From: Sulfurospirillum sp.
GTDB taxonomy: Bacteria; Campylobacterota; Campylobacteria; Campylobacterales; Arcobacteraceae
Reading direction: 5' to 3'
Length of the DNA: 64,000 nucleotides
Assembly (NCBI GenBank): GCA_030491005.1
Contig: JAKZMJ010000001.1
Span: 1-64,000, forward strand
Shown here in pieces: positions 1 through 64,000 of the stretch. Both the position numbers and the translations under genes were made by a program. Position 1 is the stretch's first letter; each line of letters starts with the position of its first letter. Below the pieces are notes generated by a model. The model saw nothing but the letters and a program-made list of their open reading frames with translations. It was not told the DNA's origin and ran no database searches.

Positions 1-86
1 AGCTCAATATAATAGGTTTTGCTTTTATCTTCAAGAGTTCTTATATATACCCCTATATATTTTTTTGATTTAATTTCATTTGTCAT
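1..86 (-). CDS. Tyrosine recombinase (integrase), first 28 codons only
   Basis: The gene runs off the left edge, so only its N-terminus is visible. The start ATG is the complement of bases 84-86, with a weak AAGG-like ribosome site upstream. The residues include KYIGVYIR and then KTYYIE, a pattern (G-V-Y-x-R, then Y-Y-I) typical of the Arm/AP2-like DNA-binding domain that opens phage and island integrases. The catalytic domain cannot be seen, so the family is inferred from about 28 residues. A tRNA-like 3' fragment and a pair of direct repeats lie just upstream, as expected next to the integrase of an integrated element lying to the left. Confidence 0.55.
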   Translation of the reverse strand, partial: MTNEIKSKKYIGVYIRTLEDKSKTYYIE

Positions 87-98
87 ACTAAGCCTTTT

Positions 99-118
99 CA
101 AGTGTAACCTATGTGTAA
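99..118 (+). repeat. Direct repeat, copy 1 (possible integrase arm site)
   Basis: This copy contains CAAGTG followed by CCTATGTGTAA. The same two blocks with the same spacing recur at 366-385, with the tRNA-like fragment in between. Tyrosine integrases with an Arm domain bind short direct repeats around the core site, which this layout resembles. The functional reading is inference. Confidence 0.4.
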
Positions 119-267
119 CCATATTTTAAGACTATTAGCATTTATTGATTTTAATTAATACTAATTACTAAAGTTAAACTAATTCATTATAGCACGATTT
201 TATCGCTATTTGTAACTAATTTATCTTATTTGTAATTAGCTTTAAGAATTGTATCAAATAGTATCGG

Positions 268-292
268 TTCTACTCCCTCTATTCGCACCATT
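268..292 (+). other. tRNA 3'-end fragment, candidate attachment-site remnant
   Basis: The bases fit the 3' half of a tRNA exactly in spacing: GG, a 7-base T loop TTCTACT, a 5-base T-stem strand CCCTC, a 7-base acceptor strand TATTCGC, discriminator A and CCA. The upstream bases do not complete the T stem (only the first two pairs form) and no D or anticodon arm is present, so this is not a working tRNA. tRNA 3' ends are the usual attachment sites of integrases of this type, and the truncated integrase starts about 180 bases away. I infer an att junction; the parent tRNA cannot be named with certainty. Confidence 0.5.
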
Positions 293-365
293 AAAGATAA
301 GATAATTACAAGAAAGCCTATCATTTTGACTTTAGTAAGTCACTTTAAGATTTCTTTTAAAAGGT

Positions 366-385
366 CAAGTGACCCCTATGTGTAA
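366..385 (+). repeat. Direct repeat, copy 2 (possible integrase arm site)
   Basis: This is the second copy of the CAAGTG / CCTATGTGTAA repeat; the first is at 99-118. The three bases between the two blocks differ (TAA against ACC). Confidence 0.4.
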
Positions 386-529
386 GCAAATACATGATTT
401 TAGCTATTTTTGTATATTTTAGAGTGATATTTTTATGATAATGTAAGCTTCACTTAGTTAATATTCCTTTTATTTTTAAATACTTAAAATCTTTTTTTTT
501 AACTATATATTATATCAGAAGGACTTTAT

Positions 530-883
530 ATGAAGTACATTATATTTCTAAGTTTATTGAGTAGTTTTCTACTTGCCAATCAATCTTTTAAACAAAATAC
601 TCAATATATTTGTTTAAAAACAAAAACAGTAAAACAAGGAATATCTTATGATATTACAAAAGAAGATGGACAAAAAGAACCCTTTGTTTTTATCTTAAAA
701 GACAATCAACTAAATGCTGAAGATTATAAAACTTTTGAATTTAGAATGAAAAGACAAGGAATGTCGTCTTATTCTAATAAGGATTTTATGTTATTATTAC
801 TTCCAGCTATGAGTTTAGGTTTAGTTCCAAAAAGCCAAAAAGGGCAAGTACAAAACTATTATAATTGTGTGAGTAAATTATGA
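530..883 (+). CDS. Small secreted protein of unknown function
   Basis: I do not recognise this 117-residue protein. Residues 1-17 form a typical short Sec signal peptide ending at LLANQ, so it is probably exported to the periplasm. Two cysteines, near residue 28 and near the C-terminus, could form a disulphide. A hydrophobic run LLLLPAMSLGL lies around residues 88-98. A good ribosome site (AGAAGGAC) precedes the ATG. The stop overlaps the start of the next gene (ATGA), so the two are translated together. Confidence 0.6.
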   Translation: MKYIIFLSLLSSFLLANQSFKQNTQYICLKTKTVKQGISYDITKEDGQKEPFVFILKDNQLNAEDYKTFEFRMKRQGMSSYSNKDFMLLLLPAMSLGLVPKSQKGQVQNYYNCVSKL

Positions 884-1218
884 AAAAACGGTTTTTACTA
901 AAAGAAGAAAATAAAAATAGTGATAGATTATTAGAAGCAATTAAGCATCAAATTAGAAAATATATAAAAAGAGAAAAAAGAAAAACTGTAAGTGATGAAG
1001 ATAATATATTAAGGTTTATTTGTAAATTTGGAAAAGATAATGAAGAGGTTGATACTATATCTTTTGTAGACATAACAAAATGTATCAATGAAGCAGCAGA
1101 AGAAGATTGTGAAAGTTTTTATATAGAAATTATAGCACATGAAGTTCCAAGAACTATTACAGAATCAATAGAAGTGACTTCTCCCCTAATCTTGGATAAT
1201 GAAATATCGCAAATATAA
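880..1218 (+). CDS. DUF6172-like small protein
   Basis: This 112-residue protein opens with a charged block containing AIKHQIRKYIKREKRK, followed by a C-x-F-G segment and the conserved-looking ESFYIEIIAHE. That arrangement resembles the DUF6172 family of small proteins from Campylobacterota and gammaproteobacteria, whose function is unknown. There is no signal peptide. The start overlaps the stop of the upstream gene by four bases. The last 25 or so residues look less conserved and end 29 bases before the insertion sequence; the C-terminus does not itself appear to be cut. Confidence 0.5.
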   Translation: MKKRFLLKEENKNSDRLLEAIKHQIRKYIKREKRKTVSDEDNILRFICKFGKDNEEVDTISFVDITKCINEAAEEDCESFYIEIIAHEVPRTITESIEVTSPLILDNEISQI

Positions 1219-1247
1219 GCACTAGAAGAATTACTTTTTATTATAGC

Positions 1248-2733
1248 GAGCCGACTGCATAATTAAAAAGTACTCATATATCTTATTTTTTCAAATATTT
1301 AAAAAAATCCATCTTCAATAAAATTAGATTCAGTCATTTTTAGGAGCTTTTTTAGTCTATTAAATCTCTTTAGCTCTATATTATTCATCTAACTACTTAT
1401 AATCTTTGTCTTATTTGTCTTTGTCCTAATAATCTAAGATTAGTAGCTATACAGGTAAGGGTAAAATTCATATTATTTCTAACGAGTCCTATAAATTTTG
1501 TAGTTGAGCCTTTCATCTGAGTTTTTATATCTGCAAACCTATGTTCAACTTTAGCTCTAATCTTATGTTTAGGTTTTTCATCTTTTCTTTGCTGCTTAAT
1601 CTGTTCTTGGCTTAGAGTTTGTTTCTCTTTGAGACATACCATATTTTCTATATTTTCACTTTCTAAAAAAGTATCTATATCTTTTGAGTTATATGCTTTA
1701 TCAGCATAAAGAGCTTTCATTCCATCTATATCTTTTACAAATGTTTTTACTGTGTCTATATCGTGAGTATTTGCGAAGGTAGTTTGTTGGGAGATAATAA
1801 TACCACTTTGCTCATCTACTGCTATATGTACTTTATAGCCTTGTGTATATTGTTTTTTTGATGCGTGAAAGCCTATCCTTACTTCACTATCTATTTTATC
1901 TTGATGATTATAGCTATCTTCTTCATTCTTTATAATAATTTGAGAAGTCTTTATATCTTTAGTATCAATACCTTGTAGTGTATCAAGTTGTGCATTCTTG
2001 TATGTCTTGGAGTTATGGGCTTTAGTATTAAGAATTCTTTGAATCTTCTTTTTTGAAGGCTTTTTGGATTGAAGCTCTACTTCAAGTTTTATATTTAACT
2101 CAGCATTTATTGTTTGAATACCTTTCTTGTCTTCTTTGTATACTTCTTTAGTCTTATTTTTTATTTGCGTGTTATCACTTCTAATGAGAGTAGCATCAAT
2201 TAAAACAGATTTTCCTTTTTTAGCTATCAGGTTTTTACTCTCTAATTGTTTATTTACAGAGTTAAATAATTTATCATAAAGTCGGTTCTTGAGTAGGGAA
2301 TTTCTAAATCTACAGATTGTACTCTCGTCTGGTACACTATCCTCTAGGCTAAGTCCTACAAATCTAATAAAGAGTAGGTTTACATAGAGTGCATCTTGGG
2401 TGGCTTGATCAAAGAGATTGTAATACTTCTGGAGTAACAGTACTCTAAACATCAGTACATTATCATAAGCAGGTGCTCCAGCTACATTACTTTTAGCAAT
2501 TCCATTTCTATTTAGTACTGGTCGTAATTTATCAAAGTCTATAATAGAGTCCAACTCTTTAAGAAATGAATTTACTTTTTCTAATCTTGATGTTACTGCT
2601 ATATCTGAAAATGTATTGTTTGTATCTTTAAATGCCACTTTTTACCTCTTCTTAGTGAAGTTATTTTAGCTGAAAAGTGCTTTTAATGCCTTTAAATAGG
2701 TTGCTTTGTTGGATTATACTGTGCAGTGGTCTC
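1248..2733. mobile_element. Complete IS5-like insertion sequence with 5-bp target duplication
   Basis: The element is 1486 bp. Its left end begins GAGCCGACTGCATAAT and its right end, read inward, begins GAGACCACTGCACAGT; twelve of sixteen bases agree, which is typical for terminal inverted repeats. The five bases ATAGC occur immediately outside both ends (1243-1247 and 2734-2738), a clean target-site duplication. It carries a single transposase gene on the minus strand. It landed between a two-gene unit and the quinoprotein-associated cluster, about 115 bases upstream of the first gene of that cluster. Confidence 0.85.
1397..2638 (-). CDS. IS5-family DDE transposase
   Basis: This 413-residue protein catalyses transposition of the surrounding element. 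The N-terminus (about 50-115) has the family's helical domain, with FRVLLLQKYYNL and FVGLSLEDSVPDESTICRFR. The likely catalytic triad is D148 (VLIDATLIRS), D313 (ALYADKAYNS) and E365 (KVEHRFADIK). Between the first two lies a lysine-rich insertion, roughly residues 160-250, that makes the protein longer than many IS5 transposases. The frame is intact and both ends of the element are present, so it could still be active. Confidence 0.9.
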   Translation of the reverse strand: MAFKDTNNTFSDIAVTSRLEKVNSFLKELDSIIDFDKLRPVLNRNGIAKSNVAGAPAYDNVLMFRVLLLQKYYNLFDQATQDALYVNLLFIRFVGLSLEDSVPDESTICRFRNSLLKNRLYDKLFNSVNKQLESKNLIAKKGKSVLIDATLIRSDNTQIKNKTKEVYKEDKKGIQTINAELNIKLEVELQSKKPSKKKIQRILNTKAHNSKTYKNAQLDTLQGIDTKDIKTSQIIIKNEEDSYNHQDKIDSEVRIGFHASKKQYTQGYKVHIAVDEQSGIIISQQTTFANTHDIDTVKTFVKDIDGMKALYADKAYNSKDIDTFLESENIENMVCLKEKQTLSQEQIKQQRKDEKPKHKIRAKVEHRFADIKTQMKGSTTKFIGLVRNNMNFTLTCIATNLRLLGQRQIRQRL

Positions 2734-2816
2734 ATAGCCCTATATTTAACTCATAATTGAAACACACCCAAATTTTTAATTAAACTAAAATTGCTACTTT
2801 AATGCTGTAAACATTT

Positions 2817-2822
2817 TATAAT
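2817..2822 (+). promoter_or_regulatory. -10 box for the gene at 2850
   Basis: TATAAT lies 27 bases upstream of the ATG, in AT-rich DNA and outside the insertion sequence. The promoter core therefore survived the insertion, although any upstream control sites may have been displaced. Confidence 0.5.
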
Positions 2823-2849
2823 ATAAGTATATTGACATTAGGAGTAGTT

Positions 2850-3998
2850 ATGATAAAAATATTCTTATTTTGTGTAATTAATATCTGTCTTTTTGCAAAC
2901 GAACTTAAAATAAATATTTTGTATTTAGAACAAATTATAAAAAAACCACCTGTTTTATCAAATATAATAGAAGAGCCAACAAGCAGTGGATTAAGTGGGG
3001 CAAAATTAGCTATTAAAGATAGTAATAGAACTGCTAGATTTTTTAATCAAAAATATATTTTAAAAGAAATTGTTTCTAAAGATGAAAATCTTCTAATAAA
3101 AACTTTTGAAGAATTTATCAAAAATAACAATTCTTATGTTTTGTTAAATGTAGAAGATAAATTTTTAAAAAAATTAATTTCACATACACTTGCAAATAAA
3201 GCCTTATTTATAAATGTAGCAAGTACTTCAAGTTCTTTACGAAAAAATATTTGTCAAGATAATTTACTTCATACAATAGCAAGTGATGCTATGTTATACG
3301 ATGGGCTAGTACAATTTTTGATAAAAAGAAATTGGAAAAAATGGCTCTTAATAAGTGGAACAAACAATAAAGATAGAAAAATACAAGAAGCAATAAAAAG
3401 AGCAGCAAAAAGATTTGGGGGAAAAATAATAGATGAAAAAATATGGAGTTCAAATAGTGATATAAGAAGAAAAGCACAAGATGAAATACCATCGTTTACT
3501 CAAAGTAAAGATTATGATGTCGTTCTTGTGGCAGATTATTATGGAGATTTTGGTGAGCATATATATTTTAATACTTGGTTACCACGACCACTTGCTGGAA
3601 CACAAGGTTTAAGACCTGTTACTTGGCATAAAGTTATTGAAGCTTGGGGTGCAGCACAGCTACAAAAAAGATTTGAAAAATTTGCAAATAGATGGATGAA
3701 TTCAAAAGACTATGCTTCTTGGGTGGCTATTAGAACTATTGTTGGTGCTATTTCAAAAACAAAAACAAAAGAACTAAATACTAATATAAAGTTCATTTAT
3801 TCAAAAGATTTTGATTTAGGTGCTTATAAGGGGCGAAAATTAACATATAGAACTTTTAATGGTCAATTAAGACAAGCAATACCACTGGTTCATCCAAGAG
3901 CTTTAGTCTCAACTTCTCCTCAATTTGGTTTTTTACATCAAAAAACAGATCTTGATACTTTAGGTCTTTCTAAATATGAAATATCTTGTATTAAATGA
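2850..3998 (+). CDS. ABC transporter substrate-binding protein of the PQQ-dehydrogenase-associated type
   Basis: This exported 382-residue protein has a signal peptide ending around CLFANE and a branched-chain-amino-acid-type (Peripla_BP_6-like) fold. Features such as GLSGAKLAI, the VHPRALVSTSPQ segment and the ending FLHQKTDLDTLG match the family of binding proteins found next to PQQ-dependent alcohol dehydrogenases (TIGR03863-like). I chose the ATG at 2850 because GGAG sits five bases upstream; an in-frame TTG at 2832 has no ribosome site. Its stop overlaps the next gene by four bases. In better-known clusters this protein accompanies an ABC system of unclear cargo; no cognate permease of that type is seen here. 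Confidence 0.75.
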   Translation: MIKIFLFCVINICLFANELKINILYLEQIIKKPPVLSNIIEEPTSSGLSGAKLAIKDSNRTARFFNQKYILKEIVSKDENLLIKTFEEFIKNNNSYVLLNVEDKFLKKLISHTLANKALFINVASTSSSLRKNICQDNLLHTIASDAMLYDGLVQFLIKRNWKKWLLISGTNNKDRKIQEAIKRAAKRFGGKIIDEKIWSSNSDIRRKAQDEIPSFTQSKDYDVVLVADYYGDFGEHIYFNTWLPRPLAGTQGLRPVTWHKVIEAWGAAQLQKRFEKFANRWMNSKDYASWVAIRTIVGAISKTKTKELNTNIKFIYSKDFDLGAYKGRKLTYRTFNGQLRQAIPLVHPRALVSTSPQFGFLHQKTDLDTLGLSKYEISCIK

Positions 3999-4456
3999 AA
4001 AGAATTTTTATAATTTTTCTCTTATGTGTATCTTTATTTGCTTATGAAAAAAAGCAAAATGATAGATATATAACTTATAATATAAATATATCTTACGATA
4101 ACCTTATGTTTGCCTTATTAGATGAAGTTTCAGCTAGTGGTTTTGTTCTAGCATATCAAGCAAATATATCAAAAAGTTTAAAAAATATATCAAAACTTTT
4201 AAATAAAAAAAATGTATTTATCAATGCCAAAAAAATAGGTTTTTGCAAAAGTTCTTTAAGTTTAGAAATGATGCAAGAAAATCCTAAGAATATGGTATTT
4301 TGTCCTTTATCTTTAGCCATTTATGAAATTAAAAAAAATCATATTGTAATTTTATATCAAAAAATTATTCCATTAAGAAAAGAAGATAAAGTGCTTCTTA
4401 AAATTAATAAAATTATTCCTAAGTTAATAGAAAATTTATTAGACAATATGGAATAA
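3995..4456 (+). CDS. DUF302-like periplasmic protein
   Basis: The protein has 153 residues with an N-terminal signal peptide ending near SLFAYE. The body, with YDNLMFALLDEVSASGFVL followed by NISKSLKNISKLL and a C-terminal block ending in VLLKINKIIPKLIENL, resembles the DUF302 (TT1751-like) fold, whose biochemical role is unknown. It contains two cysteines (KIGFCK and MVFCPLS). It is translationally coupled to the binding-protein gene upstream (ATGA overlap), and DUF302 genes are found in quinoprotein clusters of other proteobacteria. It converges with the ABC ATPase gene that ends 12 bases downstream. Confidence 0.6.
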   Translation: MKRIFIIFLLCVSLFAYEKKQNDRYITYNINISYDNLMFALLDEVSASGFVLAYQANISKSLKNISKLLNKKNVFINAKKIGFCKSSLSLEMMQENPKNMVFCPLSLAIYEIKKNHIVILYQKIIPLRKEDKVLLKINKIIPKLIENLLDNME

Positions 4457-4467
4457 TGACTTAATGA

Positions 4468-5190
4468 TTATTTGTCTAGTTTGCCACTTAAAATATTAGG
4501 AAATATTTTTAAAATATCTTGCTTTTTTTTTCTTGTAATTTCTTCATCAAAAGTTGGTATATTTTTATATTCATATATTATTGATGTAGGCTTATCTTTA
4601 AAAAAAAAGATTTTATTTGACAGAAATAATGCTTCTTCTAAATTATGACTAACTAGTATGATTATGGGTAAATAATGCTTATAAAATTTAAACAACAATT
4701 TTCTTAAAAGTTGTGCATTTGGATAATCTAAGGATACAAAAGGTTCATCTAAAAGTAAAACTTCTGGTTTATTTATAAAAGCCCTTATTATTGCTACTTT
4801 TCTTTTCATACCACCTGATAGTTCTTTTGGATACGCATTTATATACTCTTTTAAACCAACCTCACTTAAAATACTTTCTATTTCTTTCTCATTTTTATTT
4901 ATAGCTATTAATAAAATATTTTCTTTTATACTAAGCCAAGGAATTAACCTTGTATCTTGAAATATATATCCTAGGTTATTTATCTTATTTGTTTTGTATT
5001 TCTTACTGATATATTTTATTTCTCCTCTAAAATCTTCATCTAAAGAAGATATGATTTTTAATAAAGTAGTTTTACCACAACCAGATGGACCAATAAATGA
5101 TATAAACTGTGCTTGTTTTATTTCTATTTTTATATTATTTAAAACATTTATTGCATTAAATTTTTTATTTTCTATGTTTATATCTAACAT
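4468..5190 (-). CDS. ABC transporter ATPase, SsuB/TauB-like
   Basis: This 240-residue cytoplasmic ATPase powers the importer encoded by the next two genes. It has Walker A GPSGCGKTT (about residues 33-41), the Q-loop FQDTRLIPW, the signature LSGGMKRK and Walker B VLLLDEPF followed by the H-loop SHNLEEA. The Q-loop with RLIPW and the overall length match importers of the nitrate/sulfonate/taurine class. It is the last gene of a minus-strand operon, one base after the permease gene. The start ATG has little ribosome-site sequence of its own beyond GGAG in the preceding stop region. Confidence 0.85.
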   Translation of the reverse strand: MLDINIENKKFNAINVLNNIKIEIKQAQFISFIGPSGCGKTTLLKIISSLDEDFRGEIKYISKKYKTNKINNLGYIFQDTRLIPWLSIKENILLIAINKNEKEIESILSEVGLKEYINAYPKELSGGMKRKVAIIRAFINKPEVLLLDEPFVSLDYPNAQLLRKLLFKFYKHYLPIIILVSHNLEEALFLSNKIFFFKDKPTSIIYEYKNIPTFDEEITRKKKQDILKIFPNILSGKLDK

Positions 5191-5191
5191 T

Positions 5192-5938
5192 TTATCTCCA
5201 TTTAGTCATTTTATATTCCAAAGGTTGTAAAATTAAAAACTCTATTAATAAAACAATAATAATAAAAGCAAAAGAATATGCAAAAATAGAAGTTATATCA
5301 AAAAATTGAAAAAACATTGATAGTTGGAAACCTATACCAGAACTTTGTCCTAATAATTCGACTACTAAAACAATTTTCCAAATTAATGACAACCCAGATC
5401 TTGCACTTGCCATTATATAAGGATAAATTTGTGGTAAATATATTTTTTTAAAAGTTATATAAGGAGATAATTTATATATTTTTGCTATTTCTAATAGTTC
5501 ATAGTTTATAGCTTTACAGCCTTCTCTTATCGTTACTATTACAGTTGGAACTTTATTTATAACCACAGCTAGTATGGCTGAAATATCATTTAAACCAAAC
5601 CAAATATAGCATAAGATAATTGTTACAAGTGCAGGAAGATTTAGCCCTAAAATCAATAATGAATCAAGTTTATTATCAATTTCTTTATATCTACCCATTA
5701 AAATACCAAATACAAGTCCTAAAAACATTGCAATAAAAAAAGCGATAAAAACCCTATATAAAGTTATACCTAAATGATAAAATAGTTCATCTTCAAAACT
5801 ATGAAAATATAAAGATATTAAGACATTAACAGGACTTGGCAAAGTATCAGAGTTGATAAGAACACTTAAAAACTGCCATAAAATACAAAGAATAATTAAA
5901 GAAAATAATCTTGATCTTAGTGTTTTATTATTTACCAT
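5192..5938 (-). CDS. ABC transporter permease, SsuC/TauC-like
   Basis: The protein has 248 residues with about six predicted membrane segments, beginning LFSLIILCILWQFLSVLI. The conserved cytoplasmic loop is present near residues 160-185 (EIAKIYKLSPYITFKKIYLP), the site that contacts the ATPase. It forms the membrane channel of a nitrate/sulfonate/taurine-type importer. The start overlaps the end of the binding-protein gene by seven bases, so the three genes are one operon. The substrate cannot be told from the sequence. Confidence 0.85.
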   Translation of the reverse strand: MVNNKTLRSRLFSLIILCILWQFLSVLINSDTLPSPVNVLISLYFHSFEDELFYHLGITLYRVFIAFFIAMFLGLVFGILMGRYKEIDNKLDSLLILGLNLPALVTIILCYIWFGLNDISAILAVVINKVPTVIVTIREGCKAINYELLEIAKIYKLSPYITFKKIYLPQIYPYIMASARSGLSLIWKIVLVVELLGQSSGIGFQLSMFFQFFDITSIFAYSFAFIIIVLLIEFLILQPLEYKMTKWR

Positions 5939-6903
5939 ATAATATTTGGATTAAAATCCCAAAAGGTTCCATTTTCTAGTGTTTTACTTTTTCCAACAAG
6001 TTTAGAACCTCCTACTTTTGCTAAAATATTAAAGATTTTTTTTGCAGCCTCTTTTTCATTTTTGGAAAACTTTTTTGGAATACCAGCTTTATATCCATCA
6101 ATTAAAGCTTCAAAAGTATTCTTATCTTTTGCTTTCATAAGATGTCTTATTTTATTCCATTCATCTGGTTTAGTATTTAAAATCTTTTTTGTTTCATATG
6201 AAGCTTGCAGAAATGAATTAATCAGTTCTTTGTTTTTTAAAGCAAATTTTTCTCTAAATACCCAACCAATTAAAGGAATATCGTATTTAATACCAAACTC
6301 ATTTAACATAGTTTTCATTGAAAGTATTTCTATCATACCTTTTGAGCGTAATTTTGCATTAAAATGCCAGAAATTGATAGCTCCTTTTATAGAAGAGTCT
6401 AATACTTTTCTATTTAAAATAGGAGGCGATGCAAATACAGGCTTTATGATATCTTTAAAATCTTTATTATATTTTAATTTACTATAAGCTCTCATAATTA
6501 GCCAAGTTTTACTAACAGGACCTCCTGAAATACCAATTTTATGATTTTTTAAATCTAATATTGAATTTATTTTTAGTTCAGGTCTAATATATAAACCACC
6601 AGTTGCTTTTGAATAAGGATAATAAGTAAAATCAGCACCAGATGCTCTTTGTCTTGAAACCCAAATAAAATCACTAACAATCACATCTACGGTTCTAGCT
6701 TGTAAAGCAATTGAAACTGCATTTTTAGAGGCTAGTTTTTTAATTTCAATTTTTATACCATATTTTAATGGAAGTTTATTATTTTGCATAGCTTGAAGTT
6801 CCCAATTAACAGTTCCAAAAGCTAAAACACCAATTTTTAATGTTTGTAAGGCATAGATATTAACAGTAAATATACAAAGTGTAAGTAAATAAAATAATTT
6901 CAT
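5932..6903 (-). CDS. ABC transporter periplasmic binding protein, SsuA/TauA-like
   Basis: This 323-residue exported protein has a signal peptide ending around NIYALQ, then LKIGVLAFGTVNWELQAM, typical of the NMT1/SsuA-like fold that binds small organic or oxyanion solutes. The motif DVIVSDFIWVSRQR (about residues 74-87) and GGLYIRPEL lie in the expected hinge region. It is the first gene of the importer operon and is transcribed from a promoter inside the inverted repeat at 6943-6997. Its divergent placement against quinoprotein-associated genes suggests a shared substrate or signal, which is inference. Confidence 0.8.
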   Translation of the reverse strand: MKLFYLLTLCIFTVNIYALQTLKIGVLAFGTVNWELQAMQNNKLPLKYGIKIEIKKLASKNAVSIALQARTVDVIVSDFIWVSRQRASGADFTYYPYSKATGGLYIRPELKINSILDLKNHKIGISGGPVSKTWLIMRAYSKLKYNKDFKDIIKPVFASPPILNRKVLDSSIKGAINFWHFNAKLRSKGMIEILSMKTMLNEFGIKYDIPLIGWVFREKFALKNKELINSFLQASYETKKILNTKPDEWNKIRHLMKAKDKNTFEALIDGYKAGIPKKFSKNEKEAAKKIFNILAKVGGSKLVGKSKTLENGTFWDFNPNIIW

Positions 6904-6942
6904 ATTTATTCTCCTGAGATTCTTTAAATATTATATGAATAT

Positions 6943-6997
6943 TTTATAGCCTCATTATAGCATTTATGTTTAAGTGGTGCTATAATGAGGCTATAAA
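6943..6997. promoter_or_regulatory. Perfect 20-bp inverted repeat with back-to-back promoters
   Basis: The arms 6943-6962 and 6978-6997 are exact reverse complements, with a 15-base spacer. Each arm contains TGCTATAAT reading outward (TATAAT at 6981-6986 on the plus strand and at 6954-6959 on the minus strand), so each arm supplies a -10 box for one of the divergent genes. The -35 position of the rightward promoter falls on the -10 box of the leftward one, so the two would compete or respond together to one regulator. Similarity between the arms continues loosely outward, each side having a second TATAAT. Confidence 0.75.
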
Positions 6998-7036
6998 GAA
7001 TATGTATAATAGAAAAAGTAAATATAAAGGTGAAAG

Positions 7037-7447
7037 ATGAAGAATATTAAAAAAGGTTTTTTAATACTTGTGCTTGGTGTAACATTTGGTTTTTCTCATG
7101 GAGATGTAGTACCTCAATCTGTAGATACTAAAGGTTTAAAAAAAGTAGATCAAAATCTAATAGTAAATCCATATAGAGAAAATAAACTAGCAGTTAAAAT
7201 TGGAAAATCAGGCTACAACTCAAACTGTGCTAGATGTCATGGTTTAGGTGCCATTTCAGGAGGAATTGCACCAGATTTAAGAGAACTAACTGCAAATGAT
7301 GATGAACTAGATGAATACTTTATAGGCATTGTAAAAAGTGGAGTTGTTAGAAATGGCAATGTATATATGCCTCCTTTTAAAAAGATTTTATCTGCTGAAG
7401 CAATTTGGTCTATAAGAACTTGGATACAAACTATTCCAGCTGATTAA
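7037..7447 (+). CDS. Cytochrome c-550, PedF-like
   Basis: This 136-residue periplasmic mono-haem cytochrome has a signal peptide (residues 1 to about 20, ending FGFS), the haem site CARCH (C64, C67, H68) and a likely methionine ligand in VYMPPF (M111). The opening HGDVVPQSVDTKGL and the stretch GLGAISGGIAPDLR are characteristic of PedF, the electron acceptor of quinoprotein ethanol dehydrogenase in Pseudomonas. It would pass electrons from a PQQ enzyme to the respiratory chain. A clear AAAGGTG ribosome site precedes the ATG. It is the first gene of the rightward operon; the next gene starts two bases after its stop. Confidence 0.85.
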   Translation: MKNIKKGFLILVLGVTFGFSHGDVVPQSVDTKGLKKVDQNLIVNPYRENKLAVKIGKSGYNSNCARCHGLGAISGGIAPDLRELTANDDELDEYFIGIVKSGVVRNGNVYMPPFKKILSAEAIWSIRTWIQTIPAD

Positions 7448-7448
7448 T

Positions 7449-8312
7449 ATGAAAATAATTATTCTTACAATATGTATATTTCTTTCAAGTGTTTTTTCAA
7501 GATCACTTGATGAAATACAAAATGAAAAAAATATTATAATTGCAGTTTATGAAAACTTTCCTCCTTATTCATATATACAAAATGGTATTGTTAAAGGAAT
7601 TGATGTTGATATTGCAAAGAAAATAGCCAAAAAATTAAATGTAAAAATACAATGGTATTGGGTCAGATCTGATGAGAACTTAGAAGATGACTTACGAAAT
7701 GTGATTTGGAAGGGTAGTCTAATCCATAAAACAAAAGCAGATCTTATGTTTAGAGTTCCTTACGACTATGATTTTATTCGTCAAACAGATAAATCAACAG
7801 GCGAGCTTAGCAATGAACTTAGTGTTATGAAATCTCCATATCATACTGAAAGATGGGTAATACTAACTAATAAAAAAGTAATTCCAAGTATTAAAAATCT
7901 TGCAATATTTAAATACCATACAATTGGGGTTGAAATAGATACTTTACCTGATTCATATTTAGGTACTTCTTTTAAGGGAGTTTTACAAGCTAATATAAAA
8001 CACTATAGAAATATGAAAGATGCCGTAAAAGATTTTAAACTTGGTAAAGTTGATGCTCTTGCAGGATTAAAAACGCAATTAGAGTTTTATTTAGATGTTT
8101 CTAAGAATAAAGACAAATACTATATGAGTAGAAAAATAGGTTATGCCAGATCAAAATGGGATTTAGGAGTGGCTGTTAGAACAGATTTTAGAGCCTTGTC
8201 TTATGAAATAGATGGACAAATTGAAGACTTATATAAAAAAGGTGAAATTAAAAAGATTTTTTTGAAGTATGGTGTTTCATACGAAAAACCTCTTGCATAT
8301 CAAGATAACTAA
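7449..8312 (+). CDS. Family-3 solute-binding protein associated with quinoprotein dehydrogenases (MoxJ/XoxJ-like)
   Basis: This 287-residue exported protein has a signal peptide ending at VFSRSL, then IIIAVYENFPPYSYIQNG, the standard opening of family-3 (SBP_bac_3) periplasmic proteins. WYWVRSDENLEDDLR and the RVPYDYDFIR segment resemble the subfamily encoded beside PQQ-dependent dehydrogenases (TIGR03871-like, related to MoxJ/XoxJ). In methanol oxidisers such proteins help mature or couple the dehydrogenase and are not transport proteins. No ABC partner is adjacent on this strand. It lies between the PedF-like cytochrome and the SoxYZ-like carrier. Confidence 0.75.
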   Translation: MKIIILTICIFLSSVFSRSLDEIQNEKNIIIAVYENFPPYSYIQNGIVKGIDVDIAKKIAKKLNVKIQWYWVRSDENLEDDLRNVIWKGSLIHKTKADLMFRVPYDYDFIRQTDKSTGELSNELSVMKSPYHTERWVILTNKKVIPSIKNLAIFKYHTIGVEIDTLPDSYLGTSFKGVLQANIKHYRNMKDAVKDFKLGKVDALAGLKTQLEFYLDVSKNKDKYYMSRKIGYARSKWDLGVAVRTDFRALSYEIDGQIEDLYKKGEIKKIFLKYGVSYEKPLAYQDN

Positions 8313-8326
8313 TTAAAGGAGTTTTT

Positions 8327-9079
8327 ATGTTTCAAAGTATTTTTTCTAAATTATTTATGCTGTTACTTGTTCAAACATTTTTATTTTCAAATGCAGATCC
8401 CTTAGAGTCACCCATGTGGGATTATGTTAAAAAGAAATTTTTACAAAATGAAAAAACAGTTTTTGATACAAAAAATATAAAAATCAAAGTTCCATCTTTT
8501 GCAGACAATCCTTTACAAGTTCCTATTTATGTAGATGCTAGTTATTTTAAAGATGCACAAAGACTTTTTATATTTGCTGATTTAAATGCAATAATTCCTT
8601 TAATAGATATACAACTATTAGAACTTAAACCTATAGTATCTGTAAATATGAAAATAGCTCAAGGTACACCTTTAAGGGTTGCTGTAAAAGATAAAAATGG
8701 TTTATGGCATATAGGAAGTAGTGAAATTAAAAGTTTTGGAGGAGGGTGTTCAGTTGCAAGTAATGCAGGTGGCTTAATAGATTGGGAGTCTCAAATAGGA
8801 AAATCTAAACACAAAATTTTTAAAATAAAAGACACGTATAGAATAAAACTATCTATTTTTCACCCTATGGATACAGGACTTTTTATAGGAAATCCTGAGT
8901 TTTATATAAATAAAATCAATATAAAACAAAACAATAAAATCATAGCCAAGATTAAAACATATGCTTCTATTAGTGAAAATCCAAGACTTGTATTTGAAAC
9001 AAATAAAGGAAATGGAAAATATGAAATTAATTTAAGTGATACAGATGGAAATGAATTTATTGTAAAAACAAAATATTAA
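8327..9079 (+). CDS. Quinoprotein-associated SoxYZ-like fused carrier protein
   Basis: This 250-residue exported protein joins a SoxY-like N-terminal half to a SoxZ-like C-terminal half. The join carries the motif SFGGGCSVAS with C141, equivalent to the GGCG swinging-arm cysteine of SoxY that carries sulfur intermediates. The C-terminal half has HPMDTGL and the FYINKINI/NDGNEF-type SoxZ strands. The fused form belongs to TIGR04557-like proteins that occur with PQQ dehydrogenases instead of the Sox pathway; the cargo is unknown. A ribosome site AAAGGAG precedes the ATG. Confidence 0.8.
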   Translation: MFQSIFSKLFMLLLVQTFLFSNADPLESPMWDYVKKKFLQNEKTVFDTKNIKIKVPSFADNPLQVPIYVDASYFKDAQRLFIFADLNAIIPLIDIQLLELKPIVSVNMKIAQGTPLRVAVKDKNGLWHIGSSEIKSFGGGCSVASNAGGLIDWESQIGKSKHKIFKIKDTYRIKLSIFHPMDTGLFIGNPEFYINKINIKQNNKIIAKIKTYASISENPRLVFETNKGNGKYEINLSDTDGNEFIVKTKY

Positions 9080-9088
9080 GGATATGAA

Positions 9089-9994
9089 ATGAGATATATA
9101 TTATTATTGTTTTTTCTAACATCATTATTTTCTAAAGAATTTGATTTTAATTTAAAAGTTTTAAAGATAGCTCCTAACACTTATTTTGTTGAAGGTAAAA
9201 AAGAATACTTTTCACAAAACAATGGTGGAGATATAGCTAATTCATCTTTTATTGTAAGCAATGATGGTGTTTTAGTAATAGATACAGGAAGTTCATATAT
9301 TTATGGTAAGCAATTATTAAAAGAAATTAGAAAAATAACAAATAAACCCATAAAGTATGTTATAAATACACATCATCATCCTGACCATTTTTTAGGTAAT
9401 CAAGCTTTTAGAGGTGCTATTATAATGGCTAGTAAATATACAAAAGATTATATTAGTAAACACGGTGATGAATATATAACTAACCTTGTAAATATTGTTC
9501 AATATGCTATGAAGGACACAGAAGTTTTAGCACCAAATAAAGTATTAAATTCAAAATATATTAACTTAGGAAAGCATAAATTAAAAATATTATATTTAAA
9601 CGGACACACACAAGATGACCTTGTGCTATATGATCAATACACAGGTGTTCTTTTTGTATCTGATTTAATATTTTATAATAGAGCAGCTGCAACTCCTCAT
9701 GCAAATATAAAACAATGGATAAAAACTTTAAATAAATTAAAAGAAATTCCATATAAACTTTTAGTTTCTGGACATGGAGAAGTAAGTAAGAGTAAAAAAC
9801 CAATTATTCAGATGATTTCTTATTTAAAATATCTTGATAATATTTTAAAGGTAAGTTCAAAAAAAGGTTTAGGTGTTTATGAAATATTAGAAATAAAAAA
9901 ACCAAAAGAATTTAAAGATATTTTTATGTTAGATGAAGAATTTGAAAGATCTATTATTAATTTGTATCCAAAATATGAAGATAAAGTAGAATAA
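9089..9994 (+). CDS. Quinoprotein relay system zinc metallohydrolase (type 1)
   Basis: This 301-residue metallo-beta-lactamase-fold hydrolase is exported by a signal peptide ending near SLFSKE. Metal ligands are visible: HxHxDH at H95, H97, D99, H100 (NTHHHPDHFLGNQAF), then H173 (NGHTQDD), D192 (VSDLIF) and H229 (SGHGE). The phrase NNGGDIANSSFIV with VIDTGSS matches the SoxH-related 'quinoprotein relay' subfamily (TIGR04558-like). Together with the SoxYZ-like carrier it implies a periplasmic thiol-relay step whose chemistry is not established. It closes the five-gene-long cluster; the following phzF-like gene begins 42 bases on. Confidence 0.8.
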   Translation: MRYILLLFFLTSLFSKEFDFNLKVLKIAPNTYFVEGKKEYFSQNNGGDIANSSFIVSNDGVLVIDTGSSYIYGKQLLKEIRKITNKPIKYVINTHHHPDHFLGNQAFRGAIIMASKYTKDYISKHGDEYITNLVNIVQYAMKDTEVLAPNKVLNSKYINLGKHKLKILYLNGHTQDDLVLYDQYTGVLFVSDLIFYNRAAATPHANIKQWIKTLNKLKEIPYKLLVSGHGEVSKSKKPIIQMISYLKYLDNILKVSSKKGLGVYEILEIKKPKEFKDIFMLDEEFERSIINLYPKYEDKVE

Positions 9995-10036
9995 AGTTAT
10001 AATATAGATACAAGTTTATATGTATAAGGAATAATA

Positions 10037-10828
10037 ATGAAATTAAAAATATATCAAATTGACGCATTTACTGATACAGTATTTAAAGGTAACTATGCGG
10101 CAGTCATTCTTTTAGAAGAGTCCTTAAGTAGCAAATTAATGCAAGAAATTGCTACAGAAAACAATCTTTCAGAAACTGCATTTATAAAAAATATAAGTAA
10201 TAATACTTATGATATTCGTTGGTTCTCACCTTTAACTGAAATTGATTTTTGTGGTCATGCAACTTTGGCATCGGCTTTTGTTTTATTTGAAGAAAATAGT
10301 ATGCTAGAAGAAGTGGAATTTATTGCTAAAGCAGTTGGGAGTCTTAAAGTTTCTAAAGAAAAAGACAATTATATGAAAATGATATTTCCAAATAGAAAAC
10401 CAAAAGAGATTTCGTCTATTCCTCCTTTTTTATTAAAAGGCTTATCTATAGTTCCTAATGAAGTACTATTAAACGAACAAGCATATTTTGCTATTTATAA
10501 AAATGAAGAAGATATTTATAAAATAAAAGCAAATTGTGAAGAATTAAAAAAATTAGCACCTTATGATGTAGTTGTTACGGCTGAAGGAAGTAAATATGAC
10601 TTTATATCAAGATATTTTTGGCCTGCAAGTGGAGGAGAGGAAGATCCTGTTACTGGTTCTATTCATACAGGACTTGCTCCTTATTGGGCAGAAAAATTAA
10701 ACAAAAATGATTTAAAGGCATATCAAGCTTCAAAAAGAGGTGGAGTATTGTTTTGTAAAGTTTCGCGTAACAATGTGGTAATACTAGGAAAAGCAGTGAA
10801 GTATCTTGAAGGATATATTGAAATTTAA
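10037..10828 (+). CDS. PhzF-family isomerase/epimerase
   Basis: The protein has 263 residues, the usual length for the family. It opens KIYQIDAFTDTVFKGN and has the conserved NLSETAFI with the catalytic glutamate near residue 47, the DIRWFSPLTEIDFCGHAT block and the later PVTGSIHTGLAPYW. PhzF-like proteins carry out isomerisations resembling diaminopimelate epimerase, but most members have no known substrate. It has its own AAGGAA ribosome site. It could be transcribed with the metallohydrolase gene, though nothing links the functions. Confidence 0.85.
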   Translation: MKLKIYQIDAFTDTVFKGNYAAVILLEESLSSKLMQEIATENNLSETAFIKNISNNTYDIRWFSPLTEIDFCGHATLASAFVLFEENSMLEEVEFIAKAVGSLKVSKEKDNYMKMIFPNRKPKEISSIPPFLLKGLSIVPNEVLLNEQAYFAIYKNEEDIYKIKANCEELKKLAPYDVVVTAEGSKYDFISRYFWPASGGEEDPVTGSIHTGLAPYWAEKLNKNDLKAYQASKRGGVLFCKVSRNNVVILGKAVKYLEGYIEI

Positions 10829-11086
10829 GTTTAGAAATCAAGTTGTGCATATATATGTGTATAAACTTTTAAAATAAGTTAAAGAAATGTCAAAATAAGT
10901 ATTAGTAAACTGATACAAACTAATAAAATCAGACTTAATAAAAATGTTGGGATTTAAAGCTTGAATTTTAGAATATATTTCTGACCTTAATATGTTCTTT
11001 CTTATTGCACTTTAATTTTTACACTTAGAATACAATCTAAAAAGATTAATACACTAAGGTAACTAAAGTGCTATAAGTATTTTATT

Positions 11087-11683
11087 TTATAAAGTGTCTG
11101 AGTGGTTTGATAGATATTCAGCAACACCTTGTGTAGATGCTTTCATACCTTCATCGCCTTTAGACCAACCAGCAGGACAAACTTCACCATGCTCATTTGT
11201 AAATAACATAGTATCTACCATTCTTAACATTTCGTCAATATTTCTACCTAATGGTAAATCATTAACAACGGCATGTCTTATTGTTCCATCAGCATCAATT
11301 AGAAAAGATCCTCTTAGAGCAACAGCATCATTTAATAATACATCATAATCTCTAGCTATAGATTTAGTGATATCTGCAACTAATGGATACTCAATTCTTC
11401 CAATTCCACCATTATTAACATCAGTTTCTCTCCAAGCAAAGTGAGAAAATTGTGAATCAACAGAAACACCTATAACATTTACACCTCTTTGTTTAAAGTC
11501 TTTTACTCTTTTGGAAAATGCAATAATTTCAGAAGGACAAACAAAAGTAAAATCTAATGGGTAAAAGAAAAGTACAGTACCCTTTTCTCCAAAATTTTCA
11601 TACAAATTAAACTTTTCAACTATTTCACCATTTGCTAATACAGTTGTAGCTGTAAAATCTGGAGCTTTTTTTGTAACTAACAT
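11087..11683 (-). CDS. ahpC: Alkyl hydroperoxide reductase / 2-Cys peroxiredoxin
   Basis: This 198-residue cytoplasmic peroxidase reduces hydrogen peroxide and organic peroxides. The peroxidatic cysteine is C49 (FTFVCPSE) and the resolving cysteine C169 (GEVCPAGW); the GGIGRIEYP loop is also present. The length is standard for a typical 2-Cys enzyme. It is divergent from a ferredoxin gene, the same arrangement as ahpC and fdxA in Campylobacter jejuni, where both are linked to oxygen tolerance. No thioredoxin reductase-type partner is adjacent. Confidence 0.92.
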   Translation of the reverse strand: MLVTKKAPDFTATTVLANGEIVEKFNLYENFGEKGTVLFFYPLDFTFVCPSEIIAFSKRVKDFKQRGVNVIGVSVDSQFSHFAWRETDVNNGGIGRIEYPLVADITKSIARDYDVLLNDAVALRGSFLIDADGTIRHAVVNDLPLGRNIDEMLRMVDTMLFTNEHGEVCPAGWSKGDEGMKASTQGVAEYLSNHSDTL

Positions 11684-11783
11684 ATATTTTCCTTAATATT
11701 GATATTTGTTATTGTAATAGAATAAACTTATAATATACTTTTACTTTAAAGAAATTTTTATTTTTTCTATGCTAAAGTTAAGG

Positions 11784-11789
11784 TATAAT
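11784..11789 (+). promoter_or_regulatory. -10 box for the ferredoxin genes
   Basis: TATAAT (in AAGGTATAATTG) lies 22 bases upstream of the ferredoxin ATG at 11812, in T-rich DNA. The 128-base gap to the divergent ahpC also contains an AACTTATAATATAC stretch that may serve ahpC or hold an iron/peroxide-responsive site; I could not define one. Confidence 0.55.
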
Positions 11790-11811
11790 TGTAAAATAAA
11801 AAGGAAATGAA

Positions 11812-12069
11812 ATGGCAGTTAAAATTACAGATACATGTATCAATTGCGATGCATGTTTAGATGAGTGTCCAACAGAGTCAATAGTTGATAATGATGAAAA
11901 TCCTCAAGGTGAAGATATATATTATGTAAATCCAGCTACATGTACAGAATGTGTTGGTGATAATGATGAACCAGCTTGTGCCGAAGCCTGTCCTACTGAA
12001 GGTTGTATTGTTTGGGATAGTCCAACTACACAAGGTGCTGTAAATGGCGAACCTTGTGTTGAAGAATAA
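11812..12069 (+). CDS. fdxA: Ferredoxin with two [4Fe-4S] clusters
   Basis: This 85-residue protein has two cysteine motifs, CINCDACLDECP (residues 9-20) and CTECVGDNDEPACAEACP, in the YfhL/FdxA arrangement where the second motif has a longer loop. It is very acidic. It is a small soluble electron carrier; in Campylobacter jejuni the equivalent divergent gene is iron-induced and supports aerotolerance. A strong AAAAAGGAAATG ribosome site is present. A paralogue starts 24 bases downstream. Confidence 0.88.
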   Translation: MAVKITDTCINCDACLDECPTESIVDNDENPQGEDIYYVNPATCTECVGDNDEPACAEACPTEGCIVWDSPTTQGAVNGEPCVEE

Positions 12070-12093
12070 AATATAGACTATAAAGGGAAATGA

Positions 12094-12354
12094 ATGGCAG
12101 TTAAAATTACAAATGTTTGTATAAATTGTGATGCTTGTTTAAGTGAATGTCCAAGCAACTCAATAATAAATAACATTGAGAATGAAAATGAAGACGATAT
12201 ATATTTTGTTGAACAAAGTACTTGTACTGAGTGTATAGGTGATTTTGAACATCCAGCTTGTGTACAAGTTTGCCCTGTTGTTAAATGTATAGTTTGGGAT
12301 AATCCTAATACTGAAGGAAAGATTGATGGAACAGATTGTTATGAAGAAAGTTAA
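12094..12354 (+). CDS. Second FdxA-type ferredoxin (tandem paralogue)
   Basis: This 86-residue protein aligns end to end with the ferredoxin just upstream: the same MAVKIT opening, CINCDACLSECP and CTECIGDFEHPACVQVCP. All cluster cysteines are kept, so it should fold two [4Fe-4S] clusters. The loop sequences and the residues after the second motif differ (PVVKCIVW against PTEGCIVW). It has its own AAAGGGAAATG ribosome site. The pair arose by tandem duplication and may differ in redox potential or partner. Confidence 0.85.
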   Translation: MAVKITNVCINCDACLSECPSNSIINNIENENEDDIYFVEQSTCTECIGDFEHPACVQVCPVVKCIVWDNPNTEGKIDGTDCYEES

Positions 12355-12420
12355 TATACTTGCTTTTTTTCTGTTTTTTTGATATTATTGCCGACTTAAA
12401 TTCAAAGTAAGGTTATTAAT

Positions 12421-12834
12421 ATGGAACAAACATTATCAATCATCAAGCCTGATGCAGTAAAGAAAAACGTTGTTGGAAAAATATTAGATAGATTTGAGTC
12501 TGCTAACTTAAGAATTGCAGCTAGTAAAAAAATTCAATTAAGCAAAGAAGATGCACAAGCTTTTTATGCTGTTCATGCACAAAGACCATTTTATGGTGAT
12601 TTAGTTGAGTTTATGATTTCTGGTCCAGTTGTTGTAAGTGTTTTAGAAGGAACAAATGCTATGAGTATCAATAGAGAACTAATGGGTGCAACAAACCCAA
12701 AAGAAGCAAAGCAAGGGACTATTAGAGCAGATTTTGCAGACTCAATTGATGCAAATGCAGTTCATGGTTCAGATTCTGTTGAAAATGCAAAAGAAGAAAT
12801 TGCTTTCTTTTTTGCAAAAAAAGATATTTGTTAA
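12421..12834 (+). CDS. ndk: Nucleoside diphosphate kinase
   Basis: This 137-residue enzyme transfers the terminal phosphate between nucleoside triphosphates and diphosphates through a phosphohistidine. The active site histidine is H115 in NAVHGSDS; the nucleotide-binding [11 protein letters not shown] and the opening [13 protein letters not shown] are conserved. The length is normal. It has a TAAGGTTATTA ribosome region and sits directly upstream of yceD-rpmF-plsX-fabH, 18 bases before yceD. Confidence 0.95.
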
Positions 12835-12852
12835 TTTATAATATAGTTCACA

Positions 12853-13230
12853 ATGAAAATAGAATTTAATAAAATATCAAGAATTGAACAAAATCTTGTT
12901 TTAAAACAAGATTTTGTAAAGGTTGATGGTACTTTTTGTAGAATATCAAATAATCTTTTAAAAGTTCAAGCTTATTTAGATGGAAATATTAAAATAATAT
13001 GTTCAAGATGCAACGAAGAATACAAAGAGTTAATTAATGAAGAAGTTGATTTGTTAATAAGCAATGGTATTTATAAAGATGATAATTCAAAAGATGCAGT
13101 AATTGAATGTATTAATGGTATAATAGATTTTGATGAACTAATAAAAGATGAAATTTCATCTATACAAAGTGATTATCATATGTGTACGAAATGTACAGAC
13201 ATAGATTCAATATACGAAAAAGAATTTTAA
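12853..13230 (+). CDS. YceD/DUF177-family protein
   Basis: This 125-residue protein is encoded immediately before rpmF, its near-universal neighbour. It has the family pair of CxxC motifs, here CSRCNEEY near residue 55 and CTKC near residue 115, suggestive of a metal site, and the acidic [12 protein letters not shown] segment. DUF177 proteins are linked to 23S rRNA maturation or ribosome assembly in other organisms; the role here is inferred from position and family. No ribosome site beyond a short purine run precedes the ATG. Confidence 0.8.
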
Positions 13231-13240
13231 GGAAAATAAA

Positions 13241-13393
13241 ATGGCAGTACCAAAAAGACGAGTCTCTCATAGTAGAGCAGCAAAAAGAAGAACACATTAT
13301 AAGATAACATTGAAAAAACCAGTTAAAGATACAGATGGAACTTGGAAAATGCCTCATATGTTAAATGTTAATACAGGTGAGCATAAAAGTTAA
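13241..13393 (+). CDS. rpmF: 50S ribosomal protein L32
   Basis: This 50-residue gene lies between yceD and plsX. Its product begins [20 protein letters not shown], the highly conserved L32 start, and continues with a lysine-rich segment and the ending NTGEHKS. A strong AAGGAAAATAAA ribosome site precedes the ATG. Its stop overlaps the start of plsX (TAATG at 13391-13395), so the two are translationally coupled. It lacks the four zinc cysteines found in some L32 proteins. Confidence 0.95.
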
Positions 13394-14382
13394 TGTTAAA
13401 AATTGCAATAGATGCTATGGGTGGTGATTTTGGTCCTGAGCCTATAATTGAAGGTCTAATTGCAGCATTAAGAGTAAATAGAGACTTTATTGCAATAGCA
13501 GTTGGTAAAAAGACTGAATTAGACTTTTTAATACCAAATAAATACAAGTCGCGAATAGAAATAATAGATACAAATGATGTAATTAGTATGCAAGATAGTG
13601 CTACTGATGCTCTTAAGAGAAAAGAATCTACTATATACAAAACAGTTGAGCTAGTAAGGAACGGTCATGCTGATGCACTTGTATCAGCTGGTCATTCTGG
13701 TGCTTCTATGTCTTTAGCAACTTTGAGAATTGGAAGAATAAAAGGTGTTACAAGACCAGCAATTGCTACACTTATGCCTACAAGTGAAAACCAAAATACT
13801 TTACTACTAGATATTGGAGCAAATGTTGATTGTGATGCAAAAAATCTTTTAGAATTTGCTATTATGGGTCAAGTATATGCTCAAGATGTTCTTACCTTAG
13901 ATGAACCAATTATTGGTTTATTAAGTAATGGTGAAGAAGAATCTAAGGGAAATGAACTCACAAAAGAAGCATATGAATTAATGTCCAAATTACCTAATTT
14001 TGCGGGAAATGTAGAAGGAAGTGATATTTTCAAAGGCACAGTTGATGTTGTAGTTTGTGATGGATTTGTAGGAAACATTGTATTAAAAACTGCTGAAGGT
14101 GTCGCTGATACTATAGGGCAAATTTTAAAGAAAAATTTAAAAAGATCCTTAATATCTATTGCTGGTGCTGTTTTAATGAGAAAAGTTTTTAAAAGCTTAA
14201 AAGTACGAGTTGATTATGCTGAATATGGAGGTGCTCCACTTTTAGGTATTAAAGCACCTGTGATAATTGCACATGGTAAATCAAATCCAAAAGCTATTAA
14301 AAATGCAATTTTTCAAGCTATTAACGCTGCACGATCAAATCTTAACGAAGATATTGAACAAAGATTAAGTGAATATAAATAA
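13393..14382 (+). CDS. plsX: Phosphate acyltransferase PlsX
   Basis: This 329-residue peripheral membrane enzyme makes acyl-phosphate from acyl-ACP for phospholipid synthesis. It opens [19 protein letters not shown], the family signature, and has [25 protein letters not shown] and [16 protein letters not shown]. It is standard length and overlaps the rpmF stop. With fabH directly downstream it forms the usual lipid-initiation cluster. Confidence 0.95.
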
Positions 14383-14395
14383 GTAAGGATTTTTT

Positions 14396-15394
14396 ATGGC
14401 TTTTGCGGCTTTTAGATCAATTGGTGCATACATTCCACCAAAAATTATGACTAATTTAGATTTTGAAAAAATATTAGACACTAGTGATGAGTGGATTATA
14501 AAAAGAACTGGTATAAAAGAAAGAAGAATAGCCCAAAAACATGAAGGCTCTTCTGACCTTGGTTTTAAAGCTTCTCAAGTTGCGATTGAACGAGCTAATA
14601 TTGATAAAAATGACATAGATTTAGTTATTTGTGCAACTGTAACTCCTGATTATTTATGTATGCCTTCAACTGCTTGTTTAATAGCTTCAAAATTAGATTT
14701 ACCACCTGTTCAAGCTTTTGATATTAGTGCCGCTTGTACTGGCTTTGTTTATGCTGTATCTGTAGCAAAAGCTTTTATTGAATCTGGAATGAAAAAAAAT
14801 GTTTTAATAGTTGGAGCTGAAAAGTATACTTCTATCTTAGATTATACAGATAGAGGAACATGTTTTATTTTTGGAGATGGAGCAGGGGCTGCTATTATTA
14901 GTGCAAGTGATAATAAAAATGAAGCTATTATAGATGTAAATTGTTCTAGTGATGGTAATTATAGTGATTTAATACAAACTATAGGAGGAGGAAGTTTACA
15001 TCCTTGTTCACAAGAAGTTCTTGATCAAAAATTAGCTTGTATACGAATGAAAGGTAATGAAACTTTTAAATTAGCCGTTAAAACTTTAAGTGCTGATGTA
15101 AAAGTAATGATGAAAAAACATAAGCTAATTAATAGTGATATTAATCATTTTATTCCTCATCAAGCAAATTATAGAATTATTAAAGCAGTTGGTGATATAT
15201 TAGGTTTTACCAAAGAACAAACCGTGGTAACGGTAGATAGATATGGTAATACATCGGCAGCTTCTATTCCAATGGCTATGAATTATGCTTATGAACAAGG
15301 TAAAATTAACCAAGGAGATACTGTACTTTTTGATGCTTTTGGTGCTGGACTTACATGGGGTTCTGCCTTATTCCCTTTTTCACCTAAGCAATAA
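14396..15394 (+). CDS. fabH: Beta-ketoacyl-ACP synthase III
   Basis: This 332-residue enzyme starts fatty-acid synthesis by condensing acetyl-CoA with malonyl-ACP. The catalytic triad is visible: C114 in SAACTGFVYA, H255 in FIPHQANYRI and N285 in RYGNTSAAS. The start ATG follows a GTAAGGATTTTTT ribosome site, 13 bases after plsX. It is the last gene of the cluster; a 186-base gap separates it from the convergent oor operon. Confidence 0.95.
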   Translation: MAFAAFRSIGAYIPPKIMTNLDFEKILDTSDEWIIKRTGIKERRIAQKHEGSSDLGFKASQVAIERANIDKNDIDLVICATVTPDYLCMPSTACLIASKLDLPPVQAFDISAACTGFVYAVSVAKAFIESGMKKNVLIVGAEKYTSILDYTDRGTCFIFGDGAGAAIISASDNKNEAIIDVNCSSDGNYSDLIQTIGGGSLHPCSQEVLDQKLACIRMKGNETFKLAVKTLSADVKVMMKKHKLINSDINHFIPHQANYRIIKAVGDILGFTKEQTVVTVDRYGNTSAASIPMAMNYAYEQGKINQGDTVLFDAFGAGLTWGSALFPFSPKQ

Positions 15395-15520
15395 GTGTTA
15401 TATAAAATATCCAAAAAAATGCAATTATATTTAGCTTTTACTCTTTTAGCACTAAAATAATTTTCATCTAATTTCTATTATTCCATATTTTTTTAATAAT
15501 TAAAGTTTGTTATAGCCTAA

Positions 15521-15556
15521 AAATTAATAGCTAAGATATAAAGTATCTTAGCTATT
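15521..15556 (-). terminator. Rho-independent terminator of the oor operon
   Basis: A 13-bp perfect stem (AATAGCTAAGATA at 15526-15538 with its complement at 15544-15556) encloses a 5-base loop. Read on the minus strand the stem is followed by AATTTTTAGG, a short U run, 25 bases beyond the oorC stop. Read on the plus strand there is no U run, so it mainly serves oor. Confidence 0.75.
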
Positions 15557-15580
15557 TCAGTATAATATATAAGAATAGTT

Positions 15581-16144
15581 TTAAGCTACTTTTTTTGCTT
15601 CTTTAGCGTATTTAATACCTAAGTCAAAAGCTTTTTCATTTATATCATGAACTTTCTTAGGAACTTTACTTAGCATTGTAGATTTTAATATTTTTGGATC
15701 AACTGTATTTTTTGTCATATAATTAGCAATTGACAAAGCTAAAACTGATTGAGTAATAACATTTCCTATTTCTTCTTTTGCAATTGTAATAATTGGAATT
15801 TCGTATATCACCCACTTTTTCTTATCTTCTTGGCTTGGTTTTACTAAATTTGGTTCAATTACTATGATACCACCTTCTTTAACACCTTCTTTAAAAGAAT
15901 CATAAGATACTTGTGCAACAGAAAGCATAAAATCAATTTCGCCATCATTTGCATAAGGATATAAAATATCACCATCTTCTAAAGTGATATCAACAACAGT
16001 TGGACCTCCTCTTACTTGAGAAGTATATGTAGAAGTTTTTAAACCATTTCCACCAGCATTTATTTTAGCAGCTGCAAAAATAGAACCAGCTAAAAGAACA
16101 CCTTGTCCACCAACACCTGTAAATCTCATCAATGTTTTTGCCAT
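15581..16144 (-). CDS. oorC: 2-oxoglutarate:acceptor oxidoreductase, gamma subunit
   Basis: This 187-residue subunit is the small catalytic-domain chain of the four-subunit enzyme that oxidises 2-oxoglutarate to succinyl-CoA while reducing ferredoxin or flavodoxin. It opens with the nucleotide-binding-like RFTGVGGQGVLLAGSIFA and has the TSQVRGGPTVVDI motif of the gamma family. It is the last gene of the operon, 10 bases after oorB, and is followed by a strong terminator. Confidence 0.93.
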   Translation of the reverse strand: MAKTLMRFTGVGGQGVLLAGSIFAAAKINAGGNGLKTSTYTSQVRGGPTVVDITLEDGDILYPYANDGEIDFMLSVAQVSYDSFKEGVKEGGIIVIEPNLVKPSQEDKKKWVIYEIPIITIAKEEIGNVITQSVLALSIANYMTKNTVDPKILKSTMLSKVPKKVHDINEKAFDLGIKYAKEAKKVA

Positions 16145-16154
16145 AGCATTCTCC

Positions 16155-16988
16155 TTAAAATTGAACCATAGTTTTATTTTTATATGCTTCTTTTACTTTT
16201 TCATATGAATTAGTATATTCATCTGCTGTAGTATCTTGTTTTAAAATTCCTGTTGGAAATAAATCTTTTTGCTCTGTATCTTCTAATTTATCAAACTTTG
16301 TTTTTGCAATTGAAATTTTATCAATCCAGTTTAAATTTTCCATAGCCGTACCCATTTTATTTTTTCTACCCAAATTTACATGGCAGTTTGAGAAAATATC
16401 AAAAAATGAATAACCATTGTGAGCAAAGCCTTTTACAAAAATACGCTCCAACTTTTTAGGGTCTAGCATAGTTTCACGTGCCACAAAAGAAGCCCCCGCC
16501 CCAATAGCTAAATTACATGCATCAAAAGTAGGGTCTATATTTCCTTTTTTCATAGTAACAGTCCACATTCCTTTTGGTGTTGTTGGACTGGTTTGTGAGT
16601 TAGTTAAACCATAAATAAAGTTATTTATAACTATATGATTTATATCTATATTTCTTCTACATCCATGAATAGTATGATTTCCTCCAATAGCTAAACCATC
16701 ACCATCACCTGTTATACAAAATACTTTTTTTTCAGGATTTGCAAGTTTTATTCCCGTAGCATAAGCAATAGTTCTTCCATGTGTAGTATGAACTGTATTG
16801 CAGTTTACATAAGAAGAAAATCTTCCAGAACACCCAATACCTGAAACCACACAAATATCGTCCATATTCCATCCTAGTTTATCAATAGCTCTAATAAAAG
16901 CTTTTAATATTACACCATCACCACAACCCCAACACCACAATGTTGGCATTTTGTTAGTTCTTAAATATTCATCATAATTAAAAGCCAT
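16155..16988 (-). CDS. oorB: 2-oxoglutarate:acceptor oxidoreductase, beta (TPP) subunit
   Basis: This 277-residue subunit binds thiamine diphosphate and an iron-sulfur cluster. The cluster cysteines are seen in LWCWGCGDG and later near GIGCSGR; the TPP motif is GDGDGLAIGGNH followed by NNFIYGLTNSQ. The start overlaps the oorA stop by one base. Together with oorDAC it replaces the 2-oxoglutarate dehydrogenase complex in the citric acid cycle of these bacteria. Confidence 0.95.
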   Translation of the reverse strand: MAFNYDEYLRTNKMPTLWCWGCGDGVILKAFIRAIDKLGWNMDDICVVSGIGCSGRFSSYVNCNTVHTTHGRTIAYATGIKLANPEKKVFCITGDGDGLAIGGNHTIHGCRRNIDINHIVINNFIYGLTNSQTSPTTPKGMWTVTMKKGNIDPTFDACNLAIGAGASFVARETMLDPKKLERIFVKGFAHNGYSFFDIFSNCHVNLGRKNKMGTAMENLNWIDKISIAKTKFDKLEDTEQKDLFPTGILKQDTTADEYTNSYEKVKEAYKNKTMVQF

Positions 16989-18118
16989 TACATTCCTTTC
17001 ACTGTTTTTATTATTTCAAGTGGAGCAATTGGTCTACCATTTGCTTTTAATAAAGTAGTAAAATCTCTTCTTCCACTTACTCGCTCAATTTCACCTAAAT
17101 ATTGTCCTAAATTTAATTCTGTAACAAGTACTTTATCAAATTTATCAGTTAATTGCTTAATTCTTTTTTCAGGACTTGGCCATAAGGTAAGTGGTCTAAA
17201 TAGTCCTACTTTTATACCATCATTTTTTAATCTATTAATGGCTTCTTTAACAGATAATGCAACTGAACCATAAGCAATAATTAAAATATCTGCATCTTCT
17301 ATCATATATTCTTCATTTTGCTCAATTTCATCAACATAATTATCAACTTTTTTAAATAATCTTTTTATTAATTTATCACATTTTTGCTCATCTTCTGTTG
17401 GATGACCTTTTTCATCATGATGTAATCCAGTATAATGATATCTATATCCTTCAAACATAGGATTTAATACTGCTGGTTGATCATCTTTGCAATCATAAGG
17501 TTTATAATCTTCTTTAGCTCCATTAAAAGTTTTTCTAGGAATTATATTTTTCTTTACTACTTGCGCTGTAGGAATAATAGCTTTTCCACTCATATGACCA
17601 ATAGTTTCATCAAGAAGCACAAACACAGGTGTCATAAATCTATCTGCTAGATTAAATGCTTTTACAGTTTGAGTATAACACTCAGCTAGCGTTCCTGCAC
17701 ATAAAGTAATAGATTTATAATCACCATGTGTTGGTGATTTAGCTTGTAATATATCACCTTGTGCCACTCTTGTAGGAAGTCCAGTTGAAGGTCCTCCTCT
17801 CATTACATTTATAATCACAAGTGGAACTTCTGCTATAAAAGCTAGTCCTATGTTTTCTGCTTTTAGTGAAATACCAGGACCAGAAGTAGCAGTTAGCGAC
17901 CTCTTACCACTCATAGATGCACCAATAGCACAACAAACGCCAGCAATTTCATCTTCCATTTGAATAGCTGCACCACCAATAGATGGTAATACATCACACA
18001 TCATGTGCATTATCTCACTTGCAGGTGTTAATGGATAACCACCAAAAAACTCACATCCTGCATCAATAGATGCAAGCGCTGCTAAATCATTACCAGTTGA
18101 AATTATTTCTCTAGTCAT
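16988..18118 (-). CDS. oorA: 2-oxoglutarate:acceptor oxidoreductase, alpha subunit
   Basis: This 376-residue subunit carries the pyruvate:ferredoxin oxidoreductase domain I fold. Visible family features are AALASIDAGCEFFGGYPLTP at the N-terminus, the TSGPGISLKAENIGLA block near residue 80, and MRGGPSTGLPTR. The C-terminal third has the domain II segment DILIIAYGSVALSVKEAI. It lies nine bases after oorD with its own GGAGAGA ribosome site. Confidence 0.95.
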   Translation of the reverse strand: MTREIISTGNDLAALASIDAGCEFFGGYPLTPASEIMHMMCDVLPSIGGAAIQMEDEIAGVCCAIGASMSGKRSLTATSGPGISLKAENIGLAFIAEVPLVIINVMRGGPSTGLPTRVAQGDILQAKSPTHGDYKSITLCAGTLAECYTQTVKAFNLADRFMTPVFVLLDETIGHMSGKAIIPTAQVVKKNIIPRKTFNGAKEDYKPYDCKDDQPAVLNPMFEGYRYHYTGLHHDEKGHPTEDEQKCDKLIKRLFKKVDNYVDEIEQNEEYMIEDADILIIAYGSVALSVKEAINRLKNDGIKVGLFRPLTLWPSPEKRIKQLTDKFDKVLVTELNLGQYLGEIERVSGRRDFTTLLKANGRPIAPLEIIKTVKGM

Positions 18119-18127
18119 TCTCTCTCC

Positions 18128-18445
18128 TTAAGCATCTAATGCTCTATATTTATTGTCTGTTATAGCTTGGGCTCTTAACTTAGCTTCATTGGTTAATTTA
18201 GCAAATTTGAATTCTTTTTTATCTGCAACATAAATTGCAAAATCAGGACAGGATAGTTCACAATCATTACAACCAATACATGATTGTGGGTCTCTAACAC
18301 TAATCATTGCACCAAGTGTTGATGTTGGTTCTGGTATCATCGCAATTACACCTGCTGGACAAACAGATACACATATATCACATGCTTTACACCTATTTGT
18401 ATCAACCCATACAGGAGTATTTTTTGGAGCTTCTAAAGTTGCCAT
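18128..18445 (-). CDS. oorD: 2-oxoglutarate:acceptor oxidoreductase, delta (ferredoxin) subunit
   Basis: This 105-residue ferredoxin-like subunit has two [4Fe-4S] motifs, CKACDICVSVCP (residues 18-29) and CIGCNDCELSCP (near 56-67). It transfers electrons from the catalytic subunits to the external acceptor. It is the first gene of the operon, consistent with the oorDABC order in Campylobacter and Helicobacter. A promoter with good -35 and -10 boxes lies about 117 bases upstream. Confidence 0.95.
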   Translation of the reverse strand: MATLEAPKNTPVWVDTNRCKACDICVSVCPAGVIAMIPEPTSTLGAMISVRDPQSCIGCNDCELSCPDFAIYVADKKEFKFAKLTNEAKLRAQAITDNKYRALDA

Positions 18446-18561
18446 ATTTTCCCTTTAGTTTTAAATTAATATTTAAAAAATATAAAATTAAATATCACAT
18501 CATTAATGATAACCTAATATTAAAAATATACTATACATAAATTAAAATACATTATTTATGA

Positions 18562-18594
18562 ATTATACTTATGTTACCATCTGTTACAAGTATA
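18562..18594 (-). promoter_or_regulatory. oor operon promoter with inverted-repeat overlap
   Basis: On the minus strand TTGTAA (complement of 18584-18589) and TATAAT (complement of 18562-18567) are 16 bases apart, a near-consensus housekeeping promoter. It is embedded in an inverted repeat, TATACTT at 18564-18570 with AAGTATA at 18588-18594, which also encloses two direct GTTAC repeats. On the plus strand TATAGT at 18591-18596 could serve the methyltransferase gene, so the region may be a shared control site. Confidence 0.6.
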
Positions 18595-18652
18595 GTATAA
18601 ACAAAACAATATTTAAAATATATTAAGCTACAATTGTACTAAAGGTTATTTC

Positions 18653-19363
18653 TTGATTTTATATCAGCCAATTAAAGGCTATTGTTACAATAGTGATACA
18701 CATTTTTTATATAATTTTATTTGTGATAGTTTAAAAAAATATAAAAATGTTAATGGAAAACTACTAGATATAGGTAGTGGTAGTGGCATTTTAGGTTTAC
18801 TACTTGCAAGAGATTATAAAAAATTATCTTTAAATCAATGTGAAATTCAAGATATATTTCAAACTTATTCAAGTATAAATTCAAAATGTAATAATATAGA
18901 TTCATTTATATATAAAGACTCATTTATACATTGTGATTTTAAAAAACAATTTGATATGTGTGTATCCAATCCACCATTTTATCACTCTTGCGTTATAAAA
19001 AGTGAAAATAAATCTTTAAAAATAGCTAGATATAATGATTCTTTACCTTTGGAAACATTTATAAAACAAAATGCAAAAATATTAAAAAATAATGGCAAGT
19101 TATTTTTTTGTTACGATGTTAAACAACTAAATGATATTATTTATTTCTTACAAAAATACAAGTTAAATTTAGAAAGCTTACAATTTGTTCATCCAAATAA
19201 AAATAAAAATGCAAGTTTAGTTTTAATATATGCAAGAAAAAATTCAAAATCATTATTAAGTATTTTAGAACCTTTATTTGTTTTTGAAGGTAAAGAGTTC
19301 TCAAAAAATACACAAGAGATATATAAAAAATCTTCAACATATAGTATAAAAGCACATATATGA
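18653..19363 (+). CDS. SAM-dependent methyltransferase, TrmN6/YfiC-like
   Basis: The protein has 236 residues with the SAM-binding motif LLDIGSGSGILGLLLA (about residues 38-53) and the catalytic VSNPPF (near 105), the N-P-P-F/Y signature of N6-adenine methyltransferases. The start region QPIKGYCYNSDTHFL resembles tRNA1(Val) A37 methyltransferases of the YfiC type, so tRNA is the likely target. The start is TTG, with AAAGG about eight bases upstream; no ATG fits the conserved N-terminus. The gene is divergent from oor. Confidence 0.75.
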   Translation: MILYQPIKGYCYNSDTHFLYNFICDSLKKYKNVNGKLLDIGSGSGILGLLLARDYKKLSLNQCEIQDIFQTYSSINSKCNNIDSFIYKDSFIHCDFKKQFDMCVSNPPFYHSCVIKSENKSLKIARYNDSLPLETFIKQNAKILKNNGKLFFCYDVKQLNDIIYFLQKYKLNLESLQFVHPNKNKNASLVLIYARKNSKSLLSILEPLFVFEGKEFSKNTQEIYKKSSTYSIKAHI

Positions 19364-19489
19364 GTTATAAATATAGTCTTAATTTAATCTAAAGTTCTTT
19401 TCTAGTAAACTTCTATAGGATTATAATGAATTAGATTTATATTTTATACTTCATTTATAAACTTGGTTGTTACAAAAAAGGCACAATTC

Positions 19490-19681
19490 ATGTTAAGTTT
19501 TATTTGCAATATATTTAGAACTCCACGAAGACTCTATCCTAAACAAAGAAATAATACTTCAGCAAAGCAAATAGTATCTCTTTTGAGTAATGGTAATGTC
19601 TTACTTCAACAATCAAAATACTATACTTTAAAAGATATTGAAAAGAAAAAAAAAGATGTTTTTTCGTACTTTAATAAATAA
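19490..19681 (+). CDS. Small basic protein of unknown function
   Basis: I do not recognise this 63-residue protein. It is lysine- and arginine-rich (RTPRRLYPKQR near the N-terminus, DIEKKKKDVF near the C-terminus) and has a short hydrophobic start (MLSFICNIF). I chose the ATG at 19490, which has AAAAAAGG nine bases upstream; an in-frame TTG at 19463 is less likely. A TATAAT lies about 70 bases upstream. The next gene begins 12 bases after the stop, so the two may be co-transcribed. Confidence 0.45.
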   Translation: MLSFICNIFRTPRRLYPKQRNNTSAKQIVSLLSNGNVLLQQSKYYTLKDIEKKKKDVFSYFNK

Positions 19682-19692
19682 AATATTATTGT

Positions 19693-20295
19693 ATGATTAA
19701 GAATAAAAAGTATAAGAATAGGTATCAATTAGTAAAAGATAGTTTTAAAAAAGCAGAAGATAGCATTAAAAGTTTTGAGTTAGAAAATAATGAACTAGCA
19801 ATACCCTCTATAAATGAGCTAAGATATGCAGGACATCACATCTTAAACGCAACACAGGAAAATAAATCATCAAAGATTTTAAGAGAATTAGATAAAGCAC
19901 ATAGGCATACAAAAAGAGCTTATTATGATGCAGTTGAAGCTACATTATTATATTCACTTGACGAAATAAAAATATTCGATAAAGAATATAAAAAAATTCC
20001 TGAAACATTATCTGTCATAAATAATTATAATGAAAAGATATCAAAGATTTACGATATAGTTCAAGAAATACAAGAAATAAGTTATGAGACAAGAGAAGAA
20101 AAATATATTAAAATTGATGAATATCATTTGAAAATAAAAAGAACTAATAATGAATTAAAAAACTCGATTAGTTCTATAGTGGTACCAATTGATAAAAATA
20201 CAAAAGCTGAAGTAAAAGAGCATAGAAGATTTTTAATTACTTCTTTATTCGCAATATTAGGAATTAGCATTACAATTATTATTGCTAAATTTTAA
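19693..20295 (+). CDS. Tail-anchored coiled-coil membrane protein of unknown function
   Basis: This 200-residue protein has no signal peptide. Most of it is charged and helical (for example KDSFKKAEDSIKSFELEN and KIYDIVQEIQEISYETREE), and the C-terminus is a single membrane segment, about residues 178-198 (FLITSLFAILGISITIIIAKF, described in part). It is probably anchored in the inner membrane with its bulk in the cytoplasm. The AGHHILNA and KAHRHTKRAYYDA segments contain clustered histidines. I know no function. It lies just upstream of the duplicated ykgJ start. Confidence 0.5.
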   Translation: MIKNKKYKNRYQLVKDSFKKAEDSIKSFELENNELAIPSINELRYAGHHILNATQENKSSKILRELDKAHRHTKRAYYDAVEATLLYSLDEIKIFDKEYKKIPETLSVINNYNEKISKIYDIVQEIQEISYETREEKYIKIDEYHLKIKRTNNELKNSISSIVVPIDKNTKAEVKEHRRFLITSLFAILGISITIIIAKF

Positions 20296-20314
20296 ACTGA
20301 AACAATATTAACAT

Positions 20315-20428
20315 ATGAGTATAATAATTAAAAAAAACTTCCCTTTTTCTTTTGATACTTCTTCTTGTTCTTCTTGTCTTGGTAATTGTTGTATTGGGGA
20401 AAGTGGTAATATTTGGATAAATCAACAA
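20315..20428 (+). pseudogene. Truncated 5' copy of the ykgJ-like gene
   Basis: These 114 bases are the first 38 codons of the ykgJ-like gene at 21789, copied with one mismatch (G at 20399, C at 21873). The reading frame then runs into unrelated insertion-sequence DNA and stops at 20512. The fragment keeps the CSSCLGNCC metal-binding motif but lacks the rest of the protein. It is not expected to work. Confidence 0.85.
20315..20428 (+). repeat. 114-bp direct duplication, left copy
   Basis: The left copy begins exactly at the ykgJ ATG and matches 21789-21902 at 113 of 114 positions. The bases before and after the two copies differ completely. The two copies bracket an insertion sequence. Confidence 0.95.
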
Positions 20429-21788
20429 TTTTTTCTCCATTCCTTATGGTTAAATTGTAAAATTCAGTATTTTTATATAAATTTCTATCAATGGTCATGT
20501 AATAAGTTTTAAACTTTGATGTATACAAATAGATAAAATTCCAAATGCTAAAACGCAAGCTACCTTATTTGCCCCTTGATAGTATATTTTATCACATCCA
20601 AAGTCATCTTTTAAGTATTTATTTACTCGCTCTACCATACTTCTTTGCTTGTAGTGATGTTTATCTGATGCTTGAGTCAAATTTAAATATTCAAATTTTT
20701 CTTTTTCCTCTTTTGCTAAAGCTATTTTTTCTTTTAGCACTTTAGAGTTTTTAGGATTTATATCTATGATTGGTTTATGATTTAACTCTTCAGAATACTC
20801 TGCAATAATATCACTATCATATCCAGCATCAAGTAAATCATGAAGATACATTACTCTTTTGCTAGTTTCATTTATAAGTGGAAGTGCTACAGAACTATCA
20901 TGAACATTTGCACCACTATAAAATGCAACTACTGGTATATCTCCATCAACAACACTAATATGAAGTTTACCACCTATCCAAACTTCTCTATTACCTTTTG
21001 AATTTTGTTTAATACCAACTCCACATGATGTTGATACAAGTGATAACATATCATTAGTAGTTTTCATATCTTTTTGAAATTCAAGAATCTTTGGTTTTAT
21101 AGCTTCTCTTTTCTCACCTTTTTTAGGTCTTCCAACTTTATTTTTTGCTTTCTCTTTTTTCTCAACTTTTACAGGTTTTTCCCTAAGTGGTATTTTAGTA
21201 GCATCACTTGCATTGTACATAAATATAGTATCTGACAAATACTCTTCTATGAATTTTTGATGAGTTTTCTCAGCTATTTTCATATCACTAAGTTGTTCAA
21301 ACACTCTACTAAATTTTGATTCACTAGGAATATCTATTTTATATCTCCATCCACATAATACTCGCAATATTCTATCCCTATGCAGTCTATGAATTAAATC
21401 TCTTGTTGTTTGTATATTATAAACTGATTTAGCAATAAATGCCCTTGCTATTTCTTCTCTATCTTTTGGAGTGTTTGTAATTGTTACAATTGTAACATGC
21501 TTTTCTATTTGGGCAAAATCTAATATTTTTATTAATTTTTCTTCTTTAGTGCTTAGTGTTCCTAGTTGTTCTTTTATCTCAGGAAATAAACAATTTTCAT
21601 GGTTTATAATCCTAAGCCACATTTTTGAAAGATTTGAAGATAATTTTGGTATAATATTTTTCATAAGTTGAATCTCTTTTCTGTTAAATTTTAGGATATA
21701 AAATTATAACTTATTTGAAATTTGATTCAACTTTTTTTACAAATAAAAACCTAAATTATGAACTTATTTGCTAATTTGCAAGTGGCTC
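20429..21788. mobile_element. Second insertion sequence, ends not defined
   Basis: This 1360-base stretch lies exactly between the two 114-bp duplicate copies and holds one transposase gene on the minus strand. I searched both ends for inverted repeats and found none convincing, so the true element may be shorter. Near the right end CAAATAAGTT occurs twice as part of a short internal repeat, read on the minus strand. Confidence 0.6.
20495..21664 (-). CDS. DDE-type transposase
   Basis: This 389-residue protein has the arrangement of the IS4/IS5-like transposase fold: an N-terminal helical part, a lysine-rich linker (VEKKEKAKNKVGRPKKGEKRE, near residues 170-190, resembling an AT-hook), then VWIGGKLHISVVDGDIPV, LHDLLDAGYDSDII with a likely catalytic D, and a C-terminal QRSMVERVNKYLKDDFG with the likely catalytic E. 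It is not related closely to the transposase at 1397. The frame is intact. Confidence 0.85.
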   Translation of the reverse strand: MKNIIPKLSSNLSKMWLRIINHENCLFPEIKEQLGTLSTKEEKLIKILDFAQIEKHVTIVTITNTPKDREEIARAFIAKSVYNIQTTRDLIHRLHRDRILRVLCGWRYKIDIPSESKFSRVFEQLSDMKIAEKTHQKFIEEYLSDTIFMYNASDATKIPLREKPVKVEKKEKAKNKVGRPKKGEKREAIKPKILEFQKDMKTTNDMLSLVSTSCGVGIKQNSKGNREVWIGGKLHISVVDGDIPVVAFYSGANVHDSSVALPLINETSKRVMYLHDLLDAGYDSDIIAEYSEELNHKPIIDINPKNSKVLKEKIALAKEEKEKFEYLNLTQASDKHHYKQRSMVERVNKYLKDDFGCDKIYYQGANKVACVLAFGILSICIHQSLKLIT

Positions 21789-21902
21789 ATGAGTATAATA
21801 ATTAAAAAAAACTTCCCTTTTTCTTTTGATACTTCTTCTTGTTCTTCTTGTCTTGGTAATTGTTGTATTGGGCAAAGTGGTAATATTTGGATAAATCAAC
21901 AA
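21789..21902 (+). repeat. 114-bp direct duplication, right copy
   Basis: This is the right copy of the duplication and forms the authentic 5' end of the intact ykgJ-like gene. It matches 20315-20428 with a single mismatch. Confidence 0.95.
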
Positions 21903-22169
21903 GAAATGATGAACTTAAGTAAATATCTAAATATTAGTGTAGAGGAATTAAAAATCAAATTTTTAAGAAAAGAATTATATAAATACAGTATAAAAGAGAT
22001 ACAATTATCAAAAAACAATTTTGCTTGTATTTTTTTTGATTTAGATAAAAAATCTTGTTCAATATATGAACAAAGACCACAACAATGTAAAACTTTTCCC
22101 TTTTGGGATTATTTTAAAAACAATATAAAAGAGGTGTTAAAAGAATGTCCAGCTATTACAAAATTATAA
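21789..22169 (+). CDS. YkgJ-family zinc/iron-cluster protein
   Basis: This 126-residue protein has the cysteine pattern of the YkgJ (CxxCxxxCC) family: CSSCLGNCC near residues 18-26, then CIFF and the C-terminal CSIYEQRPQQCKTFPFWD. These cysteines bind a metal cluster; the function of the family is not settled. I start it at the ATG of the duplicated segment. The last 25 bases overlap the start of the lipoprotein gene. Because the insertion sequence lies immediately before the ATG, this copy has lost its original upstream sequence and may depend on a promoter within the element. Confidence 0.8.
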   Translation: MSIIIKKNFPFSFDTSSCSSCLGNCCIGQSGNIWINQQEMMNLSKYLNISVEELKIKFLRKELYKYSIKEIQLSKNNFACIFFDLDKKSCSIYEQRPQQCKTFPFWDYFKNNIKEVLKECPAITKL

Positions 22170-23440
22170 TTACTTTTTTTATCATATTTAGCTTTACATC
22201 TTGTTCAAGTTTTCAAAAGACAATAAATAATAACATATATCAAGCAAAGTTTTCTAATGAAAACAAGCTTATTATGTTTGCCCTTGATTATGAAGGCAAT
22301 AAGAATTATAAAGAAGCTAAACAGATTTATAAAAACTTATTTGATAATACTTCAAACAGTGAATATTTACTAAAATATTTAAAAATGTCTTTAAATATGA
22401 AACAATTTGATGATATCGTTAAAATCAGTGTAAAATATTTAAAAAATAACAATAATATAAGGGTATTAAAAATATACATTTTAACTTTAATACATCAAGA
22501 AAAATTAGATAAAGCATTAAAAAGTGCTTTAGCTTTAATCAAACAAGATAAAGAAAATGAAAGCTATAGAATACTTGGCTTGACATATTTAAAAATGAAA
22601 AAATATAAAAAATCATTGGAAATTTATAAAACCTTGTACAGTAAAGATTTAAAAGCTAAAGACTTGGGAAATATAGTAGATATTTTATTTATTTATTTAA
22701 ATAAAAAAGAAAGTGCTATTTCATACTTAGAAACTCACATTAAGCTTCATAAAGCTAGTCAAGAAACCTATAATCAACTATTGAACATATATTATAAAGG
22801 AAAAAATACAAATTCTATTATACGAGTTTTAAAAGCTAAATACTTTTCATTAAACAATAAAAACAATAACAAGAATAAACAAGAACAAAAGCTAACGTAT
22901 AGCTTACTAGTGCATTATTTAGAGAAAAAAGATATAAATCTTTTAATAAAATTTTTAGAAAAAAATAAACTTGATAAATATAAGCTTTTATCTCTATACA
23001 AACAAAACAAGCAAAAGAAAAAAGCTTTAATATTGATTAGAAAAATGTATATAAGCAATGGTGATATTAATTTATTAGGACAAATTGCTATGTTAGAATT
23101 TGAATTAAGCAAAAATAAAAAAGATGTTTTAGCAGATGTTATTAAAAAATTTAAAGATACATTAACAGTACTAAACAACCATAGATATCAAAATTATTTA
23201 GCTTATATTTTAATTGATTTTGATATTGACATAAAAGAAGGTTTAATTTTAGTAAAAAAAGCATTAGATAAAAAACCTAAAAATTTTGCATACCTAGATA
23301 CTTTGGCATGGGGTGAGTATAAAATAAAAAATTGTAAAGAAGCATACAAAACTATGCAAATAGTAATTAAAAACTTAGGAAGTAAAAATAAAGAAATTAA
23401 ATTACATTGGGATAAAATCAAGGAGTGTTCAAACAAATGA
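22145..23440 (+). CDS. TPR-repeat lipoprotein
   Basis: This 431-residue protein has a lipoprotein signal: a hydrophobic start ending in the lipobox FTSC (cysteine near residue 20). The rest consists of repeated helix pairs typical of tetratricopeptide repeats, for example [26 protein letters not shown] and [21 protein letters not shown]. It is probably anchored to the outer membrane facing the periplasm. It overlaps the ykgJ-like gene by 25 bases and the trpC start by four (ATGA). Similar genes sit in this position in other Campylobacterota. The partner protein is not known. Confidence 0.75.
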
Positions 23441-24228
23441 TATTAAATGAGATTATAGAAAAAACAAAGTATGACCTAGAAAAAAGAAAAAAAGATTTTT
23501 CTTTAGATTTTTTAGGAAGAAGTTTAAGTGCCAATCCTTTCGCACCAAGAGATGTTAAACCATATTTAAGATCTACAAAAGATGAACCTATAAGAATAAT
23601 AGCTGAAGTAAAAAAAGCAAGTCCTTCAAAAGGCATTATAAAAGAAGATTTTGACCCTTTATTAATAGCACAATCTTACAGTAATGCTGGGGCAAATGCA
23701 ATTTCTGTTTTAACTGAACCACATTATTTTCAAGGTAATTTAGAATATCTAACACAAATTAGACGCTATGTTCCAACACCTCTTTTAAGAAAAGATTTTA
23801 TTGTTGATAAATATCAAATAGTTGAAGCATTAGTATATGGAGCTGATTTTATACTTCTAATTGCAAAAGCTTTAAGTACAAAAGAATTAAAAACATTATA
23901 TGAATATGCACTTCATCTTGGTTTAGAGGTTTTACTTGAAATTCATGATAAAGAAGATTTGACAAAGGCTATGCGATGTGGTGCAAGTATAATAGGAATA
24001 AATCATAGAAATTTAGATACTTTTGAAATGGATATGAATTTATGTGATAAATTAATTCCTATGATTCCAAATGGTAAAATTATAATTGCAGAAAGTGGTG
24101 TGAGTGATATGCAAACTATTAAAAGATTAGTAAGTATTGGAGCAGATGCTTTTTTAATCGGTGAGCATTTTATGAGACAAGATGATATAGGTGGTGAAGT
24201 GTTAAAATTTAAAAATATTAAAGTATAA
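23437..24228 (+). CDS. trpC: Indole-3-glycerol phosphate synthase
   Basis: This 263-residue enzyme closes the indole ring in tryptophan synthesis. It has the family sequences [39 protein letters not shown], the [10 protein letters not shown] loop and AESGV. I start it at ATG 23437, 11 bases after AAGGAG; an in-frame GTG at 23425 abuts that ribosome site. It overlaps the lipoprotein stop by four bases. No other trp genes are nearby. Confidence 0.94.
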
Positions 24229-24275
24229 GTTAATTTAAATATTTTTTAATACGATTTTACTTTTATTACAAATTT

Positions 24276-24776
24276 TTAATATTTAGCTATAAGCTTAAAT
24301 TTATCATTTAGTAAAGCAATTAATATTGCTTCTCCATTTTTAGAAACTCTAAACTCTCCATACTTTGCATTTTCATATTTTTTTCCACTTCCTTCTTCAA
24401 AGAAATAGCTCGTTGTTGATATCTTAGATTGTGCAAAATGTTCATTTTTATAATAAGTAAAATTTAACAATATTTCATTGTCTTTTAATTTTTCTTCATC
24501 TATAAATTTTACAAATTGTCCTTCATACTTTGCATTCAAAGTTAAAACAAGTTTAGACACTCTATTAGAAGTTTTTAATAATTCTTTATTTACTTTAGTT
24601 AATAAATCAAAATTTAAACGCATATAATCACCTTGCATAAGTGAACGAGGATCAATAGGAGCTAACTTCAGTCTTAAAACTATACCTTCTTTTAATATAA
24701 GTTCTTTTTTATATGTGGAATAAGCCATAGTTGCAATAAAAAGCAAGATAGTTGTGATGATGACTATATTTCGCAT
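24276..24776 (-). CDS. GDYXXLXY-family membrane-anchored protein
   Basis: This 166-residue protein has one N-terminal membrane segment (IVIITTILLFIATMAYS) and the family motif GDYMRLNFDL near residue 50, following LKLAPIDPRSLMQ. The C-terminal part carries EFRVSKNGEAILIALL. Members of this family are encoded next to DUF2157/DUF4401 membrane proteins, as here: the start lies inside the end of the neighbouring gene by 13 bases. The function is unknown. Confidence 0.8.
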   Translation of the reverse strand: MRNIVIITTILLFIATMAYSTYKKELILKEGIVLRLKLAPIDPRSLMQGDYMRLNFDLLTKVNKELLKTSNRVSKLVLTLNAKYEGQFVKFIDEEKLKDNEILLNFTYYKNEHFAQSKISTTSYFFEEGSGKKYENAKYGEFRVSKNGEAILIALLNDKFKLIAKY

Positions 24777-26548
24777 AAATTTTTCCTTTTATTCATAAAA
24801 TAATAACTTGTAATCATAGCTAATCCTGCACATATCATATAAATAGATTTAAATAATAAGCTTAATTCAATATTATAGTACCATCTTGATATACATATAA
24901 TAATCACTATGATACTAAGCATGGAAAGATATTTATTTTTTATATGAAGACTTATAATAAGTAGTACTAATATGCTATTTAATGGTGGTATATAACTTGT
25001 GGCAATAGTTGTTAATAGTAGTATAGCCATTATTTTTATAGACCATTGCTTATTTATTTTTAAACTTTCATAGATGACATAAAGTAATAATATTGATGAA
25101 AAGATTTGAAAAAGTATTGTATTTACTAATAAACTAGTATCCTTAAATATAATAAGCAAGGAAAGGATAAATATACTTACTATAAATCCATCATTAATAG
25201 TTTGTGTTAATCTTAAGAAAGGTTTTTTAAAATATTTATCAATTATTATAAACAATGTTAAAAAAACCAATAAAAGCATAAGAGCATAATATGATAAAGT
25301 ATCTGTTTGTATAAATACAATAGAGATACAAAATATCACTATGTTTAATATTCTATGTATATAGTCTTTTATCATTACAAAAAGCAAAACTTGTATTGTT
25401 CCTATAACTAGCATTGCTAATTTAATGTTAAATATATTGATTTTATAATCTGAAACTAATTCGTTTAATCCAATAAATATTCCTATTTGGCTTAGTATAA
25501 TTGCCACAAGAAATCCATAATACCAATTAAGGGAAGAATGTTGTTTTTTCCTAAGAAATAAAGCCATACTAAATATTGTTAAACTCATAATAAGTATGCT
25601 TTCTGGTGTATTTAGTATACCAGCAACTGATGCAAATACTATAATCCCAATAGCACTAAAAATAGATAATACAAATATAAATATATGTGCCATCCAAGGC
25701 AATTTTTCAAAACTTAAAGAAATATTTTTTTTCTTAAATTTATTAATTATGTATTTTACTGCTCGTACTGAAGATATGATAAAAACCAATACAGATAAAT
25801 AAACTTTTCCACCACCATTAGAAGTAATATTTGAAGAAAATGCAGAAAGCAAAAATACTAAAGTAAACATACTTAGAGCTTCAGTTAAGATATCATTTTT
25901 CTCTTTGTTGTAATATATAAGTGCCAAATACACAAGTATAAACAATGAATAAAATGAAAATGTATCAATAAACTCAATCATCAATAAAATTGTAAGTAAT
26001 AATATTAAATATATGTAATTCAATTTATATATCCAATTAAAATTTAATAACTTTTTTTTCAAAATTAAAAAGTATAAAATGCAAAGTGTAAAAATATTAA
26101 ATATAATTGAAACAGCTATATTATCATTAAAGTCAGTATGTAGTGATTGTGTCATATATAATGAAATAGAAGTGTTTAATAAAATCAAATATGTAAACCA
26201 TATTATAGAAGATGATGAAACAACAACAAAACCAAAAGAAAATACACACCAAGCAACAAATAAACTATAGGCATCTGCACCTGTTTGATAAACTTGACCA
26301 AAAATAGCAAACTCAATACCAATAGCAACTATTGCCATCCAAAGAGTTATATGAGATATTAAAGATTTTTTAAAAGAGTTCAGATGTATAATGATAATAC
26401 CAATTATTAAAATAGGCACAAAGCTAAGCTTAATAAACTTATGAAGTTCATCCCAATTGAATGCAAAGAAAAACATAATTCCCGACATAAATAAGAATGA
26501 ACCAAGCCATAACAAAATATTTTTTAATTCTAAATCTTCTGTTTTCAT
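24764..26548 (-). CDS. DUF2157/DUF4401-type polytopic membrane protein
   Basis: This 594-residue protein has about 16 or more hydrophobic segments along its length and a very short cytoplasmic start. Its opening (KNILLWLGSFLFMSGIMFFF, NWDELHKFIKLSF) matches the DUF2157 domain; the C-terminal half resembles DUF4401. These two domains often occur together with a GDYXXLXY protein in one operon, as seen here. No enzymatic motif can be recognised and the function is unknown. Confidence 0.75.
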   Translation of the reverse strand: MKTEDLELKNILLWLGSFLFMSGIMFFFAFNWDELHKFIKLSFVPILIIGIIIIHLNSFKKSLISHITLWMAIVAIGIEFAIFGQVYQTGADAYSLFVAWCVFSFGFVVVSSSSIIWFTYLILLNTSISLYMTQSLHTDFNDNIAVSIIFNIFTLCILYFLILKKKLLNFNWIYKLNYIYLILLLTILLMIEFIDTFSFYSLFILVYLALIYYNKEKNDILTEALSMFTLVFLLSAFSSNITSNGGGKVYLSVLVFIISSVRAVKYIINKFKKKNISLSFEKLPWMAHIFIFVLSIFSAIGIIVFASVAGILNTPESILIMSLTIFSMALFLRKKQHSSLNWYYGFLVAIILSQIGIFIGLNELVSDYKINIFNIKLAMLVIGTIQVLLFVMIKDYIHRILNIVIFCISIVFIQTDTLSYYALMLLLVFLTLFIIIDKYFKKPFLRLTQTINDGFIVSIFILSLLIIFKDTSLLVNTILFQIFSSILLLYVIYESLKINKQWSIKIMAILLLTTIATSYIPPLNSILVLLIISLHIKNKYLSMLSIIVIIICISRWYYNIELSLLFKSIYMICAGLAMITSYYFMNKRKNLCEI

Positions 26549-26607
26549 TGATTTCCTTAAACTAACTACATAGTTTATACTTAAACAAATAAGCCTAATA
26601 TAAAAGT

Positions 26608-27150
26608 TTAGTGATTTTTAGCATGTTTTTTTAAACCTTCATCATGACTAGAAGAGTGACCTTTATCGTTTAGTTTTAATATTTTTCTATCATCTGATAT
26701 CTTAAATGCTGAACCAAATCCTAAAACTAAGTTCCCATCTCTTGGCATTAGTTTATATATTCTTGAGTCTTTTTGTGAAGAAAAAAAACTAACTCTACTT
26801 CCGAATTTTTTATCAAATAATTTAAAAATTTCTCTTGCTCTTTTATCATCTTCTTCAAACTTTTCAGTATTAGCTCTAAAATATAATCTTTGTCTAGCAT
26901 AAATATGTGAAGCTTTACTTTCATCTTCTAAAAACATAATATGAGCTTTGTTTGTAGCACTCATATTATGTGAGTGCATAACAGCAGTACTTATAAATAC
27001 ATAATAATTATGATTTTCATCTTCTACATATGGAGAATAACTTGCAAATGGTTCACCACTTGCTGATACTGTGGCTAAGTTTACAGATTCTATCTTACTT
27101 GTAAATGTACTTAATTCTTCGTTTGCTTCTTCTATTGTATATCTTTTCAT
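26608..27150 (-). CDS. HugZ/HutZ-like haem-utilisation protein
   Basis: This 180-residue protein belongs to the split-barrel flavin/haem-binding superfamily (pyridoxamine-phosphate-oxidase-like). HSHNMSATNKAHIMFLED followed by ASHIYARQRLYF matches the HugZ family that breaks down haem in Helicobacter and Campylobacter. The C-terminus is histidine-rich (GHSSSHDEGLKKHAKNH), which resembles the C-terminal haem-binding histidine region of HugZ. Haem degradation for iron supply is the likely role. No haem-uptake genes adjoin it. Confidence 0.75.
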   Translation of the reverse strand: MKRYTIEEANEELSTFTSKIESVNLATVSASGEPFASYSPYVEDENHNYYVFISTAVMHSHNMSATNKAHIMFLEDESKASHIYARQRLYFRANTEKFEEDDKRAREIFKLFDKKFGSRVSFFSSQKDSRIYKLMPRDGNLVLGFGSAFKISDDRKILKLNDKGHSSSHDEGLKKHAKNH

Positions 27151-27215
27151 ATTTTTTTCCTTTGATTAATTAAAGGCAATTATACAAAATAAAACTTAAT
27201 AAATAATCATTTTTT

Positions 27216-27836
27216 CTAAACTTTTAAATCATCTAAAAAATTTAATTTTCCAAAATAGTTTTTTAAAAAAGGTTGAGATATTATCTTAAAGTCATTATCA
27301 TTTTCATACAAGTTTATATAACATTCATAAGGTATAGCTCTAGCTTTTAAAGCTTCAACTGATAATAAAATATCATTTATACAACCTAATTTTGATGGAC
27401 ATATTAATATTGTCTTGCATTTAAATTCTTGTATTAAATCAATGATAAAAAAGTTTTCAAAAAGAGGAACCATTAAACCACCAGCACCTTCAATAATAAG
27501 AATATCACAAAATCTTTCCAAATATTCTTTTTTCTCTTTTAAAAATTCAAGGTCAATTATGACATCTTTTTTTGCAATATAAGGAGCAGCTGGAAGCCAA
27601 AACTGATAAGGTACTACATCATTTATATTTACATTAAAAGTAGGATTTAATTTTTTTACAAGATTTAACATACTTGTACCATCACTTGGTGTAGTTATTA
27701 CTCCTGTTTCAAAAGGTTTAAAGTATCCTACTTTTAAGCCTTTTTTAGCATAATATTTTAAAAGTAAAGAGCTTGCATAAGTTTTACCAATATTTGTATT
27801 CGTAGCACTTATAAATAAATTTTTTGTTTGTGGCAT
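27216..27836 (-). CDS. bioD: Dethiobiotin synthetase
   Basis: This 206-residue ATP-dependent enzyme forms the ureido ring of biotin. It has the modified P-loop SATNTNIGKTYAS near residues 10-22, YFKPFETGV, and the IIEGAGGLMVPLF block (about residues 93-105) of the family. It stands alone in the minus strand with no other bio genes in view. A TTAT-rich ribosome region precedes the ATG. Confidence 0.9.
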   Translation of the reverse strand: MPQTKNLFISATNTNIGKTYASSLLLKYYAKKGLKVGYFKPFETGVITTPSDGTSMLNLVKKLNPTFNVNINDVVPYQFWLPAAPYIAKKDVIIDLEFLKEKKEYLERFCDILIIEGAGGLMVPLFENFFIIDLIQEFKCKTILICPSKLGCINDILLSVEALKARAIPYECYINLYENDNDFKIISQPFLKNYFGKLNFLDDLKV

Positions 27837-27921
27837 AGTTATTCTTTATTTTATTTGTATAAAGAATAACAAGTATTGTATTTATAAGTGTTTAATCTTA
27901 GTAATATAATTTACTTTTTGA

Positions 27922-27927
27922 TATAAT
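27922..27927 (+). promoter_or_regulatory. -10 box for clpS-clpA
   Basis: TATAAT (in GATATAATATCC) lies 28 bases upstream of the clpS start, after a T-rich ACTTTTTG segment typical of Campylobacterota promoters. Confidence 0.55.
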
Positions 27928-27955
27928 ATCCAAGATATAAAATTAAAGGTAAGAT

Positions 27956-28255
27956 GTGTCTAATGAATTAGAAATTATATATGATGAGCAATTAAGATTA
28001 CAAGAGCCAAAAAAATATAAAATATTTTTATTAAATGACAATTATTCAACTATGGATTTTGTAGTTGATATATTAACAAAAATTTTTAGAAAAAGCCAAG
28101 AGGAATCGACCCAAATTATGCTAAATATACATAACAATGGAAAAGAAATATGTGGAATATATACATACGAAATTGCATTAACCAAAGTAACACAAGTTAC
28201 AACATTAGCAAAAGAAAAAGGTTTCCCACTTCAAGCAATAATGGAAGAAGAATGA
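27956..28255 (+). CDS. clpS: ATP-dependent Clp protease adaptor ClpS
   Basis: This 99-residue adaptor delivers proteins with N-end-rule destabilising residues to ClpA-ClpP. It has the conserved YKIFLLNDNYSTMDFVVDIL with the substrate-pocket N-D, and the C-terminal KGFPLQAIMEEE. The start is GTG at 27956, with AAAGGTAAG upstream; a nearby ATG is in another frame. Its stop overlaps the clpA start. Confidence 0.95.
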   Translation: MSNELEIIYDEQLRLQEPKKYKIFLLNDNYSTMDFVVDILTKIFRKSQEESTQIMLNIHNNGKEICGIYTYEIALTKVTQVTTLAKEKGFPLQAIMEEE

Positions 28256-30453
28256 TGATAAGCAAAGAATTAAGAAATGTATTTACATATGCCGTAAAAT
28301 ATGCCAAAACGAATAAACACGAATATCTAACAATAGAACATATTTTTTTGATGTTACTTGAAAATGATGTCATCATCCAATTATTATTGGAATTAAAGCT
28401 TGATTTAACAAAAATATATGAAAGAATAAAAGATCATGTCGATAAAAATACTCCAAAAATTCCTGAAGATATATTTGATGAGCCAATTGAAACTATGACT
28501 TTAGCTTCTACTATTGAACATATGGTTGAACACATACAATTTAATGGTAGAAAAGATGCAAATGTTGAAGATATGTTTGTGGCTATTTTAAAAGATGAAA
28601 AATCTTATGCCACATATGTATTAAAATTATATGGTATTCAAAGAGTTGATATTCTTGAAGAAATATCAAATATTGGTGAAGATGAAATAAGCATTAAAAA
28701 AACTAAAGACAATAAAGTCTTAGAAAAAAATACTCAAGAACTAGTAGCCCTTGCTAAAAAAGGAGAAATTGATCCATTAATTAATAGAAGATTAGAAATT
28801 AATAGATTAATTGAAGTACTAGGAAGAAGAAAAAAGAACAATCCTATTCTTGTAGGTGAAGCAGGTGTTGGAAAAACTGCTATTGCAGAGGGCTTGGCTT
28901 TAGAAATAGCACATGAAAATGTTCCTAAGTTTTTAATAGATGCAAAAATATTTTCTTTAGATATGGGTTCTTTATTAGCAGGAACTAAATATAGAGGAGA
29001 TTTTGAAAAAAAACTAAAATCACTCTTAGAAGAAGTAATGAAAATCCCTAATGCGATTTTATTTATAGATGAGATTCATACAATAGTTGGAGCTGGAAGT
29101 GTAGGTGGTTCAGCTATGGATGCTTCAAATATATTAAAACCTTTATTATCAAAAGGAAAATTAAAGTGCATAGGTGCTACAACTTTTGCAGAATATAAAA
29201 ATAACTTTTTAAAGGACAAAGCTTTAAGTAGAAGATTTGCTAAAATTGATATTCATGAACCAAGTATAAAAGATACTATTAGTATCTTAGAGGGACTAAA
29301 ATCTAAATATGAAGAATTTCATAATGTAAAATATTCTCCAAATGCTTTAAAAACAGCAGTGCAACTTAGTAAAAAATACTTAGTAGATAGATTTTTACCA
29401 GATAGTGCTATTGATGTAATAGATGAAGTTGGTTCTTCTAAAAAAATACAATATTCCAATACAAAGAAAAAAAATATTTCAATCATACAAAAAGATATAG
29501 AAAATACAATCTCCAAAATGGCACATATTCCTTCAAAAGTTTCAAGTAAATCTGATATAACTTTAGTAAAAAACTTAGAATTAAATATGAAAAAAAGAGT
29601 ATTTGGACAAGATAATGCTATTTTTAATCTTGTTCAAGCAATAAAGCTAAATAAAGCAGGTCTAACTTTAGATAAAAAACCAATTGCTAGTTTCTTATTT
29701 ACAGGTCCAACTGGTGTTGGTAAAACAGAAGTAGCCTTAGAGCTTTCAAATTTATTAGGTATTCATTTTGAAAGATTTGATATGAGTGAATATATGGAAG
29801 CACATACTATATCTAAGCTAATAGGAGCACCTGCTGGTTACATTGGTTTTGAAAATGGTGGCTTGTTAACTGAATCAATTAAAAAACATCCACATTGTGT
29901 ACTCTTATTAGATGAGATAGAAAAAGCACACCCTGATTTAATGTCTGTATTACTTCAAGTTATGGATAATGCACAATTAACAGATAATAGTGGAGCTAAA
30001 GCAGACTTTCAAAATGTAGTTTTGATTATGACTTCAAATTTAGGTTCAATAGAAGCTGGTGTCATGGGCTTTGCAAAAGATGATACATTAAATGAAAATA
30101 AAGCTATAAATAAATTCTTTGCTCCTGAGTTTAGAAATAGGCTTGATAGTATTGTAAATTTTGAAGCATTAAGTACGAATATTGTTATTAAAGTAGTTGA
30201 AAAATTTATTTCCACTTTAGGGAAACAATTAAGTGAAAAAAAGATATCTATTCAAATATCAAATAAGGCTAAAAAACAACTAGCACTCTTAGGATATAGT
30301 AAAGAGATGGGTGCAAGACCGTTAAATAGGATAATTACTAAAAAAATTAAAAATATTTTAAGTGATGAAATACTTTTTGGTAAATTAAAAAAAGGTGGAA
30401 GTGTTAAAATAGATTTTGTAAAAGATGAATTTAAATTCATATATAGTACTTAA
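28252..30453 (+). CDS. clpA: ATP-dependent Clp protease ATPase subunit ClpA
   Basis: This 733-residue unfoldase has an N-terminal Clp_N domain (about residues 1-145) and two AAA+ modules: Walker A GEAGVGKTA near 202 with Walker B ILFIDEIHT, then GPTGVGKTE near 485 with VLLLDEIEKAH. It feeds substrates to ClpP and is partnered by ClpS. I start it at the ATGATG pair at 28252, which overlaps the clpS stop; sequence further upstream in this frame is shadow of clpS. In related genomes aat usually follows directly, but here a 5-kb block intervenes. Confidence 0.95.
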   Translation: MMISKELRNVFTYAVKYAKTNKHEYLTIEHIFLMLLENDVIIQLLLELKLDLTKIYERIKDHVDKNTPKIPEDIFDEPIETMTLASTIEHMVEHIQFNGRKDANVEDMFVAILKDEKSYATYVLKLYGIQRVDILEEISNIGEDEISIKKTKDNKVLEKNTQELVALAKKGEIDPLINRRLEINRLIEVLGRRKKNNPILVGEAGVGKTAIAEGLALEIAHENVPKFLIDAKIFSLDMGSLLAGTKYRGDFEKKLKSLLEEVMKIPNAILFIDEIHTIVGAGSVGGSAMDASNILKPLLSKGKLKCIGATTFAEYKNNFLKDKALSRRFAKIDIHEPSIKDTISILEGLKSKYEEFHNVKYSPNALKTAVQLSKKYLVDRFLPDSAIDVIDEVGSSKKIQYSNTKKKNISIIQKDIENTISKMAHIPSKVSSKSDITLVKNLELNMKKRVFGQDNAIFNLVQAIKLNKAGLTLDKKPIASFLFTGPTGVGKTEVALELSNLLGIHFERFDMSEYMEAHTISKLIGAPAGYIGFENGGLLTESIKKHPHCVLLLDEIEKAHPDLMSVLLQVMDNAQLTDNSGAKADFQNVVLIMTSNLGSIEAGVMGFAKDDTLNENKAINKFFAPEFRNRLDSIVNFEALSTNIVIKVVEKFISTLGKQLSEKKISIQISNKAKKQLALLGYSKEMGARPLNRIITKKIKNILSDEILFGKLKKGGSVKIDFVKDEFKFIYST

Positions 30454-30521
30454 TCCACAATTACTCCACAATTTTATACTACATTATACAAAATAAAATA
30501 TATACAAAAAAAGGAGAATAT

Positions 30522-31163
30522 ATGAAATGTTTTATGTCGAGTTTGGTTTTTATAACTTTGGTTTTAACAGGATGTGGTGAAGAGAAACAACAAGCAAAAG
30601 AAGAAGTGAAAGTAGAAAAAGAAGTAAGGAATACAAACGCTAAGAAAGAAAAAGACAATATGCAAAAAATGGCTGTTGAGGTAAGTAATAGTTCAAAAAA
30701 AATTATGACTACAATTTCAAGTGCAAGTAAAGAAATAGTAGCTGAGGTTTCAAAAACTAGTAAAGAAATAGGAAAGATAAGTGAAGATATTGTATCAAAA
30801 ACAAAAAAATCTTTAAACAAACAAACAAATACAGTTATAAAAAAAGCTTCAAGTGTTAGCACAGAAATAAAAAGCAAACTTAATAATATAATAAATTCAA
30901 AACAAATCAAAGAAGATAAAATCTTAAAAGCTAAGTTCTTATATGCTACATGTATTTCTTGTCATGGACAAAATGGTGAGAAAAAAGCACTTGGAAAATC
31001 TAATATAATAAAAGGTTTGAAAAAAGATGTTATTTTACATGCTTTAAAAGGATATAAAAATGGAACTTATGGTGGAGTTATGAAAGGCATTATGACAGCA
31101 CAAGTTAGTAGTAAATCTAATAAAGAATTAGAAATATTATCTGAGTATATTTCAAAGTTTTAA
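30522..31163 (+). CDS. Cytochrome c lipoprotein with long helical linker
   Basis: This 213-residue protein begins with a lipoprotein signal whose lipobox is LTGC (C18). Residues about 20-130 are lysine/glutamate/serine-rich and helical with repeating units such as SSASKEI, SKTSKEI and ISEDIVSKT, suggesting a coiled coil. The C-terminal domain has a haem site CISCH (C144, C147, H148) and a short class I cytochrome c fold with YGGVMKGIMTAQ supplying a likely methionine ligand. An AAAGGAG ribosome site is clear. It looks like an outer-membrane- or inner-membrane-anchored haem domain on a stalk. It opens the accessory block between clpA and aat. Confidence 0.7.
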   Translation: MKCFMSSLVFITLVLTGCGEEKQQAKEEVKVEKEVRNTNAKKEKDNMQKMAVEVSNSSKKIMTTISSASKEIVAEVSKTSKEIGKISEDIVSKTKKSLNKQTNTVIKKASSVSTEIKSKLNNIINSKQIKEDKILKAKFLYATCISCHGQNGEKKALGKSNIIKGLKKDVILHALKGYKNGTYGGVMKGIMTAQVSSKSNKELEILSEYISKF

Positions 31164-31172
31164 CGAATACAG

Positions 31173-31337
31173 ATGAAAGCAATTTATTTTAAAATATATA
31201 TCAAGTTGTTTTTATCACTTTTACTTGTGATATTTACTTTTACATCTTGCAAGGATGATTATATAGTGCTTGAAGAGCATACAATAGATGATACTAATAT
31301 TCCCATTTGTAAAGTAGAAGAAATACATTTAAAATAA
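31173..31337 (+). CDS. Small lipoprotein, paralogue of the one at 31630
   Basis: This 54-residue protein begins MKAIYFKIYIKLFLSLLL and has a lipobox FTSC (cysteine near residue 26). Its first 30 residues are clearly related to those of the lipoprotein at 31630 and its broken copy at 34482, but the C-terminal half differs and ends early. It starts 10 bases after the cytochrome gene. The function is unknown; it may be a decayed family member. Confidence 0.5.
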   Translation: MKAIYFKIYIKLFLSLLLVIFTFTSCKDDYIVLEEHTIDDTNIPICKVEEIHLK

Positions 31338-31419
31338 TACTTGTAAATTAATGAGATAAAAATGAAAATCAAAGACATAGGCATCAAAGAAACAATCAAC
31401 AATCAAAAAGGATTTAAAA

Positions 31420-31633
31420 ATGGAAATAATGTTAAATAGTATCAATATTTGCTTTAGCTACGTTTATTGTATGGGTATGGGCTTTAATAGATATATTAAA
31501 AAGTGAATTCACAAGTACCAATAAAATTATATGGTTACTTGTAGTGTTTTTTCTATCTATCATAGGAGTATTATTATACTACTTCATAGGAAGAAAACAA
31601 AAAGCAAACAATCAAGAAGAGATACAAAAATGA
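31420..31633 (+). pseudogene. Frameshifted PLDc_N-like small membrane protein
   Basis: Compared with the intact copy at 34269, this gene lacks two bases just after codon 5 (TTAAATAGT against TTAGTAATAGT), which throws the frame off within a few codons. The downstream bases still encode the two membrane segments and the ending GRKQKANNQ, with a stop at 31631-31633 overlapping the lipoprotein start (ATGA). The overlap suggests the ancestral pair was translationally coupled. Confidence 0.8.
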
Positions 31634-32046
31634 AAGCAATTAATTTAAAGGTATACACAAAGATAGTTTTATCACTCTTATTTATTATGATGACTTTTTC
31701 ATCTTGTGGAGATAAGTATACAGGAGAGGCTTCAACTCCACAAGAAGCAGTAGAAAAGTTTGTAATGAATATGATAAGAGGAGATATAGATATAGCTCAG
31801 AATTATCTAACAAAAGGTAGCAAAGCTGAGAATTATCAAAGATATTATAGTAGAGGACTTTTTTCAACTCCTGATACTTTTGAAATGAAAACGAAATTAG
31901 ACTATAAAAAAGGTAATAATGCAGTTGTTTTTGTTTGGTATAAAAATTCAGAAGCAGAAAAAAAAGGATTGAGAGAATATCGTAAAAATAATAGTTCTTA
32001 TTATGAAGTTTTTTATCAAAATGGTTTTTGGAAAGTAAAATTATAA
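31630..32046 (+). CDS. Lipoprotein with a DUF4878-like domain
   Basis: This 138-residue protein has a lipoprotein signal with lipobox FSSC (cysteine at residue 26). The body starts TPQEAVEKFVMNMIRGDIDIAQNYL and ends YYEVFYQNGFWKVKL, the pattern of DUF4878-like (NTF2-fold) lipoproteins, which have no assigned role. The ATG at 31630 overlaps the stop of the broken gene upstream. It is the intact member of a duplicated pair; the copy at 34482 is broken. Confidence 0.7.
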   Translation: MKAINLKVYTKIVLSLLFIMMTFSSCGDKYTGEASTPQEAVEKFVMNMIRGDIDIAQNYLTKGSKAENYQRYYSRGLFSTPDTFEMKTKLDYKKGNNAVVFVWYKNSEAEKKGLREYRKNNSSYYEVFYQNGFWKVKL

Positions 32047-32061
32047 TATAAGGTTAAGATT

Positions 32062-32547
32062 ATGAAAAAAATACTATTTATATGTTTGTTCTTTATTTCT
32101 TCTTTATTTGGAGCAAATGAAAGTTCTATTATACCTACAGATGTATTTGCTAAGTCAAATGACTTTAATATAAATAAAACTTGTAAGCCTACTTGTAGAG
32201 CATTGACATCAGATTATAAATCTAAAGTAATAGCTTTTAATCCTTTTACTGGATTAACTTCTTGTGATATTAGTCATATTAATGGCAGAACAGAAGACAA
32301 TACCCCATTAACAGGAAGTGGATTAGTGGCAGATACTACTAATGCACAATGTATTAAAGACACTTCTAATAAAGTACCTTATGATAGTAGTATAGCTAGT
32401 TCTAAAGGTATAAAAATTGACAGTATTAATGATATAAAATATAATCCTCAAATGACCTTTTCAAGATTTATGGTAGCTTTGATTACTTTGGATACAGAAG
32501 TTATTAATTTTGATGAAACTGCGAAAACTGGTACTTTGGTTGCTTGA
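32062..32547 (+). CDS. Secreted protein of unknown function, truncated at the repeat edge
   Basis: This 161-residue protein has a signal peptide ending SLFGAN. I do not recognise the mature part, which begins SSIIPTDVFAKSNDFNINKTC and contains C-x-x-x-C (KTCKPTC) and two further cysteines (TSCDI, AQCIKD). The copy at 34912 continues for about 24 more codons past the point where this one stops, so the C-terminus here was cut at the repeat boundary (32541). It might be the start of a larger surface or secretion-related protein. Confidence 0.5.
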   Translation: MKKILFICLFFISSLFGANESSIIPTDVFAKSNDFNINKTCKPTCRALTSDYKSKVIAFNPFTGLTSCDISHINGRTEDNTPLTGSGLVADTTNAQCIKDTSNKVPYDSSIASSKGIKIDSINDIKYNPQMTFSRFMVALITLDTEVINFDETAKTGTLVA

Positions 32548-32565
32548 AAATAAAGGAATAAAAAA

Positions 32566-33345
32566 ATGAGTGAAAAAGATATATTTGATGGTGCTAAAAA
32601 ACTTATTTTAAAAACTATGAATTTAAATGATGAAGAAATAAGCAATGGTGCTTTTGAATATATAAAAGAAAATAAAGAAAGATTAATAAATATATTTTTA
32701 AATAGAAAAGATACTGCAAAAAAAGCATATTTTTTAGCAGGAGGTTCAGGAAGTGGGAAAACTGAATTTGCTAAAACTATTAATAAAGAACTTCAAATTA
32801 ATATTATAGATACTGATGAGATTAGAAAACTTTGCCCTTATTATAGTGGTAAAAATTCAAATTTATTTCAAAAAGCTTCAAGTAGAGGAGTTGATATATT
32901 ATTAAATGAAGTTTTCAAAAAAAATTATTCATTTATTTTAGATAGTAATTTTGCAAAGTTTAACTTACAAGAACAAAATATAAGTAGAGCTTTAAAAAGA
33001 AATTATCAAGTTAAAATATTTTTTATTTATAGACCTTTAAGTATTGCAAAAGAATACACAAAGATAAGAGAAGAAAAAGAGGGAAGAAAAGTACCTGAAC
33101 ATATATTTTATCAGAAGTTTTTAAACTCAGTTGATACAATAAAACAAATTATGGCTAAATATAACGTAGAGATTGCTTTCTATGATTTACATAGAAATAT
33201 TAGTTTTCAAAAAATTACAAATTTTGATGAATTAATAAATAAAGATGAAACTATAAAAAAAGATATTATTTTAGCAAAGAAGGAACTTAATTCTAGTACT
33301 ATGCGTGAAATTAAAGATGAGATGAATAAAGCTGATAAGGTTTAA
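32566..33345 (+). CDS. Zeta-toxin-family P-loop kinase
   Basis: This 259-residue protein has Walker A GGSGSGKT (residues 59-66), the following DTDEIRK near residue 83 and DSNFAK near 127, the layout of zeta toxins. Known zeta toxins phosphorylate UDP-N-acetylglucosamine and block cell-wall synthesis. No recognisable epsilon antitoxin gene precedes it; the upstream gene is the truncated secreted protein. A ribosome site GGAATAAAAAA is present. It sits inside the accessory block with a Fic-family gene. Confidence 0.75.
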   Translation: MSEKDIFDGAKKLILKTMNLNDEEISNGAFEYIKENKERLINIFLNRKDTAKKAYFLAGGSGSGKTEFAKTINKELQINIIDTDEIRKLCPYYSGKNSNLFQKASSRGVDILLNEVFKKNYSFILDSNFAKFNLQEQNISRALKRNYQVKIFFIYRPLSIAKEYTKIREEKEGRKVPEHIFYQKFLNSVDTIKQIMAKYNVEIAFYDLHRNISFQKITNFDELINKDETIKKDIILAKKELNSSTMREIKDEMNKADKV

Positions 33346-33386
33346 ATTAATAGACAAAAAGAAACAAATAACAAAAGGATTAAAAA

Positions 33387-33713
33387 ATGAAAGTCAAAGA
33401 AACAAAAATGTATTTTGAGATAGAAGCTAGTACTTCTTTAAAAAAAGATGTAGAAATTGAAAAAGATTTTTTAAATAAAATAGCAATAAAACATGATGTT
33501 AAAATTGACATTAAAACATTTTTAAATGAAGCTAAAACTAATGTTCATATTTGTCCTACAATTGCAATTAAAACAGGAGTTCTTTTTCCAAAAAATTATG
33601 AAAATTTTGTAGCTGATTTTTTAATGAATTATTCTTCTGATACTAAAATTGATACAGATTGTTTACAATTTAGAGATGTCGTTAAAAAAGAGAAAAATTA
33701 TGGAAAATATTGA
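33387..33713 (+). CDS. Protein of unknown function overlapping fic
   Basis: I do not recognise this 108-residue protein. It is soluble and opens with [14 protein letters not shown]; a segment [20 protein letters not shown] lies in the middle. It has a good AAAGG ribosome site. Its last 14 bases overlap the fic start, which suggests co-translation and therefore a partner role, possibly an antitoxin or a second effector. It lacks the [S/T]xxxE[G/N] motif of Fic antitoxins. Confidence 0.45.
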
Positions 33714-34266
33714 TAAAAAAAGTTTAGATAAGGCTTACCATTTATTTGAAAGTGGAGATATTAATAATATTGAGATAGGAACATTCAAAGGATTACAACA
33801 AATACACGAATACATTTTTGAAGGATTATATGATTTTGCTGGTGAGATTAGAGAAGTAAATATCTCAAAAGGTGGATTTAGGTTTGCAAATAGTTTATAT
33901 CTAAAAGAAATATTACCTAGAATTGAACAAATGCCACAAAATAACTTTAAGGAGATTATTGAAAAATATGTTGAAATGAATATTGCCCATCCATTTATGG
34001 AAGGCAATGGTAGAACTATGAGAATATGGCTTGATAGTATTTTAAAAAATAAACTCAAAAAAGTAGTTAATTGGAAAAATGTAAGTAAAGAATTATATCT
34101 TCAATCTATGGAGAGAAGTCCTATAAATGATTTAGAAATAGTAACTTTACTATTTGAAAACTTAACAGATAAAATCAATGATAAAGAAGTGATTTTTAAA
34201 GGTATAGAACAATCGTATTATTACGAAGGGTATGAAACAAACAATAAACAAACAAAAAAGGATTAA
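33700..34266 (+). CDS. fic: Fic-domain protein (AMP-transferase), class III type
   Basis: This 188-residue protein carries the Fic active-site motif HPFMEGNGR (H97 to R105), which transfers AMP or a similar group from a nucleotide to target proteins. The flap region is KGGFRFA near residue 57. The C-terminus contains SYYYEG (S172 to G177), which fits the inhibitory [S/T]xxxE[G/N] motif that class III Fic proteins such as that of Neisseria carry at their own C-terminus. I start it at ATG 33700, which lies inside the upstream gene. The following gene starts two bases after its stop. Confidence 0.8.
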
Positions 34267-34268
34267 AA

Positions 34269-34727
34269 ATGGAAACAATGTTAGTAATAGTATCAATATT
34301 TGCTTTAGCTTCATTTATTGTATGGGTATGGGCTTTAATAGATATATTAAAAAGTGAATTCACAAGTACCAATAAAATTATATGGTTACTTGTAGTGTTT
34401 TTTCTATCTATCATAGGAGTATTATTATACTACTTCATAGGAAGAAAACAAAAAGCAAACAATCAAAGAGGAGATACAAAAATGAAAGCAATTAATTTAA
34501 AGGTATACACAAAGATAGTTTTATCACTCTTATTTATTATGATGACTTTTACATCTTGTGGAGATAAGTATACAGGAGAGGCTTCAACTCCCCAAGAAGC
34601 AGTAGAAAAGTTTTTTATGAATATGATAAGAGGAGATATAGATATAGCTCAGAATTATCTAGCAAAAGGAAAAAAAGCTGAGCTTATCAAAGATTTTTAT
34701 TATAGAGAAATTTTTTATAAAATCTGA
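34269..34727 (+). CDS. PLDc_N-like membrane protein fused by frameshift to a lipoprotein start
   Basis: Residues 1-70 form a small two-membrane-segment protein (VSIFALASFIVWVWALIDIL, then IIWLLVVFFLSIIGVLLYYF) of the phospholipase-D-nuclease N-terminal (PLDc_N) type, which elsewhere occurs in envelope proteins and as possible immunity proteins. One extra base near the end, relative to copy 1, removes its stop and joins it in frame to the lipoprotein start at 34482. The reading frame then ends at 34727 inside the broken lipoprotein. The fused product of 152 residues is probably accidental. Confidence 0.6.
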   Translation: METMLVIVSIFALASFIVWVWALIDILKSEFTSTNKIIWLLVVFFLSIIGVLLYYFIGRKQKANNQRGDTKMKAINLKVYTKIVLSLLFIMMTFTSCGDKYTGEASTPQEAVEKFFMNMIRGDIDIAQNYLAKGKKAELIKDFYYREIFYKI

Positions 34728-34899
34728 TACTTTTGAAATGAAAACGAAATTAGACTATAAAAAAGGTAATAATGCAGTTTTTTTGTTTGGTATAAAAAAC
34801 TTCAGAAGCAAAAAAATGGAGAAGAGAATATAAAAAAAGAACTCAAGTAATACTAATATTATCAAAATGGTTCTTGGAAAATAAAAAATAATTATAAAT
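34482..34899 (+). pseudogene. Broken copy of the lipoprotein gene
   Basis: The first 60 or so codons match the intact gene at 31630, including the lipobox FTSC. The frame is then lost (stop at 34725-34727) and several more small insertions and deletions follow. Matching fragments such as GATACTTTTGAAATGAAAAC and an ending like WKIK show that the rest of the gene is still recognisable. Confidence 0.8.
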
Positions 34900-34911
34900 A
34901 AGGCTCAAAAA

Positions 34912-35470
34912 ATGAAAAAAATACTATTTATATATTTGTTCTTTATTTACTCTTTATTTGGTGCAAATGAAAGTTCTATTATACCTACAGATGTATTTGC
35001 TAAGTCAAATGACTTCAATATAAATAAAACTTGTAAGCCTACTTGTAGAGCATTGACATCAGATTATAAATCTAAAGTAATAGCTTTTAATCCTTTTACT
35101 GGATTAACTTCTTGTGATATTACTTATGTTAATAAGAGTTACTCAAAATCAACTGTCCCATTAACAGACAAGTGGATTAGTGGCAGATACTACTAATGCA
35201 CAATGTATTAAAGACACTTCTAATAAAGTACCTTATGATAGTAGTATATCTAGTTCTAAAGGTATAAAAGTTAACTCTATTGATGATATAAAATATAATC
35301 CTCAAATGACCTTTTCAAGATTTATGGTAGCTTTGATTACTTTGGATACAGAAGTTATTAATTTTGATGAAACTGCAAGAACTGGTACTTTGGTTTTAAA
35401 GAATAGTAGTTATAATACAGGTAGGTTAGATAATTCACAAAAAGCAAGATTAACATCTAATGATATATAA
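34912..35470 (+). pseudogene. Frameshifted copy of the secreted-protein gene
   Basis: This copy of the gene at 32062 has an extra base near 35166 (ACAGACAAGTGG against ACAGGAAGTGG), so the first frame stops at 35196 and the second frame resumes to 35470. The second frame carries about 24 codons (LKNSSYNTGRLDNSQK and onward) that are missing from copy 1, giving a view of the original C-terminal continuation. Confidence 0.8.
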
Positions 35471-35544
35471 TAATGAAGAAAGAAATAAACATATAAATTT
35501 TATGCAAAATATTTTAAATGAAATACACAAAAGATAATTAGAAT

Positions 35545-36213
35545 ATGGATATATATCCACTTGATAAATATTCGTATTCATTTCCAAATCCACATTTTGC
35601 AAATGATGAGGGCTTATTGGCGTATGGAGGAGATTTATCTCCTACACGATTAATAAGTGCTTATTCAAAAGGTATTTTTCCTTGGTACAATGAAAGTGAC
35701 CCTATTTTATGGTGGAGTCCAAACCCTAGATTGATTTTAGAATTAGATGAATTTAAAATCTCAAAATCTTTACAAAAAACAATTAATAAAAATATTTTTG
35801 AAATAAAATTTAATCAAAATTTTACAGAAGTAATAAAACAATGTGCAGAAATAAAAAGATTTGAACAAAATGGAACTTGGATAATCCAAGATGTTATTCA
35901 AGCATATAGCAAACTTTTTGATATGGGTTTTGCTAATTCCTTTGAAGCATATTTTAATGGAAAATTAGTTGCAGGAGGATATGGTATAAATATTGGAAAT
36001 ATTTTTTGTGGTGAATCAATGTTTTCAAAAAAAACAGATGCCTCTAAAGTTGCCTTATATTATTTAGTAAAAAGATTAAAGAAAAATGGTTTTAAACTAA
36101 TAGATTGTCAAGTTCCATCTAAGCATTTAATATCATTGGGTGCTAAAGCCATTTCACGAAAAAGATTTTTGCACTTAGTTAAAAACTCTTTAGAAAATCC
36201 TAAAACTTTTTGA
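35545..36213 (+). CDS. aat: Leucyl/phenylalanyl-tRNA-protein transferase
   Basis: This 222-residue enzyme attaches Leu or Phe to proteins with N-terminal Lys or Arg, marking them for ClpS-ClpA-ClpP. It has the family sequences FPNPHFANDEGLLAYGGDL, YSKGIFPWYNESDPILWWSPNPR, NGTWIIQD and FCGESMFS. It is separated from clpS-clpA by the accessory block that starts at 30522, although the three usually adjoin in relatives. The ribosome region is weak (AATTAGAAT). Confidence 0.95.
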   Translation: MDIYPLDKYSYSFPNPHFANDEGLLAYGGDLSPTRLISAYSKGIFPWYNESDPILWWSPNPRLILELDEFKISKSLQKTINKNIFEIKFNQNFTEVIKQCAEIKRFEQNGTWIIQDVIQAYSKLFDMGFANSFEAYFNGKLVAGGYGINIGNIFCGESMFSKKTDASKVALYYLVKRLKKNGFKLIDCQVPSKHLISLGAKAISRKRFLHLVKNSLENPKTF

Positions 36214-36281
36214 TTTAAGACTTCATTTACAACAAATATTGTTCATATTAGTATAGCAAATATTTTAGAGCTAAATAGAAA

Positions 36282-37073
36282 TTAAATTTTAATTTCTAAA
36301 GCTATTGGGCAGTGATCACTTCCTAGAACATCAGGTAAAATATAAGCATCACTAATATTATCTTTTAAATCATCACTTACATAAAAATAGTCAATTCTCC
36401 AACCTACATTATTGGCTCTAGCATTTGCCCTATAAGACCACCAGCTATATGAATCTGCTTTATCTTTATGTATATATCTAAAAGTATCTGTATATCCACA
36501 TGCTAAAAACTTATCTATCCAAGCTCTCTCCATTGGTAAAAATCCAGAAATTTTTTCATTTGCTTTTGGTCGTGCTAAATCAATAGGGTGATGAGCAGTA
36601 TTTACATCACCACAGATTATGATTGATTTTCCTTTAGATTTTAATTCCTCACAATAATCTAAAAACCTATCATAAAATTCCATTTTATATACAAGTCTTT
36701 CTTCTTTACTTTGACCATTTGGAAAATATACATTAAAGAAAACGATATCTTTATCTCCTAAGCTAAAATGTGCTTCATTTATTCTACCTTCGTCTAAGAC
36801 ATCAACATCTCTACAGTTGCCTTCATACGATAAAGCGATATCAGTATAAAGTGCAGTTCCAGAGCGTCCTTTTATAATACAAGAGCTTACTAAAATATTC
36901 TTATATTTTTTTTCAAAGATACTTGTAGGAATTTGTTCTTTTTGTGCTTTTGTTTCTTGAATTCCAAGAATATCAATATTGGCATCATCTACCCATCTTA
37001 GGGCTTCTTTTTTATCAACTGCTCTAATACCGTTTACATTCCAAGATATAAATTTATAAGTTTTTTGTGACAT
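36282..37073 (-). CDS. xth: Exodeoxyribonuclease III
   Basis: This 263-residue AP endonuclease/exonuclease repairs abasic sites. It shows the conserved blocks SWNVNGIRA, LGIQETKAQ (catalytic E), NVYFPNGQ, GDVNTAH, and the ending DVLGSDHCPIALEI with the catalytic D-H pair. The length is standard. A short palindrome overlaps its stop codon at about 36276-36298 and may help end transcription of both converging genes. Confidence 0.95.
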   Translation of the reverse strand: MSQKTYKFISWNVNGIRAVDKKEALRWVDDANIDILGIQETKAQKEQIPTSIFEKKYKNILVSSCIIKGRSGTALYTDIALSYEGNCRDVDVLDEGRINEAHFSLGDKDIVFFNVYFPNGQSKEERLVYKMEFYDRFLDYCEELKSKGKSIIICGDVNTAHHPIDLARPKANEKISGFLPMERAWIDKFLACGYTDTFRYIHKDKADSYSWWSYRANARANNVGWRIDYFYVSDDLKDNISDAYILPDVLGSDHCPIALEIKI

Positions 37074-37105
37074 ATTTCCTCTTTTATTTTTTAATATTTA
37101 AATAC

Positions 37106-37116
37106 ATTTTATCTAA
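37106..37116 (-). promoter_or_regulatory. -10 region for xth
   Basis: On the minus strand the sequence TTAGATAAAAT lies about 33 bases before the xth ATG. The same motif appears in the promoter regions of ileS, modA and rpsB in this window, always pointing toward the gene. Confidence 0.45.
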
Positions 37117-37263
37117 TAATTTAGCTTTTAATTGTATCTAAAATGATGCTTATACAAAATTAAAAGACAAGCTTTTATTTTATTTTAAAAAACTGCACTT
37201 CAAGTGAGTGTATAAAACGTTAAGTTATGTTCGATACTATATGAAGAAAAAAAGGTTCATTAT

Positions 37264-37992
37264 ATGAATGAGATGATAAAAACGAATGATGGTACAAATA
37301 CATTATTTTCACACAAATATCAACAATATTTTCATGATATAAAAGTAGGTGCGATGAATGAATCTTTGTACAAGCATATCGTTCCTGCTTTTTCTTTTCA
37401 TAAAAACAAAAAGAGTTTAAGAATACTAGATATTTGTTTTGGTTTAGGTTACAACACTTTTGTTACGATTTATTATATTTTGAAAAACAAACTCAAAGTA
37501 AAACTTGAAATATATTCACCTGAATTAGATAAAGATTTAATAGATTCTCTTAGTACTTTTAAATTCCCTAAAGAGTTTGATAATATCTTACATATTATAA
37601 ACTCTTTGATAAAAACAAATAAATTTGAAGATGAGAATATGTATATTGAGATATTTATAGGAAATGCTAGAGAATATATAAAAGATTTAAAAAATATCAA
37701 TATTGTATATCAAGATGCTTTTTCTAGTTTAGTAAATAAAGAACTTTGGACTTATGAGTACTTTAAAGATTTATATAAAGCTTGTGATAATGATGTAATA
37801 TTAACAACATACGCAATAGCAACTCCTGTTAGACTTTCTATGTATAAAGCTGGTTTTGAAATTTATGAAATGAAAACTTTTTACAAAAAACATACTTTGG
37901 CATTTAAAAATAAACAAAATATCAATGTAAAATATATTGATATGATTCTAAAGCAAAGTAGAAATATACAAGCACGAGCATTATTAGACTAA
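37264..37992 (+). CDS. MnmC-like tRNA uridine methyltransferase domain protein
   Basis: This 242-residue protein matches the methyltransferase half (MnmC1, DUF752-type) of the tRNA wobble-uridine enzyme: the opening NDGTNTLFSHKYQQYFHDIKVGAMNES (quoted in part), the SAM motif LDICFGLGYNTF (near residues 56-67), and VYQDAFSSLVNKELWTYEYF. It would make the 5-methylaminomethyl group on tRNA. The oxidase half is not fused, as is usual in Campylobacterota. It stands between xth and the phenol-hydroxylase operon. Confidence 0.75.
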   Translation: MNEMIKTNDGTNTLFSHKYQQYFHDIKVGAMNESLYKHIVPAFSFHKNKKSLRILDICFGLGYNTFVTIYYILKNKLKVKLEIYSPELDKDLIDSLSTFKFPKEFDNILHIINSLIKTNKFEDENMYIEIFIGNAREYIKDLKNINIVYQDAFSSLVNKELWTYEYFKDLYKACDNDVILTTYAIATPVRLSMYKAGFEIYEMKTFYKKHTLAFKNKQNINVKYIDMILKQSRNIQARALLD

Positions 37993-38049
37993 GTCTTAAT
38001 TTTTTTAATTTTTTTAATAACTCCTATATTTAATCTTTTCATTTTCTCT

Positions 38050-38076
38050 ATTATTTGCGATTAATTAGCGAATAAT
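38050..38076. promoter_or_regulatory. Imperfect inverted repeat upstream of the phenol-hydroxylase operon
   Basis: ATTATTTGCG (38050-38059) and AGCGAATAAT (38067-38076) are complementary at eight of ten positions around a 7-base spacer. The site lies about 70 bases before the operon start and could be a regulator-binding site. No regulator gene is next to it and no -24/-12 (sigma-54) promoter is visible. Confidence 0.3.
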
Positions 38077-38145
38077 TTTTATTAAACTTCATTTGTAAGT
38101 TTTAAGGCTCAAAATGTCAAAAATTTGATTAATAAGGAGGAATAT

Positions 38146-38415
38146 GTGGAAAGTATATTAGCTAGTGATCTTAAAAAATATGTCCAAATTACTAATCAAC
38201 ATAAAAATGGTTTAATTGAGTTTAATTTTTCACTTGGTGATCCAAGTTTATATGTTGAACTTGCTCTTCCTTTAGAACAATTTGAGAATTTTTGTAAGAA
38301 AAATGGTGTTCGGTATTTAACTAAACAACAAGAAATTGATGTGGAAAATGAAAAACATAAGTGGAAATATGGAGAAATTGGCACATTAAAATATAAAAAG
38401 GAGCAAATACGATGA
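38146..38415 (+). CDS. dmpK: Phenol hydroxylase assembly subunit (DmpK-like)
   Basis: This 89-residue protein matches the small DmpK/PhK subunit: the FNFSLGDPSLYVELALPLEQFENFC core and the C-terminal KWKYGEIG correspond to the family's conserved E-F-x-F-x-x-G-x-P and K-W-x-F-G-D-x-G. DmpK helps put iron into the oxygenase and is not part of the active enzyme. I start it at GTG 38146, seven bases after TAAGGAGG; an in-frame TTG at 38125 lies before that ribosome site. It overlaps dmpL by four bases. Confidence 0.85.
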   Translation: MESILASDLKKYVQITNQHKNGLIEFNFSLGDPSLYVELALPLEQFENFCKKNGVRYLTKQQEIDVENEKHKWKYGEIGTLKYKKEQIR

Positions 38416-39407
38416 CATTAGATATAAAAAGTGTTGAGATTAAAGAAAAAAGATTAACCTTTGGTCATGTTGAAAGAAGAATAGGAACACATAGGGCAGC
38501 TACTAGGTATGAAGAAGCTACTTATGACCTTCAACCAACAGTTAACTTTCATTATAGACCTACATATAATCCAAAATATGAGCTATATGACAAAAACAAA
38601 ACCAACATTAAAATGGATGATTGGTATAAATTCATAGACCCACGACAGTATTATTATTCATCTTATGTTGCAGCTAGAGCTAAACAACAAGAAGGGTCTG
38701 AGCAAAATTTTTCTTTTATTGATAAAAGAAATCTTTTAGATTCTATGCCCAATGAAGTTAAAAAACAAATATTAACTTGTATTTTACCACTTAGACATTA
38801 TGAATGGGGTGCAAATATGAATAATCTTCAAATTGTATCTGAGGGTTATGGGGCTGCAATAGCCAGTGCTGCTATGTTTCATGCAGAAGATAGATTAGGA
38901 ACTGCACAGTATCTTACAAGAGGTGCATTATTAATTACACAAAATGAAACCCAAGATTTAGATAATTCTGTAAATATTTGGGTAAATGATAGTTCGTGGC
39001 AAGGCTTACGAAAAGCTATGGAAGATAGCTTTGTACTTGAAGATTGGTTTGAATTACATTTCTTGCAAAATATGATTATGGATTCTTTTATTCATCCTTT
39101 ATTTTTTGATTACTATGAGTTACAATTAAATGAAAAAGGTGTAATAGCACAAAGTATGATGACTGAATTTATGAGAACTTGGTACGATGAATCTTCAAAA
39201 TGGGTAGATAAAACAATACAAATTGCCTGTGAAGAATCAGATGCTAATAATGAACTTTTAAGTTCTTGGGCTAAGAAATATATACCAATTATAGAAGAAG
39301 CTACTTTATCATTAGCTAAAAATTTAGTTGATAATCATATTGAAACTGTTGCATCTATTAAGCAAAATTTGCTTGATCGTTTAGCTAAACATTCAATAAT
39401 AGTATAG
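38412..39407 (+). CDS. dmpL: Phenol hydroxylase oxygenase beta subunit (DmpL-like)
   Basis: This 331-residue subunit is the ferritin-like beta chain of the diiron oxygenase. It lacks iron ligands but has the family's RPTYNPKYELYDKNKT start region, DPRQYYYSSYVAARAKQQE, LPLRHYEWGANM and DWFELHFLQNMIMDSFIHPLFF. It pairs with the alpha chain encoded two genes downstream. The ribosome site AAAAAGGAG is inside dmpK and the genes overlap by ATGA. Confidence 0.92.
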   Translation: MTLDIKSVEIKEKRLTFGHVERRIGTHRAATRYEEATYDLQPTVNFHYRPTYNPKYELYDKNKTNIKMDDWYKFIDPRQYYYSSYVAARAKQQEGSEQNFSFIDKRNLLDSMPNEVKKQILTCILPLRHYEWGANMNNLQIVSEGYGAAIASAAMFHAEDRLGTAQYLTRGALLITQNETQDLDNSVNIWVNDSSWQGLRKAMEDSFVLEDWFELHFLQNMIMDSFIHPLFFDYYELQLNEKGVIAQSMMTEFMRTWYDESSKWVDKTIQIACEESDANNELLSSWAKKYIPIIEEATLSLAKNLVDNHIETVASIKQNLLDRLAKHSIIV

Positions 39408-39416
39408 GAGAGAATT

Positions 39417-39692
39417 ATGAGCGATAATAATGTATTTTTAGTACTTCAAAGCGTAGAAGATGCAAAACCTATAATTGAAGCTATAAAAAAAGATAATCCA
39501 AATGCGGTAATACAAACTCAACCAGCTATGACTAAAATCACAGCATCAAGAAGACTAACTATTCAGGCTTCAACGATGGAAGATATCATAGGAAGAACTT
39601 GGGATCCACAAGAATTGCAGTTGGTATTAGTAACTTTAGCAGGAAATGTTGATGAAGATTATGATCATTTTACACTTTATTGGGACAATTAG
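39417..39692 (+). CDS. dmpM: Phenol hydroxylase effector/regulatory protein (DmpM-like)
   Basis: This 91-residue protein is the coupling component that binds the oxygenase and controls access to the diiron site. It has the family sequences NNVFLVLQSVEDAKPIIEAI and the central ITASRRLTIQASTMEDIIGR, and ends EDYDHFTLYWDN. It carries no cofactor. A GGAGAGAATT ribosome site precedes the ATG, nine bases after dmpL. Confidence 0.9.
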   Translation: MSDNNVFLVLQSVEDAKPIIEAIKKDNPNAVIQTQPAMTKITASRRLTIQASTMEDIIGRTWDPQELQLVLVTLAGNVDEDYDHFTLYWDN

Positions 39693-39701
39693 GAGATAAC
39701 T

Positions 39702-41219
39702 ATGACAATGAACACTACAAAAAGAAAAAAACGTTTAAATATGAAAGATAAATATAAACATATGACAAGGTTAGGTTGGGAAACTACATATCAAGATATG
39801 GATAAAGTTTTTCCTAATGATAAATTTGAGGGTATTAAAATCCATGATTGGGAAGCATGGGAAGATCCATTTAGAATGACTATGGATTCTTATTGGAAGT
39901 ATCAAGGTGAAAAAGACAAGAAACTATATGCCATTATTGATGCCTTTGCACAAAATAATGCTCAAAAAAATATAACAGATGCAAGATATATAAATGCCTT
40001 AAAGCTATTTTTAACAGGTGTCTCACCTTTAGAATATCAAGCACATAGAGGTTTTGCTCATGTAGCACGTAATTTTAGAGGAGATGGTCCAAGAGTAGCT
40101 TGTCAAATGCAAGCAATTGATGAACTAAGACATGTGCAAACACAAATTCATACTTTAAGTCATTATAATAAATACTTTAATGGTTTTTCAGAATTCACAC
40201 ATTGGCATGATAGAGTATGGTATTTATCCGTTCCTAAGTCTTTTTTTGATGATGCAAGAACAGCAGGACCTTTTGAATATATGATAGCAATTGGTTTTTC
40301 TTTTGAATATGTATTAACTAATCTTTTATTTGTTCCTTTTATGAGTGGTGCTGCATATAACGGAGATATGGCAACGGTAACTTTTGGTTTTTCAGCTCAA
40401 AGTGATGAAGCAAGACATATGACTTTAGGTCTTCAAGCTATTAAATTTATGCTAGAACAAGACCCTGATAATCTACCAATTATTCAAAAATGGATTGATA
40501 AATGGACTTGGAGAGGATATAAAGTTTTAGGACTTGTATCAATGATGATGGATTATATGTTGCCTGAATCTCCTCAGTCTTGGAAGGAAGCATGGGAGTT
40601 GTATTTTGAAGAAAATACAATTGCATTATTTAAAGATTTAGAACGATATGGTATTACAATTCCTAAGTGTGCAGCAACTGTTAGTGCTGAAAAAGAACAT
40701 CTATCTCATCAAATTTGGATGACTTTTTATACTCACAATGCTGCTGCTCCTCTTCATATATGGTTACCAGATGAAAAGAAAATGGATTGGCTAAGTGAAA
40801 AATATCCAAATACTTTTGATAAATATTATAGACCTGTGTATGAGCATTGGGCAAAACTTGAAAAAGAAGGAAAACGTTATTATTCTGAGATGCTTCCTCA
40901 ACTTTGCCAAACTTGTCAAATACCTATGTTATACACAGAAATTGAGAATGGTGAACCGACACAAATAGCACATAGACATACTATGTTTAATAATGAAAGG
41001 TTTCATTTTTGTTCAGATCATTGTAAAGAAATATTTGAAAATGAACCTGAAAAATATACACATTCATGGATGCCTGTTCATCAGATATTCCAAGGAAATT
41101 GTGGAGGTGCAACTATACCTGAAGTATTAGATTGGTATAAAATGAAGTTTGCACAAGATAATTTAGATTATGTAGGTAGTGAAGATGAAAAAACATGGAA
41201 ATCTTGGAAAAATCAATAA
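39702..41219 (+). CDS. dmpN: Phenol hydroxylase oxygenase alpha subunit (DmpN-like)
   Basis: This 505-residue subunit holds the catalytic diiron centre. All six expected ligands are visible: E111 (SPLEYQAH), E141 and H144 (IDELRH), E202 (FEYVLT), E236 and H239 (SDEARH). A C-terminal YHS-type domain, about residues 400-450, has cysteine pairs (QLCQTCQI, HFCSDHC). The protein hydroxylates aromatic rings, phenol or a relative, using oxygen; the true substrate cannot be read from the sequence. It is the usual length and the frame is intact. Confidence 0.94.
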   Translation: MTMNTTKRKKRLNMKDKYKHMTRLGWETTYQDMDKVFPNDKFEGIKIHDWEAWEDPFRMTMDSYWKYQGEKDKKLYAIIDAFAQNNAQKNITDARYINALKLFLTGVSPLEYQAHRGFAHVARNFRGDGPRVACQMQAIDELRHVQTQIHTLSHYNKYFNGFSEFTHWHDRVWYLSVPKSFFDDARTAGPFEYMIAIGFSFEYVLTNLLFVPFMSGAAYNGDMATVTFGFSAQSDEARHMTLGLQAIKFMLEQDPDNLPIIQKWIDKWTWRGYKVLGLVSMMMDYMLPESPQSWKEAWELYFEENTIALFKDLERYGITIPKCAATVSAEKEHLSHQIWMTFYTHNAAAPLHIWLPDEKKMDWLSEKYPNTFDKYYRPVYEHWAKLEKEGKRYYSEMLPQLCQTCQIPMLYTEIENGEPTQIAHRHTMFNNERFHFCSDHCKEIFENEPEKYTHSWMPVHQIFQGNCGGATIPEVLDWYKMKFAQDNLDYVGSEDEKTWKSWKNQ

Positions 41220-41231
41220 TAAGGATATAAA

Positions 41232-41594
41232 ATGGCAGTAAAATCAATAGGAAAATATGAAGCAATTATGATGGATAAGGTTGAAAATTTCCATGGTAAT
41301 CAAGTAGTTTATATAGGCTGGGATAAACATAGATTAATAAATTCAGCAATGGCATTTCCTTTACCTCCACAAATGCCATTTTCAGCATTGTTAAGTGATG
41401 TAATGCCCCAATGTTATAAAGATCATCCAGATTTTGAAAAAGTTGTTTGGGATGATAGTGTTATTTGGCGTTTAAATGGTCAAACTTTTACACCTGATGT
41501 TAATAAGTCTTTAGAAGAAAATGGCATTGATCATAAATCTTTAATAAGATTTGAAACACCAAATCTTACAGGACTTAATGGAGTAGGAATGTGA
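41232..41594 (+). CDS. dmpO: Phenol hydroxylase gamma subunit (DmpO-like)
   Basis: This 120-residue subunit completes the oxygenase hexamer. Family features are VENFHGNQVVYIGWDKHRL, MAFPLPPQMPFSALLSDVMP and the ending NLTGLNGVGM. A TAAGGATATAAA ribosome site precedes the ATG, 12 bases after dmpN, and its stop overlaps dmpP by four bases. Confidence 0.92.
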   Translation: MAVKSIGKYEAIMMDKVENFHGNQVVYIGWDKHRLINSAMAFPLPPQMPFSALLSDVMPQCYKDHPDFEKVVWDDSVIWRLNGQTFTPDVNKSLEENGIDHKSLIRFETPNLTGLNGVGM

Positions 41595-42649
41595 GTTTTA
41601 AAGTTGAGATAGAACCAACAGGAGATATAGTAGAAGTACAAGAAGGGCAGACTATTTTAGATGCTGCTTTAAGGCAAGGGGTTTATATACCCCATTGTTG
41701 TAACCATGGGCTTTGTGGAACTTGTAAAGTTGAAATACTTGAAGGAGAAGTAAATTATGGTGAAGCCTCTCCTTTTGCTTTAATGGATATGGAAAGAAAT
41801 GAAGGCAAATGTTTAGCTTGTACTGCTACTATTAAAGAAGATATTGTAATTGAAGCAGATATTGATGAAGATATAGATGCTTTAAGTATTCCTGTAAAAG
41901 ATTTTATGGGTACAGTTGTAGAAGTGAAAGATTTAACTCCTCGAATAAAAGGTGTTTTTATTGAACTTGATGACGAAATCAAATTTCAAGCTGGACAATA
42001 TATCCAATATCATGTACCAGGATTTGAAGAACCTCGTGCTTTTTCACTTTGTAATTCTTCAAATAAATCTAATATTATAGAATTAAATATTTCTCTAATC
42101 CCTGATGGTGAAGCTACTCCTTGGATACATCAAAATGTTAAAGTAGGAGCTAGAAGAAAAATAACAGGTCCATTTGGAAGGTTTTTTGTAAGAGTTAGTG
42201 CAAATAAACCTATAATATTTTTTGCAGGTGGGGCAGGTCTTTCAAGCCCTAAATCTATGATTTTAGAACAATTAGAAAATAAAAATACTTTACCAATAAC
42301 ACTTTTTCATGGAGCTAGAAATCAAGAAGAACTATATTATGCAAATTTATTTTATGACTTAGAAAAACAATATACAAATTTTACTTATATTCCTGTTTTA
42401 TCTAATAAAGATTTAAAAAATTGGAATGGTGAAGTAGGATTTTTAAATGATGTTGCAAAAAAGAAGTATGATAATAATTTTGCAGGACATAAAGCATATT
42501 TATGTGGACCTCCTCTTATGATTGATACTTGTATTACAACTTTAATGAGAGGAAGATTATTTGAAAGAGATATTTATATAGAAAAGTTTTTTTCTAAAGC
42601 TGACTTAAATGCTACAAGCTTAAAAAGTCCATTATTTAAGTCAATATGA
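41591..42649 (+). CDS. dmpP: Phenol hydroxylase reductase (DmpP-like)
   Basis: This 352-residue flavin/iron-sulfur reductase passes electrons from NADH to the oxygenase. The plant-type [2Fe-2S] motif is HCCNHGLCGTC (cysteines 37, 42, 45) with a fourth ligand C77 in KCLACT; the FAD site is RAFSLCNSS (near 151); the NAD site includes GGAGLSSPKSM and CGPPLMID. The gene begins with GTG at 41591, overlapping dmpO. It closes the operon. Confidence 0.94.
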   Translation: MSFKVEIEPTGDIVEVQEGQTILDAALRQGVYIPHCCNHGLCGTCKVEILEGEVNYGEASPFALMDMERNEGKCLACTATIKEDIVIEADIDEDIDALSIPVKDFMGTVVEVKDLTPRIKGVFIELDDEIKFQAGQYIQYHVPGFEEPRAFSLCNSSNKSNIIELNISLIPDGEATPWIHQNVKVGARRKITGPFGRFFVRVSANKPIIFFAGGAGLSSPKSMILEQLENKNTLPITLFHGARNQEELYYANLFYDLEKQYTNFTYIPVLSNKDLKNWNGEVGFLNDVAKKKYDNNFAGHKAYLCGPPLMIDTCITTLMRGRLFERDIYIEKFFSKADLNATSLKSPLFKSI

Positions 42650-42700
42650 TGTTTGAATACACCAAAAAAGCTTGATTTAAGTCTGGACTTATCTAAAATC

Positions 42701-42723
42701 ATATCAAGATTTAATCTTGATAT
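42701..42723. terminator. Hairpin between converging phenol-hydroxylase and ABC operons
   Basis: A 10-bp perfect stem (ATATCAAGAT at 42701-42710, complement at 42714-42723) has a three-base loop. Read on the minus strand it is followed by GATTTTAG, so it best ends the ABC operon; it could also limit read-through from dmpP. The U run is weak. Confidence 0.45.
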
Positions 42724-42729
42724 AGTCTC

Positions 42730-43530
42730 TTAGGTTCTCCACGATAATACTCTTCTTTCTATAATACCACTTATAAAATTTATTATAACTCCCATAAAAG
42801 ATAGTATTGTAACACCTGCAAAAAGTCTTTCTAAATCATATAAAGAACCAGCTTCTAATACATAAGCTCCAATTCCATATGATGCACCTAACATTTCAGC
42901 AGCTACGAGTAAAATAAGTCCAATGGCTAATGAAATTCTTAAACCAGAAATAATACCAGGTAATGCTCCAGGAAGTACAATTTTTCGAACAATAGAAAAC
43001 CAAGATAAGCCAAAACTTTGCCCCATTCGTATTAAGCCTCTATCTACATTATCAACTGCTGCATAAGTTGCGATAATTGTTGGAGTAAAAGTTCCTAAAG
43101 CAATTAATGCGTATTTTGAACCCTCATCAATACCAAACCAAATAACAAATAAAGGAAGAAGTGCAATTTTTGGTACAGGAAATAATGCAGCAACAAGAGG
43201 TAATAAGCCTGCTCGTGCAAGATTAAATAAAGCAATTCCTACACCAACTAATATTCCAAGTGAGAGTCCAAAGAATGACCCTATTAATAATCTTGATAAT
43301 GAAGGTGCAAGATGTTTGTACAATAAACCAGTATCATATAATTCAACAAAAGCTTCAAATACTCCTGATGGTTTAGGTAAGGTTAAATTTGAAATAAATC
43401 CAGTACTAGTTCCCCATTCTAATAGTGCTATTAATATGATAAAAACAATAGGTGCAATATACGGAATTGGATGATAAGTAAAACCTGAACCTCTAAATAT
43501 TATTTCTTTTTTTTCATCTTTTTTATCCAT
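42730..43530 (-). CDS. ABC transporter permease, SsuC/TauC-like
   Basis: This 266-residue permease has about six membrane segments, after a short polar start (MDKKDEKKEIIFRGSGF). The ATPase-contact loop is around residues 165-190 (GQSFGLSWFSIVRKIVLPGALP, given in part as GLSWFSIVRKIVLP). The start overlaps the ATPase gene by eight bases. It forms the channel of an importer of the nitrate/sulfonate/taurine class. Confidence 0.88.
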   Translation of the reverse strand: MDKKDEKKEIIFRGSGFTYHPIPYIAPIVFIILIALLEWGTSTGFISNLTLPKPSGVFEAFVELYDTGLLYKHLAPSLSRLLIGSFFGLSLGILVGVGIALFNLARAGLLPLVAALFPVPKIALLPLFVIWFGIDEGSKYALIALGTFTPTIIATYAAVDNVDRGLIRMGQSFGLSWFSIVRKIVLPGALPGIISGLRISLAIGLILLVAAEMLGASYGIGAYVLEAGSLYDLERLFAGVTILSFMGVIINFISGIIERRVLSWRT

Positions 43531-44290
43531 GAATTACTTCCTTGTCTGCTTGCATGGCTTCATCTTTCATAAGATTCCATAAATACTTTTGTTTTTCATC
43601 AAGTATTAATTTATTATTTTTTCTCATATTTAAAGGAATGTCAATATTCATTATTTCGTGAATACTTCCAGGTCTTCTACTTAATACAATAATTTTATGA
43701 CCAAGTCTTACAGCTTCTTCTAAATTATGAGTTACATAACAAGCTGTAAAATTTTCTTTAAGCCATAAGTTAACTAAATCGTCCATTAGAAATTCTCTTG
43801 TTTGACTATCTAAGGCAGATAGTGGTTCATCCATAAGCATAACAGCAGGTTTTACACTAAGAGCTCTAGCAATTGCAACTCTTTGTTTCATTCCACCACT
43901 TAAATTTTTAGGTAATACATGTTTAAAATCACTTAGTTTAGTTCTTTCAAGAACATTGTGGACAATTTCTTTAATTTCATTTTTACTTAATTTATGATCT
44001 TCTAAAACTAAAGAAATATTATCATATACATTTCTCCAAGGTAATAGTGCAAAATCTTGGAAAATATAAGTCAGAGGATTAAGAGAATTTAAAGGGGGCT
44101 TTCCTATTTGATAAATTTTACCACTAGAAGGTTTTTCTAAACCTCCTATTAGTTTAAGTAATGTTGATTTTCCACAACCAGAAGGTCCAACAATACATAC
44201 AATCTCATGTTCTTTTATTTCAATATTAATATTTTTTAATACTTCAGTTTCACCATAATTGTGTGAAACATTTTCAATAAGTATATTCAT
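43523..44290 (-). CDS. ABC transporter ATPase, SsuB/TauB-like
   Basis: This 255-residue ATPase has Walker A GPSGCGKST (about residues 36-44), Q-loop FQDFALLPW, signature LSGGMKQR and Walker B VMLMDEPLSALD. The gene lies 18 bases after the binding-protein gene and overlaps the permease gene by eight. It is of the same class as the ATPase at 4468, but the two differ throughout, so they are separate systems. Confidence 0.9.
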   Translation of the reverse strand: MNILIENVSHNYGETEVLKNINIEIKEHEIVCIVGPSGCGKSTLLKLIGGLEKPSSGKIYQIGKPPLNSLNPLTYIFQDFALLPWRNVYDNISLVLEDHKLSKNEIKEIVHNVLERTKLSDFKHVLPKNLSGGMKQRVAIARALSVKPAVMLMDEPLSALDSQTREFLMDDLVNLWLKENFTACYVTHNLEEAVRLGHKIIVLSRRPGSIHEIMNIDIPLNMRKNNKLILDEKQKYLWNLMKDEAMQADKEVIHG

Positions 44291-44308
44291 AAAGTTCCTT
44301 ATTTACTA

Positions 44309-45313
44309 CTAATATGTATCAACATAACTTACATCAACTAGCATATCCATTGTGATGTGTTGTTTTACTAATTTCTCAGCTTTAAACCAGTTTAATTGAT
44401 CTTTAATATTAGTTATATTTAATTTTGCATTTTTATTTATACGCATTGCTCCATTTCTAATAGATGGTGCTGCTTTAGCATAAGGTTTACTAGTATAAAC
44501 ATATTTATGTATAAGTTTTATCATATCTTCTGATGTTTTTTTATTCGTAGTTTTATCAACAAGTGCATTATTAAAGTCATCTACTCCTCTTGAAAAGGCT
44601 TTTAGGAAGGACTTTACTAATTTACGATCATTTTTAGCATGTTTTGCAGATGTAAAAACAGTAGTAACTTGATAATTTGGAATATAATCAGAAATTTTAC
44701 CAATAATAGCTATCTTAGGACTTTTTGCAAGTGCTTTTGCAATATGAGGAACTATTGACCAAGCATCAATTTGTTCTGATTTTAAAGCACCAATAATCGC
44801 ACCTACTTTTTGTAATGGTTTTAATTTAATTTCTGAAGCTTTAAACCCTTCCTTTTGTGCAATTTTATGTGCCATATAATGAAAAGAAGAACCTGTTTGA
44901 GTTATACCAAAAGTATGACCTCTTAAATTAGCAGGAGTTTTTAAGCCATTGTTGATAGCTTTTTGTGAAGCTATAATCAAGTTCCCATCTATGCCTTTTT
45001 CTTCATGTAAAGCACCACCTATAACTTTGATGACACCTTTTCCTGCAAGATTAATAAGCCCACCTGAAATAGCAGTTACTGCAAAATCAACATCTCCTGA
45101 AGCAATTGCAACTGCCATGGGTTGTGCTGATTTAAAAAACCTAAATTCAACTTCAAGTCCAACGTCCTTAAAATAACCTTTTTCAAAAGCAATAAAATTT
45201 GGAGCATGAGAAGTAAAACGAAGAGCTCCTACTTTAATCTTATCCAAAGCACTAGCAGTGCTTACTCCAAACGCAAGTATAATTCCTAAACAAACTATTA
45301 ACTTTAAAAACAT
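44309..45313 (-). CDS. ABC transporter periplasmic binding protein, SsuA/NMT1-like
   Basis: This 334-residue exported protein has a signal peptide ending at ASALDK, followed by IKVGALRFTSHAPNFIAFEKGYF, the opening of NMT1/SsuA-like binding proteins. GDVDFAVTAISGG and TFGITQTGSSFHYMAH are hinge and ligand-pocket regions. The ligand is unknown; related proteins bind sulfonates, thiamine precursors or aromatic acids. Its operon converges on the phenol-hydroxylase operon with only about 80 bases between, which makes an aromatic or sulfur compound plausible but unproven. Confidence 0.82.
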   Translation of the reverse strand: MFLKLIVCLGIILAFGVSTASALDKIKVGALRFTSHAPNFIAFEKGYFKDVGLEVEFRFFKSAQPMAVAIASGDVDFAVTAISGGLINLAGKGVIKVIGGALHEEKGIDGNLIIASQKAINNGLKTPANLRGHTFGITQTGSSFHYMAHKIAQKEGFKASEIKLKPLQKVGAIIGALKSEQIDAWSIVPHIAKALAKSPKIAIIGKISDYIPNYQVTTVFTSAKHAKNDRKLVKSFLKAFSRGVDDFNNALVDKTTNKKTSEDMIKLIHKYVYTSKPYAKAAPSIRNGAMRINKNAKLNITNIKDQLNWFKAEKLVKQHITMDMLVDVSYVDTY

Positions 45314-45469
45314 TTTAAACTCCTTTTTTAATATAAAGGTTAACTTTAACTAAAACTTACTTAAATATATTAAAACTTAGGTAATTATGAATACTAGTAT
45401 TTTTCATAAAGTCTAAATTTTTTAATGTTTCAATTTAAGTTTCACTTAGAGAATAAAAATAATATTTTG

Positions 45470-46639
45470 CTAAGTATCACTATTAAAAACATCGCGTGTA
45501 AATACTTTATCTTTTACATCTTCTAATATGTTCTCAAATCTATTTGCTACAATTACATCTGAGATATTTTTAAACTCTTCTAAGTTTGTAAAAACTTTTG
45601 AGTGAAAAAACTCACTTTGTTTTAAATTAGGTTCATAAACAATGACTTCTATACCTTTAGCTTTAATTCTTTTCATAATTCCTTGAATAGAGGAACTTCT
45701 AAAATTATCGCTTCCTTCTTTCATAACAAGTCTATAAATACCTACAACTTTGGGCTTTGAAGAAATAATACAATTAGCTATAAAATCTTTTCTTGTAGTA
45801 TTAGAATCAACTATTGCAGATATTAGATTATGAGGAACATCCTTATAGTTTGCTCTTAATTGTTTAGTATCTTTTGGTAAACAATATCCACCATAACCAA
45901 AACTTGGATTATTATAATGTGTCCCAATTCTAGGGTCGAATCCAACTCCATTTATAATATCTTTTGTATTTAAATCATGACTTAAGGCATATGAATCTAA
46001 TTCATTAAAATATGCAACTCTCATAGCAAGATAAGTATTTGAAAATAATTTTATAGCTTCTGCTTCATTTGAATTAGTTAAAAGAATATCAATATTTTTT
46101 TTCTTAGCACCTTTTGCTAAAAGATTTGCAAAGGTTTTTGCTTCATTATTTTTTGCTCCAACAATTATTCTACTTGGATACAAATTATCATATAAGGCTT
46201 TTCCTTCTCTTAAAAACTCTGGTGAAAAAATAATATTTTTAGTATTGAATTTTTTATTTATATCTTGTGTATATCCTACAGGTATAGTTGATTTTATAAT
46301 TATACTTGCTTTTTTATTTATGCTTAAAGCTTCTTTTATTACAAGTTCAACTAAGGAAGTATCAAAAGAATTTGTTATTTCATCATAATTTGTAGGTGTA
46401 CAAACTATGATAAAATCAGCATTAGTATAAGCTTCATTTTTATCTAAAGTAGCCTTAAAGTTTAGATTTTGTTTTGCTAGATATTGTGATATTTCTTTAT
46501 CTTCAATGGGTGATATTTTATTATTTATCATTTGTACTTTTTCTTCTACTACATCTAATGCTATTACTTCATTATTTTGTGCTAAAAGAAGTCCATTTGA
46601 AAGCCCTACATATCCAGTACCAACTATTGTGATTTTCAT
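45470..46639 (-). CDS. ugd: UDP-glucose/GDP-mannose-type 6-dehydrogenase
   Basis: This 389-residue enzyme oxidises a nucleotide sugar to the uronate, for surface polysaccharides. It has the NAD motif GTGYVGLS (residues 7-14), [28 protein letters not shown] and the catalytic cysteine in [10 protein letters not shown]. The length fits the short UDP-glucose dehydrogenase form. It is divergent from the phosphohexomutase gene, which fits a sugar-nucleotide role. Confidence 0.88.
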
Positions 46640-46713
46640 ATAATTCCTTATTTTTATACATTAATCGCGATTGTATCATTTAAACGCTAAAATAACAAAA
46701 ATGAAGGACAAGA

Positions 46714-48102
46714 ATGATAAATAAAACGATATTTAGGGAATATGATATTAGAGGTGTTATAGATGATGATTTAAATGAACAAAGTGTAAAACTTTTAGCT
46801 TATTATTTAGGTTTAGAAATCATCAAAAAAACAAATATTAAAAATCCTTTTGTTGTTATAGGATATGATGCAAGAACACATTGTCTTAAATTATTTGAAT
46901 ACTTAACATCTGGCCTTAATAAAGCATCTTGTAAGGTTCTAGGTATGGGTATGGTTGCTACTGGCGTTAATTATTTTGCTTCATTTCAAACATTTGGTAC
47001 AAAAAAACCAAGTGCATCTATTATGATAACAGGTTCACATAACCCAAGCCAATATAATGGTTTTAAAATGACTATTAATAATCTACCATTTTTTGGAAAA
47101 GATATAACAAGCTTGGGAAATACTATTATAAACAATGCTAATTTAAAAATAAAAGATGATACTACCTATGAAGAAATAGATGTTAAATCTATATATATAG
47201 CTTATATGTTAAAAGAATTTCAACACTTAAAAGCTATGAAAACAAAGTTTGTAATTGATTGTGGGAATGGTGTTGCAAATACAGTTCTAGGAGAAATTTT
47301 AGATAAATTAGAATTAAATTATAAAGGAATATACTGCGAACCAGATGGAACTTTTCCAAACCACCATCCAGATCCAAGTGAAGAAAAGAACTTAGTTGAT
47401 CTTAAAAAAATATTAAAAGACGATTATGAATATGCCTTTGCTTATGATGGAGATGCTGATAGAATAGCATTTTTAACACAAGAGTATAATATAAAAGGTG
47501 ACTTAATGGCAATTTTATTTGCAAAAACTATGACTAATCCTATAATAATTGGTGAAGTTAAATGTTCACAAATTATGTATGACATTATAAATAAATCTGG
47601 AAAAGCAATAATGTATAAAACAGGACATAGTAATCTAAAAGTAAAATTAAAAGAAGAAAATGCACACTTTGCAGCTGAAGTGTCTGGACATTTGTTTTTC
47701 AATGATAGATATTATGGTTTTGATGATGCCGTTTATGCTACATTTAGAATTTTAGAATTAATTTATAATGGTATGAATATAAATGAAGAAATTAAAAACC
47801 TACCAAAAGTATACTCAACTGAAGAAATAAAAATAGAAACAACAGATGAAGAAAAGTTTGTATTAGTTGATAAGATAAAAGAGCTTTTACAAAATCCTAT
47901 TCTTGATTTTCCTAAAATAATTGATATTATTTATATAGATGGTGTTCGTATTATATTTGACAAAGGTTGGGCATTAATAAGAGCTTCAAATACGACACCT
48001 ATATTAGTAACAAGATTTGAATCAAAAGATAAAACACTTTTAGAAGAATATCAAGAAAAAACAAATAAACTTATAAAAACTGCACAAGATAGTTTGAGTT
48101 AA
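46714..48102 (+). CDS. manB: Phosphomannomutase/phosphoglucomutase
   Basis: This 462-residue enzyme moves phosphate between C1 and C6 of mannose or glucose. The catalytic serine is in TGSHNPSQYNGFK (near residue 109), the metal loop is DGDADRIAF (near 246) and the sugar-binding motif is EVSGHLFF. It opens IFREYDIRGVID, typical of AlgC/ManB proteins. Product names vary between these; the exact sugar is not fixed by the sequence. Confidence 0.88.
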   Translation: MINKTIFREYDIRGVIDDDLNEQSVKLLAYYLGLEIIKKTNIKNPFVVIGYDARTHCLKLFEYLTSGLNKASCKVLGMGMVATGVNYFASFQTFGTKKPSASIMITGSHNPSQYNGFKMTINNLPFFGKDITSLGNTIINNANLKIKDDTTYEEIDVKSIYIAYMLKEFQHLKAMKTKFVIDCGNGVANTVLGEILDKLELNYKGIYCEPDGTFPNHHPDPSEEKNLVDLKKILKDDYEYAFAYDGDADRIAFLTQEYNIKGDLMAILFAKTMTNPIIIGEVKCSQIMYDIINKSGKAIMYKTGHSNLKVKLKEENAHFAAEVSGHLFFNDRYYGFDDAVYATFRILELIYNGMNINEEIKNLPKVYSTEEIKIETTDEEKFVLVDKIKELLQNPILDFPKIIDIIYIDGVRIIFDKGWALIRASNTTPILVTRFESKDKTLLEEYQEKTNKLIKTAQDSLS

Positions 48103-48131
48103 TTTATATTTACACTAGCTATTTAAGAAAA

Positions 48132-49418
48132 TTACTTTAAATATTTTAAAATTTCTTCTTTATCTATTAGAGGAAATTTTTTGTCATATATAGTCTGAAA
48201 TTCTTCATCACCTTTTCCAAGAATTAATAATACATTTTTAGAACTTTGTTTTGTAAGCTTAATTGCTTGTTTGATAGCTTCTTTACGATTTACTTCAAGT
48301 GTAACTTTTGTTTTATTATTAATACCTTCTAAGATATCATTGATAATTAAATCAGGGTCTTCAAAGCGTGGATTATCAGATGTTAATATAATCTTTTTTG
48401 CATAAATATTTGCTATTTTTCCCATAACAGAGCGTTTAGTTTTGTCCCTATCTCCACCTGCTCCAAAAACGGTAATAATATCTTTGTGATTAAAACTTTT
48501 ATAAACTTCTTCCATGCCAGCTGGAGTATGAGCGAAATCAACAATAATTAAAGGGTCGTTTGAGATGATTTCCATACGACCAGAAACTCCAGCAAAGTTT
48601 TCTACAACTTCACATATATTCTCTAAACTTTTATTTGTACAAATATGAACAGCTGCGATTGAAGCAGTTAAATTATAGATATTAAAAACTCCCATCATAG
48701 GAGATGTAAAATCAACAATTTTATCAAAATTGGCAATAGCAACCTGCATACCTTCTTTAAAGCAATAAGCTTGTACTTTATAAGTTGAAGGTTCATCAAG
48801 TCCATAAGCAAAACCATTTTTTATATTATATACGGCTTTTTTTTCATCTTTGTTAATAAGTTTTTTACCCTCATCACTAAAAAATGAATTCTTTACCTTT
48901 ATATATTCTTCAATTGTATTGTGATAATCAAGATGATCTCTTGTGATATTAGTTAAAATCTTAAGTTCAAAATTTAAACCCTCTATTCTATTTTGTGCTA
49001 AAGCATGTGAGCTTACTTCCATAATAAAAAAATCGCATTTATTATTAATGGCTTCTTGTATATTTGAAAAATTTTCAAGTTGCATAGGAGTGGTTAGTGA
49101 GTATTCTTTAAGTCTTTTATCATTTATAAAAAAACCTCTTGTACCTTGAAGAGCTACTTTATAGTTTAAATCTAATAAAAAAGAATAAATAGCAGCAGCT
49201 GTTGTAGTTTTTCCATTTGTTCCTGTTATTCCTATGATTTTAATTGAAGTAAAATCTACGTACTTACAAAGCTTTAAACTAGAAATTATATCTTTAGCTA
49301 GATTATCTTTTGCATTTTTTATAAATGCTTTATTTTGTTCATTAAAAACAAAAATAGTATTTTCATTAACTTCTTTTGAATTATCTGTAAAATCTTGATT
49401 ATTAATCTTTATAATCAA
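48132..49418 (-). CDS. murE: UDP-MurNAc-tripeptide synthetase MurE
   Basis: This 428-residue ligase adds meso-diaminopimelate to UDP-MurNAc-dipeptide in peptidoglycan synthesis. The ATP site is ITGTNGKTTTAAA (near residue 64), the carbamylated-lysine region follows VSGRMEII, and the DAP-specific signature DNPRFEDP is present (near 352). It is shorter at the N-terminus than the Escherichia coli enzyme, as is common in Campylobacterota. The start overlaps the upstream gene by four bases. Confidence 0.92.
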   Translation of the reverse strand: MIIKINNQDFTDNSKEVNENTIFVFNEQNKAFIKNAKDNLAKDIISSLKLCKYVDFTSIKIIGITGTNGKTTTAAAIYSFLLDLNYKVALQGTRGFFINDKRLKEYSLTTPMQLENFSNIQEAINNKCDFFIMEVSSHALAQNRIEGLNFELKILTNITRDHLDYHNTIEEYIKVKNSFFSDEGKKLINKDEKKAVYNIKNGFAYGLDEPSTYKVQAYCFKEGMQVAIANFDKIVDFTSPMMGVFNIYNLTASIAAVHICTNKSLENICEVVENFAGVSGRMEIISNDPLIIVDFAHTPAGMEEVYKSFNHKDIITVFGAGGDRDKTKRSVMGKIANIYAKKIILTSDNPRFEDPDLIINDILEGINNKTKVTLEVNRKEAIKQAIKLTKQSSKNVLLILGKGDEEFQTIYDKKFPLIDKEEILKYLK

Positions 49419-49993
49419 GATTTTTTAGCTTCTAATTTTTTATATAGTTGTTCAATTTTTGAATCATAAGCAAAATGATCGTTAAAGCCATCTAAATATG
49501 TATAGGCTGTATTATTAAAATCATTATCTATTAGCTTATTAACAAAATCAAAAAATTGTTCTTTAGATTCAATAGCTACTTTTGTTGAGAACATAATATC
49601 TTCAAATGCTATTTTAAAAGATCCTCGTGTTTTAATTATATTTTTGAAATCTTCATATCTAATAACATTTAAACTATCAATAGTAGATGAAGATAAACCA
49701 TTTATTATTTCAATCATTTGATGGATATCACCCTCATATTGATTAATTAAAATATTAGTATCTTTAAAAGCATTCTCATAATTAATTTCTTTTGCAATTG
49801 AAAAATAATTATATAAAGAAAGTGCTTTATTGGGATCTTCGTATCCAATATCACATAATAAAGCGTATAGTTCATATTCTTTGTCTTTTGGAAAACTTGT
49901 TGATAATTGAGAATATATGAATAATGCTTCTTTAAAGTTAGTTTTTAAAAAAAGTGAATTTGCTATATTTACTAATCTTTGTTCATCTATCAT
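49415..49993 (-). CDS. Conserved TPR-like protein of unknown function
   Basis: This 192-residue cytoplasmic protein is mostly helical; its first half (LVNIANSLFLKTNFKEALFIYSQL, DPNKALSLYNYFSIAKEI) has the look of tetratricopeptide helices. There is no signal or membrane segment. It lies between a NifU-like gene and murE with four-base overlaps on both sides, so its expression is tightly tied to them. I know no function. Confidence 0.6.
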   Translation of the reverse strand: MIDEQRLVNIANSLFLKTNFKEALFIYSQLSTSFPKDKEYELYALLCDIGYEDPNKALSLYNYFSIAKEINYENAFKDTNILINQYEGDIHQMIEIINGLSSSTIDSLNVIRYEDFKNIIKTRGSFKIAFEDIMFSTKVAIESKEQFFDFVNKLIDNDFNNTAYTYLDGFNDHFAYDSKIEQLYKKLEAKKS

Positions 49994-50271
49994 AATAAAT
50001 CCTTTAAATTCTGCTCCATATTTTCAGGAACGTTGATTATTCTAAGATCGGGATGAATATGTGTTTTTAACTCTTTTTCAACAATAAATTTTAAAGTACT
50101 AGAACTTGCACTACATCCAATACAAGCTCCTCTTAATTGTACAAAAATATTTCCATCTATTATATCTAATAATATTATGTCACCACCATCACTTGCTAAC
50201 ATTGGAGCTATTTTTGTTTTAATTAAATTATTAACAGGAAACTTTAAATCTTCATCTGAAAATGGCATCAT
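49990..50271 (-). CDS. NifU-like iron-sulfur scaffold protein
   Basis: This 93-residue protein is the C-terminal NifU-type domain alone. The conserved motif is RGACIGCSASSSTLK with the CxxC pair (about residues 59-62) that carries an iron-sulfur cluster, preceded by LASDGGDIILLDI. It would help deliver clusters to other proteins. It overlaps the next gene by four bases and follows a 33-residue membrane protein gene. Confidence 0.85.
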   Translation of the reverse strand: MMPFSDEDLKFPVNNLIKTKIAPMLASDGGDIILLDIIDGNIFVQLRGACIGCSASSSTLKFIVEKELKTHIHPDLRIINVPENMEQNLKDLL

Positions 50272-50282
50272 CTTACAAACCT

Positions 50283-50384
50283 TTATTTGTTTTTTTTAAC
50301 ATAAAATATTCCAATAGCAATTAAAATACAAATAACTGCTATGCTTTGAAATATAAAGCCAAGAGTAACTTCTTGTTCAAACAT
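50283..50384 (-). CDS. 33-residue single-span membrane protein
   Basis: This small gene lies between ileS and the NifU-like gene. It encodes [10 protein letters not shown] then a membrane segment of about 19 residues (IFQSIAVICILIAIGIFYV) and a basic end KKNK. The ATG overlaps the ileS stop by one base (TAATG on the minus strand), which favours real translation. It could be a small membrane regulator or tail-less helper; I do not recognise it. Confidence 0.55.
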   Translation of the reverse strand: MFEQEVTLGFIFQSIAVICILIAIGIFYVKKNK

Positions 50385-53110
50385 TATTTCAAGCTGTCTT
50401 CACATCTGCTACATAAACAATCTTCAATTTTAGCTTTAAATTTCCAACATCTAGGGCATTTTAAAGAACTAGCTTTGTATATTTCAAAAGTAGAGCCATC
50501 TATATCAAAAGATATTAAAGGATTGTTTTGTTTTTCTAATACAATTTCACTAACTATAAACCAATCTTCAATATCAATTAAATCCAAAGATAAAATATCT
50601 TTAGAAGATATAAATATAGATAATTCTAATGTTGATTTAATTATTTTATCTTTCTTAAGTGTATCTATTATTTCACTAAATTTTTCTTTTGCATTTATTA
50701 AATGTGTAAAATTAAGCTTAGTTTTAATTTCTGGTAAATCATATCTAATTAAATCAAATACATCTTTAGCTTCACCTTTTATAACTCTAGGTGAATATTC
50801 TAATAATTCATCAATTGTATATGTTAAAATTGGAGCTAAAGAGGTAAAAAGTTTCTTAGCAATCATAGCCATCGTTGTTTGAGCACCTAACCTACTTAAA
50901 GAATTTTTTTTATCACAATAAAGTCTATCCTTACAAACATCTAAATAAATACCTGACAAATCAACAACTAAGAAGTTGTTTAATTTATTTAGACCTTTTG
51001 AAAATTCATATACATTAAAGCAGTCTTGTATTTCGTCAAAAACATTTTTTGTTCTTTGTAATATCCATTTATCTATCTCTCCTAAGTCTTCAATAGGAAG
51101 TAAGCTTTCTAAACCATTAATATTTGCTAATAAAAATCTAGCTGTGTTTCTAATCTTTCTATAAAGTTCTGCATTTTGTTTTAAAATATTATCAGATATT
51201 TTTAAATCACTTTGATAATCACTCATAGCAACCCAAAGTCTAAGTATCTCAGAACCATATTGTTTCATAACTTTATCAGGTGCGATTACATTGCCTTTTG
51301 ATTTAGACATTTTTTCACCCTTCTCATCAACAGTAAAACCATGAGTTAGAATAGACTTATAAGGTGCTATTTCACTTGAAGCTAAGGTGGTTAAAAGTGA
51401 GCTTTGAAACCAACCTCTATGTTGATCACTTCCTTCAAGATACATATCAGCAGGAAAGCTTCCAGCATCATAATTACGTGAGCGTAAAACTGCATTTTGT
51501 GTTGAGCCTGAATCAAACCAAACATCTAAGATATCTAAAGTTTTTTCTAAATCACTTGGATTTAATCCAGAACCAGGGTATAAAAGTTCAGAAATTTCTA
51601 AATCATACCAAGCATCACAACCTTTTTGCTCAAAAATCATAGCAGTATAATTTAAAACTTTTTCATCAAAAACAATCTCTCCTGTTTTTTTGTTCCTAAA
51701 AAATGCAATAGGAACTCCCCAATCTCTTTGACGTGAAATACACCAATCAGGACGCCCCTCTAGCATTGAGCGTAGTCTGTTTCTTCCCCATTTTGGATAA
51801 AAAGTTAAATCTTCTACAACATCTAAGGCATTTTGTCTTAAGGTTTTGTTTTTTTTACCATATTTATCATCAATAGATATAAACCATTGTTTTGTAGCTC
51901 TAAATATAATAGGAGTATGAGTTCTCCAACAGTGTGGATATGAATGACGTATGTCTGTATGTTTTAATAAAGCCTCACCTAAGTCTTCAATTATTAAAGG
52001 ATTTGCTTTAAACACATGTAAACCAAGATATTTACTAGTGTCTTTAAAAAGTTTTTCTCGTATAATTGTTTCATCATATTTTCCATAAGCATCTACGGGC
52101 ATTATTACATCTAACCCATAAGTTAAACCAACCTTATAATCATCTTCACCATGTCCTGGTGCTGTATGAACTGCTCCTGAACCTGATTCCATCTCAACAT
52201 GATCGGCTAAAATAATTTTTGAAGTTCTTCCATTTAAAGGATTAATAGTATATGTATTTTCTAAATCTTTTGGGTGAATATCTTTTACAATCTCACCTTT
52301 AATGACCTCATTTTTTATTAATGAATTATATAATTTTTTGGCAACTATAAATTTGTCGCTAGTTATTACATACTGCTCTTCAGGATTTAAAGCAATAGCT
52401 GTATTTGCAGCTAATGTCCAAGGAGTTGTCGTCCAAATAATCAAAGAAGCATCAATGTCTTGATGCTTAAAAGCTACATAAATAGATGGCGAAGTTTTAT
52501 CTTCATATTCAACTTCAGCCTCAGCTAAAGCAGTTTGTGCAGCCCATGACCAATATACAGGTTTGCTTCTTTGTATTAAAAGACCTTGTTTTGCTATTGC
52601 ACAAAGTTCTCTATAAATATTTGCTTCAAATTTAAAGTCCATTGTTAAATAAGGATTATCCCAATCAGCAATGACACCTAACTTTTTAAATTCATCTCTT
52701 TGAATATCTATAAAACGACTAGCATGATCTCGACATAACTGTCGTAATTTTGACTTTGGAAGTTCTTTTTTCTTAGTTCGTCCTATTTTTTCTTCAACTT
52801 TTTGCTCAATTGGTAAACCATGACAATCCCAACCAGGAACATAACGAACTGACTTTCCATCAAAATAATGGTATTTAACAATAATATCTTTCAATATTTT
52901 ATTTAAAGCATGTCCTATGTGAAGATGACCATTTGCATATGGAGGTCCATCATGAAGGGTAAATGACTTTACATCTTTTCTATTAGCTTTCATTCTGTCG
53001 TAAACTTTTTTTTCATCCCATTTTTTATATCTTTTTGATTCATTAGCAGGAAGATTTCCTCTCATAGGAAATTTAGTATTTGGTAATAATATACTATCTT
53101 TGTAATCCAT
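50384..53110 (-). CDS. ileS: Isoleucyl-tRNA synthetase
   Basis: This 908-residue enzyme charges tRNA(Ile). The ATP motifs are HLHIGHA (near residue 64) and KMSKSKGN (near 600); the editing domain has [12 protein letters not shown]. The C-terminus carries a zinc finger with two cysteine pairs, CPRCWKF and CLCSRC. The frame is complete. It is the first gene of the ileS-orf-nifU-like-orf-murE operon, transcribed from an AT-rich divergent region shared with modA. Confidence 0.96.
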
Positions 53111-53157
53111 TTGTTTGCCTTAGTTTATTTTTTTAAAAGTTTTGTATTAAGTTGATG

Positions 53158-53209
53158 ATTTTATCTAAAATGTATTTAAATCAAAATTATATTAAAGTTT
53201 AGATAAAAT
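53158..53209. promoter_or_regulatory. Inverted repeat forming divergent ileS/modA promoters
   Basis: ATTTTATCTAAA (53158-53169) and TTTAGATAAAAT (53198-53209) are perfect 12-base inverted arms with a 28-base spacer. Each arm holds TTAGATAAAAT reading toward one of the divergent genes, so both are likely -10 regions. The layout resembles the divergent promoter at 6943-6997, with a longer spacer. A ModE-type molybdate site was not recognised. Confidence 0.5.
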
Positions 53210-53250
53210 TTAATGTTTAAAATACAAAGCAAATAATCTTTAGGATAAAT

Positions 53251-54024
53251 GTGAAAATAAAAAAATTTATAAAAGTATTTATAAAAATAGTATTGTTAAA
53301 TTTCTTATTTTTTGGACACCTTTATGCAAAAAATATAAACATAGCCCTTTGCTCAAATATGTACTATGTACTAAAAGATTTAATAATAGAATATAATAAA
53401 CTTTATCCAAATACAAAAGTAATAGTAACCTTAGGAAGTAGCGGAAAACTAAGTGCACAAATTAAACATCATGCTTCGTATGACATTTTTATGTCTGCAA
53501 ATATGCAATATCCCCAAGCTTTATATGAAGATAATTTAAGTATAAATAAACCACGAATATATGCAAAAGGTAATTTAGTTTATTTTAGTAAACAAAAATT
53601 AGATTTTACAAAAGGTATTGATATACTTCAAAATTCACATATCAAAAAAATAGCAATAGCTAATCCAAAAACGGCACCTTATGGAAAAGCAACACTAGAA
53701 GCTATACAAAATGCAGGTATATATAAAGATATTTCAAAAAAGCTAGTATATGCTTCATCTATATCGCAAACTGTTTCTTATACTCTATTAGCTACAGATA
53801 TAGGTATTATTGCTAAATCAGCATTATTTACTCCCTATTTACTTAAATATAAAGAAAATATACATTGGAAAGATGTAGATAAAAAATTATACACAAGTAT
53901 AAATCAAGGTATGATAATACTTAAAAACACTAAGAACCTAAAAGAAGCTAATAGCTTTTATGATTTTATTTTAAGTAAAAATTCTAAAACAATATTTAAA
54001 AAATTTGGATACAAATTACCATGA
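53251..54024 (+). CDS. modA: Molybdate ABC transporter binding protein
   Basis: This 257-residue periplasmic protein has a signal peptide ending LYAKNI, then NIALCSNMYYVLKDLIIEY. GSSGKLSAQIKHHASYDIFMSAN and AIANPKTAPYGKATLEAI are the two ligand-binding segments of the ModA family, which binds molybdate or tungstate. The start is GTG at 53251, preceded by TAGGAT; the ATG that overlaps it leads straight to a stop. It begins the modABC operon. Confidence 0.88.
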   Translation: MKIKKFIKVFIKIVLLNFLFFGHLYAKNINIALCSNMYYVLKDLIIEYNKLYPNTKVIVTLGSSGKLSAQIKHHASYDIFMSANMQYPQALYEDNLSINKPRIYAKGNLVYFSKQKLDFTKGIDILQNSHIKKIAIANPKTAPYGKATLEAIQNAGIYKDISKKLVYASSISQTVSYTLLATDIGIIAKSALFTPYLLKYKENIHWKDVDKKLYTSINQGMIILKNTKNLKEANSFYDFILSKNSKTIFKKFGYKLP

Positions 54025-54039
54025 ATGAGATAATAGTAT

Positions 54040-54747
54040 ATGATTGACACTATTTTTGAAAAACTATTGGCATTAAATATTGAACCATTTTTACTTTCTT
54101 TTAAATTAGCTAGTATTACTACATTAATACTTTTTATTTTATGTGTTCCACTTGCTTGGTATTTATCACAAACACAATCAAAACTAAAACCTTTTTTTGA
54201 AACTCTAAGTGCCTTGGCTATTGTTTTACCACCTTCAGTAATAGGCTTTTATTTACTAATAGCACTTTCACCAAATTCTATAATTGGAGAGTTTTTTAAT
54301 GATATGTTTGGTATAAAATTAATTTTTAATTTTAATGGTCTTGTTATTGCTAGTTGTTTTTATAGTATGCCTTTTATGGTACAGCCACTTCAAAATGGCT
54401 TTGAATCTTTAAATAAGCATATGCTGGAAGCCAGTTATATAAGTGGTAAAAGTACATTTGAAACTGTAATAAAAGTTGCCCTTCCAAATATAAAACCAGC
54501 ACTATTAAGTGCCATTGTTATCACATTCGCTCATACTGTTGGAGAATTTGGTGTCGTTTTAATGATAGGTGGAAGTATTGAAGGAAGTACAAAAGTAGCA
54601 TCTCTTGCTATTTATGAATTTGTGGAAATTATGGATTATGAACAAGCACATATTTATAGTGCTATTATGTTAAGTAGTAGTTTTTTAGTATTATTTTTTG
54701 TTTATTTATTTAATGCCAAACAAAAAAAATTAAAAAGTAAATCATGA
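54040..54747 (+). CDS. modB: Molybdate ABC transporter permease
   Basis: This 235-residue protein has about five membrane segments and the ModB sequences LPPSVIGFYLLIAL near residue 65 and the cytoplasmic loop EASYISGKSTFETVIKVALPNIKPALL (given in part). AHTVGEFGVVLMIGGSI marks the conserved permease core. It begins 15 bases after modA, and its stop overlaps modC by four bases. Confidence 0.9.
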   Translation: MIDTIFEKLLALNIEPFLLSFKLASITTLILFILCVPLAWYLSQTQSKLKPFFETLSALAIVLPPSVIGFYLLIALSPNSIIGEFFNDMFGIKLIFNFNGLVIASCFYSMPFMVQPLQNGFESLNKHMLEASYISGKSTFETVIKVALPNIKPALLSAIVITFAHTVGEFGVVLMIGGSIEGSTKVASLAIYEFVEIMDYEQAHIYSAIMLSSSFLVLFFVYLFNAKQKKLKSKS

Positions 54748-55592
54748 TAAATATTGATATAAATAAAAAACTTCATGGTAGTGATGGTTTTATGGATTTA
54801 AACATAAATTTAGATATAAAACAAGGTGAATTCCTTGTATTAACAGGAAAAAGTGGTAGTGGTAAAACAACATTTTTAAGAATACTTGCAGGTCTTGAAA
54901 AATCAAACTCTAAAATTAAAGTAGGACAAGAACTGTGGCAAGATGATAAATATATTATGCCAGTACAAAAAAGAAATATTGGTTTTGTATTTCAAGATTA
55001 TGCACTATTTTCAAATATGAGTGTACTTGATAATTTACTTTTTGTAAAAAAAGATAAAAAACTAGCTAATAAATTATTAGACTTAACGGAACTATCTTCA
55101 CTAAAAAATAGACTACCTCATAACTTAAGTGGTGGACAAAAACAAAGAGTTAGTTTATGTAGAGCTTTTATGAATAGACCAAAATTACTTATTATGGACG
55201 AACCCTTATCAGCACTTGACCCAAGTATTAGAAAAAAACTTCAAGAAGAAATATTACAACTTCATAAAGAGTTCAACACTACAACTATAATGGTAAGCCA
55301 TGATACAAGTGAAATATATCGCTTGGCAACTCGTGTTATTGTTTTAGACTTAGGAAAAATAATACAAGATGGAAAGGCAAAAGAGATTTTACTTCAAACT
55401 TCTAAAAATCAAAAGTTTTCTTTTGAAAGTGAGATTTTAAATATACTTAAAGTAGATGAGATTTATATAGCTATTATAGCAATTGAACAACAATTAGTAG
55501 AAGTTCTTATAAGCTATGATGAGTCTAAGAAACTTAAAATAGGACAAAAGATAAGAGTAAGTACAAAAGATTTTCATCCTAGTATAGCTTGA
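54744..55592 (+). CDS. modC: Molybdate ABC transporter ATPase
   Basis: This 282-residue ATPase has Walker A GKSGSGKTT (about residues 35-43), Q-loop FQDYALF, signature LSGGQKQR and Walker B LLIMDEPLSALD. The C-terminal part (about 215-282) is a short TOBE-like extension. It overlaps modB. No molybdate regulator gene (modE) is nearby. Confidence 0.88.
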   Translation: MINIDINKKLHGSDGFMDLNINLDIKQGEFLVLTGKSGSGKTTFLRILAGLEKSNSKIKVGQELWQDDKYIMPVQKRNIGFVFQDYALFSNMSVLDNLLFVKKDKKLANKLLDLTELSSLKNRLPHNLSGGQKQRVSLCRAFMNRPKLLIMDEPLSALDPSIRKKLQEEILQLHKEFNTTTIMVSHDTSEIYRLATRVIVLDLGKIIQDGKAKEILLQTSKNQKFSFESEILNILKVDEIYIAIIAIEQQLVEVLISYDESKKLKIGQKIRVSTKDFHPSIA

Positions 55593-55616
55593 AGAAAAAG
55601 CTTATAGCACCCTAAT

Positions 55617-56417
55617 TTAATATAAGTACTTCCATAGTTTTACACAAGATAAAATAGATATTGCTAATATGATAATACTAGCACCAGAGCTTATATCAAA
55701 TATATAAGATAAACTTAAACCACCTAAAGTAAATATAATACTAAGTAAAGTACTAACAATCATCATACTTGATAATTTATTTACAAACATTTCAGCTAAA
55801 TAAGTTGGGATAGTTAATAAAGCTATTACTAAGATTAAGCCCACAACTTTAATGGCAGCAACGACACTTAAAGCACATAAGACTAAAATAAGTGTATAAA
55901 AGAATTTAAGACTAATTCCTCTTAAAAGAGCAAATTGACTATCGTAAGATACTATTAAGATTTGTTGATAAAACACACCTACAAGCAATATTATAAAAAT
56001 ATCTAAAGCTATCATATAATAAATATCAAAATTAGAAACTGCTAAAATTGAACCAAATAAATAAGACATCAAGTCTACATTATAACCTGAGCTTAAATCA
56101 ATAAAAATAATACCAATAGCCATACCAGTTGCCCACATCATTCCTATTATTGAATCTACTCTTGATTTATTATTTAAAGTAATAAATGCTATTAATATAG
56201 CACTTATTACAGCAAATATATTTGCACCTAAGAATACAGGTAGTCCTAAATACACGCAAATTCCAATGCCACCATAAGAACTATGTGCAATAGCACCTGA
56301 TAAAAATGTTATTTTATTAACAACTATTAAAGAACCTACTATTCCTATTGCTATTGATATTAAAATAGCTGAGAACAAGGCATTTTGAATAAAATTGTAT
56401 TCTAATAGTTCAAACAT
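55617..56417 (-). CDS. Zinc/manganese ABC transporter permease (ZnuB-like)
   Basis: This 266-residue permease has about eight membrane segments and belongs to the metal-importer family. Family sequences are LSGAIAHSSYGGIGICVYLG, GMMWATGMAIGIIF and KVVGLILVIALLTIPTYLAE. The metal is not certain, zinc or manganese. It overlaps the ATPase gene by one base. No binding-protein gene (ZnuA-like) is adjacent. Confidence 0.85.
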   Translation of the reverse strand: MFELLEYNFIQNALFSAILISIAIGIVGSLIVVNKITFLSGAIAHSSYGGIGICVYLGLPVFLGANIFAVISAILIAFITLNNKSRVDSIIGMMWATGMAIGIIFIDLSSGYNVDLMSYLFGSILAVSNFDIYYMIALDIFIILLVGVFYQQILIVSYDSQFALLRGISLKFFYTLILVLCALSVVAAIKVVGLILVIALLTIPTYLAEMFVNKLSSMMIVSTLLSIIFTLGGLSLSYIFDISSGASIIILAISILSCVKLWKYLY

Positions 56418-57157
56418 TATGTATTTAAGCCTCTCATTTGTCCAAGAGAAGATAATAATTCTACTTCACATAAATGGTCATTGTGTTTATGTAAAGCAAA
56501 ATCTTTTTTAATATGGCTTAGTTTATGATAAACTAAATTTTTATTAATATGAGCTACATTTTTTGCATAATTTAAAAGTACTGATATATCATGAGAAACC
56601 ACGATAATACATATAGATTTGTTTAACTTTTGTAATAAATTATATATATCTTTTTGTCCCTTGACATCTATATTAGCAGTTGGTTCATCTAAAAGCATAA
56701 GTTTTGGTTTTGAACATAAAGCCCGTGCTATAAATATTCTTTGCCTTTGACCTCCACTTAAATTTCCAATTTTAACATTAGCAAATTCATTCATTTCTAC
56801 TTCTTTTAATGAATTCATAGCACAAGCTTTATCTTCTTTTGAATAAGAAAAGAATAGTTTCTTTTTATTAATATGTCCCATTAATACAACTTCTAAAGCA
56901 GTAATTGGAAAATCAGTATTTAAATTTGTATTTTGTGGAACATAACCTATATGATTATTAGAAATTTTTTTTATAATTTTTCCATCTTTAAGTTCTAAAA
57001 GTCCTAAAATTAATTTTAGTAATGTTGTTTTTCCACCACCATTTGGACCAATAATTGCTAAAAAATCATTTCTTAAAACATTTAAAGTAATGTCTTCTAA
57101 AACACTTTGTTTATCATAAGAGTAAAAAAGGTTTTTTATTTCTAAAATTATATCCAT
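56417..57157 (-). CDS. Zinc/manganese ABC transporter ATPase (ZnuC-like)
   Basis: This 246-residue ATPase has Walker A GPNGGGKTT (about residues 37-45), signature LSGGQRQR and Walker B LMLLDEPTANID. It ends with a metal-rich HKHNDHLCEVE segment, which is seen in ZnuC/MntA-type ATPases. The gene is 60 bases after gmk on the same strand. The binding-protein gene must lie elsewhere. Confidence 0.85.
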   Translation of the reverse strand: MDIILEIKNLFYSYDKQSVLEDITLNVLRNDFLAIIGPNGGGKTTLLKLILGLLELKDGKIIKKISNNHIGYVPQNTNLNTDFPITALEVVLMGHINKKKLFFSYSKEDKACAMNSLKEVEMNEFANVKIGNLSGGQRQRIFIARALCSKPKLMLLDEPTANIDVKGQKDIYNLLQKLNKSICIIVVSHDISVLLNYAKNVAHINKNLVYHKLSHIKKDFALHKHNDHLCEVELLSSLGQMRGLNT

Positions 57158-57217
57158 TTAACTTATCTTTATCATCAAAAAATTATACTATCTTGATATA
57201 TATCACTTTGATACAAA

Positions 57218-57838
57218 TTATTTATTCCATTGTTCAAGCATATTTTCTTTATCATATAATGTACTTTTACTTCGAGCTATTTGTGCAATATTAACTAATT
57301 TTGAACTTGCTAATTTAAAATCATCATTTATTATTAGATAGTCATATTTTTGAAAATATTTAATTTCATATTGTGCATTTTCTAATCGCCCTTTTATTAC
57401 TTCTATTGTATCTGTATTTCTATTTTTTAATCTACTTTCTAATTGTACTAAAGTAGGTGTTGTAATAAATACAGAAGTTACTAAATTATCTAGTTTTTTG
57501 CGAACGATTTCATGTCCTTGAACATCTATATCAAAAATGACTAATTTTCCTTTTTTAAGGGCTTTTGTAATTGGCTTTAATGATGTACCATAATAATTAT
57601 CATGAACTTTAGCCCATTCTAAAAAATGACCATTTTTAATATCTTCTTTAAATTCATCTTGAGATATATAAAAGTAATCAACGCCATTGGTTTCATTGTC
57701 TCTTATATCTCTAGTTGTTGTTGAAATAGAAAAATAATAATTATTAACATTTTTATATACTTCTTTAAGCAATGTAGATTTACCACAACCACTAGGTCCT
57801 GAGATAATCAATATTCCACCTATTTGTTCATTAATCAT
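57218..57838 (-). CDS. gmk: Guanylate kinase
   Basis: This 206-residue enzyme phosphorylates GMP to GDP. It shows the P-loop ISGPSGCGKSTL (near residue 11), STTTRDIRDNETNGVDYFYIS and the conserved HDNYYGTS loop. The start overlaps the upstream gene by eight bases. It belongs to the rpsB-tsf-lolD-like-orf-gmk unit. Confidence 0.95.
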   Translation of the reverse strand: MINEQIGGILIISGPSGCGKSTLLKEVYKNVNNYYFSISTTTRDIRDNETNGVDYFYISQDEFKEDIKNGHFLEWAKVHDNYYGTSLKPITKALKKGKLVIFDIDVQGHEIVRKKLDNLVTSVFITTPTLVQLESRLKNRNTDTIEVIKGRLENAQYEIKYFQKYDYLIINDDFKLASSKLVNIAQIARSKSTLYDKENMLEQWNK

Positions 57839-58613
57839 AATTAGCCTTTAAACATAAAATAAGTTCAACTTCTTCACCATTTGATAATCTATCAATAAAT
57901 TTTTGGTCAAATTTATTGAATAGTGGTTTTAATTCATTTATATTATAATCATTTAAAATTAATTTATAAGATTGTTTTTCTTCTAAACTTTCAAAATTAA
58001 AATCTTTCACTTCAACTAAAGCTTCATCAATAATAGAAGATATATCTTTCCACTCCCTAGTAGTTGGTAAAACTTCATTTTTTATTTTATCATCATTTAA
58101 TATATCTGTTATTTTACTAAGCTCACGATCATCTAAAATACCACCTTCATTTGCAGTAGAAATAGTAATAATACTTTCATCATCTTCACATTCAATATCA
58201 GAAGCTATATCAGAAGCTAGTGATTCAACATAATTAGTAATGATTTCTGTTTCATCTACAATTATTTCTTCTTCAACATAATTCTCTAATGGTATTTCTT
58301 GCTTTTCTTTTATATTTTCAATTTGTTTTTCTAAATTTTTTTGTAAATATGTAGGTAAAAATGGAGTACTTAATTCAAAATCTCTAGCTTTGCTAAAAGC
58401 TAAATCTTCGTTTGTAATAACACCTAGTTTTGAACATAAATTTTTTAAAGTATTAAAATCATCATCTACAAAATCACCATCAAGAATTATAAAATCAACA
58501 TGATCTTTAATATGAAAATCATTTTTAATTTTTAAATCAATATCAATTTTTCTACAAACTAATGAAAAAATTTTAATTATAATTTCACTCGTACTTATTA
58601 ATATTAAATTCAC
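57831..58613 (-). CDS. Conserved acidic protein of unknown function
   Basis: This 260-residue protein begins like a small alpha/beta domain (LILISTSEIIIKIFSLVCRK, then VDFIILDGDFVDDDF, resembling a response-regulator-like beginning) and continues with a long acidic middle (for example ECEDDESIITIS). The C-terminal part YNINELKPLFNKFDQKFIDRL ends with a short NGEEVELILCLK. It overlaps lolD by one base and gmk by eight, so it is tied to them. I do not know the function. Confidence 0.6.
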   Translation of the reverse strand: MNLILISTSEIIIKIFSLVCRKIDIDLKIKNDFHIKDHVDFIILDGDFVDDDFNTLKNLCSKLGVITNEDLAFSKARDFELSTPFLPTYLQKNLEKQIENIKEKQEIPLENYVEEEIIVDETEIITNYVESLASDIASDIECEDDESIITISTANEGGILDDRELSKITDILNDDKIKNEVLPTTREWKDISSIIDEALVEVKDFNFESLEEKQSYKLILNDYNINELKPLFNKFDQKFIDRLSNGEEVELILCLKANYD

Positions 58614-59293
58614 TATTTCTCCTGAAGTTTAAAATTATTAAGCTCAAACACTTTATCACACTGCCAAGCTAAATCATGTTCATGTGTAACTAAAATCATA
58701 CCAGCATTATTATTTTTTATATAATTATTTAAATAAGACATAACAACCTTAGCCGTTTGTTTGTCCAAGTTTCCTGTTGGTTCATCGGCGAATATAATTT
58801 CAGGTTTTTTTGTAATAATTCTTGCAATTGATAATCTTTGTTGTTGTCCACCACTTAATTCTCCAACATTTTGTTTCATAACATGAGCTATATCTAATTC
58901 TTGTAATAAATCATCATTAATTTGATTATTAGATAATAATGATGAAATTTTCAAATTATCAAATCCTGTAAAACCACGAAATAAATAATGTGCTTGAAAA
59001 ATTATACCAAATTTTTCTCTTCTTATATCTAAAATATCATTTTTATTAAGTGAATATAGATTTTTTTGCTTAAATAAAACCTGACCACTTGTAGGTTTTA
59101 ATAAAGAAGACAATATATTTAATAATGTTGACTTTCCACTACCACTGTTACCTATAATAGCTATTGATTCTTTTTTATGTAATGATAAGTTTATATTGTC
59201 AAATAGTGTATAATCAAATTTATGAGATAAATTTCTTGCTTGTAGTAAAAGGTCATCAGTAAGAAGTGTGTCTTTAGATAAATTATCACTCAT
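58613..59293 (-). CDS. ABC transporter ATPase, LolD/MacB-like
   Basis: This 226-residue ATPase has Walker A GNSGSGKST (about residues 48-56), a Q-loop FQAHYLFRGF, the signature LSGGQQQR and Walker B IIFADEPTGNLD. The pattern resembles LolD, which powers lipoprotein release, or MacB-type exporters. No permease is adjacent. It follows tsf at 33 bases. Confidence 0.82.
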   Translation of the reverse strand: MSDNLSKDTLLTDDLLLQARNLSHKFDYTLFDNINLSLHKKESIAIIGNSGSGKSTLLNILSSLLKPTSGQVLFKQKNLYSLNKNDILDIRREKFGIIFQAHYLFRGFTGFDNLKISSLLSNNQINDDLLQELDIAHVMKQNVGELSGGQQQRLSIARIITKKPEIIFADEPTGNLDKQTAKVVMSYLNNYIKNNNAGMILVTHEHDLAWQCDKVFELNNFKLQEK

Positions 59294-59326
59294 TACTTAA
59301 ACCTTATATATTTTATATTAAAATAA

Positions 59327-60373
59327 TTACTTAGTCATTTGTGCTGCTACTTCAGCTGCAAAGTTTTCTTCTTTTTTCACAATTCCTTCACCTAATTCAT
59401 ATCTTATATAAGATACTATTTTAATAGATGAATCAATATCGCTAATTGCTTGTTCAACTGTTTTTTTATCATCCATTACATAAGCTTGACTTAATAATGC
59501 CATTCTTGAATCTAATTGAGAGTTGTCTTCAATCCATCTTGAAATTTTACCTTTTAAAATATTTTCTATAATCTTTTCAGGTTTACCTTGAGCTAATAAT
59601 TCATCTTTCATTATAGCTTTAGCTTTTTCAATAGTTTCACTTGTTAATTGTGATTTTGAAACAAATTGTGGAATATTTTTTAAAGGTTTTTTTAACCTTA
59701 GCAATTCATCATTTTCTGCTTCAATTTCTGCAAGTATTGCTCTATTTTCAGACTCGACAAAAGAAGCATCTAAATTGGTATAAGAAATCACAGATGGTTT
59801 CATAGCGCATGCATGCATAGCTAGACTTTTTAATAATGTCTTTGCTTTTTCTTTAACATCTTCATTACAAGTTGCTGCTAATAAAACACCTACTCTACCA
59901 TTCGTATGTACATAAGCATTTACGACATCAGATGATACAGCACTTAGTTTTCTTGCTACAAGTTTTTCACCAATGGTAGCAATTTTACCATTTAAAAATT
60001 CATTAAATTCTATATTGTTAATATTTGATGTCAATAAGGAGTTAGCATCTACAATATTATTTGTTTGGGCATGAGATAAAATTTCTTGAGTTAAATCAAG
60101 AAATTCTTTATTTTTAGCTATAAAATCTGTTTGAGCATTAAGTTCCAACATACTTGCATTTGTATTATTTTCATTTATTTTTATAGCAATAACACCCTCA
60201 GCAGCAATATTACCTGCTTTTTTAGCAGCTTTACCAAGTCCAGCTTCTCTTAAAGCTTGAACAGCTTTGTCTAAATTGCCATCTGTTTCTTTAAGTGCAT
60301 TTTTACAATCTAACATACCTGCACCTGTCATTGATCGTAATTCTTTTATTAGTTTTGGACTTACTCCTGCCAT
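59327..60373 (-). CDS. tsf: Elongation factor Ts
   Basis: This 348-residue factor exchanges guanine nucleotides on EF-Tu. It begins with the UBA-like domain LRSMTGAGMLDCKNAL and the conserved NAQTDFIAKN, and has the CAMKPSVISYTNLD block. It starts one base after rpsB, the universal partner. Length and features are normal for Campylobacterota. Confidence 0.96.
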   Translation of the reverse strand: MAGVSPKLIKELRSMTGAGMLDCKNALKETDGNLDKAVQALREAGLGKAAKKAGNIAAEGVIAIKINENNTNASMLELNAQTDFIAKNKEFLDLTQEILSHAQTNNIVDANSLLTSNINNIEFNEFLNGKIATIGEKLVARKLSAVSSDVVNAYVHTNGRVGVLLAATCNEDVKEKAKTLLKSLAMHACAMKPSVISYTNLDASFVESENRAILAEIEAENDELLRLKKPLKNIPQFVSKSQLTSETIEKAKAIMKDELLAQGKPEKIIENILKGKISRWIEDNSQLDSRMALLSQAYVMDDKKTVEQAISDIDSSIKIVSYIRYELGEGIVKKEENFAAEVAAQMTK

Positions 60374-60374
60374 A

Positions 60375-61190
60375 TTATGCTTCCTTTGTTGTTACTTTAG
60401 CTTCTGTGCTAGTCTCGCTAACAGCTTCAGCAATAACTTCTTTTATTTCTTCTTTTGTTTCTTCATTTGTCTCAGGAACTTCTTCTTGCTCTTCTTGCTC
60501 TTGTTCTTCTGCTAATAAGGCTTTTCCTTCATTAATAGCTGCTGCCATTTCATTACAAAATAATTGAATAGATCTAATAGCATCATCATTTCCTGGAATT
60601 GGATAATCAACTAAATCAGGATCACAGTTAGTATCTAATGGAGCTACAACTTTAATACCTAATCTTCTAGCTTCTAATATTGCTATTTTTTCTTTAACTG
60701 CATCTAAAACGAACATTAGATCAGGTAACTTAACCATATCTTTAATTCCACCTAAATAAAGTTCTAATTTAATTTCTTTTCTTGAAAGCATTAAAGCTTC
60801 TTTTTTTGTTAAAAGATCAAATTGACCTTCTTTTTTCATTTTTTTAATAATTTCAAGTTTTCTAATAGACTTTTTCATTGTTCCATAATTTGTTAGCATT
60901 CCACCTAACCATCTATGATTTACATAAGGCATACCACAATTCTCAGCGGCTCTTTTAATAGCATCACTAGCTTGTTTTTTAGTACCTACAAACATCATTG
61001 TTTGACCTTGTGCTGCTGCATCTCTTACTACATTATATGTATGTCTAAAGTATCTTAGTGTTTTTTGCAAATCAATAATATAAATATTCTTTCTTGCACC
61101 AAAAATAAATTTTTTCATCTTTGGATTCCATCTTCTTGTTTGATGTCCAAAGTGAACACCACATTCTAATAAATCTTTCATTGTAACCAT
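60375..61190 (-). CDS. rpsB: 30S ribosomal protein S2
   Basis: This 271-residue ribosomal protein opens [20 protein letters not shown] and has the family blocks [14 protein letters not shown] and the [16 protein letters not shown] end domain. After about residue 225 it has a glutamate-rich tail ([18 protein letters not shown]), longer than in many bacteria. An AAGGAAATTGTT ribosome site precedes the ATG. A leader with a possible hairpin lies upstream. Confidence 0.96.
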
Positions 61191-61317
61191 AACAATTTCC
61201 TTGTGTATTAAATTTGGGTTTAGCCTCTGTGTCCCTTAATGTTTTATAAACACAACCCATACCAGGATTGACACATGAGAGGTACTAATATAAAATTAGA
61301 ACGAATATTTTATCTAA
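61191..61317 (-). promoter_or_regulatory. rpsB promoter and 5' leader
   Basis: A TTAGATAAAAT motif on the minus strand (complement of 61307-61317) is a likely -10 region, giving a leader of roughly 110 bases. Within it TGGGTT at 61254-61259 pairs with AACCCA (complement of 61215-61220), and GTGT pairs with ACAC immediately inside, with one bulge. This could be a ribosomal-protein autoregulatory hairpin. Confidence 0.4.
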
Positions 61318-61428
61318 GATATATTTAATATTTGTTTAAACAAAATAAAATGATCAAAAATAAGGCTTAAATTTAGGAATTCAAATTTTTACTAATATAT
61401 TCTAAGATTATTTTTATCCAAGCTTAGC

Positions 61429-61434
61429 TATAAT
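61429..61434 (+). promoter_or_regulatory. -10 box for ilvC
   Basis: TATAAT lies 27 bases before the ilvC ATG in T-rich DNA (TATTTTTATCCAAGC upstream). Confidence 0.6.
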
Positions 61435-61439
61435 TCTGA

Positions 61440-62483
<1,044 letters not shown>

Positions 62484-62529
62484 ACTAATTTAGATTATAA
62501 GTAAAATAAAGTTTGATACTAAAAATACA

Positions 62530-62565
62530 AATAAGTAAGAAGATGTTAAATAATTCTTACTTATT
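62530..62565 (+). terminator. Hairpin after ilvC
   Basis: A 12-bp perfect stem (AATAAGTAAGAA at 62530-62541 with its complement at 62554-62565) encloses a 12-base loop. It lies 46 bases after the ilvC stop. The following U run is weak (GTTTA), so it is a likely, not certain, terminator. Confidence 0.5.
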
Positions 62566-62580
62566 GTTTACTGGCATTAT

Positions 62581-63564
62581 ATGAAAAAACAAAACAAAAC
62601 TAATACTAAAAAAGTTACTGTAAAAAAATCTAAAAGCAAAATTATTAATATAGTTTTATTTATACTTGTATTATTTTTAAGCTTTACTATATATTTTATT
62701 TTAATAGAAAAAGAAAATATTATTAAAAAAAATGAAATGGCAAAGTCTATAATAAAGAAAGAGAAAGAAAAAATTGAAAAATATACAAAAGAATTATATA
62801 AAGAATATGTTGAAATAAAACAAGAAAAAAAAATTCCAAATATCAAAAATAATAAAGAAAAAAATATAATAAAAAAAGAAATAAAAAAATATATAATAAA
62901 AAAACCTAGAATAACAAAAGCAAAACTAGCTATAATTATAGATGATGTAACAACACAAACACAAGTAAATAGAATACTTAACTTAGGATATAGAGTTAAT
63001 ATTTCATTTTTACCTCCAACAAAAAAACATAAAAATTCAGCAAAAATAGCACAAAAACTACCTTTTCATATAGTTCATCTACCATTAGAAGCAAACTCTT
63101 TTTTAGGAAATGAAGAGAATACTTTAAAAGTTACACATTCATATGAGATAATTGAAAAAAGAATAAAACAAATTAGAAAGTGGTATCCAAATGCTAAATA
63201 TACTAATAATCACACAGGAAGTAAATTTACATCAGATGATAAAAGTATGAATAAATTAATGAAAGCTTTAAAAAAATATAATTTTGTTTTTCTTGATAGT
63301 AGAACTAGTTCTAAAACTCTTGGAAAAAAATATTCTAAAAAATATAATATGCCTTATCTCGCAAGAAATGTTTTTTTAGATAATGAAGTTAATAGTAAAG
63401 CTATAAAAAAACAATTTAAAAAAGTAATATATATCGCAAAAAAACAAGGCTATGCAATAGCTATTGCTCATCCACACTTAATTACTCTTAAAACTATTGA
63501 AAAATATAAATATTTACTAAAAGATTTAGATTTAGTTTATATTAATAAAATTCCTACAAAGTAG
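62581..63564 (+). CDS. Divergent polysaccharide deacetylase family protein
   Basis: This 327-residue protein has a basic N-terminus and one membrane anchor (IINIVLFILVLFLSFTIYFI, about residues 21-40), a lysine/glutamate-rich coiled region to about 115, then the periplasmic catalytic domain: KLAIIIDDVTTQ, RVNISFLPPTKK, HIVHLPLEAN, TNNHTGSKFT and LDSRTSSKTLGKK. This matches the DUF610-type divergent deacetylases, which may act on peptidoglycan or surface sugars. It begins 16 bases after the ilvC hairpin and is followed at six bases by dprA. Confidence 0.8.
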   Translation: MKKQNKTNTKKVTVKKSKSKIINIVLFILVLFLSFTIYFILIEKENIIKKNEMAKSIIKKEKEKIEKYTKELYKEYVEIKQEKKIPNIKNNKEKNIIKKEIKKYIIKKPRITKAKLAIIIDDVTTQTQVNRILNLGYRVNISFLPPTKKHKNSAKIAQKLPFHIVHLPLEANSFLGNEENTLKVTHSYEIIEKRIKQIRKWYPNAKYTNNHTGSKFTSDDKSMNKLMKALKKYNFVFLDSRTSSKTLGKKYSKKYNMPYLARNVFLDNEVNSKAIKKQFKKVIYIAKKQGYAIAIAHPHLITLKTIEKYKYLLKDLDLVYINKIPTK

Positions 63565-63570
63565 TTTTAA

Positions 63571-64000
63571 ATGATTAAAAAAATAGATTTTCATATACCT
63601 AAATTAGAAGTAATGAAAAAATACCCTAAAGATTTATACTATATTGGAAATACCGATTTATTAGAAAAAACAAAAGTTTCTATTGTGGGAAGTCGTTCAC
63701 CTAACCAATATTCTTGTGGCTTAATTCATCAAATTTCAAGTAAATTATCCAAAGTAGGAATTTGTATAATTAGTGGTGGAGCAATAGGAGTTGATACCAT
63801 TGCACACAAAGCTGCTAATATTAATAATACTATTATGGTAGCAGGTACTGGCTTAGATAAACGATATCCTAGTATTAATACAAATATGATTAAAGATATT
63901 GAAAAAAATGCCTTAGTTTTAAGTCAATTTGAAGCGGGAGTACCATCTAATCGTTGGAATTTTCCTATTCGTAATGAATTAGTTGTTGCATTAGGAGAGG
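63571..64000 (+). CDS. dprA: DNA processing protein DprA, 5' part
   Basis: The window contains the first 143 codons or so; the gene continues past the right edge. The visible part has VSIVGSRSPNQYSCGLI, ISGGAIGVDTIAHKAA and the TMVAGTGLDKRYP-like stretch with NRWNFPIRNELV, which are the conserved Rossmann-fold blocks of DprA. The protein loads RecA on incoming single-stranded DNA during natural transformation. It begins six bases after the deacetylase gene. Confidence 0.92.
   Translation, partial: MIKKIDFHIPKLEVMKKYPKDLYYIGNTDLLEKTKVSIVGSRSPNQYSCGLIHQISSKLSKVGICIISGGAIGVDTIAHKAANINNTIMVAGTGLDKRYPSINTNMIKDIEKNALVLSQFEAGVPSNRWNFPIRNELVVALGE

Follow-up and report, generated by a model that had tools for sequence, protein, structure and literature searches.

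Gene content of the window

The window (the whole stretch of 64,000 nucleotides that was analysed) contains, at 2850–9994, two plus-strand runs of genes on either side of a minus-strand importer. The first gene (2850–3998, plus strand) matches TIGR03863 (PQQ_ABC_bind; 420 bits against a cut-off of 413.6) and encodes a PedA1/LutA-type periplasmic binding protein of a lanthanide ABC transporter; the second (3995–4456, plus strand) encodes a DUF302 protein, recognised by its domain and kept across clusters. The importer, a PqqT-linked ABC transporter, consists of an ATPase (4468–5190, minus strand) and a BPD_transp_1 permease (5192–5938, minus strand), both assigned by domain match and conserved neighbourhood, together with a binding protein (5932–6903, minus strand) that is NMT1/SsuA-like by domain models and is placed in the PqqT family by PDB homology and co-occurrence, making this a candidate PQQ importer.

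The second plus-strand run opens with a PedF cytochrome c550 containing one CxxCH (7037–7447; TIGR04494, 171 bits against a cut-off of 122), the expected electron acceptor for a quinoprotein. A family-3 periplasmic binding protein comes next, in the PedG/MxaJ position (7449–8312, plus strand; PMC12997753): it is a putative dehydrogenase maturation protein, assigned by its position beside PedF only, and the MoxJ-like model TIGR03871 gives it 28.8 bits, far under the cut-off of 212. The fused SoxYZ-like carrier of the PP_2677 type (8327–9079, plus strand; TIGR04557, 155 bits against a cut-off of 140) has a single conserved cysteine in a GGGC motif, which is internal, and matches true SoxY (TIGR04488) at 47.5 bits, below the cut-off of 125. 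Finally, a SoxH-like relay metallohydrolase 1 of the PP_2678 type (9089–9994, plus strand), with the zinc motif HHHPDH, scores 359 bits with TIGR04558 (cut-off 300).

Gene order and strands are kept in many related genomes, so the set is not a chance grouping. The preliminary description had named six accessory families of PQQ enzymes around a central importer, with no dehydrogenase or pqq genes beside them. Profile and domain searches recover each of these families and the importer in its place, and the matches to PQQ dehydrogenase and pqq genes that exceed their cut-offs in this genome all lie outside the window, on contig C15.

The second half of the system

That the enzyme lies elsewhere in the genome, the first of two explanations offered in the preliminary description, is borne out by the genome search that it proposed. 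On contig C15 of this genome (496 kb) lie the gene for a PQQ alcohol dehydrogenase (770.9 bits with TIGR03075, cut-off 480; C15:119445–121013), a complete pqqABCDE and the remaining Ped/Lut lanthanide transporter genes. PqqE scores 460.9 bits (C15:123239–124300); pqqB, pqqC and pqqD are each above their curated cut-offs in a profile search of the genome itself; and a pqqA precursor with E-x3-Y is found at L003:13153. The lanthanide transporter is spread over both halves, with PedA1 in the window and three partners on C15: the PedA2 propeller (TIGR03866, 501 bits, cut-off 287), the PedC permease (TIGR03861, 332 bits, cut-off 241) and the PedB ATPase, for which TIGR03864 (271 bits, cut-off 302) is by far the best family and which occupies the expected position. 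Further along C15 there is a co-regulated aldehyde dehydrogenase, and a separate soxY/soxZ locus lies at C15:183644. A domain search found no TonB Plug domain in the genome, which thus lacks a LutH/PqqU-like outer-membrane receptor.

Among solved structures, the C15 dehydrogenase matches PedH of Pseudomonas putida best (844 bits), ahead of ExaA (692) and XoxF (352). Its metal-ligand motif is PHDGWDYDG, compared with PHDGWDFDG in PedH and PNDAWDFSG in ExaA: the extra ligand aspartate two residues past the catalytic aspartate is present (WDYD), at the place where ExaA/PedE have a serine. This pattern is uniform, with WD[FY]D in all short alcohol dehydrogenases (ADHs) that were read and WDFS in all long ones. 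The enzyme also has adjacent cysteines near the active site, in a CCDV motif. From its sequence we take it to be of the PedH/ExaF type and probably to use a lanthanide.

Ancestral contiguity and a shared repeat

The preliminary description had also proposed a comparison of gene neighbourhoods, and here the PedA1-side and dehydrogenase-side halves proved contiguous in one genome from another family of the order and, within the family, in at least 16 genomes besides this one. An ordinary split cluster, which it had set against its own proposal, is in substance what is found: judged by gene order in relatives, the cluster is a single piece in the ancestor and has since been split at the divergent promoter between the PedA2 propeller and PedA1. 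In the source genome this break lies beside a multicopy insertion sequence (IS) at 1248–2734 (minus strand; DDE_Tnp_1/DUF772 transposase at 1397–2638), whose edge is about 115 bp upstream of PedA1, the first gene of the system. The IS borders were placed by copy-to-copy comparison, the repeat search finding no inverted repeats at the ends; at least 12 near-identical full copies occur in the genome, on both C1 (the contig of the window) and C15, with 99.4–99.8% identity between this one and the others. The correlation of the split point with the IS suggests that the split plausibly arose through recombination at one of the many copies. The halves are on separate contigs of a draft assembly, which fix no true distance between them.

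Both halves have in common a conserved 17-bp direct repeat, GCTATAATnAnGCTATA. In the window, a repeat scan gives exact copies (GCTATAATGAGGCTATA) upstream of the importer (6945–6961, minus strand) and upstream of PedF (6979–6995, plus strand), while a diverged copy with three mismatches upstream of the PedA1/LutA-type gene (2793–2809, plus strand), not significant by its sequence alone, is placed by orthologous position and backed by 24 orthologues. Sites were counted only if exact, with one mismatch, or orthologously placed; a scan of the window allowing up to three mismatches gives 20 sites against 17.1 by chance, i.e., no excess. Across genomes, the repeat is exact upstream of the importer in 24/24 cases and of PedF in 28/29, and within three mismatches it is found upstream of the ADH in 29/30 and of the propeller in 19/26 (shuffles 4–11%); before the operon-internal pqqB, SoxYZ and PedB it occurs at shuffle level only. 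All four matches genome-wide in the source genome precede genes of the system (importer, PedF, propeller and aldehyde dehydrogenase), and 8 genomes together have 51 matches, against 4 with the reversed pattern. The conserved repeat delimits the regulon of the system.

Distribution

We sampled 104 genomes of the Arcobacteraceae-type family and 397 of the phylum. The lanthanide-type enzyme is present in 27 of the 104 family genomes and, in the phylum sample, in two genomes from another family of the order. The importer is sharply linked to it: by raw counts within the family, which ignore kinship, it accompanies 26 of the 27 lanthanide-type enzymes, none of the four genomes with a calcium-type enzyme only and none of the 73 with neither. 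In a relative from the same genus (G041) the importer was not detectable. Outside the phylum, it also occurs within xoxF5/pedH clusters of Alphaproteobacteria. The parts of the system are known; their occurrence in Campylobacterota is without a prior report that we could find, a literature search having returned none of a lanthanide-type quinoprotein alcohol-oxidation system from this phylum.

Interpretation

Very probably, the genes in the window and those on C15 are two halves of one PedH/ExaF-type system for periplasmic alcohol oxidation, with the accessory half in the window. The C15 genes, the aspartate ligand, the shared repeat, the PqqT match and the co-occurrence together lead to this reading, in which a PedH-type system includes a lanthanide transporter, PedF and SoxYZ/SoxH and probably recaptures PQQ. 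The dehydrogenase, with PQQ and probably a lanthanide, would oxidise short alcohols in the periplasm and pass electrons to PedF; PedA1, together with PedA2, PedB and PedC, would bring the lanthanide into the cytoplasm; the family-3 protein and the SoxYZ/SoxH pair may aid maturation or protection of a dehydrogenase with adjacent cysteines; and the PqqT-type importer would recapture PQQ. A complete lanthanide-type quinoprotein alcohol-oxidation system would thereby be placed in Campylobacterota.

Two other accounts of the separation were weighed. A window lacking its dehydrogenase, in which a SoxYZ-like carrier, a metallohydrolase and a cytochrome are grouped together, could be a thiol-carrier oxidation system in its own right, taking up its own substrate and serving no quinoprotein, as the preliminary description had suggested in its second explanation. 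We rejected this account, to which we give next to no credence, on the co-occurrence of the fused SoxYZ within the family (20/27 genomes with the lanthanide-type enzyme, 4/4 calcium-only, 0/73 without a PQQ dehydrogenase) and on the separate soxY/soxZ locus; the regulatory repeat spanning both halves and an importer of the PQQ-binding PqqT type also speak against it. The window contig might, alternatively, be contamination or misassembly, its genes coming from a genome other than that of the C15 genes, and the assembly is indeed a draft of 33 contigs with 3.4% contamination. Against this, genes of both halves have counterparts in G041 at 84–96% identity (PedA1 91%, ADH 93%), and the near-identical IS copies and the repeat are common to both sides, so that such an origin seems very improbable.

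The cargo of the importer most likely is PQQ, imported or recaptured, to judge from homology of its binding protein. Residues 20–318 align with PqqT (PDB 9B1U/9B1V) over 299 residues at E = 1e-45, the next PDB family reaching 4e-4 only, and an alignment reaching from Campylobacterota to rhizobia shows many invariant residues, among them the lysine of a GGxxxKxW loop. PqqT binds PQQ with a Kd of 50 nM. An AlphaFold model of the binding protein built from 4 sequences was poor (pLDDT 56.7, pTM 0.46). With only 29% identity to PqqT and NMT1/SsuA-like domain models, the protein could instead serve the uptake of some other organic compound (a sulfonate, taurine, a nitrate-like substrate or the alcohol). 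The PDB search, however, returned no sulfonate-, taurine- or nitrate-binding protein, which made the sulfonate or nitrate importer implied by the SsuA/NMT1 names unlikely, and the importer genes are almost always within PQQ-enzyme clusters; together with the invariant residues, this leaves a non-PQQ cargo improbable. An importer for lanthanide alone, our first idea, was demoted once the PqqT match was found. A related proposal, a second lanthanide-acquisition route in which the importer carries a lanthanophore or a lanthanide–PQQ complex, draws on its absence from the calcium-only genomes, which need PQQ too and span three genera, on its place within xoxF5 or DYD-type clusters in Alphaproteobacteria, and on the PqqT crystal structure with PQQ and Gd(III) together (9B1V). 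The calcium-only sample is just four genomes, counted regardless of shared ancestry, and lanthanide uptake is already covered by PedA1A2BC; we regard this route as unlikely. Recovery of PQQ as its lanthanide complex, with PQQ doubling as lanthanophore, is similarly doubtful; if true, it would account for the importer tracking lanthanide- and not calcium-type dehydrogenases from Campylobacterota to roseobacters and rhizobia.

Comparison with known systems

The ped cluster of P. putida KT2440 comprises PedH, PedF, PedG, PedA1A2BC, the PP_2677 SoxYZ, the PP_2678 SoxH and PedI. The system described here shares its aspartate-ligand enzyme type, lanthanide transporter set, cytochrome, SoxYZ/SoxH pair and co-regulated aldehyde dehydrogenase. 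Unlike ped, it occupies two loci in the source genome, includes a PqqT-type ABC importer and a DUF302 protein, and has promoters marked by a conserved direct repeat; furthermore, most genomes here have the lanthanide enzyme alone, in place of the PedE/PedH pair. In the lut cluster of Methylorubrum extorquens AM1, the counterpart of PedA1 is LutA and those of PedB and PedC are LutE and LutF, while the dehydrogenase here is ethanol-type, not XoxF, and the TonB receptor was not found in the source genome. A LutH homologue is also absent from P. putida and S. meliloti, and PQQ import, if tied to lanthanide acquisition, would bear on lanthanide supply in bacteria without LutH.

PqqT of M. extorquens is homologous over the whole mature importer binding protein; unlike PqqT, the protein here adjoins its own permease and ATPase, behind a regulatory repeat. 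A further comparison is with roseobacter, rhizobial and Azospirillum xoxF5/pedH clusters, in which PedA1A2BC and a PqqT-type importer likewise lie beside a lanthanide-type dehydrogenase, with differences in gene order, in the enzyme (xoxF5 or pedH-type), in the SoxYZ partner and in pqq placement. There the importer is annotated merely as a generic ABC transporter, and the NMT1-like importer of such clusters gains a likely identity as a PqqT-type transporter for PQQ recapture.

Two halves of one cluster in the host genome

The host assembly comprises 2.69 Mb in 33 contigs; the window is the beginning of contig C1, and the enzyme half of the cluster lies on C15, a 496 kb contig of the same genome. 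A family search found there, in a single run, a PedA2-type propeller (TIGR03866, 501 bits), the PedB ATPase (TIGR03864, 271 bits; cut-off 302), the PedC permease (TIGR03861, 332 bits), a PQQ alcohol dehydrogenase (TIGR03075, 770.9 bits), and pqqB, pqqC, pqqD, and pqqE, with a 24-residue pqqA precursor bearing the E-x3-Y motif between dehydrogenase and pqqB (host locus L003:13153). The relay set, which the preliminary description had presented as an orphan, is thus not one; its other suggestion, that the enzyme lay elsewhere in the genome, is borne out by this search of the remaining contigs, which recovered the dehydrogenase and pqqA to pqqE.

The gene calls first made in the window are correct, and the set lies where it was placed. 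On the plus strand are the TIGR03863 PQQ-associated binding protein PedA1 (2850-3998) and a DUF302 protein (3995-4456); on the minus strand follows an ABC importer, with ATPase (4468-5190), permease (5192-5938), and binding protein (5932-6903); and again on the plus strand are PedF cytochrome c550 (7037-7447), a family-3 binding protein that is weakly MoxJ-like (7449-8312; 28.8 bits against a cut-off of 212), a SoxYZ fusion with one conserved cysteine (8327-9079), and relay metallohydrolase 1 with an HHHPDH motif (9089-9994). PedA1, PedF, SoxYZ, and the hydrolase score above their curated cut-offs. Downstream, two neighboring ferredoxin-like genes of 85 and 86 aa, mutually very similar, occupy 11812-12354. 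In Pseudomonas putida, PedA1 (binding protein), PedA2 (propeller), PedB, and PedC are required for growth at nanomolar lanthanum (PMC6839425); by this comparison, the window's PedA1 is the binding protein of the transporter whose propeller, ATPase, and permease are encoded on C15.

The ancestral cluster and its break

Matches to TIGR03075 occur in 31 of the 104 genomes surveyed in the family. In at least 16 other genomes, pqqEDCB-ADH-PedC-PedB-propeller and PedA1-DUF302 are divergently oriented; next after the latter comes the importer, encoded on the other strand, and beyond it PedF, the family-3 protein, SoxYZ, and the hydrolase. Inserted genes interrupt the cluster in some of these, and three (G066, G091, G094) are without DUF302, SoxYZ, and the hydrolase. 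The gene order is identical in G389, from a different family of the same order. Both halves are contiguous in these relatives, so that the comparison of neighborhoods proposed in the preliminary description ends in the case it had set against its own reading: an ordinary split cluster, which explains the orphan finding.

The host cluster is broken within the divergent promoter that separates the propeller gene from PedA1. A 1.49 kb insertion sequence with a DDE_Tnp_1 transposase occupies 1248-2734 of the window, its edge about 115 bp upstream of PedA1; it is 99.4-99.8% identical to five further copies compared, and the host genome holds no fewer than 12 full copies of the transposase, all near-identical. 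We infer that this element was the agent of the break. The blocks of a same-genus relative, G041, are also rearranged, otherwise than in the host: PedA1-DUF302 lies behind mnmE on the downstream side of pqqCDE; the SoxYZ block adjoins a histidine kinase on a separate contig; and the importer was not found in this fragmented MAG. The ancestral cluster was therefore broken up within the genus.

Many relatives have a DUF411 protein of 132-135 aa right after the importer ATPase (L067:10843-11241 and equivalents; domain tested on the L067 copy), a gene absent from the cluster of the window genome. In G024, the stretch between dehydrogenase and pqqB (L110:8015-11888, L119:2-736) holds several further genes along with one similar to pqqC (60%) and one similar to pqqE (65%), possibly a second PQQ-like peptide pathway; G019 has a pqqC-like gene as well.

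A repeat shared by both halves

Comparison of upstream regions revealed a 17-bp direct repeat, GCTATAATnAnGCTATA, with a period of 11 bp, mostly about 50-70 bp ahead of the start codon. Exact copies occur in 24/24 importer and 28/29 PedF regions, counts that are non-independent because the two regions overlap. With up to three mismatches the repeat is found in 25/25 PedA1, 29/30 ADH, and 19/26 propeller regions (shuffled sequence, about 4-11%), and upstream of the operon-internal pqqB, SoxYZ, and PedB it is at shuffle level. Scanning eight whole genomes gave 51 matches versus 4 with the reversed pattern. The window genome has four matches genome-wide, every one ahead of a system gene: the importer (6945-6961), PedF (6979-6995), the propeller (C15:116677), and a 498-aa aldehyde dehydrogenase (C15:7754); the site at the window's PedA1 has three mismatches and was accepted through position alone. 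Judged by this common repeat, the two halves form one predicted regulon.

In several other genomes the aldehyde dehydrogenase site has that gene on one side and, on the other, a histidine kinase bearing a FIST domain together with an OmpR-type response regulator (L174:4468-6381 and 3812-4471; matching places in L175-L178), plausible candidates for regulators of the repeat. On roseobacter plasmids, a FIST protein, a PAS-domain protein, and a response regulator adjoin the dehydrogenase.

The importer follows the lanthanide-type enzyme

All dehydrogenases read across the family fall into a short form with WD[FY]D (Asp-type, lanthanide-type) and a long form with WDFS (Ser-type, calcium-type); that of G022, ending at a contig end before the type residue, was assigned to the short type by similarity. 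The long form occurs alone in G017, G030, G033, and G057, and as a second copy in G083, G090, and G092. A PedD-like pentapeptide-repeat protein of 231-234 aa follows calcium-type dehydrogenases (L068:5164-5865, L084:14344-15036, L085:4451-5152, L086:10808-11503; domain tested on the L068 copy). PedB/PedC-like genes (58-69%) also stand beside such dehydrogenases in genomes without PedA1 (L085:7838-9351, L112:13529-14721), hinting at another role for that transporter.

The importer binding protein is present in 26/27 Asp-type genomes, 0/4 with the Ser type only, and 0/73 with neither (Fisher 1.2e-23, uncorrected for shared ancestry); the lone exception is the fragmented MAG G041, and the Ser-type-only G030 is a single contig. 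PedA1 behaves alike (23/27, 0/4, 0/73), and fused SoxYZ accompanies either enzyme type (20/27, 4/4, 0/73). Plasmid homologues of the importer (35-42% identity) in Sinorhizobium, Ruegeria, Mameliella, Sagittula, Azospirillum, Phaeobacter, Sulfitobacter, and Pseudosulfitobacter all sit in xoxF5 or pedH-type clusters with PedA1 and propeller genes; that of Rhizobium gallicum has no dehydrogenase within 12 kb. On a haloarchaeal Natrinema plasmid (L142), a PQQ-dehydrogenase-like gene with WDYD lies within 5 kb of the gene for a binding protein that distantly resembles the importer's (23%).

Against the PDB, the binding protein matches 9b1u/9b1v/9ooz, PqqT of Methylorubrum extorquens, over residues 20-318 (E=1e-45, 29% identity), the next family following at 4e-4. 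PqqT binds PQQ with a Kd of 50 nM (PMC12124388), and match and affinity together make PQQ recapture the most likely role of the importer, its direction of transport and cargo both being predictions. The substrate uptake of its own once suggested for the set does not agree with this match, which points to PQQ. Calcium-type dehydrogenases need PQQ as well; a less likely reading, in which the cargo is a lanthanide-PQQ complex, would explain why the importer follows the lanthanide-type enzyme.

Comparison with known systems

Every component is already known. Our search of the non-subscription literature found no paper linking Arcobacter or Campylobacterota to their own lanthanide or PQQ alcohol dehydrogenase, which is weak evidence of absence. 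Interest remains in the occurrence within this phylum, in the importer's identity, and in how strictly that importer accompanies the lanthanide enzyme.

In the ped cluster, the quinoprotein is reoxidized by PedF, PedG-like proteins are proposed to aid cofactor insertion, and SoxYZ/SoxH, of unproven role, are associated with enzymes having adjacent cysteines (PMC12997753). The host dehydrogenase has adjacent cysteines; its substrates would be short alcohols, with the aldehyde dehydrogenase finishing the oxidation. Among solved enzymes, the best match of the host alcohol dehydrogenase is P. putida PedH (6zcw, 844 bits), followed by ExaA (1flg, 692 bits) and XoxF (352 bits). PedH is lanthanide-dependent and carries Asp in PHDGWDFDG, as does the host enzyme in PHDGWDYDG, whereas the calcium-dependent ExaA has Ser in PNDAWDFSG; with Asp at this type-separating residue, the host dehydrogenase would, we infer, be a lanthanide enzyme of the PedH kind.
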